A stretch of 38,804 nucleotides of DNA from Candidatus Gastranaerophilales bacterium. GTDB lineage: Bacteria; Cyanobacteriota; Vampirovibrionia; Gastranaerophilales; Gastranaerophilaceae. Below are positions 1 to 38,804 of this stretch, piece by piece (position 1 is the stretch's first letter; every line of letters starts with the position of its first letter). The position numbers and the translations under genes were made by a program. Where the stretch lies: contig CALUQQ010000111.1 in NCBI GenBank assembly GCA_944322955.1, positions 1 through 38,804 of the forward strand, in the 5' to 3' direction. The notes under the pieces were generated by a model. It saw nothing but the letters and a program-made list of their open reading frames with translations, was not told the DNA's origin and did not search any database.

Positions 1-50
1 AATGTGTTACGTCCGATTCTTCCGAATCCGTTAATTGCTACTTTTACCAT
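1..50 (-). CDS. gap: Glyceraldehyde-3-phosphate dehydrogenase, N-terminal fragment (window edge)
   Basis: Only the first 16 codons are inside the window. They read MVKVAINGFGRIGRNT, the N-terminal Rossmann-fold signature of GAPDH (G-F-G-R-I-G-R), the glycolytic enzyme that oxidises glyceraldehyde-3-phosphate with NAD(P). The ATG at 50-48 is preceded on the minus strand by AAGGAG (about 61-66), well spaced. The gene runs out of the window, so nothing can be said about cofactor preference or completeness. A promoter and a perfect palindrome lie just upstream. Confidence 0.93.
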   Translation of the reverse strand, partial: MVKVAINGFGRIGRNT

Positions 51-73
51 AAGATTTTACTCCTTCTTATTTT

Positions 74-87
74 AATTACATGTAATT
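74..87. promoter_or_regulatory. Perfect 14-bp palindrome, possible operator of gap
   Basis: AATTACATGTAATT is a perfect palindrome placed immediately downstream of the gap -10 box and covering the expected transcription start. A repressor bound here would block gap. The protein is unknown; the core TACA-TGTA resembles BlaI/CopY-type half-sites (TACAnnTGTA) but without the 2-base spacer. Chance palindromes are commoner in AT-rich DNA, so this is only a candidate. Confidence 0.4.
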
Positions 88-114
88 TATATCACCAACA
101 CAAAAACTAATCAA
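86..114 (-). promoter_or_regulatory. Promoter of gap
   Basis: On the minus strand TTGATT (114-109), a 17-base spacer and TATAAA (91-86) with an upstream TG (extended -10). Fits a housekeeping sigma-70 promoter giving a leader of roughly 30 bases that contains the AAGGAG ribosome site. Confidence 0.55.
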
Positions 115-200
115 TAGGTTTAAGCCTTTTGAAATATTAAAAAATTGTTAATTATAGCAAATTTTTTTTTGTTCGGTTATTATATGAAAAAGGAGAAAGT

Positions 201-518
201 ATGCAGGTACAAAAAATAAACGCGAATATACGTTTTGGCGACAACAGCGGGCAAAAATTTACGGATAAATTCATTACCCACACAAAAAATGCAGCAGATA
301 TGAATGATACTGTTGTAGTGCCGCGTACTATTTTCAAAGGATATTTAGGATTTATGGCTGGAACTACCTTAACCGCGCTCGGCGGACTTACCAAGAATAA
401 AAAATGGCTGAGTTACCCCTTGAATATTGCGGGAGTTTTAACCTGCTTATACGGTACCTGGGCATTTGTAAGACCATTTGTTGTAAAAGATGCACCCGGC
501 GTAGCACAGAAAAAATAA
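201..518 (+). CDS. Small membrane protein of unknown function (105 aa)
   Basis: Not recognised. The ATG at 201 follows AGGAG at good spacing, which fixes the start. The first 12 residues (MQVQKINANIRF) resemble the short leader of the unknown protein at 13400 (IxxxSFTGF). Two hydrophobic stretches, about residues 46-64 and 75-94, are separated by a basic loop (TKNKKWLS), suggesting two membrane helices with charged ends. It sits alone between gap (divergent) and the repeat-flanked DUF559 gene. No catalytic motif is visible. The ribosome site and membrane pattern make it a likely real gene. Confidence 0.7.
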   Translation: MQVQKINANIRFGDNSGQKFTDKFITHTKNAADMNDTVVVPRTIFKGYLGFMAGTTLTALGGLTKNKKWLSYPLNIAGVLTCLYGTWAFVRPFVVKDAPGVAQKK

Positions 519-535
519 CCCAATAATTAATTTTC

Positions 536-739
536 ACACCCCCTTTGTAAAGAAAAGATTATAAAGGGGATTCTTTATCCACCCCCCTTGTAAAGGGGGA
601 TTAAGGGGGGATTCCCTACCAACCCCTTGTAAGGGGGATTAAGGAAGGATTTTTCTACCCATCCTCGCGTAAAGGAAAAAATTAAGGGGGGACTCTCTAC
701 ATACCCCCCTTGTAAAGGGGGGTATTAAAGGGGGGATTC
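536..739. repeat. Five degenerate 40-42 bp hairpin units (G/C-run repeat)
   Basis: Units begin at about 536, 581, 621, 660 and 702. The best one reads CCCCCCTTGTAAAGGGGG followed by ATTAAGGGGGG and ATTC. Each unit contains an inverted C-run/G-run that can form a hairpin with a TTGTAA loop, followed by a second G run. Units 2 and 5 are nearly intact, units 1, 3 and 4 are eroded. The last unit forms the 3' end of the neighbouring DUF559 gene (its final codons S-P-L and the TAA). The G/C runs contrast sharply with the AT-rich surroundings. Confidence 0.85.
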
Positions 740-1090
740 AATTCGACTTTTCACAGCCTCATCAATTACATCACAAACCCCTTCAAAATTATTTTTCACA
801 TCTAAATTCGTAAACCTTAAAACCTTATACCCAAAACCTTCCAATACTTTATCAAGCAAGCCGTCTTTTTCCATAGCATTATTTTCATAATACTGGCCCC
901 CGTCGATTTCAACTATAAGCGAAGCTTTTGCGCAATAGAAATCGACGATATAATTTTCAATAACCTTTTGCCTTAGAAAGCGGACGTTATATGTACGCAA
1001 AAAGTTATACCATAATTTAGATTCTTCGTACGTCATATTTTTTCTGAGTTGTTTTGCATAAGGTGTTAATCTTTTGTTATGATGATACAT
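725..1090 (-). CDS. DUF559 family endonuclease-like protein
   Basis: A 121-aa protein of the DUF559 family, part of the PD-(D/E)XK/Vsr-like nuclease fold. Visible features are an N-terminal basic helix (LRKNMTYEESKLWYNFLR), the K-V-I-ENYIVDFYC segment, IVEIDGGQYY with the acidic E-x-D pair of the active site, and G-YKVLRFTNLDV near the C-terminus. Length matches typical DUF559 proteins. The ATG at 1090 is preceded by GGAGGG, which is part of the upstream repeat, and the last codons plus stop lie in the downstream repeat. Its cellular role is not known. The repeat packaging suggests a small mobile unit rather than a housekeeping gene. Confidence 0.85.
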   Translation of the reverse strand: MYHHNKRLTPYAKQLRKNMTYEESKLWYNFLRTYNVRFLRQKVIENYIVDFYCAKASLIVEIDGGQYYENNAMEKDGLLDKVLEGFGYKVLRFTNLDVKNNFEGVCDVIDEAVKSRIESPL

Positions 1091-1135
1091 TATCCCTCCA
1101 CCGCTTTCGCGGTCCCCCTCCCTTAAAAAGGGGTA
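1091..1135. repeat. Upstream repeat of DUF559 gene, with hairpin and ribosome site
   Basis: Contains the inverted pair CCGCTTTCGCGG (1101-1112) and CCCCTCCCTTAAAAAGGGG (about 1115-1133). Read on the minus strand it ends in TGGAGGGATA directly before the DUF559 ATG, so the repeat itself supplies the ribosome binding site. It shares the C-run/G-run hairpin style of the 536-739 units on the other side of the gene. Confidence 0.75.
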
Positions 1136-1190
1136 TTTTTTGGATTTACCTGCCCAAGCCTATGCAATGATCTCCCGCACAATACAAAAC

Positions 1191-2558
1191 TTACTGGGCT
1201 GACACGCATGCAGCAATCGCATCAATAAGCCTTTTTACAGGCACAATTTCGATTTTGTCATATTTAATTTTATTTGCGTAAGGTATTATTGCTTTTTTAA
1301 AACCTGATGATATCGCCTCATTCAGACGTTTTTCAATATTCTGCACAGGGTGAATTTCGCCCGACAAACCGATTTCACCGATAATAACCGTCTGGCTGTC
1401 AACAACAACATCCCTTGCGCATGTTGCAACTGCAAGCGCAATCCCTAAATCCGCACTCGGCTCATCAACCTCAATTCCGCCCATTACATTAACATAAACA
1501 TCTTGTTTTGAAAGATTAAGCCCGACACGTTTTTCAAGTACCGCAAGAATTTGCAATAACCTGCTTGTATCAACGCCATTTGTAACCCTGCGCGGCGTAG
1601 GATAAGGCGTAGTTCCGACAAGCGCCTGAATTTCCACCAAAAGTGGCCGTGTACCTTCATTTGTAACAACAATTGCAGTACCCGGAATTGAACCTTTGGA
1701 GCGCTCATTTAAAAACAATTCATTAGGATTTGTAACGCCTGTCAAACCTTTCGGACCCATTTCAAAAATTCCGACCTCAGACGTTGTGCCGAAACGGTTT
1801 TTCATAGAACGCAGAACTCTATAGGATTTGTATTTGTCACCTTCAAAATAAATAACCGTGTCGACCATGTGTTCAAGAACTTTCGGCCCTGCAATTGCCC
1901 CGTCTTTTGTAACATGCCCAATTACAATTACTGTTATATTTTTATTCTTGGCAATTTGCATTAAAATACTGCAGCACTCGCGAATTTGCGAAACACTTCC
2001 CGCAGAACTTGTAATTGTTCCGGAATAAATCGCCTGAATACTGTCAATTACAACAACATCAGGATTTATATTATCAATTTCCGCACGGATACTTTCCATA
2101 TTAATCTGCGGATAAATATACAAACTGTTTGAATTTATATCAAGTCTTTCAGCTCTTAATTTAATCTGGCTTGCGCTTTCTTCAGCCGAAACATACAAAA
2201 CCTTTTTACTGTTTTTGCACAATTCACCGCTTGTCTGCAAAAGTATGGTGGATTTACCTATTCCCGGATCTCCTGCAATAAGGATAAGAGAACCTTGAAC
2301 AAGCCCGCCGCCAAGAATTCTGTCGAATTCCGGAATATTCGTACTTACACGAACCTCATCGCCAACGTGAATATCCGATAACAAAGCCGGCTTAGTATCA
2401 TTCAAAAAGCCTTGAGGCGTAACCGACTGAGGCTTAAAAGAAGTTTGAACTTCCTCCGTAAAACTGCCCCACGAACCGCATTCAGGGCATTTACCAAGAT
2501 ATCCTGCCGTTTCATACCCGCAATTCTGGCATATCCATTTTGATTTCACTTTCGCCAT
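1191..2558 (-). CDS. radA: DNA repair protein RadA (Sms)
   Basis: RadA is a RecA-like ATPase with DnaB-type helicase activity that processes recombination intermediates. Visible in order: the C4 zinc finger (CQNCGY...CPECGSW), Walker A GDPGIGKST near residue 96, the RadA-specific KNRFG motif (MKNRFGTTSEVGIF), and a C-terminal Lon-protease-like domain (GGIEVDEPSADLG, IGEIGLSGE). I start it at the ATG at 2558, where it reads MAKVKSKWICQ as in the family; an in-frame start 8 codons upstream would lie before the likely transcription start. There is no ribosome site: TATAAT ends 6 bases before this ATG, so the mRNA may be leaderless. 455 aa, normal length. Confidence 0.96.
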   Translation of the reverse strand: MAKVKSKWICQNCGYETAGYLGKCPECGSWGSFTEEVQTSFKPQSVTPQGFLNDTKPALLSDIHVGDEVRVSTNIPEFDRILGGGLVQGSLILIAGDPGIGKSTILLQTSGELCKNSKKVLYVSAEESASQIKLRAERLDINSNSLYIYPQINMESIRAEIDNINPDVVVIDSIQAIYSGTITSSAGSVSQIRECCSILMQIAKNKNITVIVIGHVTKDGAIAGPKVLEHMVDTVIYFEGDKYKSYRVLRSMKNRFGTTSEVGIFEMGPKGLTGVTNPNELFLNERSKGSIPGTAIVVTNEGTRPLLVEIQALVGTTPYPTPRRVTNGVDTSRLLQILAVLEKRVGLNLSKQDVYVNVMGGIEVDEPSADLGIALAVATCARDVVVDSQTVIIGEIGLSGEIHPVQNIEKRLNEAISSGFKKAIIPYANKIKYDKIEIVPVKRLIDAIAACVSAQ

Positions 2559-2564
2559 AAACTG

Positions 2565-2593
2565 ATTATAGTACAAATACAATAAACATGCAA
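2565..2593 (-). promoter_or_regulatory. Promoter of radA, apparently leaderless
   Basis: TTGCAT (2593-2588), 17-base spacer, TATAAT (2570-2565), then six bases CAGTTT and the ATG. The expected start of transcription coincides with the A of the ATG. The -35 box overlaps the T run of the terminator of the preceding operon. Confidence 0.7.
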
Positions 2594-2623
2594 AAACCTG
2601 CCACCCGTAGCGAATGACAGGTT
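2592..2623 (-). terminator. Terminator of the BlaI-like/serpin-like operon
   Basis: On the minus strand AACCTGTCA (2623-2615) pairs with TGGCAGGTT (2603-2595) around an 11-base loop and is followed by a run of T. It lies 18 bases past the stop of the secreted-protein gene. Confidence 0.7.
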
Positions 2624-2640
2624 TGAGTTTATAAATTTAC

Positions 2641-3678
2641 CTATTTTTTCTTATTCAAAGCTGCTGCGTCGGCAACTCTGAGCGCAAAATACGGTTTATC
2701 TTTTTCTATCAAAAACATTGCAAATGTATCGTCAAAGAAGAAGTCCGCAGGTTCTCTCATAATCGGTACAGGCATAGACATTTTCATAATCAAAGCTGCT
2801 TCACTTTTGAGTTTTACGCCTTTATTATCCATTCTAAAATCAATACTTTGCAAAGCCTGATCAATGGTTAAATCAGTATCTTTAATTGTTTTTCCCTGAA
2901 TTTCCGGATACTGATTAAGACTTTTGAAACTGATAAACGGAACTTTTAAACGATCTTTTTTACCGAATTCGCGGCTGTCAGTGTATTCATCTGATTTTTT
3001 CATCATATCGTCATACAAAGCGGAAAGCGACTTGTTGTCATCCGTTCTGTAAAGAAGAACTCTGTCATTTTGTTTAGTACGTAATTCAACGGCAAAATCA
3101 TCCGGATTATTATAGAAAAGCACGCTGACGTTTTCTCTCAAGCCGTTTTTACTGTCTTTATCAATCCCGAAATACTGAACTTTTTCCTTATTCAATTTGC
3201 CAAATCTTTCTTTTTTAAGCTCATCGAACGCATTCAAAAATTCAAAATCCTTTTTCAGCATCGCATAGACAAGATAATTTCTGCCTGACCAATCCATACT
3301 CTGCAAAAGATCGCTTGTTTCATTGAATTTTTCCATTAATGCAGTGTCAATCTGTTCTTTCAAATTCATATTGGCAACGCCGTGAGCGGTGTAATATGAA
3401 TTATCCGACAACATTTCTTTTGTAAATTCCTGTTTATTAAGTTCATCTGCAAGATTTGACGGGCCGTCCGTAAATTCAATCGGAGCTTTTACGACATTAT
3501 CCATCAAATCATTCCAAACAAGCTGAAAAGTCCCGACCCAAACTTTATTTTGGTCCTGAGTTTCGGTGGAAAACATCGGCATAACAACGAGTTCCGTTTC
3601 AGGCGCTTTTTTAAAAAACGCAAAAGCAGACGTCGTAAACATCATCATTGCTGCGAGTGTTAAAACAATTTTCTTCAT
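2641..3678 (-). CDS. Secreted protein, faint serpin-like C-terminus, function unknown
   Basis: 345 aa with a clear signal peptide (MKKIVLTLAAMMMFTTSAFA, cleavage after AFA). The mature part is soluble and charged. Near the C-terminus, VKLKSEAAL about 275-283 and PADFFFDDTFAMFLIEKDKP about 305-325 recall the serpin hinge and the following strand that ends in an F-x-F-F-I type motif, but the match is weak and no intact reactive loop can be claimed. A similar protein type, without signal peptide, is known to me from clostridia as uncharacterised. The ATG at 3678 has AAGGGA 7 bases upstream. Last gene of an operon with a BlaI-like repressor. Confidence 0.7.
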   Translation of the reverse strand: MKKIVLTLAAMMMFTTSAFAFFKKAPETELVVMPMFSTETQDQNKVWVGTFQLVWNDLMDNVVKAPIEFTDGPSNLADELNKQEFTKEMLSDNSYYTAHGVANMNLKEQIDTALMEKFNETSDLLQSMDWSGRNYLVYAMLKKDFEFLNAFDELKKERFGKLNKEKVQYFGIDKDSKNGLRENVSVLFYNNPDDFAVELRTKQNDRVLLYRTDDNKSLSALYDDMMKKSDEYTDSREFGKKDRLKVPFISFKSLNQYPEIQGKTIKDTDLTIDQALQSIDFRMDNKGVKLKSEAALIMKMSMPVPIMREPADFFFDDTFAMFLIEKDKPYFALRVADAAALNKKK

Positions 3679-3693
3679 AAATGTCCCTTTCTT

Positions 3694-4056
3694 TTAAATA
3701 TTCAAAAACCTAAAAAAACTTTCTAAAAACCCTTTTGTATCTTTTGAATGCGGAATATTTGCCGATTTATAGTATTTTTCATAACTTTTTATAATATTTT
3801 CGGGCAAATCTTCGCCTTTTCCCATAATATACGACAAAAATTCAATATAGTCATCCTGCTCTTCACGGTATAAATCATCACGATGTCTTAAATCCTCATC
3901 GGCATCATAATGCACAAGCGCATGGTATGACGCCATAATACTTTTATCAATTGTCTCGTCAGGAAAAGCTAAAAGCGCATCTTTTACATGCATTTCGCCC
4001 AGCCGGACTTTTCTGAGCAATTCGCCGACTTTTTTTCTGCTTTCAATATTAGACAT
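3694..4056 (-). CDS. Unknown 120-aa protein in BlaI-like operon
   Basis: Not recognised. Predicted soluble and mainly helical, with an acidic middle (HYDADEDLRHRDDLYREEQDD, about residues 49-68) and a C-terminal F/L-rich tail. It follows the BlaI-like gene by four bases and precedes the secreted protein by 15, so the three are co-transcribed. No strong ribosome site is seen; translation is probably coupled to the gene upstream. Position between a regulator and a secreted effector suggests an accessory role, but nothing in the sequence gives a function. Confidence 0.7.
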   Translation of the reverse strand: MSNIESRKKVGELLRKVRLGEMHVKDALLAFPDETIDKSIMASYHALVHYDADEDLRHRDDLYREEQDDYIEFLSYIMGKGEDLPENIIKSYEKYYKSANIPHSKDTKGFLESFFRFLNI

Positions 4057-4060
4057 AAAA

Positions 4061-4405
4061 TTAACTTACTAAAAACTCGCTGCACTCACGTTCAATAAAA
4101 TGGCACAATTCCGTATAGCTTCCGTTAAAAAATTGATTAGCAAGAATTTTTACGGATTCCATAGCCATTTCACGTCTATCCATAGCGGCTTTATAGAAAA
4201 ATTTTTTACCCACTTTATATCTTACAAGAATACTTTTTACTGTTAATCTGTCCATAACGGTTTTAATTGTTGTGTATGCTCTTTCAATACCTGATTTTGA
4301 CAAATCATCAACAATATCCTGTATTGAAATATCCCTATCTTCATTTTGTTCCGTAAGATTCCAGAAGGAATTTAAAATATCAATTTCAAGCTTTCCGCAA
4401 ACCAT
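4061..4405 (-). CDS. BlaI/MecI-type transcriptional repressor
   Basis: 114-aa winged-helix protein of the BlaI/MecI/CopY family. The N-terminus (LEIDILNSFWNL) and the recognition-helix region AYTTIKTVMDRLTVKSIL followed by the wing VRYKVGKKFFYKA match the family; the C-terminal helices (dimer and cleavage region in MecI) are present but divergent. Start ATG at 4405 with AAGGAAAA upstream. No BlaR1/MecR1 sensor protease is nearby, so the inducing signal is unknown. First gene of a three-gene operon ending in a secreted protein. A dyad TTACAATGTTA overlaps its own -10 box, suggesting autoregulation (inference). Confidence 0.85.
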   Translation of the reverse strand: MVCGKLEIDILNSFWNLTEQNEDRDISIQDIVDDLSKSGIERAYTTIKTVMDRLTVKSILVRYKVGKKFFYKAAMDRREMAMESVKILANQFFNGSYTELCHFIERECSEFLVS

Positions 4406-4431
4406 AGAATTTTCCTTAATAACTAAACTAC

Positions 4432-4463
4432 TAACATTGTAACACGAACATTACTCATTTCAA
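4432..4463 (-). promoter_or_regulatory. Promoter and candidate operator of BlaI-like operon
   Basis: TTGAAA (4463-4458), 16-base spacer, TACAAT (4441-4436) with upstream TG. The imperfect dyad TTACAATGTTA (4442-4432) covers the -10 box; BlaI-family proteins bind TACA...TGTA dyads, so this could be the operator of an autoregulated operon. Confidence 0.5.
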
Positions 4464-4488
4464 TTCCGCACTATAAAAATCTTTACAA

Positions 4489-5637
4489 TCACTCTATGTC
4501 AAACAAATCAACATCTTTTTTATAATTTTTTTTAAAGCGCCGGCGTTCATTTTTCTTTTGTTCTTTTTTGGACATTTTTCTGTAAGCATTGTCAACGGAA
4601 ATTTTTGTAATAGCTTTGCCGGAGCGTCTGTCAAAAAATGTCAGCCAGAATTTTCTGTGAATATTATCAACGGCAAAAGAAACTTCTCCCGCAACACGCT
4701 CTCCGGGATTAATCGTTTTATACATCATTTTTGTATCACCGAAAACCGACGGTCGGAAGGTGGAATTGTAATCATTAACAAGTGCCATATCAAACCCTGA
4801 AAGAGTTTTATCCGACATATTGGAAATCGTAATTGCAAGCGTTATTGTATTCATCTCCCCGAATGGATCCTCTTCGTGTTTGACATTAGTTATCAAAATA
4901 TCAAGTCCGGGATACAAAAGTTCTTCCTGCTTTAAAGCCTCTTTTTTATATACGGGGAGCGGAATTTTTGTATTAATTTTTACTTTAATTTCATCACCCG
5001 GAGCAATCAAAACATCTTTACCTTTACGGATTAAAGCCATTCCAAGCCCTACCGCACTGCCGATTGCAGCTCCGCCTGCAAGAGTATAGCCTTGAGATAA
5101 AATTGCAGCCTCAAGCCCCAGCCAATTAAGCGCCAGAAAACCGCCTACAACCCCGCCTGCCGCAGTATAGCCTAAATCCTGAGCAACAATTTTAGACGTT
5201 TCAACAATCGGATGAAGTTTTGTCGTCATCTTGCCGTCAATCGGAATTTCCCGCCCGTCAGGAGTTACAAGATAATCAAAAGAAAGCTCTATCCATGCTT
5301 GTTTTCCCATTTTGCCGGCATCACCAGTTTCAGAAATTTTACCGTGTGCAAGAGTTCCTTTCGGAATAATTATACCATCATTGCCATATACATCAGATGT
5401 AACTTGTGCAAAAAATTCATCACCCTCTATTGAATAAGAACTATCCAAAACCTGCGACACCGTCATATTTATGATATCTTTTCTTTCAAGATGCTCAATT
5501 TCACCGGTAAACAAATCCTCCTGCAGCTGCTGGAATTCATCATTTTCTTCAATATGCCCCTGCAAAGGTTCTGCCGCCAATACAAAAGAATTCATGAAAA
5601 ATATTAATGATATAAACAATGCAAAAATCTTTTTCAT
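4489..5637 (-). CDS. Secreted protein with VirB10-like region and DUF4352-like domain
   Basis: 382 aa. Signal peptide (MKKIFALFISLIFFMNSFVLAA). Residues about 75-225 follow a pattern seen in VirB10/TrbI-type barrels: I-PKGTLAHGKISE, a central D-G-REIPIDG strand, a glycine/alanine-rich insert, then IAPGDEIKVKINTKIPLP. Residues about 240-355 resemble DUF4352-type immunoglobulin-like domains (LDILITNVKHEEDPFGEMN ... NMSDKTL ... NPGERVAGEVSF). The tail is strongly basic (KKEQKKNERRRFKKNYKKD). No ribosome site; TATAAT ends six bases before the ATG. The protein at 32055 shares the first region, so the two are probably distant paralogs of the cell envelope. Exact role unknown. Confidence 0.8.
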   Translation of the reverse strand: MKKIFALFISLIFFMNSFVLAAEPLQGHIEENDEFQQLQEDLFTGEIEHLERKDIINMTVSQVLDSSYSIEGDEFFAQVTSDVYGNDGIIIPKGTLAHGKISETGDAGKMGKQAWIELSFDYLVTPDGREIPIDGKMTTKLHPIVETSKIVAQDLGYTAAGGVVGGFLALNWLGLEAAILSQGYTLAGGAAIGSAVGLGMALIRKGKDVLIAPGDEIKVKINTKIPLPVYKKEALKQEELLYPGLDILITNVKHEEDPFGEMNTITLAITISNMSDKTLSGFDMALVNDYNSTFRPSVFGDTKMMYKTINPGERVAGEVSFAVDNIHRKFWLTFFDRRSGKAITKISVDNAYRKMSKKEQKKNERRRFKKNYKKDVDLFDIE

Positions 5638-5643
5638 AAAAAC

Positions 5644-5672
5644 ATTATATTACGATTTTTTTAAAATGCCAC
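5644..5672 (-). promoter_or_regulatory. Promoter of the 382-aa secreted protein, apparently leaderless
   Basis: TATAAT (5649-5644) then GTTTTT and the ATG, a six-base gap as in radA. The -35 box is weak (GTGGCA at 5672-5667, 17-base spacer). Confidence 0.45.
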
Positions 5673-5697
5673 TAAATATTTATCCTGATTAATTTTT

Positions 5698-6321
5698 TTA
5701 ATCATAAGACAATATTTTTAGTGTTTCTTTCAAAATTTCCTCAGCGGAAGCGTTATCCGCAACAAGCGTAACCGCCTTTGACATAGCTGATTTTATCTCA
5801 TCTTTCTCATACCCTAAAGACACAAGCACCGTCTGCGCATCGTCGACAGCCTGCGAATTTTGAACAGACGGAGCGGAAATCCTGATTGGTTCCGCTTCTT
5901 TATAATTCATCAATTTATCTTTCAATTCAAGAATAATTTTCTGCGCAAGTTTCGGTCCTACGCCTTTTGCACGCGTTAATTCTTTATAATTACCTTCTAT
6001 AACACAGCCTATCAACTCAGACGATGAAAATTCATCCAATAAAGTCAACGCCATTTTGCTCCCCACACCCGAAACAGATGTCAAAATGTTAAATATATCT
6101 CTGTCTTCACGTTTCAAAAAACCGCAAAGACTCATTTTGTCCTCTCTGTGAATTAAAACAGTATAAAGCTTAACTTTATCTTCCAATGCAGGCAGCTCAT
6201 TATAATCAGTCAAAGTTATTTCCGTCAAATACCCCACACCGCCGCCGGTTTCTACGGTCGCCGTATAGCCTTTTGTCCCGCTTGATTTATTTGTTAATAT
6301 TCCTTTGATATAATCATACAT
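5698..6321 (-). CDS. ruvA: Holliday junction branch migration protein RuvA
   Basis: RuvA binds four-way junctions and loads the RuvB motor. The 207-aa protein has the N-terminal OB domain (MYDYIKGIL, typical of family starts), the two helix-hairpin-helix motifs (ILTSVSGVGSKMA and LTRAKGVGPKLAQKIILELKDK) and the C-terminal domain III that contacts RuvB (AVDDAQTVLVSLGY). GAGGA precedes the ATG at 6321. ruvB and ruvC are not in the window; the upstream neighbour is dnaA, separated by a 94-base spacer that holds a repeat element. Confidence 0.96.
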   Translation of the reverse strand: MYDYIKGILTNKSSGTKGYTATVETGGGVGYLTEITLTDYNELPALEDKVKLYTVLIHREDKMSLCGFLKREDRDIFNILTSVSGVGSKMALTLLDEFSSSELIGCVIEGNYKELTRAKGVGPKLAQKIILELKDKLMNYKEAEPIRISAPSVQNSQAVDDAQTVLVSLGYEKDEIKSAMSKAVTLVADNASAEEILKETLKILSYD

Positions 6322-6343
6322 GGCATAATCCTCAATTTTTAAC

Positions 6344-6403
6344 GGAATAAGTTGTATCTGTTATATGAGCAAAATTTTCCGGTATCTATTTGGCACTTAT
6401 TCC
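6344..6403 (+). repeat. GGAATAAG inverted-repeat element, diverged copy C
   Basis: Between the end of dnaA and the start of ruvA. Starts GGAATAAGTTGTATCT and ends CACTTATTCC; the ends are inverted (GGAATAAGT/ACTTATTCC). It shares the GGAATAAGTTGT, TGAGC, AATTTT and CACTTATTC blocks in the same order with copies at 14713 and 18065, though the middle is shorter. Confidence 0.6.
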
Positions 6404-6415
6404 ATTATTACTTAT

Positions 6416-7798
6416 TTATTCTCTCACTTTATTTTTAATCTCCGAAACTGCTCTGTCGAGTTCCTTATTTATTTTCAAATCCTGCTTAATTTTTTCATAA
6501 GAATAAAGCATTGTAGTATGTTTTTTGTTAAAATATTCCGCAATACTTTCAAAACTTTTGCCGGTGATCTCGCGTGCAAGATAAACCGCAACATGGCGCG
6601 CACTTGAAACTTTCTGATTACGTGAAGAGCTTTTAAAATCCTGTAAAGTAACGTTATAATATTCTGCCGCTATTTTAGCCACTTTTTCAATGGTTATTGC
6701 CTTTTTCACAGCCTCACAATTGAGTACTTTTTTAGCATAAGCAAGGGTTACATCCACTTTTTCAATGTCCGCGTAGGCGCTGACCTTATTAAACGCCCCT
6801 TCAAGCTCTCGCACGTTATTTACAAAATTATTCGCAATATATTCAAATACCTCAAAGTCAATCTTCATGGAAATTTGTTCAGCAAGATTTTTTAAGATAG
6901 CAACACGAGTTTCAAAATCCGGAGGAGTGATATCTACAACAAGCCCCATCTCAAAACGGGTTCTCAACCTATCCGGAAGAGTCGGAATATCTTTCGGCAA
7001 ACGGTCAGAAGTTATTACAATCTGCTTATTATTATTATGGAGAGTGTCAAACGTGTGAAAAATTTCCTCCATTGTATAAGTTTTAGATTCCAAAAACTGA
7101 ATGTCATCTATTAGTAAAACGTCAATATTTCTGTATTTTTGACGGAATTTTTCCATACGTGCATTACGCTCTCCGCCATGCTGAAGGTTTTTTATAAGCT
7201 CATTTACATATTCTTCGGTTTTGATATAACGGACTTTTAATTTTGGTTTGTGAAAAATTATATAATGCCCGACAGCCTGCATAAGATGAGTTTTGCCAAG
7301 ACCGGAGGCACCGTATATAAACAAAGGATTGTATTTTTTTGCAGGATTTTGTGCAACCGCAAAGGCTGCAGCATGTGCAAATCTGCTGTTTTCACCAACA
7401 ACAAAATTATCAAATCTATATTTTAAATTCAAATTGGAAAATGACTGCATCTGAGAGAGATTTTCCATTGTTTTAGAAGTTTCATCTTCTTTTTTGGGTT
7501 TAGATTTTTCTTTTTGCTTTTCTTTTTTATATTTTTCAGCCAAATCAGCATCATAATTCAGCGAAAACTCAATTTCTCTTTGTAAAACATGTTCAAGCGC
7601 AGCTTTTATCTGAGCATAATGATTTTTACGGATAATTTCGACCGCCATTTGATGAACAGTCAACAATGCAAAAATATTGTTGTCATAGCCAACAGCCTCC
7701 AAAGGCATAATCCAGGTATCAAAAACATGCGACGGGAGAGTTTTTTTAAGCTCTGACTTTACATCTTCCCAAACTTTTTTAACTTCACCAACTTCCAT
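6416..7798 (-). CDS. dnaA: Chromosomal replication initiator DnaA
   Basis: Binds oriC and opens the origin. 460 aa with all domains: domain I (VWEDVKSELKKTLPSHVFDTW), a short lysine-rich linker, AAA+ domain with Walker A GASGLGKTHL, Walker B LLIDDIQFL and sensor ITSDRLPKD, and the C-terminal DNA-binding domain, where the signature reads KKHTTMLYSYEKI instead of the commoner GRDHTT. No ribosome site precedes the ATG at 7798; TAAAAT sits six bases upstream. Neighbours are ruvA and a peptide gene, not dnaN, recF or rpmH, and no TTATNCACA box was found on either side, so this is probably not the origin. Confidence 0.96.
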   Translation of the reverse strand: MEVGEVKKVWEDVKSELKKTLPSHVFDTWIMPLEAVGYDNNIFALLTVHQMAVEIIRKNHYAQIKAALEHVLQREIEFSLNYDADLAEKYKKEKQKEKSKPKKEDETSKTMENLSQMQSFSNLNLKYRFDNFVVGENSRFAHAAAFAVAQNPAKKYNPLFIYGASGLGKTHLMQAVGHYIIFHKPKLKVRYIKTEEYVNELIKNLQHGGERNARMEKFRQKYRNIDVLLIDDIQFLESKTYTMEEIFHTFDTLHNNNKQIVITSDRLPKDIPTLPDRLRTRFEMGLVVDITPPDFETRVAILKNLAEQISMKIDFEVFEYIANNFVNNVRELEGAFNKVSAYADIEKVDVTLAYAKKVLNCEAVKKAITIEKVAKIAAEYYNVTLQDFKSSSRNQKVSSARHVAVYLAREITGKSFESIAEYFNKKHTTMLYSYEKIKQDLKINKELDRAVSEIKNKVRE

Positions 7799-7860
7799 AA
7801 ACTAATTTTACACTAAAAAAGTTTCAAAAAAAGAAAATATAACTAAATGTTACCTAATAA

Positions 7861-7886
7861 ATAAAAGACCGGTAAATTACCGGTCT
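7861..7886 (-). terminator. Terminator of the 51-aa peptide gene
   Basis: Perfect 9-bp stem AGACCGGTA/TACCGGTCT (7866-7874 and 7878-7886) with a 3-base loop, followed on the minus strand by TTTTAT. It lies 15 bases past the stop of the small gene. Confidence 0.75.
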
Positions 7887-7900
7887 AAACTCTCTAAATC

Positions 7901-8056
7901 TTATTTTACGGCCTTTAATACGGCTTGAATACCCGCATCCGCATTTATTGCGTTTGCATTAAGTAACGCCATAGAACGGCGTTTTCTCGCTCCTCTTAAT
8001 ATAAATTCAACACTGTCGCTAATGTTACACGAAGGTTGTACAATCTTTTTTAGCAT
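7901..8056 (-). CDS. Small peptide of unknown function (51 aa)
   Basis: Not recognised. The ATG at 8056 has AAGGAG seven bases upstream and the gene ends at a strong hairpin terminator, so it is built as a separate expressed unit. The sequence has an N-terminal part with one cysteine (MLKKIVQPSCNISDSVEF), a basic block RGARKRRS, and an alanine-rich amphipathic end (ALLNANAINADAGIQAVLKA). A longer start 14 codons upstream would ignore the ribosome site. Could be a secreted or modified peptide, a small regulator, or a lineage-specific protein; the sequence does not decide. Confidence 0.6.
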   Translation of the reverse strand: MLKKIVQPSCNISDSVEFILRGARKRRSMALLNANAINADAGIQAVLKAVK

Positions 8057-8145
8057 AAAATACTCCTTTATATGTTTTTTATCGGAGTATTTTTGCAAAA
8101 TCTTTAGAAAAAAATTTCAAATGTAAACAAATTTTACACAAAATA

Positions 8146-9126
8146 TCAAATAAGCAAAACTATCAATCCGGCAAGAACAAGAGCAGGCCCGAACGGAAGA
8201 TACGTTCTGTTTTCAGGTTCTTTAATCCCGCGTATAATTTCTCTGCATGCCAAAATACCTATTACGGCAAGTACAACAGCACTCAAAACATATGCAACGG
8301 TATTTGCCAGCCAGCCGAACTGTGCTGCCATTAAAAATGCAAGAGTATAAATTATAAATGCACCGAGTGAAATTACTACCATCCAGTTTCTGTTATCGAT
8401 TTCTTTTTTTATATAAACCGGCAAAGTTACGACTATTTGAATTATCACACTCAAAACAAGCACAACAAGAAGCGTACGCCAGCCAAAAACAGCACCTATA
8501 CCGGCAGCTATAAAAGAATCCCCCTCGCCAAATGCACGTGAACCCGCTATTAAATAACCTATTCTTGATATAACTTCCATTACCACAAAACCGATTATTA
8601 TACCGAGCAGAGTACTAGAAACGGGATTGCCTATAATCCATTCGGTCGTAAAATTAAATTCTCCCATTAAAGAATAATATTGGTATAAATCAACTGCCGT
8701 CACAAGAATTCCGTATAAAATTCCTATTCCGATCAGCGAATATGTATGTATATCAAATACAACTTTTTCCTTCCAGTCAGTACCGCCAATAACAATAAAC
8801 AAAGCGGCAATAATCCACGCGAAAAAAGTATCCCAGCTGATACCGAATTTTATAAACGCCAGTACAAATACAATTCCAGTAATAAGTTCAACAATCGGAT
8901 ACTGCACGCTTATTTTTTCTCCGCAAAATCCGCATTTCCCTTTTAATAATATATATGATAATACAGGAATATTATGCCACCAATAAAGTTTATGTCCGCA
9001 CTTTGGGCATTTTGATGAAGGGAAAACAATTGATTCACCGCTCAAAGTTCTCAAAATAACTACATTTAAAAAGCTTCCAATACACAATCCTATAACAAAT
9101 ATAAATAACAATAACGCTATCAGCAT
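8146..9126 (-). CDS. Prepilin peptidase (A24 aspartic protease/N-methyltransferase)
   Basis: Membrane enzyme that cleaves the leader of type IV prepilins and pseudopilins and N-methylates the new end. 326 aa with many membrane helices. The N-terminal methyltransferase part has IGSFLNVVILR and the two zinc-type pairs CPKC and CGFC. The two catalytic aspartates are visible in GTDWKEKVVFD and in the GEGDSF (GxGD) motif. ATG at 9126 with AAGGAG upstream. It follows the sigma-factor gene by 12 bases and is probably co-transcribed. The pseudopilin at 24889 is a plausible substrate. Confidence 0.94.
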   Translation of the reverse strand: MLIALLLFIFVIGLCIGSFLNVVILRTLSGESIVFPSSKCPKCGHKLYWWHNIPVLSYILLKGKCGFCGEKISVQYPIVELITGIVFVLAFIKFGISWDTFFAWIIAALFIVIGGTDWKEKVVFDIHTYSLIGIGILYGILVTAVDLYQYYSLMGEFNFTTEWIIGNPVSSTLLGIIIGFVVMEVISRIGYLIAGSRAFGEGDSFIAAGIGAVFGWRTLLVVLVLSVIIQIVVTLPVYIKKEIDNRNWMVVISLGAFIIYTLAFLMAAQFGWLANTVAYVLSAVVLAVIGILACREIIRGIKEPENRTYLPFGPALVLAGLIVLLI

Positions 9127-9138
9127 AATTTACTCCTT

Positions 9139-9909
9139 TTATCCTTCACTATTCTTTATCAACTCATACATTCTGTTAAGAGCTTTTTTAAGTCTCCTTG
9201 AAACCTGCATTTGAGAAATATGTATTTTTTCCGAAATCTCTCGCTGATTTAAATCTTCAAAATAGCTTAATTCAATTATCTGCCGCAATTCGGGAGGAAG
9301 TTTTTTAATAGCAGCAGCGAGCATGATTTTATCCTCATAGGAATTTATAAATTCTTTATAATCACCTGATGGAATTCTGTCAATCAAAAACAAGTCTTCA
9401 TCGTCACCTTTTAAATACTGATCAAGCGATAAAGCATTTTTATATTTATCAATATTCAAGACTTCTTCAACTTTTTGCACCGGAAGTTTCAAGACATCGG
9501 CAATATTTTGTGCTGTAGGATCCTCAATTCCTTCTTCATTAAGTTTTTTGACAGTGGATGATATTTTAAATACCAATTCCTGTAATTCACGCGGAGCTTT
9601 TATTATTGCCGCCTTATCACGCAAATAGTGTTTAATTTCTCCTTTTATAAAATAGGTTGCATAAGTTCTGAAACGGGTATTCATATTCAATTTATATGCA
9701 TTAATAGCTTTTATAAGCCCGACAGATCCGACTTGCACCAAATCTTCATTGCTGACACCCGACTGCATTGATATAGTATTTGCAATTTTTTTAACAAGTG
9801 ACATCGCCTCCTCAACAATTTTAAGATAAAGCATACGTTTTTTCTTTTCGTCTTTGCTGTCTTTAAAGAAGGCTATTAAATCATCAAGTTTTTCGTAAGT
9901 TTTATTCAT
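9139..9909 (-). CDS. RNA polymerase sigma factor, SigB/SigF/SigG type
   Basis: Group 3 sigma-70 factor, 256 aa. Region 2 reads DLVQVGSVGLIKAI...RFRTYATYFIKGEIKHYLRDK, typical of SigB/F/G proteins including the PRELQ segment that follows. Region 3 is DPTAQNIADVLKLPVQKVEE and region 4 carries the helix-turn-helix LNQREISEKIHISQMQVSRRLKKAL. No anti-sigma or anti-anti-sigma gene is adjacent, unlike the usual spoIIA or sigB layout, so its control is unknown. Its own promoter has an extended -10 (TGTTATAAT). Only GAGAG lies ahead of the ATG. Confidence 0.9.
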   Translation of the reverse strand: MNKTYEKLDDLIAFFKDSKDEKKKRMLYLKIVEEAMSLVKKIANTISMQSGVSNEDLVQVGSVGLIKAINAYKLNMNTRFRTYATYFIKGEIKHYLRDKAAIIKAPRELQELVFKISSTVKKLNEEGIEDPTAQNIADVLKLPVQKVEEVLNIDKYKNALSLDQYLKGDDEDLFLIDRIPSGDYKEFINSYEDKIMLAAAIKKLPPELRQIIELSYFEDLNQREISEKIHISQMQVSRRLKKALNRMYELIKNSEG

Positions 9910-9928
9910 TGGTTACTCTCTCATGACT

Positions 9929-9937
9929 ATTATAACA
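9929..9937 (-). promoter_or_regulatory. Extended -10 promoter of sigma-factor operon
   Basis: TGTTATAAT on the minus strand (9937-9929). No good -35. The leader would be about 13 bases and contains a minimal ATG-AGA-GAG-TAA reading frame before the sigma gene. Confidence 0.5.
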
Positions 9938-9979
9938 TATTTTTGTTTTATAGCTAAATTTTAATTTTATGTAATATTT

Positions 9980-10008
9980 TTTAAACATGCCTTTTTTTAT
10001 GCTACAAT
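9980..10008 (+). promoter_or_regulatory. Promoter of gatC-pyrG operon
   Basis: TTTAAA (9980-9985), 17-base spacer and TACAAT (10003-10008) with TG one base upstream, giving TGCTACAAT. Transcription from here would begin downstream of the longer in-frame ATG at 9987, supporting the gatC start at 10029. Confidence 0.6.
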
Positions 10009-10028
10009 TAATCCATAGGAGCAAAAAT

Positions 10029-10310
10029 ATGATAACAATAAAAGATGTAGAACATGTTGCAAAGCTTGCGAGATTAGAATTAACGGAAGAGGAAAAAGAA
10101 CTTTATACAAAACAGTTAGGAGATGTGTTGAAATATGTTGACCAGATGAATGAAGTCGACACAACAAATGTCAAACCTATGTCGCATGCCATTGATTTTG
10201 TAAACGTTATGAGAGAGGACAAAGTTGTTTACGAGCAGACAAAAGAAGAACTGATGGCAAATGCTCCGGAAGAAGAAAACGGATTTTTTAAGGTTCCTAA
10301 AATTAATTAG
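10029..10310 (+). CDS. gatC: Glutamyl/aspartyl-tRNA amidotransferase subunit C
   Basis: GatC is the small scaffolding subunit of GatCAB, which converts Glu-tRNA(Gln) and Asp-tRNA(Asn) to the amidated forms. 93 aa starting MITIKDVEHVAKLARLELTE, the family's standard opening, followed by QLGDVLKYVDQMNEVDT and VNVMREDKV. The start at 10029 has GGAG upstream; the upstream in-frame ATG at 9987 lies before the promoter's -10 box. gatA and gatB are not in the window. First gene of an apparent operon with pyrG 51 bases downstream. Confidence 0.95.
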   Translation: MITIKDVEHVAKLARLELTEEEKELYTKQLGDVLKYVDQMNEVDTTNVKPMSHAIDFVNVMREDKVVYEQTKEELMANAPEEENGFFKVPKIN

Positions 10311-10361
10311 TTACCCGTTGTCGGTTTGAGTGAAGATTAATAGTAAAAAATTGGGGTAAAT

Positions 10362-11963
10362 ATGACAAAATACATTTTTATAACAGGCGGAGTGGTAAGC
10401 TCATTAGGCAAAGGTATTATCGCGGCATCTTTAGGAAAATTATTAAGAGCGCGCGGATTTACAGTTATTAATCAGAAATTCGACCCGTATATAAATGTTG
10501 ACCCGGGTACTATGAGTCCTTTCCAACATGGTGAGGTTTTTGTAACAGATGACGGAGCCGAAACCGATTTGGATTTGGGTCACTATGAAAGATTTACCGA
10601 TACAAATCTCGGCAAATTCAATAACGTAACCTCAGGAAGTGTTTACCAGAGAGTTATTGAAAAAGAAAGAAAAGGCGATTATCTCGGCGCAACCGTTCAG
10701 GTTATTCCGCATATTACAAATGAAATCAAATCAAGAATAGCAGGAGCCACAAAACAATTCAAGCCGGATTTTCAACTTATTGAAATCGGCGGAACAATCG
10801 GGGACATTGAAAGTTTGCCGTTTATTGAATCTATCCGCCAATTCAAATCTGAAGTCGGAATTGGTAATGCAATATCGGTTCACTGTACGCTTTTGCCGTA
10901 TTTGCCCACATCCGGCGAATTAAAGACAAAACCGTCACAACACAGTGTAAGTGTTTTGAGAAGCTACGGTATCCAGCCGGAAATTCTTGTCTGCCGGACA
11001 ACCCGAGCTATTCCGAAAACTGAAAAAGAAAAACTCGCACTTTTCTGTTCCGTTCCGAAAGATGCTGTTATTGAGTGCCGTGATATGAAAAGTATTTATG
11101 AAGTTCCGCTTGCGCTTGAAGAACAAAAAATGGCGGATGTAATTCTACAGATGCTGGGCGTCAAATCAAAAAATCCCGATTTAAAAGGCTGGGCGCAGCT
11201 TGTTGAAAAAATTAAAAACCCTAAAAAGACTATTAAAGTTGCAATAGCCGGTAAATATACAAAACTTTCCGACGCTTATATATCTGTTGTTGAAGCTTTA
11301 AAACATGCAGGCTACGCAAACGACGCAGCCATTGAGGTTAAGTGGATAAATTCAGAGGAATGTATTGACGAAAAACGCTGCAAGGAACTTTTAAAAGAAG
11401 TTCAGGCGGTAGTTGTTCCTGGAGGTTTTGGGGTACGCGGGATTGAAGGGAAATTAAACGTTATTAAATACGCAAGAGAAAATAACCTTCCGTTTTTGGG
11501 GCTGTGCTTGGGCATGCAATGTGCGGTAATAGAATATGCCCGTAATGTAGCAGGACTTAAAGGCGCAAATTCAGCTGAATTTGACGAAAATGCACAGTAT
11601 CCGGTAATTGATTTGATGATGGAGCAGAAAAATGTCAAAGGTTACGGCGGAACAATGAGATTGGGAGCTTATGACTGCATTTTAAAAAAAGGATCAGTTG
11701 CTGCAAAGGCTTACGGCAAAGAAAAAATCTCAGAACGCCACAGACACAGATATGAAGTTAATAATGAATATCTGAATCAAATTGCTGATGCCGGTCTGGT
11801 ATTTTCCGGCATGTCGCCTGACGGAATGCTCGCTGAAGTCGTTGAATTACCAAAAAATGATTGGTTTGTAGCCTCTCAGTTCCACCCTGAATTCAAGTCA
11901 CGTCCCGACAAACCGCATCCGTTGTTTAAGGGATTGATTGACGCGGCTGTTAAAAGAGTGTAG
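10362..11963 (+). CDS. pyrG: CTP synthase
   Basis: Converts UTP to CTP using ATP and glutamine. 533 aa, full length. The amidoligase domain opens [18 protein letters not shown] and contains [19 protein letters not shown] and the D-x-D-LGHYERF segment. The C-terminal class I glutamine amidotransferase has the nucleophile loop FLGLCLGMQ and the H-x-E pair in [13 protein letters not shown] at 10362 with GGGGT upstream. Sits between gatC and an MFS transporter gene 12 bases downstream. Confidence 0.98.
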
Positions 11964-11975
11964 TATGGAGAAGTA

Positions 11976-13349
11976 ATGTCAGATTTAAAGAAGTTCGGTA
12001 CTCTTCAATTTTTAAATTTTGCACTCGGATTTTTCGGGTTACAGTTTGCATGGCAGATGAGAATTATTCTGTCTGGTCCTGTTACAGAAAATTTAGGTGC
12101 GTCACCGTTTTTATACGGCTTAATCTGGCTTGCGGGACCTTTTACAGGTATGGTTGTCCAGCCGCTTGTGGGCGCATTGAGTGACAAAACCGTTTCAAAA
12201 TTCGGCAGAAGACGTCCTTATTTGTTAGGCGGGGCTTTAATTGCAAGTTTAGCGTTATGGATTTTTCCGAATTCACAGCATGTTGCAATTCAACTTGAAA
12301 GCCTTATAGGTCTTGACCTTCCTATTTGGACAGCGCTTCTGGTCGCTGCAATTATGATTTGGGTAATTGATGCATGTATAAATGTTGCTCAAGGACCATA
12401 TAGAGCCTTAATACCTGATGTTGTTCCGCAGGAACAACATGCTATGGCAAATTCATATATAAGTCTTGCAATCGGTTTGGGATCTGTTGTGGCTGCCGGT
12501 GCGGCTCCTTTTTTAAAATACTTTTTTAATTTTCAAATGTCTATTCCGGCGCAATTTATTATGGCGGCACTTGCATTTTCATTAGGTATGCTATGGACTT
12601 GTATTACAATTAAAGAACATCAAACTCCTAAAGAAATCCTCAAAGATGCAGCTGTAGCAAATATTAAAGAAGACAATTTTTGGGATTCATTAAAAAATTT
12701 CTTTTTGATGTCACCGGAAGTTCCAAAAATTTGTCTTATGCAATTTTTCACGTGGATGAGTACAATGTGTATGCTGATATTTTTCACGCAATATTCCATT
12801 CACACACTGTTCGGCGTACCTGATTTAACAACCGCAAGCGAAACTGCCAGACACGCGTTTGAAGATGCGGTTGTAAACGGAACTAATTTTTCGTCAATTT
12901 GTTTTGCGATATTTAACCTTGTTTGTTTTCTTGTTGCAATTCCGATCGGCGCTCTGGCTCAAAAATTCGGCAACAAAAAAGTCCACATAATCGCTCTGTT
13001 ATCAATGGTGGTTGCGTATTTAGGGATGGCAATGACCGCAAACACAGTTTATGTAGCATTTTTAATGGGATTTGCCGGTATAGGATGGGCAAGTATCTGT
13101 GCATTACCTTTTGCAATGCTTTCAAGGTACATTAAAAAGGGTACAGAAGGTTCTGTTATGGGTATATTTAACATATTTATCGCAGGCCCACAGGTTTTTG
13201 TATGTACGCTTGTTGCATGGTTTATTTCAAAATGCGTGTTCAATGCTGGAGAAGGACTTGTAAATTATCATTGGGAATACGCATTTTTAATCGGTGCTGT
13301 ATGCCTGCTTCTCGCAGCACTTGTAACAAAAACCGTTAAAGAAAAATAG
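11976..13349 (+). CDS. MFS transporter, SLC45/GPH-like sugar symporter family
   Basis: 457-aa protein with about 12 membrane helices. The GRRRPYLLGG loop after helix 2-3, the ...DACINVAQGPYRALIPDVVP segment and the matching loop in the second half (QKFGNKKVH) fit the SLC45/SUT branch of the GPH sugar:cation symporters, which carry disaccharides such as sucrose or maltose. The substrate here cannot be read from sequence. GGAGAAG precedes the ATG at 11976, 12 bases after pyrG, so it is co-transcribed with pyrG without an obvious functional link. Confidence 0.85.
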   Translation: MSDLKKFGTLQFLNFALGFFGLQFAWQMRIILSGPVTENLGASPFLYGLIWLAGPFTGMVVQPLVGALSDKTVSKFGRRRPYLLGGALIASLALWIFPNSQHVAIQLESLIGLDLPIWTALLVAAIMIWVIDACINVAQGPYRALIPDVVPQEQHAMANSYISLAIGLGSVVAAGAAPFLKYFFNFQMSIPAQFIMAALAFSLGMLWTCITIKEHQTPKEILKDAAVANIKEDNFWDSLKNFFLMSPEVPKICLMQFFTWMSTMCMLIFFTQYSIHTLFGVPDLTTASETARHAFEDAVVNGTNFSSICFAIFNLVCFLVAIPIGALAQKFGNKKVHIIALLSMVVAYLGMAMTANTVYVAFLMGFAGIGWASICALPFAMLSRYIKKGTEGSVMGIFNIFIAGPQVFVCTLVAWFISKCVFNAGEGLVNYHWEYAFLIGAVCLLLAALVTKTVKEK

Positions 13350-13399
13350 TAGCAAAAAATATTTTGTTTATTTTTTTTAATTTATCAAAGGAGAAAATA

Positions 13400-13927
13400 A
13401 TGTACATTACCCCTATAAACAGCCAATCTTTTACAGGATTTCGATTAAAAAGTGATGGAGCAAAAGTTCTTGCCGAACTTTTTATAGACAATCCGGAATA
13501 TGAAAAGGCTTTTGTTCATTACATAATAAACCCTCTGAAAAAATGCAGAACAGATGTATCGTACAACGGACGTGACGTTTTTGTTAAAAATGAATTCGGG
13601 AAAAGGCAGGTACTTGACTTTGCAGAAATTAACGAATTCGGTTCCGAAAAAAACAGTGTATATAAGGTAATGATTAAAAATTCAATAACTAAAAATAAAA
13701 GAAAAGAAGATTATTATATCCCGGACAGAGGCAAAGGAGCGCGCAGACTTTTGGCTAACAGTGAAAAAACAGGAATTCCCTCTGAATTTTTTGCAGCAAA
13801 AGAAATAGCTGAATTTGAAGATAAAATTCTTTTTCCGGAACTCAATAGTCCTATTATTAAACGTGAAGAACTGCTAAAAAGAAAGACAAAAGAATTAAAA
13901 GTAAAATACACAAAAAAGCCTCTTTAA
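13400..13927 (+). CDS. Unknown protein with SFTGF N-terminal motif (175 aa)
   Basis: Not recognised. Start at 13400 fixed by AAGGAG; an in-frame start 12 codons upstream would place that ribosome site inside the gene. The first residues, MYITPINSQSFTGFR, form a short leader of the kind seen on many uncharacterised proteins of gut Melainabacteria; the 201-518 protein has a weaker version. The rest is soluble, basic and charged (PDRGKGARRLLANSEKTG; KRKTKELKVKYTKK). The last codons and stop fall inside a perfect terminator hairpin. Probably the last gene of the gatC operon, 50 bases after the transporter. Confidence 0.75.
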   Translation: MYITPINSQSFTGFRLKSDGAKVLAELFIDNPEYEKAFVHYIINPLKKCRTDVSYNGRDVFVKNEFGKRQVLDFAEINEFGSEKNSVYKVMIKNSITKNKRKEDYYIPDRGKGARRLLANSEKTGIPSEFFAAKEIAEFEDKILFPELNSPIIKREELLKRKTKELKVKYTKKPL

Positions 13928-13938
13928 GAGGCTTTTTT
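13912..13938. terminator. Bidirectional terminator overlapping a stop codon
   Basis: Perfect 11-bp stem AAAAAAGCCTC/GAGGCTTTTTT around the loop TTTAA. The TAA stop of the 13400 gene lies in the loop. A-run and T-run flanks allow function for both convergent genes. Confidence 0.9.
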
Positions 13939-13955
13939 AAGATTCGGTTTTTGTA

Positions 13956-14543
13956 TTATAAAGACAAGATAAAACCGCCTTTATCAGCATTTTTAAGGTT
14001 ATCACCTTCAATTTTCGCACGTAAGTTTTTAATATATTTGTATACATAATCTCTAGGCAGCTCAAGAAGTTCAGCAAGATCTTTTGCATAAACTATTTTG
14101 TCCGTATTTTGGGCAAAATAATCAAAAACTTTTTGTTCTCTGTCTGTAAGATTCTTTTTGAACACAATTCTGACTTCTTCTCTCAAATCATCAGCCGATT
14201 TTTCGGCCTTAATCTGTTTAGAAGCAGCTTTTTTGGATGCAGGGGATTTTTTAACGGTTGTATTAGATTCTTGTTTAGGTACAACAAACGGTGACGGAGC
14301 AATTTCACGTTCACGTGCATAAGCTCTGTCAGCGATAGTATTTAACCTTTCGGTTCTGGTCTGAGACCATTCTGTATCGTTAGAGATTACCGGCTGTCCT
14401 TTCAATACTATATCAACAATATCATTTGTATGTTTATCTTCCTCTAATTTTTTCCCGAGTCTGGCAGCAAATTCTTCTAATGTAATCTTTTCTAATGAGC
14501 TTCTCCATTGCTTTATCTCTTCTTTGCTCAAATATTCAGACAT
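13956..14543 (-). CDS. Winged-helix protein, probable DNA-binding regulator
   Basis: 195 aa. The N-terminal 80 residues are helical and charged with no recognised domain; residues about 85-120 are a low-complexity Lys/Ser/Ala linker (KKSPASKKAASKQIKAEKS). The C-terminal 65 residues resemble the OmpR/PhoB-type winged helix: LTDREQKVFDYFAQNTDKIV, then AKDLAELLELPRDYVYKYIKNLRAKIE, ending KGGFILSL where the family has G-x-G-Y-x-L. No receiver domain is present, so it is not a classical response regulator. Start at 14543 with AAGGAG. Monocistronic, with two repeats in its upstream region. Confidence 0.75.
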   Translation of the reverse strand: MSEYLSKEEIKQWRSSLEKITLEEFAARLGKKLEEDKHTNDIVDIVLKGQPVISNDTEWSQTRTERLNTIADRAYAREREIAPSPFVVPKQESNTTVKKSPASKKAASKQIKAEKSADDLREEVRIVFKKNLTDREQKVFDYFAQNTDKIVYAKDLAELLELPRDYVYKYIKNLRAKIEGDNLKNADKGGFILSL

Positions 14544-14678
14544 TCATTAATCTCCTTAAACAATCTCTTTCACAATATTAACTTAGCACAAACCATGCTC
14601 CAAAAGTGCAAAATGTTTCATAACGTAAATTTTTATGTTAAATATTTTACATTTGTTATATTTCTTTATAAATAGATG

Positions 14679-14710
14679 TTAATAAGATACTAAGGCCGTA
14701 AGACACTTAG
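14679..14710 (-). repeat. Octamer array O1 (four 8-base units)
   Basis: Read on the minus strand the units are TAAGTGTC, TTACGGCC, TTAGTATC, TTATTAAC. Every unit ends in C and the second is the most GC-rich. The same four-unit structure occurs at 18171, 23919 and 27724. It abuts copy A of the GGAATAAG element. Confidence 0.7.
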
Positions 14711-14712
14711 AA

Positions 14713-14792
14713 GTGAATAGGGGAATAAGTTGTTTCTAAAATTAATCTGAGCGGAATTTTTTCAATATCCGTTTTTTTATAACACTTATTCA
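14713..14792 (+). repeat. GGAATAAG inverted-repeat element, copy A
   Basis: GTGAATAGGGGAATAAGTT at the left and AACACTTATTCAC at the right are inverted. The 40-base block from GGAATAAGTTGTTTCT through GAGCGGAATTT is nearly identical to copy B at 18081. The element lies between the 3' end of the second thymidylate-kinase-like gene and the start of the winged-helix gene. Confidence 0.8.
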
Positions 14793-14802
14793 CCTTTAAA
14801 CT

Positions 14803-15474
14803 TTAATCCAGCACGCCGGTATCAAGAATTTTTTGGACTTCGGATTTCATAATTTTATGAATATCAGAAATTGTTTTTGTTCCGTCAATACTGATAAACC
14901 CGTAGGCTTTTTTCATTTTTTCATACTGTTCAAGACACTTATTCTGATAGATTTCAAAGCTATTGTAAAAATCCGTTGAAAAGCCGACATCTCTGCCGCT
15001 TTCGTAGAAATCAAGCCCTGTCGTGCCTATAATCCTTTTCAACAAAACATCGACCGGCATATCAAGATAAAATACCAAATCAGGCTCGGGCGCATATTCA
15101 TAAAGATTTTTTACCCATTCGATATTTTGCCCACGAACGACATCACGAGCAAGAGCGGTATAATAGTATCTATCCAAAAGCACCACAAAGCCTGATTTCA
15201 AGGCCGGAACAATTTGGTTTTCCAATCTGTCGGCGAAATCCGCAGCATATAAAAGACTGTATGTCGTTGCATTAAGCAAATTTCTGTCTTTTGCATCATC
15301 AATAACATCCGCAATAAGCCTTGAGGTTTTCCACTCAGACACCATAACCCCGTAGGATTGATCCTGCAGGTATTTTTTCAAAAGTTCAAGCTGGGTTGAT
15401 TTGCCTGACCCGTCAGTCCCTTCAATTACGACCAGTAAACCTTCGTATCCGTGTTTTGTTTTAATTTTTGTCAT
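14803..15474 (-). CDS. Thymidylate kinase-like protein 2
   Basis: 223-aa P-loop nucleotide kinase of the thymidylate kinase family (dTMP to dTDP in classical members). Visible: P-loop EGTDGSGKSTQLELL, the DRY-type motif LLDRYYYTALARDVVRG, and LVFYLDMPVDVLLKRI before the lid region. The usual TREPGGT loop that contacts the phosphate is replaced by SEWKTSRLI, so the true substrate is open. The ATG overlaps the stop of the upstream paralog (ATGA, 15471-15474). It and the upstream gene are the same length and clearly arose by tandem duplication. Last gene of the ilvC operon. Confidence 0.85.
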   Translation of the reverse strand: MTKIKTKHGYEGLLVVIEGTDGSGKSTQLELLKKYLQDQSYGVMVSEWKTSRLIADVIDDAKDRNLLNATTYSLLYAADFADRLENQIVPALKSGFVVLLDRYYYTALARDVVRGQNIEWVKNLYEYAPEPDLVFYLDMPVDVLLKRIIGTTGLDFYESGRDVGFSTDFYNSFEIYQNKCLEQYEKMKKAYGFISIDGTKTISDIHKIMKSEVQKILDTGVLD

Positions 15475-16142
15475 TTAACCCCCTTAGCCTCAAGAATTCC
15501 GGTGAGCATTTTTCTGATTTCGACCTGTTTTTTGTGAATTGTGTCATTTGCGTCGAGTTTCACAATATCAAACTCTTTGAGCATTTTTTTGTATTCGTTA
15601 ATGACACGGGTTTGAAAAATCAAATAGCTTTCAAAAGGGTCATTACTCAATTTCAAATCCATCCCTGCCTCATAGAATTTAGGAGTTCTGTTAAAGCAAA
15701 TCCGCTCCATAGATGTTTTAGGATCAATATCAAAATAAATTGTCAAATCCGGACGTATTGCAAAATCATAAACCTGCCGAACCCATTTTGGGTCAACACC
15801 TCTTGCGACATCGCGAGCAAATGCAGTGAAGGCGTATCTATCAGCAAGTACGATAAAACCTGCCTTCAAAGCCGGGGCAATAACCTGTTTAAGCCTGTCA
15901 GCAAAATCAACCGCGTGAAGCAGACTGAAAGTTCTGGGCGATAGCATATTTTTTTTCTTGGCAAGCTTAGTTGTCTGGCTGATTAATGGAGAAGAATTCC
16001 ATTCCGTATAAATAACATCTTTACCGCTTGCTTTAAGCCAATCTCTTAAAAGCGAAAGCTGGGTTGATTTACCAGATCCGTCAATCCCTTCGACACAGAC
16101 GAGCGTTCCGTCATAGTTGTGTTTTTCTGTTAATTTTGCCAA
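15471..16142 (-). CDS. Thymidylate kinase-like protein 1 (TTG start)
   Basis: 223-aa paralog of the next gene. P-loop EGIDGSGKSTQLSLL, DRY motif LADRYAFTAFARDVARG, and LTIYFDIDPKTSMERI. The TREPGGT loop of classical thymidylate kinases reads TEWNSSPLI. It starts at a TTG at 16142, seven bases after AGAGGA; the P-loop begins only about ten codons later, so a downstream start is not possible. It overlaps the end of the HD-domain gene by 13 bases. This copy looks closer to the common TEWNSS-type group than copy 2. At least one of the two may supply dTDP, as no classical tmk is in the window. Confidence 0.86.
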   Translation of the reverse strand: MAKLTEKHNYDGTLVCVEGIDGSGKSTQLSLLRDWLKASGKDVIYTEWNSSPLISQTTKLAKKKNMLSPRTFSLLHAVDFADRLKQVIAPALKAGFIVLADRYAFTAFARDVARGVDPKWVRQVYDFAIRPDLTIYFDIDPKTSMERICFNRTPKFYEAGMDLKLSNDPFESYLIFQTRVINEYKKMLKEFDIVKLDANDTIHKKQVEIRKMLTGILEAKGVK

Positions 16143-16981
16143 TTTAATCCTCTTTCTATCATTGCAACGTTGATTCTGCCAAACTTTGCGGACAGATTAT
16201 CCATAAAATGCAGGAAATAAAGTTCCGGCTCAAGGTCCTTTTCGTCCAGATCAATAATCGCCCCCCATTCATCGCGTCCGTGATGTGCCGCAATCATTTT
16301 GGCAATACGTTTAAAACCGTTCATCATACACAGAGAAAAACCGTACTGCGAATGGCTTAACCATTCAGAACGAAAATTTTCATCATAATCTATAAATCCT
16401 GTTTCCAAATTAACCGTATATTCAAAAATCTTGCCGATATCATGCAAAATACACGCCGCAATCGCAATGTCACGACTGATTTTAAGCGTAAACATTTCAA
16501 GATTTTTCTCTGCAAACTGCACACACTCAATTGTATGAACCATAAGTCCGCCGATATAGTTGTGATGCATAACTTTTGCAGCCGGCATAATTTTAATTTT
16601 TTCTTTATGTTCTTCGAAATATGAGGCCAGAAAAATCCGCAATTTTTCATCTTTTATGGTATCAAAATAGCTTATGAGTTTTTTATAGGTTTCTTCTCGT
16701 TCAGCCTCATCCAGACCTGTTTTTGCCTCTTTTATAAGTTCCAATGACGTAACAAGACAGTTATTGAATTTTTCGTTAAAGCTTGCCGTCACAATTCTTA
16801 TGAGATTACCTGTCCTAAAAAGCTTATTATCAAGCCTGTTCAGGGTTTCTTCCCACAAAACACAATTTAAAATTGCATTGTTTTTGGTGTCTTTAAGCTG
16901 AAGCTTGCCCATTTTTGTGCCCGCTTTTGTATCACCTATTGCAAATGTAACAACTTCATAGATAGTTTCCGTATCAAACAT
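16130..16981 (-). CDS. OB-fold/HD-domain protein, YhaM-like 3'-5' exonuclease
   Basis: 283 aa. Residues about 1-90 form an OB-fold nucleic-acid-binding domain (GTKMGKLQLKDTKNNAILNCVLW). Residues about 130-260 are an HD hydrolase domain: HHNYIGGLMVHTIE, ILHDIGK with the metal-binding HD pair, then SHSQYG and AAHHGRDEWG. This order is that of YhaM/CbfA, a metal-dependent 3'-5' exonuclease acting on RNA and DNA ends. AAGGAAAA precedes the ATG at 16981; the gene begins two bases after ilvC ends. Slightly shorter than YhaM of Bacillus (about 314 aa). Confidence 0.88.
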   Translation of the reverse strand: MFDTETIYEVVTFAIGDTKAGTKMGKLQLKDTKNNAILNCVLWEETLNRLDNKLFRTGNLIRIVTASFNEKFNNCLVTSLELIKEAKTGLDEAEREETYKKLISYFDTIKDEKLRIFLASYFEEHKEKIKIMPAAKVMHHNYIGGLMVHTIECVQFAEKNLEMFTLKISRDIAIAACILHDIGKIFEYTVNLETGFIDYDENFRSEWLSHSQYGFSLCMMNGFKRIAKMIAAHHGRDEWGAIIDLDEKDLEPELYFLHFMDNLSAKFGRINVAMIERGLNWQN

Positions 16982-16983
16982 AT

Positions 16984-18000
16984 TTAATTTTTTTCCTTAT
17001 TAATTAATTTTTCTTTGCCCCAGAGAAATGATGAGCGAATTTCTTCGCCGATTTTTTCAATTTGGGAGTCTGCATTTTCTTTTCTGAGCACATTAAATTT
17101 TTTGCATCCCGATTGCATTTCAGTCAAAAATTCATCCGCGAATTTGCCTGATTGAATGTTTTTCAAAATTTCTTTCATCGCTTGTCTTGATTCATTCCCT
17201 ATCACCTGTGGTCCGCGAGTCATATCGCCGTATTCCGCAGTATTGGAAATCGAATATCTCATATCTGTGAGACCGCCCTGACAGATTAAATCAACAATTA
17301 ATTTCATCTCGTGAAGAGTCTCAAAATAAGCCATATAAGGCGAATAACCGGCTTCCACAAGAGTATCAAATCCTGCTTTAATCAAAGCGGAAATACCACC
17401 GCAAATTACCGCCTGTTCGCCGAAAAGGTCTGTTTCAGTTTCTTCACGAAAAGTAGTTTCAAGAATTCCCGCACGTCCGGCGCCTATTGCAGATGCGTAA
17501 GAGAGCGCCACTTCTTTTGAATCCCCTGAAGGATCCTGATAAACCGCAATCAATGAAGGAACGCCTTTGCCTTCCGTGTATTCGCTTCTTACAGTATGTC
17601 CGGGACCTTTTGGCGCGACCATAATTACATTTACGTTCTCAGGTGCCGTAATTCTGTTGAAATGGATATTAAACCCATGTGAAAACATCAGATACTGCCC
17701 TTTTCTCAAATATGGTTTAATTTGGCGTTCATAAACCTCCGCCTGAATTTCATCAGGAATAAGAATTTGCACAATATCAGCCTGCTTTACGGCATCTTCA
17801 ATATTCATAGTTAAAAATCCGTAGGATTTAGCCTTTTTGTCAGAATTGCCCCCTTGTCTTAGCCCCAGAATTACGTTGCAGCCGGAATCTTGAAGGTTCA
17901 AAGACTGGCCGTAGCCTTGAGAGCCAAAGCCTATTACCGCAATTTTTTTTGTCTTAATTAAATCTTTGTCTATATCCTTATCCAAATAAATTTTCACCAT
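16984..18000 (-). CDS. ilvC: Ketol-acid reductoisomerase
   Basis: Second step of branched-chain amino acid synthesis: isomerises and reduces acetolactate and acetohydroxybutyrate with NAD(P)H. 338 aa, class I length. N-terminal Rossmann motif VIGFGSQGYGQSLNL and cofactor loop GLRQGGNSDKKA; C-terminal metal-binding ETDLFGEQAVICGG and SNTAEYGD. I start it at the ATG at 18000 (GAGGTGGA upstream); a longer frame starting with TTG at 18045 begins inside the promoter. No other ilv genes are near. It leads an operon with the HD protein and the two kinases. Confidence 0.97.
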   Translation of the reverse strand: MVKIYLDKDIDKDLIKTKKIAVIGFGSQGYGQSLNLQDSGCNVILGLRQGGNSDKKAKSYGFLTMNIEDAVKQADIVQILIPDEIQAEVYERQIKPYLRKGQYLMFSHGFNIHFNRITAPENVNVIMVAPKGPGHTVRSEYTEGKGVPSLIAVYQDPSGDSKEVALSYASAIGAGRAGILETTFREETETDLFGEQAVICGGISALIKAGFDTLVEAGYSPYMAYFETLHEMKLIVDLICQGGLTDMRYSISNTAEYGDMTRGPQVIGNESRQAMKEILKNIQSGKFADEFLTEMQSGCKKFNVLRKENADSQIEKIGEEIRSSFLWGKEKLINKEKN

Positions 18001-18017
18001 ATCCACCTCGTCAACCA

Positions 18018-18045
18018 ATTTTAGCACAAAGAATAAATTTTTCAA
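18018..18045 (-). promoter_or_regulatory. Promoter of ilvC operon
   Basis: TTGAAA (18045-18040), 16-base spacer, TAAAAT (18023-18018) with TG one base upstream (TGCTAAAAT). Leader of about ten bases that holds the GAGGTGGA ribosome site. No attenuator or leader peptide fits in so short a leader. Confidence 0.7.
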
Positions 18046-18064
18046 AGGTGAATAAGTAAATAAG

Positions 18065-18168
18065 TAAATCAGGGAATAGTGGAATAAGTTGTTTCTAAAA
18101 TTAATCTGAGCGGAATTTCTCCAAGATTGCTTTTATATAACACTTATTCACTCATTCCCATATTTACT
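18065..18168 (+). repeat. GGAATAAG inverted-repeat element, copy B with long arms
   Basis: Core 18081-18151 matches copy A over GGAATAAGTTGTTTCT to GAGCGGAATTT and at ATAACACTTATTCAC. The arms extend further: GTAAATCAGGGAATAGTGGA at the left pairs with the inverted copy ending CATTCCCATATTTAC at the right, so the whole 104 bases can fold into one long imperfect hairpin. Lies between the ilvC promoter and octamer array O2. Confidence 0.82.
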
Positions 18169-18170
18169 TT

Positions 18171-18202
18171 TTAGTACCTTACTGCCTTAGTAACTTAGTA
18201 AC
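18171..18202 (+). repeat. Octamer array O2 (four 8-base units)
   Basis: TTAGTACC, TTACTGCC, TTAGTAAC, TTAGTAAC, then TTTTA. The clearest of the four arrays. It ends two bases before the stop codon of the GNAT gene. Confidence 0.8.
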
Positions 18203-18204
18203 TT

Positions 18205-19185
18205 TTAATTCGAAATAAGCCTATTTTCGCCGAATGAAAATACCTTGAGGACGCTTTCTGCCTCTTTGACGGGTTTGTAGAAATCTTTCACAAAAACGCA
18301 CTGGGTCTGGACACAGTTAAGATTGCGGCTGTGGAGATATTCTTCTAAGATATCGGCATTTTTTGCGTACTGGCGGTGTTTTAAAAACGCGGTAAAATGT
18401 GATTTGCGACGGCGGATTTCACCAAGCCCGAAGTTCAAAATCTCGTCATAATCAAATTGATAGCCGTTATTGGTTGATATATCTATTATAAAATTAAGAT
18501 TATCAACTGTAGTGATTGAAAGATAGGCAATAATATTTTTTCCATTTTCAAGCACATAACGATTTTTGTAGTATTTGTAGAATCCGGCAAAAAAAGGGTC
18601 GGCATATTCGGACGGAATTCTTTCCATTGATGGCTTATATAGGTTATTCAATTCGCCGTTATAAAGCCTTGCAACCGCTTTTGCATCATCCCTTTGGCAA
18701 GGACGAAAGTTTGCCGCAGCAGTACTTTGCGGGGTAAAATTGTCAAGCTTCCATAAATTTTCATACGAACATTGTCTGAAACCGCATCCTTCCACAAAGA
18801 GTGTGCATAATTCATCGTGGCTTATATCAACATAAACTGTGAAGCAGTGCGCACCTTTGGCGCCATATTTTGCTATGATAAATTCTGTTAATTGTTTGCC
18901 CACATTATAAAAATCTTGTTTAAAAACAAGACGTGTTATATTGATTTTGTAAGGATTTCCGGCAGTCGGCTCGACCGTTATCAATCCGAGAATTTCATCG
19001 TTTTCAAGCAGAATATAAGATTCCTGCTTAAATTTATACTGCAAAGGCAACAGATTATTCAGGATCCCAGCGGGTTCTTCCATAATCATTTTCAAAAATC
19101 TGTCGTGTTCTTCAGACCCCAGATACGAGATCATTTTTTCAATTTTAGGATAATCAAAGCAGAATAATTTTCGAATCCTCGTCAT
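18205..19185 (-). CDS. Two-domain GNAT acetyltransferase-like protein
   Basis: 326 aa. Residues about 1-145 look like a GNAT N-acetyltransferase domain: ILGLITVEP as the central strand, then the long helix and VEGCGFRQCSYENLWKL at the end (G-F near the C-terminus is typical). Residues about 155-300 appear to be a second, degenerate GNAT copy (NFRPCQRDDAKAVARLYN ... RNLNCVQTQCVFVKDF). Substrate unknown. No ribosome site: TAAAAT lies six bases before the ATG, with TTGCAT 17 bases further up, as at radA. Divergent from the dehydrogenase pair. Confidence 0.75.
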   Translation of the reverse strand: MTRIRKLFCFDYPKIEKMISYLGSEEHDRFLKMIMEEPAGILNNLLPLQYKFKQESYILLENDEILGLITVEPTAGNPYKINITRLVFKQDFYNVGKQLTEFIIAKYGAKGAHCFTVYVDISHDELCTLFVEGCGFRQCSYENLWKLDNFTPQSTAAANFRPCQRDDAKAVARLYNGELNNLYKPSMERIPSEYADPFFAGFYKYYKNRYVLENGKNIIAYLSITTVDNLNFIIDISTNNGYQFDYDEILNFGLGEIRRRKSHFTAFLKHRQYAKNADILEEYLHSRNLNCVQTQCVFVKDFYKPVKEAESVLKVFSFGENRLISN

Positions 19186-19191
19186 ATTTAT

Positions 19192-19220
19192 ATTTTAATA
19201 TATCTTTTATTTTCATGCAA
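19192..19220 (-). promoter_or_regulatory. Promoter of GNAT gene, apparently leaderless
   Basis: TTGCAT (19220-19215), 17-base spacer, TAAAAT (19197-19192), ATAAAT, then ATG. Same geometry as the radA promoter to the base. Confidence 0.65.
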
Positions 19221-19233
19221 GTTGTGCTAAAAT
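19205..19233 (+). promoter_or_regulatory. Promoter of the alcohol dehydrogenase pair
   Basis: Extended -10 TGCTAAAAT (19225-19233) with a weak TTTTAT at -35. It overlaps the divergent GNAT promoter, so the two may interfere. Confidence 0.55.
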
Positions 19234-19252
19234 ATTTTTTGCGAGGCGAGAT

Positions 19253-20236
19253 ATGAAAATAGCTGTAATAAATAAAGGTAAAATTGTTATAAAAGAAACC
19301 CCTGATATTGAATTAAACGGCAGACAAGGCGCAATCGTTAAAGTTCTCGGCTGCGGCTTGTGCGGGTCTGATATTGTAAAATTTGTTCACAAAATTTCAA
19401 AAGACGGAACCGTTCTCGGACACGAAATAGTTGCGAGAATTGTTGAAATCAATTCAAAAACGAATTTTAAAATCGGCGACGAAATTGTTACATCGCACCA
19501 TATCCCTTGCGGAGAATGCGTTTACTGCAAAAACGGAAACGTTTCCATGTGCGAGCATTTCAAATCAACCAATATAGTTCCCGGCGGCTTTAGTGAATAT
19601 GTTTACTTGTCAGAAGAACATTTAAAAAATGTTGCGCACGTTAAGCCAGAAAATTTGACAGATATTGAAGCATCTTTTTATGAGCCTTTGGGCTGCTGTG
19701 TAAGAGCCATCAAAAGAGCAAATTTACGCGGGAATGCAACTGTGCTTGTCGTGGGTTTAGGGTCAATCGGACTTATGATGGCACAGGCACTGAAAGCTTT
19801 CGGAATGGATGTTATGGGATGCGATTTAATTCCCGACAGGGTTAACCGCCTCAGAAATCTCGGAATTGCCGCCTGCAACGTTAAAGAAATGGATCCAAAC
19901 TTCAAAGCTGACGGCGTTTTTATGACCTCAGGCGCTGACAAGGCCATTAATACCGCGCTTAAATATGTCCGAAACGGCGGAAAAATTCTCGTATTCTCAA
20001 GCACTCCGAACAACTGGGGCTATGCAAATAACGAAATTTATTACAGAGAACTCACCGTGCTCGGAAGCTATTCGCCGGCGCCTGTAGATTTGGAAGATTC
20101 TTTGAACCTTTTGAGATCACATCAGGTAAAAGTCGCAGGACTTTCAACCGTGTACCCGCTTGAAGATATTCAAAAAGCCTTTGATGACACAATGAATAAC
20201 CGTATTATGAAGGCTTATATCAAAATTAAGGAGTAA
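19253..20236 (+). CDS. Zinc-dependent alcohol dehydrogenase (MDR family), first of pair
   Basis: 327 aa, medium-chain dehydrogenase/reductase. Catalytic zinc site: CGLCGSD and GHE (GTVLGHEIV). Structural zinc: four cysteines in CGECVYCKNGNVSMC. Rossmann motif VVGLGSIGLMMAQ, followed by an acid-type strand end (MGCDLIPDRV), suggesting NAD(H). Substrate not evident; polyol, sugar and amino-alcohol dehydrogenases share this layout. GAGG precedes the ATG. Only one base separates it from the second dehydrogenase, so the two probably act in one pathway. Confidence 0.88.
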   Translation: MKIAVINKGKIVIKETPDIELNGRQGAIVKVLGCGLCGSDIVKFVHKISKDGTVLGHEIVARIVEINSKTNFKIGDEIVTSHHIPCGECVYCKNGNVSMCEHFKSTNIVPGGFSEYVYLSEEHLKNVAHVKPENLTDIEASFYEPLGCCVRAIKRANLRGNATVLVVGLGSIGLMMAQALKAFGMDVMGCDLIPDRVNRLRNLGIAACNVKEMDPNFKADGVFMTSGADKAINTALKYVRNGGKILVFSSTPNNWGYANNEIYYRELTVLGSYSPAPVDLEDSLNLLRSHQVKVAGLSTVYPLEDIQKAFDDTMNNRIMKAYIKIKE

Positions 20237-20237
20237 T

Positions 20238-21275
20238 ATGAAGGCAATACAATATTACGGACCGCAAAATATAAAACTGGAAGAAGTTATGGTAAAACCG
20301 CCCCAAGAAGGCGAAGTGGTCGTAAAGGTTATGGCAGCTCTGACTTGCGGGACAGACGTCAAAACTTTCAGGCGCGGTCATCCGGTTTTGATTAAAAATA
20401 TTCCGTCGGGTTTCGGACATGAATTTTCGGGAATTGTTGAAAAAGTGGGACGCAGCGTTGAAGAATTTAAACCAGGCGACCGTGTAGTCGCGGCAAATTC
20501 TGCTCCCTGCGGCGAGTGTTTTTTTTGCAGACGCGGCGAGTATAATTTGTGCGAAAATTTGAACTTATTAAACGGTGCTTACGCTGAATACATTACTGTT
20601 CCGGCACGAATTGTCAAAAAAAACATGCTGATTTTGCCGGATCATTTGGCTTTTGAACACGCAGCATTTTGTGAACCACTCGCAAATGTCGTACACGGAG
20701 TCGAAAGAACCGGAATAAAACCCGGAGATTCAGTCGGGATTATCGGAATAGGCCCTATCGGTTTGATGTTTGCAAGGCTTGCAAAGCTCAAAGGCGCACG
20801 TGTAATCGCTGCCGGTAGAAATCCTTTAAAACTCAAAATGGCAGATGAATTCGCTCACGCTGACGAAATCATTGATTTAACAAAATATCCAAATCCTGAA
20901 AAGATTTTTAAATCTTTTTCGCAAGAAGAAAAAGGGTTGGATATTGCGGTTGAATGCGTAGGGCTGCCGGAAATTTGGGAAAGAATTTTTACATGTGTCA
21001 GACCCGGCGGTACAGTACACTTTTTCGGCGGCTGTAAATCAGGTTCTACAGTAACCTTCGACACCACAAAAATGCATTACGGCGATATTACCATGATGAG
21101 TGTCTTTCACCATACACCAAAATACTTCCGCATGGCCCTTGATTATATTGCATCAGGCAAAGTAGAAGTCGAAAAACTTATAACGGCCACTCTCCCGCTT
21201 GAAAAAGTCGAATACGCCATGACTCAACATATTGAAGGTAAAGCCCTAAAATTTCTGATTAAACCTAACAATTAA
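20238..21275 (+). CDS. Zinc-dependent alcohol dehydrogenase (MDR family), second of pair
   Basis: 345 aa. Catalytic site LTCGTDVKTF and FGHEFSG; structural zinc cysteines in CGECFFCRRGEYNLC; Rossmann motif IIGIGPIGLMFARL. The strand end reads AAGRNPLKL with no acidic residue, which leans to NADP(H), unlike its neighbour, though this is a weak inference. AAGGAG lies at the end of the preceding gene. Its last 11 bases overlap the end of the convergent SpoU-type methyltransferase gene. Resembles threonine/sorbitol dehydrogenase-like proteins but the substrate cannot be named. Confidence 0.88.
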   Translation: MKAIQYYGPQNIKLEEVMVKPPQEGEVVVKVMAALTCGTDVKTFRRGHPVLIKNIPSGFGHEFSGIVEKVGRSVEEFKPGDRVVAANSAPCGECFFCRRGEYNLCENLNLLNGAYAEYITVPARIVKKNMLILPDHLAFEHAAFCEPLANVVHGVERTGIKPGDSVGIIGIGPIGLMFARLAKLKGARVIAAGRNPLKLKMADEFAHADEIIDLTKYPNPEKIFKSFSQEEKGLDIAVECVGLPEIWERIFTCVRPGGTVHFFGGCKSGSTVTFDTTKMHYGDITMMSVFHHTPKYFRMALDYIASGKVEVEKLITATLPLEKVEYAMTQHIEGKALKFLIKPNN

Positions 21276-22011
21276 CAAATAATTCATATAAAATTACGGC
21301 ACAAGATACACTAAGATTAAGAGATTCAACATTATCAGCCATCTCTATTTTAACACTGTCCGTTGCAAAATTTTGCAATTCAATGCTGAGCCCTTCAGCT
21401 TCAGACCCAAACATAATCAGACAAGGCAATTTTGTATTAAAATTTTTGAGATAATTCTTTGCACGCGGCAAAGTCGCAATACGATTAAAAGAACAGAAAA
21501 TTGTTTCTAAATTTTCAATATTTTTCATTTCAAAAACAGGAATTTTCCATAAATTTCCGACAGCTGCTCTAATGCATTTTGGGTTATATAAATCCACGCT
21601 GTCGCCGTATAAAATTACCGCATCAACTCCAAACGCGGCAGAAGTCCGTAAAATTGTCCCCAAATTTCCGGCATCTTTTATCCCCTCAAGCAGCACGACT
21701 TTTTTTGCCGATTCTAAAATTTTACTGTCATACTCTTTTTTAAACGCAACTCCAACCGCGTCAGGCGCCGTGTCCGTTGTGGAAATTTTTTTCAAAACAG
21801 GTTCAGTTGTCAAAATCACCTTATCACCTAAAAATTTGTATTCGTCCGCTTTTTTATCCGAAACAAATACATAATCAAACTTTATACCTGAATTATACGC
21901 CCCTTCAATCGCCTTGAAACCTTCCAACAAAAATTTTTCAGTTCTGTATTTTTTCTGCTGAAGTCTTACGGTTTCTTTTACCAAATTATTATTTACACTT
22001 GTAATTTCCAT
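21265..22011 (-). CDS. SpoU/TrmH family RNA 2'-O-methyltransferase
   Basis: 248 aa. N-terminal substrate-binding region (RTEKFLLEGFKAIEGA) and a SPOUT domain with its three motifs: DAGNLGTILRTSAAFGVDAV, CLIMFGSEAEGLS, and VESLNLSVSCAVILYE forming the knotted SAM site. The target, rRNA or tRNA, cannot be told. The ATG follows the TAG of the aminopeptidase gene with no gap (TAGATG), so it is translated by coupling. The end overlaps the convergent dehydrogenase gene by 11 bases. Confidence 0.93.
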   Translation of the reverse strand: MEITSVNNNLVKETVRLQQKKYRTEKFLLEGFKAIEGAYNSGIKFDYVFVSDKKADEYKFLGDKVILTTEPVLKKISTTDTAPDAVGVAFKKEYDSKILESAKKVVLLEGIKDAGNLGTILRTSAAFGVDAVILYGDSVDLYNPKCIRAAVGNLWKIPVFEMKNIENLETIFCSFNRIATLPRAKNYLKNFNTKLPCLIMFGSEAEGLSIELQNFATDSVKIEMADNVESLNLSVSCAVILYELFVNC

Positions 22012-23574
22012 CTAAATTACTCCGAATTCTGCCAGCCATTCTTTTTCAATATTTGTCAAAAGAGTGTAATCAATGAGCTTTTCCTCATAAGGCATTTTGA
22101 CAAAGGAATTTATTCTGCCGTTTCTCAAATAACAGGAATTTTCGAGCCTTACACCAAAACATTCTGCATTATAAAGTCCCGGTTCAATGGTAAAACACAT
22201 GTTATCCTGTAAAGGTGTTTTTGCGATTTCACCTTTACCTAAATTAGGCGGCGTTTCATGAACATTTATCCCTATGCCATGCCCGAGTCCGTGATTAAAA
22301 ACAAAACCCTCAATTCTATTTTCGTCAAAAAACAGGCGTGCTTCGTTGTCAATGTCGTAACCCGCCATGCCATCCTTGATTTCTGTATTATAGGCATGCA
22401 AAAATGCCTTCAGAACTGTCGTATAAACCTTCTTTTGCAATCCGTTCGGTTGACCTTTTACAAAAACTCTGGTAATATCAGTCGCGAGTCCGCCCTCAAA
22501 ATACGCCCCGCAATCAATTAAAACAAGACTCCCATCTTTCAAAACCTCGTCAGGCGAAGATTTTGAATAATGCGCAAGTGCTGAATTTTTGTCCTTTGCA
22601 ACGATTGAGTTGAAACTCAAACCTTTTGCTCCGTTTTTAATAAATTCTTCTTCAAGTTTGCATGCAATATCAAATTCCGAAATATTTTCAACTGAATTAA
22701 TATAATCTCTGACTGCCAGGACAACCTTATCTGTACGACAAAAAGCTTCTTTATAATGAGATATTTCCGCGTCGGTTTTAACGGATTTCATCAACTTAAC
22801 GGGGTTTGACTTCATCTCCTCAGCACGGCTGCCTAATAGTGCATAATCATAAGCATTTATTGAAGTTTTGTCAACATATATTTTTTTATCAAGATTTTTG
22901 ATAAAATTTTCAAACTTATCCAGCCTGTTTTCTTCAAAAAGTAAGGCTTTGTCTTTTAAAATAACAGCTTTTGCCTTGACTTTTGCGGAAAAAGGCATTG
23001 AGAAATCCCTTAAATTAAAAAGGTATGAAACCTCCTCCAAATTCGTCAAAAGAATTGCCTCATCATCGTTGAGCTTAATTTGAGCGATTTTCTGCTCGCT
23101 TGTGAGTCCTGTCAAATTTTTATCAAGCGGTATGATTTCGGAATTTAGTGTTGATGCAAAAATATCCAGCGGATCTTTGTCTAAAAGCTTGATTTTACGC
23201 TGTTTTTGGATAAAATCTACAGTTGACTGCGAATTTTTTTCTGAAAAAAGTCCTAAAACTGCATCTGGCGGAATGTTTTTGAGCATTTCTTCTAGAAAAG
23301 TCTGCCCCGTTTGCAATTTTACAACTGTCGTAATCTTCGGATTAACCTCCCAATCCGCCTGAATATGGTATCTTCCGTCAACGAACAAAATAACTTTGTC
23401 CGGTGTTACAAGCGCGTCGCCTGTAGAGCCGGTAAAATTTGTCAGGTGATAACGGGAATTTTCAGACAAAGTATTGTATTCCACCAAAAATTTGTTAGTG
23501 GAATTGACAAGCAAAAAGTCAATTTTTTGCTCTGTCATAAATTCCCGCAAAACCATCAAAACCTGATTTGTCAT
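22012..23574 (-). CDS. pepP: Xaa-Pro aminopeptidase (M24B family)
   Basis: Removes N-terminal residues that precede proline. 520 aa; the long form with two creatinase-like N-terminal domains (ARYHLTNFTGSTGDALV-like region near residues 40-55, FVDGRYHIQAD) before the catalytic pita-bread domain, as in eukaryote-type aminopeptidase P. Metal ligands are visible: D and D in LIDCGAYFEGGLATDITRVF region, H in NHGLGHGIGINVHE, E in TIEPGLY and E in VRLENSC. Its ATG shares a base with the parvulin stop (TAATG). Confidence 0.94.
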   Translation of the reverse strand: MTNQVLMVLREFMTEQKIDFLLVNSTNKFLVEYNTLSENSRYHLTNFTGSTGDALVTPDKVILFVDGRYHIQADWEVNPKITTVVKLQTGQTFLEEMLKNIPPDAVLGLFSEKNSQSTVDFIQKQRKIKLLDKDPLDIFASTLNSEIIPLDKNLTGLTSEQKIAQIKLNDDEAILLTNLEEVSYLFNLRDFSMPFSAKVKAKAVILKDKALLFEENRLDKFENFIKNLDKKIYVDKTSINAYDYALLGSRAEEMKSNPVKLMKSVKTDAEISHYKEAFCRTDKVVLAVRDYINSVENISEFDIACKLEEEFIKNGAKGLSFNSIVAKDKNSALAHYSKSSPDEVLKDGSLVLIDCGAYFEGGLATDITRVFVKGQPNGLQKKVYTTVLKAFLHAYNTEIKDGMAGYDIDNEARLFFDENRIEGFVFNHGLGHGIGINVHETPPNLGKGEIAKTPLQDNMCFTIEPGLYNAECFGVRLENSCYLRNGRINSFVKMPYEEKLIDYTLLTNIEKEWLAEFGVI

Positions 23575-23855
23575 TAATTTTTACCGGTAAGTTGAATTAA
23601 ATGCCAGCCGAATTGAGTTTGAACAGGGTCTGACACGTCACCGACTTCCATATTAAAAGCTGCATCTTCAAACGGTTTAACCATCATACCGCGTCCAAAA
23701 TATCCCAAATCGCCGCCTTCACGACCGGATGGGCAAAGCGAATATTTTTGAGCCGCTTCGGCAAAAGATTCACCGTTTTTAATTTCATCCAATAATTTTT
23801 TAGCTTCTTCTTCTGTTTTTACGAGAATATGGCTTGCTCTTACTTCTGTAGTCAT
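23574..23855 (-). CDS. Parvulin-type peptidyl-prolyl isomerase
   Basis: 93-aa single-domain parvulin, cytoplasmic since there is no signal peptide. Family motifs: RASHILVKTEEEAKKLL, ESFAEAAQKYSLCPSGREGG, DLGYFGRGMMVKPFEDAAF and TQFGWHLIQL. Ribosome site AAGGAG before the ATG at 23855. First gene of a tight operon with the proline-specific aminopeptidase, so both deal with proline peptide bonds; the overlap TAATG couples them. Confidence 0.95.
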   Translation of the reverse strand: MTTEVRASHILVKTEEEAKKLLDEIKNGESFAEAAQKYSLCPSGREGGDLGYFGRGMMVKPFEDAAFNMEVGDVSDPVQTQFGWHLIQLTGKN

Positions 23856-23918
23856 AGTAACTCCTTTTCAAAAGAATTATAACCAAAAAAATCGTGTTAT
23901 GCAACAGATTTAATAAAA

Positions 23919-23950
23919 GTTACCAGGATACTATGGCACTGAGTTACTAA
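23919..23950 (-). repeat. Octamer array O3 (four 8-base units)
   Basis: Minus strand: TTAGTAAC, TCAGTGCC, ATAGTATC, CTGGTAAC, followed by TTTTA exactly as at O2. All four units end in C. It lies 64 bases upstream of the parvulin ATG. Confidence 0.7.
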
Positions 23951-24224
23951 AAATTTATTATCCGCAAGCCGGGCAACAATCTGTCATTCTGAACTTGTTA
24001 TAAAAACTTTTCTAAAAAATTTGCATAAAAAAGTGTAAGCCCAGAATAAACCAAACCCGCTAAAGAAAAATCTTGTCGCAACCCCGAAAAAGTGCCTGGA
24101 TATAATGAGCTTACGTATATATAATAACTCATTTTTTAAAGATTTTCACCCTTCCAGAGAATTAGTTTTATTGTAATAGAAATAACAATTGATAATTAAT
24201 TCTTAAGGATAACAAATTGAAAAC

Positions 24225-24253
24225 TTGCATTTTTTTTATTTTTATCATAGGAT
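24225..24253 (+). promoter_or_regulatory. Promoter of tRNA-Gly(UCC)
   Basis: TTGCAT (24225-24230), 17-base spacer, TAGGAT (24248-24253). Start expected about four bases before the mature tRNA. Confidence 0.55.
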
Positions 24254-24263
24254 AGGGATTGTT

Positions 24264-24335
24264 GCGGAAGTAACTCAATGGTAGAGTCCCTGCCTTCCAA
24301 GCAGGTTGTTGCGAGTTCGAATCTCGTCTTCCGCT
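24264..24335 (+). tRNA. tRNA-Gly (anticodon UCC)
   Basis: Full cloverleaf: acceptor GCGGAAG/CTTCCGC with discriminator T, D arm ACTC/GAGT, anticodon stem CCTGC/GCAGG with loop CTTCCAA (anticodon TCC), T arm GCGAG-TTCGAAT-CTCGT. CCA is not encoded. Reads GGA and GGG. Followed at once by a strong terminator. Confidence 0.97.
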
Positions 24336-24338
24336 AAT

Positions 24339-24370
24339 AAAAAAGTCCTCCTTACTAGGGGGACTTTTTT
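24339..24370. terminator. Bidirectional terminator, tRNA-Gly and YhcH operon
   Basis: 13-bp stem AAAAAAGTCCTCC/GGGGGACTTTTTT with a 6-base loop and one T-G pair. Works for the tRNA on plus and for the yhcH-type operon arriving on minus. Confidence 0.9.
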
Positions 24371-24371
24371 A

Positions 24372-24440
24372 GGAATGACAGAGATGAGAACTCTATATTG
24401 AGTTCGAGCGGTCTGCAAGCTGAGGGCGAAGGATATATTT
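24372..24440. repeat. GTTCGAGCG...CAAGCTGAGG repeat, copy near tRNA-Gly(UCC)
   Basis: GTTCGAGCG (24402-24410), GCAAGCTGAGG (24415-24425) and the following G-AAGGAT-ATTT match, block for block, the sequence at 27525-27560 after the other tRNA-Gly. The left part contains GAATGACAGA, typical of dispersed bacterial repeats. Confidence 0.6.
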
Positions 24441-24442
24441 AT

Positions 24443-24886
24443 TTAACAACTTTCAATTTTTACAACAGCTTTTTTAACTTTTGATGGAAATCCTGTACCA
24501 GACAACTGCGGCATATGAGCTTCATAAGGATAAAACACTGCAAAATGACCTTCTTGCAATATAACGTTTGAACAATTTCCGTCAAATTTTTTATAAAAAA
24601 TTATATCCTTTTCTTCGTTATACGGAATATTAACCGAAAGTTCAGCAGTGTCAATATAATTTATGCGTTCCGTACCGGCCAGAATTATCTGAATATCAAT
24701 GTATTTTTTGTGGGATTCAAAAGCTCCAGAGCATTTTGTTTCATAGACCTCCACATTCATATAATCATCATTTATGATTGTATGTCTACCTAAAGGAATA
24801 TCGGCCGGCATTTTTTTAATGTAATTTCTGATAAATTCAGGAATACTTGTGTATTTATCAATATTTTTCAAACTATCCGTAATCAT
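24443..24886 (-). CDS. YhcH/YjgK/YiaL family protein (DUF386)
   Basis: 147-aa cupin-like protein. Family landmarks: GRHTIINDDYMNVEVYETK, ESHKKYIDIQIILAGTE with metal-binding His and Glu candidates, and FYPYEAHMPQL followed by a C-terminal K-KAVVKI. Members occur with sialic-acid and other sugar catabolism genes and as the EbgC subunit; the reaction is uncertain. Here no sugar catabolic gene is next to it. It starts two bases after the pseudopilin gene and is the last gene of the tagA operon. Confidence 0.9.
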   Translation of the reverse strand: MITDSLKNIDKYTSIPEFIRNYIKKMPADIPLGRHTIINDDYMNVEVYETKCSGAFESHKKYIDIQIILAGTERINYIDTAELSVNIPYNEEKDIIFYKKFDGNCSNVILQEGHFAVFYPYEAHMPQLSGTGFPSKVKKAVVKIESC

Positions 24887-24888
24887 AA

Positions 24889-25707
24889 CTATAATACTCT
24901 CAATGGTTCATTAACAAACAATCTGCAATCATGCATCTTACACATATTAGAACGTGTATAAGCTCCGCAATACTCAGAGGATTTTATATAACCTGCAGAG
25001 CAAGCCGCTTTTTTGTAATCAGTGTCGGAAATAATTGTTTTTATTTCTCTTTTTCCTGAATCAAAATCTTCATACATAACACTTGCGCTTATATGATCCG
25101 TATTATTTCCTCCAGAAAGCAGGCCTTTATCCGGAAATCCTGGAATAGTTTTTCCGTCGCCTGTCAAATAAAAAGAAAATACATCTTCCCATAGGCGGCC
25201 ATTACCGGAATTGCCGTTACAATCAATGTATAAAACAATACCTTCAGACATATCTTGCCCGGCAAGCTGCTGAATTTCACCGTAATCCGACAAATAAATT
25301 TTCAAATTATCAGAAAGTATCAAATTAGGCTGAATAGAATTAAAATCACCAGTTTCAGCGGCTTTTTCCACGTAAGCAGCAGGACCTGAACAATATTGCG
25401 ACTTTGCGTTAAGCCATGAACCTGTTTTTGTACAAAGTTCATAACGCGCCTGTTCTTTTTTAAGTCCGTTTTTTATTGTATCATTAATATAAAAAATATC
25501 TTCCGGACTATTATCAACAATTTGCATAGATATAGTATTATAAATATTTACCGAGATATTCCAAGCTGTTTCATAAGCGTTATAATACGAAACACTGTTC
25601 ACTTTACCCATTTTGCTGAGTGTCACAGGCGATGTGACCAGCAAAACAACTACTACAATTACAAAAGCCAACAATGCTTCTAAAAATGTAAACGCATGTT
25701 TTACCAT
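24889..25707 (-). CDS. Pseudopilin with type IV prepilin leader
   Basis: 272 aa. The short basic leader MVKHA is followed by FTFLEALLAFVIVVVVLLV: cleavage would fall between A and F, with Glu at +5 as in type IV pilins; the residue before cleavage is Ala rather than the usual Gly. The C-terminal globular part has VLYIDCNGNSGNG...WEDVFSFYLTGDG, an Asp/Asn/Gly-rich segment like those of pseudopilins from Melainabacteria-type genomes, and a cysteine-rich end (ACSAG, YCGAY, MCKMHDCR) that may form disulfides. GAGGT precedes the ATG. Substrate candidate for the peptidase at 8146. It separates the transketolase half from yhcH. Confidence 0.85.
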   Translation of the reverse strand: MVKHAFTFLEALLAFVIVVVVLLVTSPVTLSKMGKVNSVSYYNAYETAWNISVNIYNTISMQIVDNSPEDIFYINDTIKNGLKKEQARYELCTKTGSWLNAKSQYCSGPAAYVEKAAETGDFNSIQPNLILSDNLKIYLSDYGEIQQLAGQDMSEGIVLYIDCNGNSGNGRLWEDVFSFYLTGDGKTIPGFPDKGLLSGGNNTDHISASVMYEDFDSGKREIKTIISDTDYKKAACSAGYIKSSEYCGAYTRSNMCKMHDCRLFVNEPLRVL

Positions 25708-25711
25708 ATTT

Positions 25712-26533
25712 TTACCTCATTAATTCTTTCATAGCAAGTGCATATTCTTCAGCATTGGGGCTTTTTCCATGCCAGCCAGCACTATTTTCCATAAAACTGA
25801 CGCCCTTGCCTTTAATTGTATTGGCAATAATAGCCGTCGGACTTTTATCGGATTTAGCCTGTTCAATTGCGCTGAAAATTTCTTGAATATTATGACCGTC
25901 AATATTAATCACCTTCCAGTTAAATGCTTTCAATTTATCATCAAGTGGCTCAAGGGCTTTAATATTTTCTGTGCAACCATCAATTTGCAGGTTATTCCTG
26001 TCAATAATAACCGTCAAATTATCAAGATTACGCTGAGGAGCCTGCATAAATGCTTCCCAAACATTCCCTTCCTGCAATTCACCGTCGCCCAGCAGCGCAT
26101 AAACATGCGCCGGATTATTATCAAGTTTTAATGCAACAGCAATCCCGCATGAAAGTGAAAGTCCCTGCCCCAAAGAGCCTGTACAGACTTCGACGCCGGG
26201 ACATAAAAGCGTCGGATGGCCTTGAAGTCTTGTGCCTAATTTTCTGAACGACAAAAGCTCCTCCTTCGGCAAAAAACCAAGCTGCGATAATACGGAATAA
26301 TAAACCGGTGAAACATGACCTTTTGAAAGAACAAATCTGTCACGTGAGTTATAATCCTTTAAATTCACCGGAACATTTTTCATACATTTATGAAACAAAA
26401 CCGTCATAATATCAGCAGCTGACAACGAACCGCCGATATGTCCAGATTTTGCATTATAAACCATTTCAACCACATTTTTTCTATTTTCATTTGCGAGATT
26501 TTCTAATTCTTTAACATCATTGATTGATAACAT
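25712..26533 (-). CDS. Transketolase, N-terminal (TPP-binding) half
   Basis: 273 aa. In split transketolases this subunit carries the diphosphate side of the thiamine site: SGHIGGSLSAADIM, SKGHVSPVYYSVL, GSLGQGLSLSCGIA, and the GDGELQEGNVWEA...NN metal-binding motif. The partner C-terminal half normally follows directly, but the next gene is a pseudopilin and no C-half is in the window. The length and closing residues (GWHGKSPNAEEYALA) show the half is complete, not truncated. The ATG lies 17 bases inside the end of the glycosyltransferase gene. Confidence 0.93.
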   Translation of the reverse strand: MLSINDVKELENLANENRKNVVEMVYNAKSGHIGGSLSAADIMTVLFHKCMKNVPVNLKDYNSRDRFVLSKGHVSPVYYSVLSQLGFLPKEELLSFRKLGTRLQGHPTLLCPGVEVCTGSLGQGLSLSCGIAVALKLDNNPAHVYALLGDGELQEGNVWEAFMQAPQRNLDNLTVIIDRNNLQIDGCTENIKALEPLDDKLKAFNWKVINIDGHNIQEIFSAIEQAKSDKSPTAIIANTIKGKGVSFMENSAGWHGKSPNAEEYALAMKELMR

Positions 26534-27230
26534 AACACCACTTTTCTTTCAAAACTTTCAATATAAATAACGGTAAGGACGGGAATATACGTCGAAAACG
26601 TTCCGGCTCTTTTACTGTTCTGTAAAGCCATTCAAGGCCAAGTTTTTGATACAGAACCGGTGCCCGCTTAATATTACCCGACCAAACATCAAAACTTCCG
26701 CCGACCCCGATCATCAAGGCACCCGGCAGCATTTGTTTCAACTTAAATATAAATTCTTCCTGCTTGGGCGAACCCAACGCTACAAGAACCAATTTAGGAT
26801 TTTTAGATACAACGTCAGTCAAAATTTCATTTTCATCGTTAAAATAGCCGTCATGAGAATAAACAATATTTAAGATAGGAATATCCTTCTTAAGATTTTG
26901 GACAGTTTTTTCTATAACATCCGGTTTTGCGCCAATAAGAGCAACCGGCTCGTTAGAAAATTCACTAAGCATACGCCTTGCAAATTCAATACCGGGTATG
27001 CGAACAGTCTTATATCCAAGAATTTTCAAACCGATTTGAATTCCTACGCCATCGGGAATTACGAGTTCGGCATTTTTTATAATATTTAAAAAATGTATAT
27101 TTTTAATTGCGCAATCAATCATCTCAGGATTTATGGTTACGACCTGACCACGATTTTTTTTAGCAAAAACAACAGCTTCATCGAAACTGCAAATATCTAT
27201 ACCGCATCCAAGCATTGAAACACGTTTCAT
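26517..27230 (-). CDS. WecG/TagA/CpsF family glycosyltransferase (GT26)
   Basis: 237 aa. Transfers a sugar, often N-acetylmannosamine or its acid, to a lipid-linked acceptor in cell-surface polymer synthesis. Landmarks: TINPEMIDCA, VIPDGVGIQIGLKILG, VALGSPKQEEFI, GGSFDVWSGNIKRAP and WLYRTVKEPERFRR. The sugar here is not readable. No ribosome site: TATAAT ends seven bases before the ATG at 27230. First gene of an operon with the transketolase half, the pseudopilin and the YhcH-type protein. Confidence 0.93.
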   Translation of the reverse strand: MKRVSMLGCGIDICSFDEAVVFAKKNRGQVVTINPEMIDCAIKNIHFLNIIKNAELVIPDGVGIQIGLKILGYKTVRIPGIEFARRMLSEFSNEPVALIGAKPDVIEKTVQNLKKDIPILNIVYSHDGYFNDENEILTDVVSKNPKLVLVALGSPKQEEFIFKLKQMLPGALMIGVGGSFDVWSGNIKRAPVLYQKLGLEWLYRTVKEPERFRRIFPSLPLFILKVLKEKWCYVINQ

Positions 27231-27237
27231 ACTAACT

Positions 27238-27243
27238 ATTATA
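27238..27243 (-). promoter_or_regulatory. -10 box of tagA-type operon, near-leaderless
   Basis: TATAAT (27243-27238), seven bases, then ATG. No convincing -35 box. Confidence 0.45.
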
Positions 27244-27351
27244 CAGCATAATTCATGTTTGAGAAATATTTTACAAATATTTAAATTCTTAAAAAGAGTC
27301 TGTTGTTTTTAGCGAGAAACACAAAAGTCAGGACAAAATATGGCGTAAATT

Positions 27352-27381
27352 TTGTGAAAAGATTTAATTTTGTGATATACT
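27352..27381 (+). promoter_or_regulatory. Promoter of tRNA-Gly(CCC)
   Basis: TTGTGA (27352-27357), 18-base spacer, TATACT (27376-27381) with TG one base upstream. Start expected within about two bases of the mature tRNA. Confidence 0.6.
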
Positions 27382-27389
27382 AATTTTAT

Positions 27390-27461
27390 GCGGAAGTAAT
27401 TCAGTGGTAGAATGCAACCTTCCCAAGGTTGACGTCGCGGGTTCGAGTCCCGTCTTCCGCT
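27390..27461 (+). tRNA. tRNA-Gly (anticodon CCC)
   Basis: Cloverleaf: acceptor GCGGAAG/CTTCCGC with discriminator T, D arm ATTC/GAAT, anticodon stem CAACC/GGTTG with loop TTCCCAA (anticodon CCC), T arm GCGGG-TTCGAGT-CCCGT. No encoded CCA. Decodes GGG. Its last 16 bases are part of a 36-bp direct repeat. Confidence 0.97.
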
Positions 27462-27481
27462 TTTGACAAGTGAATAGAAAG
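27446..27481 (+). repeat. 36-bp direct repeat, copy 1 (tRNA-Gly 3' end, att-like)
   Basis: Starts AGTCCCGTCTTCCGC in the tRNA T arm and continues 20 bases past the tRNA end (GACAAGTGAATAGAAAG). It recurs exactly at 27624-27659. A tRNA 3' end duplicated downstream is the classic trace of a site-specific integrase attachment site, though a local duplication would look the same. Confidence 0.85.
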
Positions 27482-27623
27482 ACGTTAAAAGGGACGAGAA
27501 CCGCAAAGCGGAGCTTTGCCTCAGGTTCGAGCGCGAGCAAGCTGAGGCTGGAGGAATTTTCTTTGGAGCGGCAAAGCCGCGAAATGAAAATCCGAAATGC
27601 CGTTAAACGCGAGCGAGCAAGAC
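27482..27623. other. 142-base GC-richer insert between tRNA direct repeats
   Basis: No convincing gene. It holds three hairpins: GCAAAGC-GGA-GCTTTGC (27503-27519), CCTCAG/CTGAGG (27519-27547) and GCGGC-AAA-GCCGC (27568-27580), plus the CAAGCTGAGG repeat shared with the other tRNA-Gly locus. Base composition is visibly richer in G and C than its surroundings, suggesting foreign origin or a structured RNA. Confidence 0.5.
27525..27560. repeat. GTTCGAGCG...CAAGCTGAGG repeat, copy near tRNA-Gly(CCC)
   Basis: GTTCGAGCG, GCAAGCTGAGG and GGAGGAATTTT align with the sequence at 24402-24440 downstream of tRNA-Gly(UCC). Both copies lie within about 70 bases of the tRNA 3' end and in the same orientation. 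Confidence 0.6.
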
Positions 27624-27659
27624 AGTCCCGTCTTCCGCTTTTGACAAGTGAATAGAAAG
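27624..27659 (+). repeat. 36-bp direct repeat, copy 2 (partial tRNA-Gly 3' end)
   Basis: Exact copy of 27446-27481, 178 bases away. Its first 16 bases are the tRNA 3' end without the rest of a tRNA, so it is a tRNA remnant. Confidence 0.85.
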
Positions 27660-27723
27660 TCTTTAAGTACTTTTCATCAATCAGTCTTAGCGCATTTTGT
27701 AAAAATAGCTTTTATTAAAGAAC

Positions 27724-27755
27724 TTAACGCCTTGTCGTCTTGATAACTTAATGAC
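27724..27755 (+). repeat. Octamer array O4 (four 8-base units)
   Basis: TTAACGCC, TTGTCGTC, TTGATAAC, TTAATGAC, then TTTC. Every unit ends in C and the first two are the GC-rich ones. It lies 35 bases upstream of the mscS start. Confidence 0.7.
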
Positions 27756-27789
27756 TTTCATTAAAGTATCGTCTTATAAAGGAGTTTCA

Positions 27790-28641
27790 ATGATAACAGA
27801 AATTTTAAATTACGCGGATAAAATCGAAGCAGCGCTAAAGACGCTGAAATTCGGCTTTATCATAGGGATTATAATCAACGTAATAATAGCGGTTGCGCTT
27901 TTTAAGATTACGGATATTTTTATACAGAAATTGAAAGAGCATACCCAAAAATCGGATTCAACGGCGCTTTCGTCGCATTTAATTCCGATTTTGGATAAGA
28001 TAATAAAATTTTTAATCCTATTTTTTATTGTCGCATCATTTTTGCAAAGTAACGGATATTCAATAACCTCATTGATAGCAGGTTTCGGGATAACCGGTTT
28101 AGCAGTAGGCTTTGCGGCACAACAGACGATCGCTGACTTTTTCGGAACACTTGCGATTATTGCGGATAAAATTTATAAACTCGGCGATTACGTTAAAATC
28201 GGCGAAATTGAAGGTACGGTTGAAGATATAAACCTTTTGTCAACCAAAATCCGCACGCTGGACGATTTTATCGTGTCAATTCCAAATAATAATATTTCGG
28301 CGACTCTGATTACAAATATTTCAAAAGCCAGAAAGCGCCGGATAAACGAGGTTTTTGGCGTGACTTACGACACAAGTGACGAAAAACTTCACCGCGCAAT
28401 TGAGATTATAAAAGAGGTTTGCGAAAATGACACAAGGGTTCACAAAAACCCCGTTACGGTTGTCGAAACCCTTTCTGCAAGCTCAATTGACATAAGACTT
28501 TACGCTTATGTCAAAACGAACACATTTAATGAATTTATCAAAATAAGGTCAGACGTAATTCTGGAAATTGTAAAACGCTTCAGAGCAGAAGGCATTAATT
28601 TTGCGTTCCCGTCACAGTCTGTTTATATCGAGAAAAAATGA
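27790..28641 (+). CDS. Small-conductance mechanosensitive channel (MscS family)
   Basis: Opens under membrane tension to release solutes in hypo-osmotic shock. 283 aa: three membrane helices, with the pore-lining third helix FGITGLAVGFAAQQTIADFF rich in Gly/Ala as in MscS, then the beta domain (DYVKIGEIEGTVEDINLLST, VSIPNNNI) and C-terminal domain. AAAGGAG at 27777-27784 supports the ATG at 27790 rather than the in-frame ATG at 27751, which lies inside the octamer array. Overlaps rlmH by four bases (ATGA). Confidence 0.94.
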   Translation: MITEILNYADKIEAALKTLKFGFIIGIIINVIIAVALFKITDIFIQKLKEHTQKSDSTALSSHLIPILDKIIKFLILFFIVASFLQSNGYSITSLIAGFGITGLAVGFAAQQTIADFFGTLAIIADKIYKLGDYVKIGEIEGTVEDINLLSTKIRTLDDFIVSIPNNNISATLITNISKARKRRINEVFGVTYDTSDEKLHRAIEIIKEVCENDTRVHKNPVTVVETLSASSIDIRLYAYVKTNTFNEFIKIRSDVILEIVKRFRAEGINFAFPSQSVYIEKK

Positions 28642-29108
28642 AAATAAAAATTATTGCCTTAGGCAAAATTAAAGAAAAATTTTTAAAAGACGGCATAGAC
28701 GAATTTCTCAAACGGCTTACACCATATGCCGGGTTGGAGATAATCGAACTTTCACCAGTCGAGATACGGGATGAAAATTTAATCCAAAAAGCACTTGACG
28801 AGGAGGGTGAAAAAATTCTCACTCACATAAAGCCGCAGACGTATGTAATTACACTGGAAATACAAGGAAAAATGCTTTCGAGTGAAGATTTTGCCCAAAA
28901 GATTCAAACACTGACAAACGAAGGTATTTCCGAGATTGCTTTTGTAATCGGCTCTTCTTACGGGATTTCAAAAAAGGTTTCAAAAAGGGCAGATTTTACT
29001 TTGAGTATTTCCAAGATGACCTTTTTGCATCAGTTTGCAAGGCTTTTGCTTGTTGAACAAATATATAGAGCATTTAAAATTATCAAGTGTGAAACTTACC
29101 ATAAATAG
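28638..29108 (+). CDS. rlmH: 23S rRNA pseudouridine-1915 N3-methyltransferase
   Basis: 156-aa SPOUT methyltransferase that modifies helix 69 of 23S rRNA. Motifs: KIKIIALGKIKEKFLKDGI at the start, VITLEIQGKMLSSEDFA, AFVIGSSYGIS (family usually FVIGG), and the closing knot SKMTFLHQFARLLLVEQIYRA...YHK. The family's MTFPHQ reads MTFLHQ here. ATGA overlap with mscS indicates coupling. Confidence 0.96.
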   Translation: MKIKIIALGKIKEKFLKDGIDEFLKRLTPYAGLEIIELSPVEIRDENLIQKALDEEGEKILTHIKPQTYVITLEIQGKMLSSEDFAQKIQTLTNEGISEIAFVIGSSYGISKKVSKRADFTLSISKMTFLHQFARLLLVEQIYRAFKIIKCETYHK

Positions 29109-29131
29109 ATGAGCCAAGATGCAAAAAATTA

Positions 29132-29140
29132 TGCTATAAT
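29132..29140 (+). promoter_or_regulatory. Extended -10 promoter of M49-like peptidase
   Basis: TGCTATAAT, a consensus extended -10. No -35 match at proper spacing. AAAGGAG follows 8 bases later, so the leader is short, and the in-frame ATG at 29109 lies upstream of the start of transcription. Confidence 0.65.
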
Positions 29141-29162
29141 TTTCGGCAAAAGGAGTTTATCT

Positions 29163-30890
29163 ATGAGAGAATTTGAATTAAATCTGACGGAAAAAGAGCT
29201 TGAGAAACGGACAAGCAAGGACTATCTGGTTACGAAAAAATTTTTAACACCTGATGCGCCTGAATATCTTGCACTCGATGATGGCGATAAAAAGGCACTC
29301 GCCCATCTTGTAAAAGCGGCAAATATTATCGGGCGGGTGAATTTACAGCTCGATTGCCACGATAACCTTGATTTTGAAGCATATTTGAAACGCGAAATCA
29401 AAAACGGCAATAAAGGCGCAAAATTAACCAAAATTCTCTTTGACGCGCAAAAGGGCATGAATGCTGTTGATACAATGTCACATAAAATTAATCTTGCAAA
29501 GGGTATAAAAGAACTACCCGGTAAAGGCGTTTATCCGAAGGATTTGAGCGTTAAAGAATTTCATAAAATTTTGACGGAAATGATCAACTCAAATAAAATC
29601 GACGAGGTAAAAAAAGTTCTCAATCAGCGCTCTGTAGTAGAAAGAAGCGGAAAATATCTTGTGGGAATTGATTACGTAGACAAATTCCGCGAAGAGTTCC
29701 AAAAGGCGGCCGACGAATTGGAAAAAGCCGCAGAAACTTCCACAAGTGAGGATTTCAACGAGTATTTAATTTTACAATCAAAAGCCCTGAGAACTGCCGA
29801 CCCGACATTTGACGCGTTTGCTGATAAAAAGTGGGCAACTTTGCAGGATACACCTCTGGAATTTACGCTTACGAGAGAAAACTACGAAGATGAAATGACC
29901 GGTACAATTATGGAAAATCCAGAACTTGTCAAGCTGCTTTCAAAACACGGAATAATCCCGACGCCAAAAGATTTTCTTGGCGGCAGAGTCGGAATTGTTA
30001 ACAAAAAAGGCACAGAAGCTTTAATGGCGATTAAAAAATACCTTCCGGAGCTTGCTCAAAACATGCCCTATGCTGATGAATACGAACAAAACATTTCACC
30101 GGATAAAGACGCCAAACAAACAATGGTTGACGTTGATATGGTGCAGGCGGCAGGCGATGTCGGAGCATATAGAGGCGGCATTACGCTTGCGGAAAACCTT
30201 CCGAACGATGACAAACCGTCACTCCAAATCGGCGGAGGCAGACGTAATGTATACCACAGACAAATCAGATTTATAAGCGATATGAAAAAACTTCAAGAAA
30301 GACTTGACGCCATTTTGGATAAAAATCAGCATAAATATTACCTTGATGAGGCAGACCACTGGTTTACAATCGGACATGAAAACGCGCATTCACTGGGGCC
30401 TAAAAAAGCTTGTGAAAAACTCGGCAAATATAGAAATATTATTGAAGAAAATAAAGCAGACATGGCATCTTTAGCATTTGTAGACCTGTTAACCGAGCTG
30501 GGTATGTATACGGAAGAACAGCGCAAACAAATTCTGGTAACAGTTGTGGCTGATAACTTTTTGAAATCCAAACCCAATTTAAGCCAGGCTCACCGTGTCA
30601 GAACGGTTATGCAGAATAAATATATGGCTGAACGCGGCGCCTATGAACTTGTTGACGGGAAAATCCATGTAAATATCGACAAAGTAGTCCCGGCAGCGCA
30701 GCAAATGCTCAAAGAGATTATCCGGCTTCAAATTGACGAAGATTTTGAACGCGCAGATAAATACGTTAAGGAAAATTTTATCTGGACAGACAATATGGAA
30801 ATTATTGCAAAATCGCTTCAAAAAGTCAGCAAAACACTTAACGGCAAACTGGAAACAAAACTCGCCGATAAACTTGCAAAAGAAAAATAA
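29163..30890 (+). CDS. M49-like zinc metallopeptidase (dipeptidyl-peptidase III-related)
   Basis: 575 aa, no signal peptide. The zinc site reads HENAHSLGP near residue 405 and EENKAD near 430, the two-part HExxH...EExKAD arrangement found in the M49-related domain of plant and bacterial Nudix-associated DPP III homologs, instead of the HExxGH of classical DPP III. The N-terminal part, about 300 residues, is helical and charged with no second domain that I recognise; no Nudix box is present. Start at 29163 is fixed by AAAGGAG and the promoter. Ends at a strong terminator facing folE2. Likely a cytosolic peptidase. Confidence 0.8.
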   Translation: MREFELNLTEKELEKRTSKDYLVTKKFLTPDAPEYLALDDGDKKALAHLVKAANIIGRVNLQLDCHDNLDFEAYLKREIKNGNKGAKLTKILFDAQKGMNAVDTMSHKINLAKGIKELPGKGVYPKDLSVKEFHKILTEMINSNKIDEVKKVLNQRSVVERSGKYLVGIDYVDKFREEFQKAADELEKAAETSTSEDFNEYLILQSKALRTADPTFDAFADKKWATLQDTPLEFTLTRENYEDEMTGTIMENPELVKLLSKHGIIPTPKDFLGGRVGIVNKKGTEALMAIKKYLPELAQNMPYADEYEQNISPDKDAKQTMVDVDMVQAAGDVGAYRGGITLAENLPNDDKPSLQIGGGRRNVYHRQIRFISDMKKLQERLDAILDKNQHKYYLDEADHWFTIGHENAHSLGPKKACEKLGKYRNIIEENKADMASLAFVDLLTELGMYTEEQRKQILVTVVADNFLKSKPNLSQAHRVRTVMQNKYMAERGAYELVDGKIHVNIDKVVPAAQQMLKEIIRLQIDEDFERADKYVKENFIWTDNMEIIAKSLQKVSKTLNGKLETKLADKLAKEK

Positions 30891-30901
30891 AATTACCAAC
30901 A

Positions 30902-30938
30902 TTTGCTAAAAATTCCGCGTTGCGGAATTTTTAGCAAA
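30902..30938. terminator. Bidirectional 17-bp terminator between M49-like gene and folE2
   Basis: Perfect 17-bp stem TTTGCTAAAAATTCCGC/GCGGAATTTTTAGCAAA with a 3-base loop, followed on plus by TTTCTTTTT. The last codons and stop of folE2 (minus, 30931) lie in the outer stem. Confidence 0.92.
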
Positions 30939-31710
30939 TTTCTTTTTGATAAGCCCATGCGGAGTGATTGTGGATACTTTCAAAAGCTTCGCACTCAACT
31001 TCAAACTCTTTGACAGATGGGTGTTTACGAAGTTTAACAACAACGTCACGCAGAACATCTTCTACAAATTTAGGGTTGTCCCACGCCTTTTCAGTAACAA
31101 ATTTTTCATCCTTGCGCTTCAGCAATGGATAAACAGGACATGACGCACAACATTCAACAAGCTCTATCAAATCTTCCAGCCAAATGTGCTCGTTCTCATC
31201 ATATGAAACTTTAACCGAAATATATGCTCTTTGATTGTGCGCCCCATTTTCAGAAATTTCTTTTGAACACGGACAAAGAGTTGTTACCGGCACTACAACG
31301 CCTAATATAAATTTGTAATCTCCATTAGTTATTCTGCCTTCAAATGAGCATTCATAACTCATCGGTGCGCTAAGCCCCGTAACGGGGGCCGATTTATCAA
31401 GAAAATATTTGAATTTAAACTGTAATTCTCCGCTTTGTGCGTGAAGTTTTTTAATAATTTTTTCCAGGCATCCTTTAATATCAACGCCTAAAAGATTTTT
31501 TGTCTGCCATTCACTCAAAACTTCGACAAAACGCGACATATGCGTTCCTTTATATTTTTTAGGCAAAGAAACGCTCACACGGGCTTTTGCGCAAACTACC
31601 TGATTAGTGTTGCTCTTGCGCTGAATAATCAACGGAACTTCAATATGCTTAATTCCGACTTTTTGTATATCTACATTTCTGGAATCTTCCAGATTTTGAA
31701 CATCCTTCAT
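30931..31710 (-). CDS. folE2: GTP cyclohydrolase I, type IB (FolE2)
   Basis: Makes dihydroneopterin triphosphate from GTP for folate or queuosine-type pathways; the IB form works with varied metals and is often used when zinc is scarce. 259 aa with KHIEVPLIIQ, RVSVSLPKKYKGTHMSRF, the metal-site loop TTLCPCSKEISENGAHNQR, and VECCASCPVYPLLKR. No folE is in the window for comparison. No ribosome site ahead of the ATG at 31710: the leader is at most about 13 A/T bases. Divergent from the small membrane protein. Confidence 0.96.
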   Translation of the reverse strand: MKDVQNLEDSRNVDIQKVGIKHIEVPLIIQRKSNTNQVVCAKARVSVSLPKKYKGTHMSRFVEVLSEWQTKNLLGVDIKGCLEKIIKKLHAQSGELQFKFKYFLDKSAPVTGLSAPMSYECSFEGRITNGDYKFILGVVVPVTTLCPCSKEISENGAHNQRAYISVKVSYDENEHIWLEDLIELVECCASCPVYPLLKRKDEKFVTEKAWDNPKFVEDVLRDVVVKLRKHPSVKEFEVECEAFESIHNHSAWAYQKEIC

Positions 31711-31716
31711 AAAATA

Positions 31717-31758
31717 ATTATATCAAAAAATTATAGTAAATTTAACAAAATTTGACAA
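31717..31758 (-). promoter_or_regulatory. Tandem -10 promoter region of folE2
   Basis: TTGTCA (31758-31753), 17-base spacer, TATAAT (31735-31730). A second TATAAT (31722-31717) stands six bases before the ATG, again the leaderless geometry. The -35 overlaps that of the divergent gene. Confidence 0.65.
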
Positions 31759-31780
31759 AATAAAAAAAAATTAGTATTTT
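31752..31780 (+). promoter_or_regulatory. Promoter of the 60-aa membrane protein
   Basis: Consensus TTGACA (31752-31757), 17-base spacer, TATTTT (31775-31780). It shares the -35 bases with folE2 on the other strand, so the two promoters should compete. Confidence 0.55.
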
Positions 31781-31799
31781 AAAATAAAAGAGGGGAAAT

Positions 31800-31982
31800 A
31801 TGGTTAGGATTATATTAATACTCGCAGTTTGTTTTGGTGCATGGTGGTGTTGGCAAAATATTGATTTCAACGCAATCTTAAACAATGCTGCAAATACTGT
31901 TCAAAATGAAAAAACAATTAAAGCCGTAACTGAAGGCCGCCAGCAGCGTTCACAAGATATTAATAACGCTATGGGCAATTAA
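31800..31982 (+). CDS. Small single-pass membrane protein, unknown (60 aa)
   Basis: Not recognised. N-terminal membrane helix (VRIILILAVCFGAWWCW) and a polar, Asn/Gln-rich outer part (NNAANTVQNEKTIKAVTEG). GAGGGG before the ATG and a good promoter make it a likely real gene. It lies between folE2 (divergent) and the convergent secreted protein gene. No enzyme motif; may be a membrane-tethered small protein or envelope component. Confidence 0.65.
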   Translation: MVRIILILAVCFGAWWCWQNIDFNAILNNAANTVQNEKTIKAVTEGRQQRSQDINNAMGN

Positions 31983-32054
31983 GTAAAATTTCAAAATAAC
32001 AGCTATAATAGGCCGGATTTATTAATCTGACAAAAATTTTTAGTGCCTTAATCT

Positions 32055-32924
32055 TTACAAATAAACATCTTCAAGGAGCTTAATTTCAAACTCGCTGCCT
32101 GCGGGGATAGAAATTCTGCCACCTTTACCAAAAAGTCCGAATAAAGGAGAGCCGACGAAGTTAACCGCATAAACAGCGACCCCGGCGACAACAGTAAACG
32201 GGGTTAAAATAACCGTAAATGTGCCGTCTGCGAGTTTTGAGGTTGTACGCATCATTTTTTTGTAAAATTTAGTGCCTGGTTTAAGTGAATTTGCAGTGCT
32301 TTTCCAATATGTTCTTTTGCCTTTTATATTATTAAAAAATATTTTTTTATGGTTTGCTTTTGTAATTTTCGCTTCAATGCCGACGGTTGAACCTCTAAAG
32401 ACCATGCTGTCAATCCCGATTACGATCAGTCCGCCGTTTCCAGACAACTGAGGAAGATGAGAATTATAGACTTCACCTTTAAAAACCGTTCCCTGCGGAA
32501 TTGTGACATATCTTTGAGTTACGGATTTTTGTGAAACAAAAGATAACCTAGAGCCTGAGCGAGTGGCGTCAGAAACGGCTTGCTGAGATTTGACAGTAAA
32601 TTTTGTACCTTTCTTAATTCTTATTGCAGTAGATTTATCTATTTTAGAAATCACTGGCTTTTTATCAGCAGGCGTGAGCGGAGGAAGAGAGCCTATGGGA
32701 TTGGCATCAGGAATATCAATCACCTCCAGAGGAGGTTTTTGTACAGGCTGACTATCAGGTTTTACCATCGGCAATGGCGGAAGCGATTCCAATTCCAATT
32801 TTGACGGGTTGTAATTTTTCCTGATTTCCTCGTCAACAGACATATCTAACTCCAACGCCAAACATGGCATTAGAGTTAAACTCAAAGCTATAAATATTAT
32901 TAATAATTTATTTAAGTAATTCAT
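32055..32924 (-). CDS. Secreted VirB10-like protein, paralog of the 4489 gene
   Basis: 289 aa. Signal peptide (MNYLNKLLIIFIALSLTLMPCLA), a proline-rich linker (LPPLPMVKPDSQPVQKPP, about residues 48-65), then a domain of about 190 residues: AIRIKKGTKFTVKS, TIPQGTVFKGEVYNS, VIGIDSMVFRGSTVGIEAK, a hydrophobic stretch near 245-265, and SIPAGSEFEIKLLEDVYL at the end. The spaced I-P-x-G-T and I-P-A-G-S-E-F-x-I-x-L strands recall VirB10/TrbI barrels and match the layout of the 382-aa protein at 4489. The gene starts 17 bases inside gltD, so it is co-transcribed. Function unknown, probably in the envelope. Confidence 0.78.
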   Translation of the reverse strand: MNYLNKLLIIFIALSLTLMPCLALELDMSVDEEIRKNYNPSKLELESLPPLPMVKPDSQPVQKPPLEVIDIPDANPIGSLPPLTPADKKPVISKIDKSTAIRIKKGTKFTVKSQQAVSDATRSGSRLSFVSQKSVTQRYVTIPQGTVFKGEVYNSHLPQLSGNGGLIVIGIDSMVFRGSTVGIEAKITKANHKKIFFNNIKGKRTYWKSTANSLKPGTKFYKKMMRTTSKLADGTFTVILTPFTVVAGVAVYAVNFVGSPLFGLFGKGGRISIPAGSEFEIKLLEDVYL

Positions 32925-34278
32925 TTATCGCTTTAGCGGCTTTTTTACCTGCTCCCATAGCGTTAATTGCATTAGATTCCCCGACAGGTGCGACATCACC
33001 GCCGGCGTAAACCGTCGGGATATTTGTGGCTCTTGTTTCACCATCAACTGTAATATAGCCTTTTTTGTCAGTAATAATCTCCAGTCCTTCGGCTTGGGCA
33101 GATTTTTGAATAATCGGATTTGGTCCCGTACCGAGCGCGACGATTACGGTATCAAGGTCCATAACTTCTGTTTTGCCGGTTGAAACAGGACGTCTGCGTC
33201 CGCTTTCATCGGGTTCACCAAGCTCCATAACTTCAAGCTCAACGCCTTTTACGTAACCTTCTTCACCTAAAATTTCCTTGGGTGCGTAAAGGAATTTGAA
33301 AATTATGCCTTCTTCTTTTGCATGCCTGATTTCCTCAAGACGTGCGGGAAGTTCTTTTTCTGTTCTGCGATAAATTATGTAAACTTCTTCAAACCCAACC
33401 CTTACGGCCGTTCTTGCGGCATCCATCGCAACATTTCCGCCGCCGAACACAGCAGCTTTTTTGCCCACCTTTAAAGGTGTAGGGCTGTCATTTTGCCCGG
33501 CATGCATCAAATTTACACGAGTCAAAAATTCGTTAGCAGAGAATACTCCGTTAAGGTTTTCGCCCGGAACATGGAGCATTTTAGGCAATCCTGCACCAGA
33601 GCAGATAAATATTGCGTCAAACCCATCCTCTTTCAATTGTTTCAATGTAATTGATTTACCTACAACGACATTTGTTTTAAACTCAACACCCATGTTTTTA
33701 AGATTAGTGATTTCTCTGTCAAGAACAGTTCTTGGAAGTCTAAAAGGCGGAATTCCGTATCTTAAGACACCTCCCAATGCGTGGAGTGCCTCAAATACAA
33801 CCACTTCATGCCCTGCTTTCCTCAAATCCGCAGCCGCCGTAATCCCTGCACAGCCCGAGCCTACAACCGCGACCTTTTTACCTGAGGGTTTAATTTTAGG
33901 AGTTTCGGCTTTTGTATTATCGCCTACATACCGTTCCAGTGCGCCGATTGAAACAGCCTCACCCTTAATTCCCAGAATACAATTGCCTTCGCATTGTCTT
34001 TCCTGCGGGCAAACTCTTCCGCAAACTGACGGCAGCATACTTGTTTCACGGATAATTTCACCGGCTTTATCTAAATTTCCTTCTTTAATTGCGTGAATAA
34101 ATTCCGGTATCTGAATATTAACAGGACACCCCTGAACACATCTCGGATTTTTACAATTCAAACATCTTGACGCTTCAAGTTTTACCTGTTCTTCTGTCAA
34201 ATTACTCTCTACAGGGTCAAAATTATTACGCCTTTGTATTTTATCCTGTTCCGCGACCTTTTGTCTTTCTACTGCCAT
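32908..34278 (-). CDS. gltD: NADPH-dependent glutamate synthase small subunit/NfnB-like flavoprotein
   Basis: 456 aa. N-terminal iron-sulfur region CLNCKNPRCVQGCPV...CGRVCPQERQCEGNC, FAD-binding VVGSGCAGITAAADL, NADPH-binding VFGGGNVAMDAART, and the closing YAGGDVAPV...AMGAGKKAA. This fold serves as GltD, as stand-alone GltA of archaea and clostridia, as sulfide dehydrogenase SudA and as NfnB. No glutamate synthase large subunit or NfnA partner is adjacent, so the exact role is open; the next gene is a secreted protein that overlaps it. AAGGGGAG precedes the ATG. Confidence 0.9.
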   Translation of the reverse strand: MAVERQKVAEQDKIQRRNNFDPVESNLTEEQVKLEASRCLNCKNPRCVQGCPVNIQIPEFIHAIKEGNLDKAGEIIRETSMLPSVCGRVCPQERQCEGNCILGIKGEAVSIGALERYVGDNTKAETPKIKPSGKKVAVVGSGCAGITAAADLRKAGHEVVVFEALHALGGVLRYGIPPFRLPRTVLDREITNLKNMGVEFKTNVVVGKSITLKQLKEDGFDAIFICSGAGLPKMLHVPGENLNGVFSANEFLTRVNLMHAGQNDSPTPLKVGKKAAVFGGGNVAMDAARTAVRVGFEEVYIIYRRTEKELPARLEEIRHAKEEGIIFKFLYAPKEILGEEGYVKGVELEVMELGEPDESGRRRPVSTGKTEVMDLDTVIVALGTGPNPIIQKSAQAEGLEIITDKKGYITVDGETRATNIPTVYAGGDVAPVGESNAINAMGAGKKAAKAINELLK

Positions 34279-34326
34279 TTTTTATCTCCCCTTATCTGCA
34301 TATATTTTAGCAATAAAAAATAACAA

Positions 34327-34355
34327 TTGCAAATAATTTATGCTTGTTCTTAAAT
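34327..34355 (+). promoter_or_regulatory. Possible promoter of mutS2, near-leaderless
   Basis: TTGCAA (34327-34332), 17-base spacer, TTAAAT (34350-34355), seven bases, ATG. The -10 is weak (4 of 6). Confidence 0.4.
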
Positions 34356-34362
34356 AAGTATT

Positions 34363-36729
34363 ATGGATATTGTATCAAAAAGTTTTAACTCATTGGAATT
34401 TGACAAAGTGCTTGAAAAATTGTCAAATTACGCAAAAACTCCGCAAAGCAGGGAGCTTTGTCTGAATGCAAAAATTTTTGATACTCCAGAGGAGATTAAA
34501 TCACAGCTGGAATTCACCAAAGAAGCAAAAAAAATTCTTGATAATGCGCTAGATATTCCGATAGAATTCATTGCGGATATGGAAAAAATTGAAAAAAATT
34601 CTCTTTCAAGCTATCTGAATGAAGAAGAACTCAACGACATTGCAAAAACTTTCAGGACATCGAGGCTTATTAAGAAATTTCTTACGGAAAACACTCTTTC
34701 TGACACCTGTCTTTACACCATTTCAAGGGATTTGATTGTTGATAAAGAACTTGAAGAAAAAATTTTTTCAACATTTGACGAAACTTTAAACATAAAACAC
34801 GACGCAACTCCGGAACTCAAAGGGCTTTTTGCGTCTTTAAGAGAAACCGAAAAAAATCTCAAGACAAGAGTTAATGAACTTATGACATCTGCAGATTTTT
34901 CCAAACACCTGCAAGAAAATATCTATACAACCCGCGACGACAGAATTGTTTTTCAGGTTATGGCATCTTCAAAAAGTAAAGTACCCGGAATTGTCCATGA
35001 TGTTTCAGCAACAAGCAAAACTTTTTATATAGAACCCGAACAGATTGTCCCAATTAATAACAAAATCCGTGAAATTAAATCAAAAATTCACTCTGAATTA
35101 ATAAAAATTCTGGTTGAACTTACAAATCTTGTAAAAATACAATTTGCTGGGCTTAAAACATCCGAAAAACTGCTTGCCGAAATTGATTTTCACTTTGCAA
35201 AAGCGCGTTATGCCGTAAAAATTCAAGCAACTGAGCCGGAAATCATCTCCAATAAAGAGATAATTTTTGAGAATATGCGGCATCCGCTTTTAATAGGAAC
35301 TGTCGAAAATGTTGTAGCAAATAACTTTGAAATCGGACACGACTACAAATCAGTTATCATAACAGGTTCTAACACTGGCGGAAAAACAGTTACACTAAAG
35401 ACAATCGGTCTTTTCCTCATTATGACAAAATCCGGAATGTTCCTTCCAGCCACAAACGCAAAACTATATCCGTTTAAAAATATTTTTGCGGATATAGGCG
35501 ACGCCCAGAGTATTCAGCAAAGCCTTTCAACGTTCTCATCTCACATGACAAATATTATTGAAATAGTCAACAAATCAGACGACGAAACTTTTGTCCTGCT
35601 AGACGAAATCTGCGCCGGAACAGACCCTTTGGAAGGTGCCGTACTTGCTCAGGTTATTCTGGAATATCTGGCCGGAAAAAACGTGTTCTCAACGGTCACA
35701 ACCCACTACGGAGAACTCAAATCGCTCGAATACGTTAACCCTTATTTCAAAAATGCCTCCGTCGAATTTGATACAGAAAGCCTAAAACCAACTTACAAAC
35801 TCCTTTTAGGAATTCCGGGTCTGAGTAATGCAATTGCGATTTCTTCCAATCTCGGACTTGACAAAAATATTATAGACAAAGCCAAAAATATTCTCGTATC
35901 CCAAAAAGACCCCTCAATCCTTGTGGTTGAAAAACTTCAGGAAACTCAAATGCAGTTGTCCAAAAATCTTGAAGAAGCCGAAGAATTAAAAGAATCCTCG
36001 CTTTTCGTCAAACAGGAATACGAGGAAAGCCTCTCAGCGCTTAAAAAAGACAAGAAAAAAACAATCAAAAACATAAAAGACAAATTTGACCGTGAACTTA
36101 TGAGCGTAAAAGCGGAAATCAAGGATATTTTAGACGAACTCCGCCGCGAAAAATCCGAAAAAATCGCCCGCCGGTCATACGCCCGACTTGCAAAAATCGA
36201 ACAGGATTTCAGAGGCAAGCTTTCCGACCACGACGAAAAACAAAAATACCTCGAAATAGACTGGGATAAAGTTAACCCGAATGATAAAGTTATGCTCAAA
36301 GAACTTCACCAGCCCGTCACTGTTCTCTCCAAACCAGACAAGCACGGTAATGTTTTTGTTCAAATGGGCAACATTAAAACTAAAATTAAAACGGATAAAC
36401 TTACAGTTCTTGACGAAAATTACAAAGAACCGGCCAAAATTCATACACCGGACAGCTTTGAAAAATTTGAATTAAAACGGCTTAATCTTTCAAACACGAT
36501 TGATTTAAGAGGTTACAGAGTGGAAGATGCCCTTGACAGCATAGAATTTTACCTTGACAAGGCAAGCCTTGCAAACCTTTCACCTGTTACAATTATTCAC
36601 GGGCATGGTACAGGCGCGTTAAAATCCGCTGTCAGAGATTTTTTGTCCACATCGCCTTATGTTGCAAAATTCAGACCCGGACAAGATTCTGAAGGCGGCG
36701 ACGGTGTGAGTATTGTTGATATTAAATAG
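34363..36729 (+). CDS. mutS2: MutS2 endonuclease/ribosome-rescue ATPase
   Basis: 788 aa. Lacks the mismatch-recognition domain of MutS. Core and clamp domains, then ATPase with Walker A GSNTGGKTVTLKT, Walker B FVLLDEICAGTDP and STVTTHYGELK, a long coiled-coil (about residues 520-630, rich in K/E) and a C-terminal Smr domain with IDLRGYRVEDAL and IIHGHGTGALK. MutS2 acts against recombination and, in Bacillus, splits collided ribosomes. Full length. No ribosome site ahead of the ATG. Monocistronic, followed by its own promoter for the next gene. Confidence 0.96.
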   Translation: MDIVSKSFNSLEFDKVLEKLSNYAKTPQSRELCLNAKIFDTPEEIKSQLEFTKEAKKILDNALDIPIEFIADMEKIEKNSLSSYLNEEELNDIAKTFRTSRLIKKFLTENTLSDTCLYTISRDLIVDKELEEKIFSTFDETLNIKHDATPELKGLFASLRETEKNLKTRVNELMTSADFSKHLQENIYTTRDDRIVFQVMASSKSKVPGIVHDVSATSKTFYIEPEQIVPINNKIREIKSKIHSELIKILVELTNLVKIQFAGLKTSEKLLAEIDFHFAKARYAVKIQATEPEIISNKEIIFENMRHPLLIGTVENVVANNFEIGHDYKSVIITGSNTGGKTVTLKTIGLFLIMTKSGMFLPATNAKLYPFKNIFADIGDAQSIQQSLSTFSSHMTNIIEIVNKSDDETFVLLDEICAGTDPLEGAVLAQVILEYLAGKNVFSTVTTHYGELKSLEYVNPYFKNASVEFDTESLKPTYKLLLGIPGLSNAIAISSNLGLDKNIIDKAKNILVSQKDPSILVVEKLQETQMQLSKNLEEAEELKESSLFVKQEYEESLSALKKDKKKTIKNIKDKFDRELMSVKAEIKDILDELRREKSEKIARRSYARLAKIEQDFRGKLSDHDEKQKYLEIDWDKVNPNDKVMLKELHQPVTVLSKPDKHGNVFVQMGNIKTKIKTDKLTVLDENYKEPAKIHTPDSFEKFELKRLNLSNTIDLRGYRVEDALDSIEFYLDKASLANLSPVTIIHGHGTGALKSAVRDFLSTSPYVAKFRPGQDSEGGDGVSIVDIK

Positions 36730-36733
36730 CATA

Positions 36734-36762
36734 TTTACAATATTTGATTTATATGTTAAAAT
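36734..36762 (+). promoter_or_regulatory. Promoter of M20 peptidase gene
   Basis: TTTACA (36734-36739), 17-base spacer, TAAAAT (36757-36762) with TG one base upstream. Leader of about 18 bases with GGAGAAAA as ribosome site. Confidence 0.7.
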
Positions 36763-36786
36763 ACATTAAGTATACGGAGAAAATAT

Positions 36787-37950
36787 ATGGATTTAAATAC
36801 TTTACGAAAAGAAAACGAACTAATTGATTTATTTTGCAATCTTGCACAAATACCTTCACCCTCGCTCAACGAAGAAAATTTGATCAACTGGATTGCGGGT
36901 TATTGCAAGGAAAAGGGACTAAATTACGAACTGGACAAAACAAAAAATATAATAATACGAGTTGCGGCGACAGCACCCAAAAAACCACCACTGCTTTTGT
37001 CAGCCCATATGGATGTTATCGGTGATGATTCAGCTGTAAAATTAACTTTAGACGGTGATATAATAAAAGCCGAAGGTAGAACTCTCGGCGGTGACGACAA
37101 AGCGGGAGTTGCAAACGCGCTTTACTTTGCAGAATATCTTACAAAAAACAAACAGCTCCAGCACGGGGGACTTGAAATTGTGCTTACCCGCGACGAAGAA
37201 TCCGGAATGACAGGAATTAAACACGTTGATTTTTCAAAACTTAATTCCAAATATGTACTTGTATTGGACAGCGATAAACTGGGTCAGCTTTTAACATCAG
37301 GAGCAAGCTATACAGTCGCAAAGCTTGAAGTTACAGCCTTCAAAGGCGGACACTCGGGTATTGATATAGCGGATAAAACCAGAGAAAATGCCGCAAAATT
37401 GATCGCGGATCTTGTATCTGACTTTCCGCAGGGCGTTTTCCATTCAGAAAACGGCCAGGTTGTGACATCCTGCAACATCGGAGGAATATCATCAGGCGAT
37501 CTTAATGTGACAAATATTATTAACACTCACGGCACAGCTACTTATTCTATCAGAAGTTCCAGCGTAAAAAAAGAGCAAGAATTAAAAGATTTAATGGGAT
37601 TTCTTGTTGAAGACTTCAACAAGGAATATTCAGGGATGGCTCAGGCTCAAATAACATTTGACGAACACATGCCGGCTTTTGAAGAAAATGAAGACCGTTA
37701 CATACCTATTTTGTTTGAAGCAGTTGCTAAAAAAGAAGGCTTAATTCCTGAAATTTCGTCATTCCATGCCGGGGCTGAAACTCATATTTATGCCAATATG
37801 ACAAATTCTCATGGCGAAAAATTCATTCCGTATCTTCTAGGACTTGCAAGCGTTTATAATATGCATTCCGAAAAAGAATATCTGGAATACAAAACAATGC
37901 TTGAAGGCCAAAAATTACTACGCGCATTTTTTGAAGCTTATAACGGATAG
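36787..37950 (+). CDS. M20 family metallopeptidase, PepT-like
   Basis: 387 aa, co-catalytic zinc peptidase, probably di- or tripeptide specific. Ligands and catalytic residues are visible: H and D in SAHMDVIGDD, bridging D in LGGDDKAG, the E-E pair in RDEESGMTG, D in VLVLDSDKLG, and a late His in AGAETHIYA. The dimerisation domain contains KGGHSGIDI. It fits the PepT/PepD-like subgroup of the M20 family; peptidase T proper is about 410 aa. GGAG precedes the ATG at 36787. Ends before a strong terminator. Confidence 0.9.
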   Translation: MDLNTLRKENELIDLFCNLAQIPSPSLNEENLINWIAGYCKEKGLNYELDKTKNIIIRVAATAPKKPPLLLSAHMDVIGDDSAVKLTLDGDIIKAEGRTLGGDDKAGVANALYFAEYLTKNKQLQHGGLEIVLTRDEESGMTGIKHVDFSKLNSKYVLVLDSDKLGQLLTSGASYTVAKLEVTAFKGGHSGIDIADKTRENAAKLIADLVSDFPQGVFHSENGQVVTSCNIGGISSGDLNVTNIINTHGTATYSIRSSSVKKEQELKDLMGFLVEDFNKEYSGMAQAQITFDEHMPAFEENEDRYIPILFEAVAKKEGLIPEISSFHAGAETHIYANMTNSHGEKFIPYLLGLASVYNMHSEKEYLEYKTMLEGQKLLRAFFEAYNG

Positions 37951-37985
37951 CCCCTTTCCGAAATAATACTAATAATCTATATGGC

Positions 37986-38024
37986 AAAAAAAAAAACGCC
38001 CCCCTTTCGGGAGCGCTTTTTTGA
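37986..38024. terminator. Bidirectional terminator between M20 peptidase and hppA
   Basis: AGCGCTCCC/GGGGGGCG-type stem with GAAA loop read on minus, flanked by an 11-base A run and a 6-base T run. The longer T run on the minus strand suits hppA. Confidence 0.85.
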
Positions 38025-38031
38025 CTATCAA

Positions 38032-38804
38032 TTATTGTTTTGTAGTCGGAATTCTCATTCCATAGAATGAACGAATTACGAAAATTAAAGCAATTACTAA
38101 TAATATCCAGCCTGCAATCGGTGCGATAGCTTTGAAAGATTCACTGATAGCGATTTCCATAGCCAAAAGGCCGAATAATGTAGTAAATTTGATAATCGGG
38201 TTCATTGCAACTGAAGAAGTATCCTTGAACGGGTCACCTACAGTGTCGCCGACAACTGTTGCTTCGTGAAGCGGAGTGCCTTTTTCTTTCATATCAACTT
38301 CAACAATTTTCTTTGCGTTATCCCAGCATCCGCCTGCATTTGCCATAAATACTGCCTGGAACAAACCGAATACGGCAATTGCAATCAGGTAGCTTACGAA
38401 AAATGCTACAGGGTGTGAATTTTCACCTGCTGGTGCTGATAAACATGCAAGTGCTAACGCAAATGCAAACAATGAAATGAAGATATTTACCATACCTTTT
38501 TGAGCATATTGCGTACAAATTTTTACAACTTCTTTAGAGTTTTGAACATTTGCACTCTTGCAATTTGCGTCATCAAGCTTGATATTGTCTTTGATATATT
38601 CGGTTGCACGGTAAGCACCGGTTGTAACAGCCTGCATAGAAGCGCCGCTGAACCAGTAAATTACCGCACCGCCTGTTAAAAGACCAAGCAATGTGTACGG
38701 ATTCAACATATTCAGAATCATTTCGGGCTGGATGCCGAGTGTATTTTGGATTACCAGAATCAATGAGAAAATCATTGTAGTGGCACCGACTACAGCAGTA
38801 CCGA
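38032..38804 (-). CDS. hppA: Membrane-bound proton/sodium pyrophosphatase, C-terminal part (window edge)
   Basis: Ion pump driven by pyrophosphate. The reading frame stays open to the window edge (residues GTAVVGATTMIFSL before the first in-window Met), so the 5' part is missing. Visible: membrane helices, GGCWDNAKKIVE and the conserved ATVVGDTVGDPFKDTSSVAMN loop that binds Mg-pyrophosphate, followed by PIIKFTTLFGLLAMEIA. The DTSSVAMNPIIKF form resembles K+-dependent bacterial pyrophosphatases of the sodium or sodium/proton type, but the determining residues are upstream of the window, so the ion is undecided. Confidence 0.94.
   Translation of the reverse strand, partial: GTAVVGATTMIFSLILVIQNTLGIQPEMILNMLNPYTLLGLLTGGAVIYWFSGASMQAVTTGAYRATEYIKDNIKLDDANCKSANVQNSKEVVKICTQYAQKGMVNIFISLFAFALALACLSAPAGENSHPVAFFVSYLIAIAVFGLFQAVFMANAGGCWDNAKKIVEVDMKEKGTPLHEATVVGDTVGDPFKDTSSVAMNPIIKFTTLFGLLAMEIAISESFKAIAPIAGWILLVIALIFVIRSFYGMRIPTTKQ

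Follow-up and report, generated by a model that had tools for sequence, protein, structure and literature searches.

The question raised by this locus is why several separate places between genes should each carry a short run of four tandem eight-base units, in which the letters vary while the period, the number of units and a final C are kept. The window, by which is meant the whole stretch of 38,804 nucleotides that was analysed, corresponds to contig C111 of a draft genome (1.5 Mb, 78% complete) whose kin are Gastranaerophilales. The original prediction, made from the letters of the window, offered three possibilities for these arrays: a binding array for a protein, an RNA element or the end of a mobile repeat.

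The arrays of the window and their copies elsewhere

All four arrays are present on direct reading of the window (Table 1), at the predicted starts of 18171, 23919 and 27724 on the plus-strand numbering; the minus-strand array placed at 14679 in fact begins one base earlier, at 14678. Each of the 16 units ends in C and the GC-richer unit is the second in every array, as had been claimed. TTTT or TTTC, said to follow most arrays, follows three of the four, the array at 14678 having ATCTATTTATAAA instead. Their placement between genes also holds, provided that the last gene starts at 27790, an ATG with a ribosome-binding site. The array at site 1 has its T side towards gene 13956-14543, whilst at site 2 the TTT following the array merges into the stop codon (18205-18207) of gene 18205-19185. 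At site 3 the third unit, ATAGTATC, is of the type found in left-hand prepilin copies (see below). Site 4 lies upstream of a gene for an MscS-like channel (start 27790; MscS domains matched), and its octamer type, TTAACGTC, is related to, yet distinct from, that of the other arrays in the window.

Table 1. Positions of the octamer arrays and of the repeats that accompany them in the window
Feature	Positions	Strand	Details
Site 1: four-unit octamer array, decayed	14678-14709	-	units TAAGTGTC TTACGGCC TTAGTATC TTATTAAC
Palindromic repeat, ~85 bp	14712-14796		octamer-like inverted ends CTTATTCA/CTATTCCC; BLASTN
Second palindromic-repeat copy (18071-18151) with five-unit octamer-like array (~18045-18088)	18045-18170
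Site 2: four-unit octamer array, best copy	18171-18202	+	units TTAGTACC TTACTGCC TTAGTAAC TTAGTAAC
Site 3: lineage-specific insert AAAAGTTAC...AAACTTTT	23916-24005 (limits approximate)		alignment; one end is the array at 23919
Site 3: four-unit octamer array, strongly decayed	23919-23950	-	units TTAGTAAC TCAGTGCC ATAGTATC CTGGTAAC
Site 4: four-unit array, TTAACGTC type	27724-27755	+	units TTAACGCC TTGTCGTC TTGATAAC TTAATGAC

When the pattern TTA....C, repeated four times, is scored along the window, four places reach at least 14/16 (18171, 27724, the 14678 array and about 18048), and no equally good score occurs in 40 dinucleotide shuffles of the window. The place at about 18048 is an octamer-like array that was absent from the original list. 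The array at 23919 falls under this score, yet has an E-value of 8.7e-8 against a genome-wide profile; in the same genome the 14678 array gives 6.3e-8 and the 18171 array 4.8e-12, but the profile was made from 19 arrays with the window's four among them, so the E-values of those four are flattered.

The window arrays are members of a dispersed repeat of a Gastranaerophilales genus. A sequence-only profile gives 49 copies in the window's own incomplete MAG and, among relatives, 99 in G008, 101 in G010 and 84 in G012; G001 and G011 have five apiece, G002 and G005 have none, and a DNA query finds 33 in G009. Further copies in the genome and its relatives, on which the original prediction depended, are thus many. 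In an exact pattern scan the named genomes were nearly all Candidatus Gastranaerophilales or uncultured gut bacteria, the rest being two Flavobacterium genomes and some rumen bacteria. Among 292 genomes from the phylum, 39 hold the looser pattern (CTTANNNN)x4+CTT, most of them in the same family; the pattern is rare in a reversed control, and its letters are species-specific and recur at many loci (for example in G099 and G201), some matches in Cyanobacteria being plain microsatellites. Searches of phages, plasmids and viral contigs with single queries gave no array matches.

Other repeats and conserved stretches lie beside the arrays. The palindromic-repeat region has about 15 BLASTN hits in its own genome, two copies being within the window, where a 36-bp core (AATAAGTTGTTTCTAAAATTAATCTGAGCGGAATTT) is identical in both (14712-14796 and 18045-18155). 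The stretch 18045-18170 is the 'cargo' adjoining the array at 18171. Next to site 3, a non-coding stretch at 24015-24130 (GTAAGCCC...CTTGTCGCAACCCCGAAAAAGTGCCTGGATAT...GAGCTTACG) is conserved in most of the relatives aligned there; it looks like a small RNA on its sequence and matches no Rfam family, tRNAs being the sole matches in the Rfam search. A neighbouring pair of genes at 14803-16142 each match thymidylate kinase.

Layout at gene ends and at orthologous sites

The number of units is largely fixed. Among 90 arrays of G010, 73 have four units, ten have three, five have two and two have five; units differ inside an array, and their order recurs at separate loci of one species. The claim that period and number are kept, unlike in slipped microsatellites, is borne out by these mixed units in fixed order, and the broad range of unit numbers that would point to slippage is not seen in G010. 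The consensus, TTAGTGCC TTACTGCC TTAGTATC TTAGTAAC, contains on reading neither a GTAG/CGTC tag nor a tagged single hairpin.

Neighbouring arrays less than 1 kb apart in G010 are arranged outward in 15 cases, in tandem in 22 and inward in none. Outward pairs carry terminal inverted repeats with ends AAAAGTTAC...GTAACTTTT; many arrays, however, are single. The cargo between arrays is a changing set of hairpin repeats. Tandem units of ~85 or ~100 bp, each made of one octamer array and a hairpin repeat, are also seen, some at contig ends (L099 12300-12700 and 13980-14244, L100 1-400, L077 16580-16830, L078 7700-7930). The T side of the non-coding arrays of G008, G010 and G012 is directed to a gene 3' end in 38 cases and to a 5' end in 15, where gene starts were called mechanically, making the 5' distances less certain, and tandem copies were counted several times. 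In these genomes 16 of 41 three-prime-facing arrays lie at most 8 bp from the stop codon or overlap it.

The presence or absence of arrays at orthologous places, which the original prediction proposed as a check, does differ between species at sites 1-3. At the place of site 1 there is an outward array pair in G010 and G012, and there are no arrays in G002, G003, G005 and G011. At site 2 the junction between the array and the stop codon of gene 18205-19185 is common to the window, G010 and G012, the array being retained while the cargo is replaced; G003, G005, G007 and G011 have nearly no spacer and lack the junction, and G001 has different repeats. The insert at site 3, upstream of the PpiC-type gene 23574-23855, is missing from G001 and G003-G008 in the alignment, and G010 has an array at that place. 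Site 4 orthologues have four units in G008 and three in G010. From these comparisons we infer that arrays at filled sites may have been inserted, loss also being possible; species rather than strains are compared, and age and direction are uncertain. No clear target-site duplication was found by eye at the flanks of several outward pairs, the empty sites being too diverged. In G008 a block corresponding to window 14800-18164 is relocated and inverted (C31 94000-101900), with break points near array positions.

Arrays of CTTAGNNN in Flavobacterium have the same layout, outward and stop-abutting, and on their sequences the arrays of the two groups appear as look-alikes. The pattern (CTTAGNNN)x3+CTTAG is found in 14 of 296 sampled Bacteroidota genomes; its reversed control also matches in some Bacteroidota, probably owing to CTTAGAAT units, which are GATTC on the opposite strand. 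Two Flavobacterium genomes, selected at loci that hold arrays and represented mostly by sp. ACN2, have 41 arrays at 22 loci in which the triplets are free and CTTAG is conserved at 0.99/1.00/0.91/0.99/0.93; these frequencies are partly by construction, as at most one CTTAG mismatch per unit was allowed in a run, but their evenness between positions is not. Array pairs are outward in 13 cases, some of which are one array called on both strands, and inward in two. The facing arms of the 13 outward pairs, double calls included, do not co-vary (identity of the variable bases 0.476 versus 0.493 when shuffled, P 0.71). The T side in sp. ACN2 faces a 3' end 27 times versus nine for a 5' end, and for 23 of the 27 three-prime-facing arrays the distance to the stop codon is between -8 and +13 nt. 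In 178 of 183 units (97%) of sp. ACN2 a stop triplet occupies the TAA position; amongst changes there in Flavobacterium, TAA to TGA is the commonest (13/18) and TAG never occurs.

Arrays within prepilin genes

A large number of arrays are located upstream of prepilin cores (AAFTLAEVLITL). In 56 such genes, which are related and hence not 56 independent cases, the 240 nt upstream have 0.0047 stops per codon in the prepilin frame, against 0.10 and 0.078 in the two remaining frames. The arrays in these pre-leaders are accordingly open in frame and are predicted to be translated, the left copies reading WEKLLRYYGTKALRSN and the right copies LVPYCLSNLVSFKK. Right-hand copies number 61, each with four units and with C in unit 2 (TTAC), which avoids a stop, because TTAG would be one; of the 58 left copies that have four units, 53 begin unit 3 with A (CTAT, not CTAA, when read). 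The frame forces stop-avoiding bases, and it can hold the number of units at four in coding copies, because losing one 8-base unit shifts the frame. Of 113 intergenic copies, 88 have four units, and the bases at the two coding-mark places are mixed; the reading frame leaves the four-unit dominance among intergenic copies unexplained.

A poly-G survey of 57 prepilin genes gives a common order of a ribosome-binding site and ATG, about 6-13 codons, a tract of 6-11 G and then the pre-leader, which, apart from two exceptions, is open in the prepilin frame. The ATG is in the prepilin frame in 12 of the 57 and out of it in 45 (31 with nine G), the tract lengths being those of assemblies rather than reads. 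The loci include L079, L085, L088, L102 and L106, from G008, G010, G012 and others, and have the appearance of a large phase-variable prepilin family. Octamers of the TTAACGTC type (KELNVLTSYRLNDFKKK) also seem to be translated in pre-leaders (for example L070, L110, L112, L102 and L106), as does a 9-base repeat (THLTHFTHAKR). A prepilin pre-leader is expected to be removed by the prepilin peptidase.

What the arrays may be

Of the three possibilities offered originally, the end of a mobile repeat fares best, although its mobility is a matter of inference: pairs are outward only, inserts are lineage-specific and there are 49-101 copies per genome. Our preferred, if tentative, reading is that each array forms the terminal module of a REP/MITE-like intergenic repeat, one that is short, non-coding and dispersed. 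A typical full element would be an outward pair of arrays, ~36 bp each, around 50-600 bp of variable, hairpin-rich cargo; each end would usually comprise four period-8 units with a CTTA core and a terminal TTT(T), and single arrays and tandem ~85/100-bp units are found as well. The arrays are the likely recognised part, because the units and their order are common to loci within a species and different between species, and the copying machinery that recognises them might be a trans-acting transposase or recombination among the copies. Read outward from the gene, an array presents CTAAG every 8 nt and TAA in every frame, all within 24 nt because 8 is coprime to 3, the other strand having TAG. 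Such a multi-frame stop could explain why arrays are tolerated exactly at stop codons, whether by selection or by mere harmlessness. Against an array that is a mobile end, no clear target-site duplication was read, many arrays are single and each Flavobacterium array has its own unit combination, unlike what recent transposition would leave. A Y1 (RAYT-like) transposase, the sole transposase family searched, was rejected as the driver: it is absent from G008 (99 arrays, 97% complete) and from the window's own incomplete genome, its two matches in G002 are in a genome without arrays by profile, and no arrays flank Y1 copies.

The strongest competitor, although an unlikely one, is a gene-end (3'-UTR) element under selection, in which NNNCUAAG repeats would directly follow the stop codon in the mRNA as a putative multi-frame translation stop or site for an RNA-binding protein, and pairs are the own arrays of two adjacent genes. 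It would account for the stop-codon position in two phyla, for the stop triplet in almost all Flavobacterium units with TAA to TGA as the commonest change, and for an array kept at site 2 though the cargo was replaced; however, about a quarter of arrays are directed towards a 5' end, arrays occur at a minority of genes and not at all in most related genomes, and CTTAG keeps its C and G although a stop would not require them. That conservation, above 90% in Flavobacterium, cannot be accounted for by stop codons alone, nor can the fact that TAG never stands in for TAA, and both points also weigh against the preferred reading; a pure stop cassette was rejected because of the conserved C and G, surviving only within the gene-end idea. 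A wider version, a shade less probable again, would make the CTTAG(NNN) arrays an undescribed gene-end element of Gastranaerophilales and Flavobacterium, stop-abutting, with fixed period and free triplets, recognised by a putative conserved protein or by the translation apparatus and serving again as building blocks of phase-variable prepilins. The RNA element of the original prediction is weakened in its hairpin form, a selected hairpin being unlikely where the facing arms of the Flavobacterium pairs do not co-vary; binding of the RNA may still be envisaged. The same lack of co-variation suggests that sequence rather than pairing is kept, as would suit a DNA-binding array in which a hypothetical protein, singly or in several copies, reads CTTAG at a fixed 8-bp spacing, and the pentamer is constant and the triplet free over many loci in two phyla. 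Nevertheless this is improbable, as no protein presents itself as a candidate, a spacing of 8 bp does not correspond to a helical period, the cores are altered in prepilin-gene copies and position is linked to gene ends rather than promoters.

That the intergenic arrays are debris of prepilin leaders, copied out of pilin genes by recombination, is more doubtful still. The arrays examined in G001 and G011 are mostly at prepilin genes, the coding mark TTAC stands in unit 2 of 46 of 88 four-unit intergenic copies and the left mark ATAG is present at window 23919; but 32 of the 88 carry neither mark (G in unit 2, T in unit 3), and other octamer types and the Flavobacterium arrays share the layout without a shown link to pilins. 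Ordinary microsatellite slippage is very improbable and was rejected as the main explanation: some arrays do have two, three or five units, the 27724 array having three in G010, and pure (CTTACACC)n repeats exist in other Cyanobacteria, but units are unlike within an array and in the same order across loci, four dominates, and whole arrays are dispersed and oriented.

The STRR heptamers of cyanobacteria are short tandem intergenic units of seven bases, variable in number and without outward pairing. The octamer arrays, likewise short intergenic tandem units and from the same phylum, differ in their 8-base units and outward pairs. REP, BIME and RAYT-associated repeats and TIR families are short, high-copy and intergenic, mostly downstream of genes with some inside them (PMC3733652). 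The octamer repeat shares this distribution, and also the pairs in opposite orientation and the clusters; in contrast, it is a period-8 array without a GTAG/CGTC-tagged single hairpin, and Y1 transposases are not flanked by it. Prokaryotic MITEs are non-coding, with inverted ends and a variable interior (PMC10969869), and BrickBuilt of Porphyromonas gingivalis combines a tandem repeat of 23-nt internal units with MITE-like ends of IS5 type (PMC4596501). Like these, the octamer repeat is non-coding and dispersed, with inverted ends, a variable interior and filled and empty orthologous sites, but here the tandem array is itself the end, no target duplication was clear by eye, and no parent insertion sequence was found in a search that covered the Y1 family. 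Rickettsia palindromic elements are in-frame repeats in protein genes that become part of the protein (PMC10969869). Octamer arrays likewise lie in frame within genes, as their sequence shows, and would be translated there; the coding copies seen are in one gene family, in the prepilin pre-leader, mixed with other hairpin repeats. No earlier description of an octamer-array repeat was found in the open-access literature on octamer repeats, the array sequences or prepilin phase variation.

Dispersed repeats of bacteria are for the most part tagged hairpins or relics of insertion sequences. A repeat with period-8 arrays as its ends, set at stop codons and resembled by arrays in another phylum, would represent a design of its own, with a simple signature for surveys. 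Its in-frame use in prepilin pre-leaders shows a route by which repeats may enter proteins, at a place where the added part is expected to be cut off.
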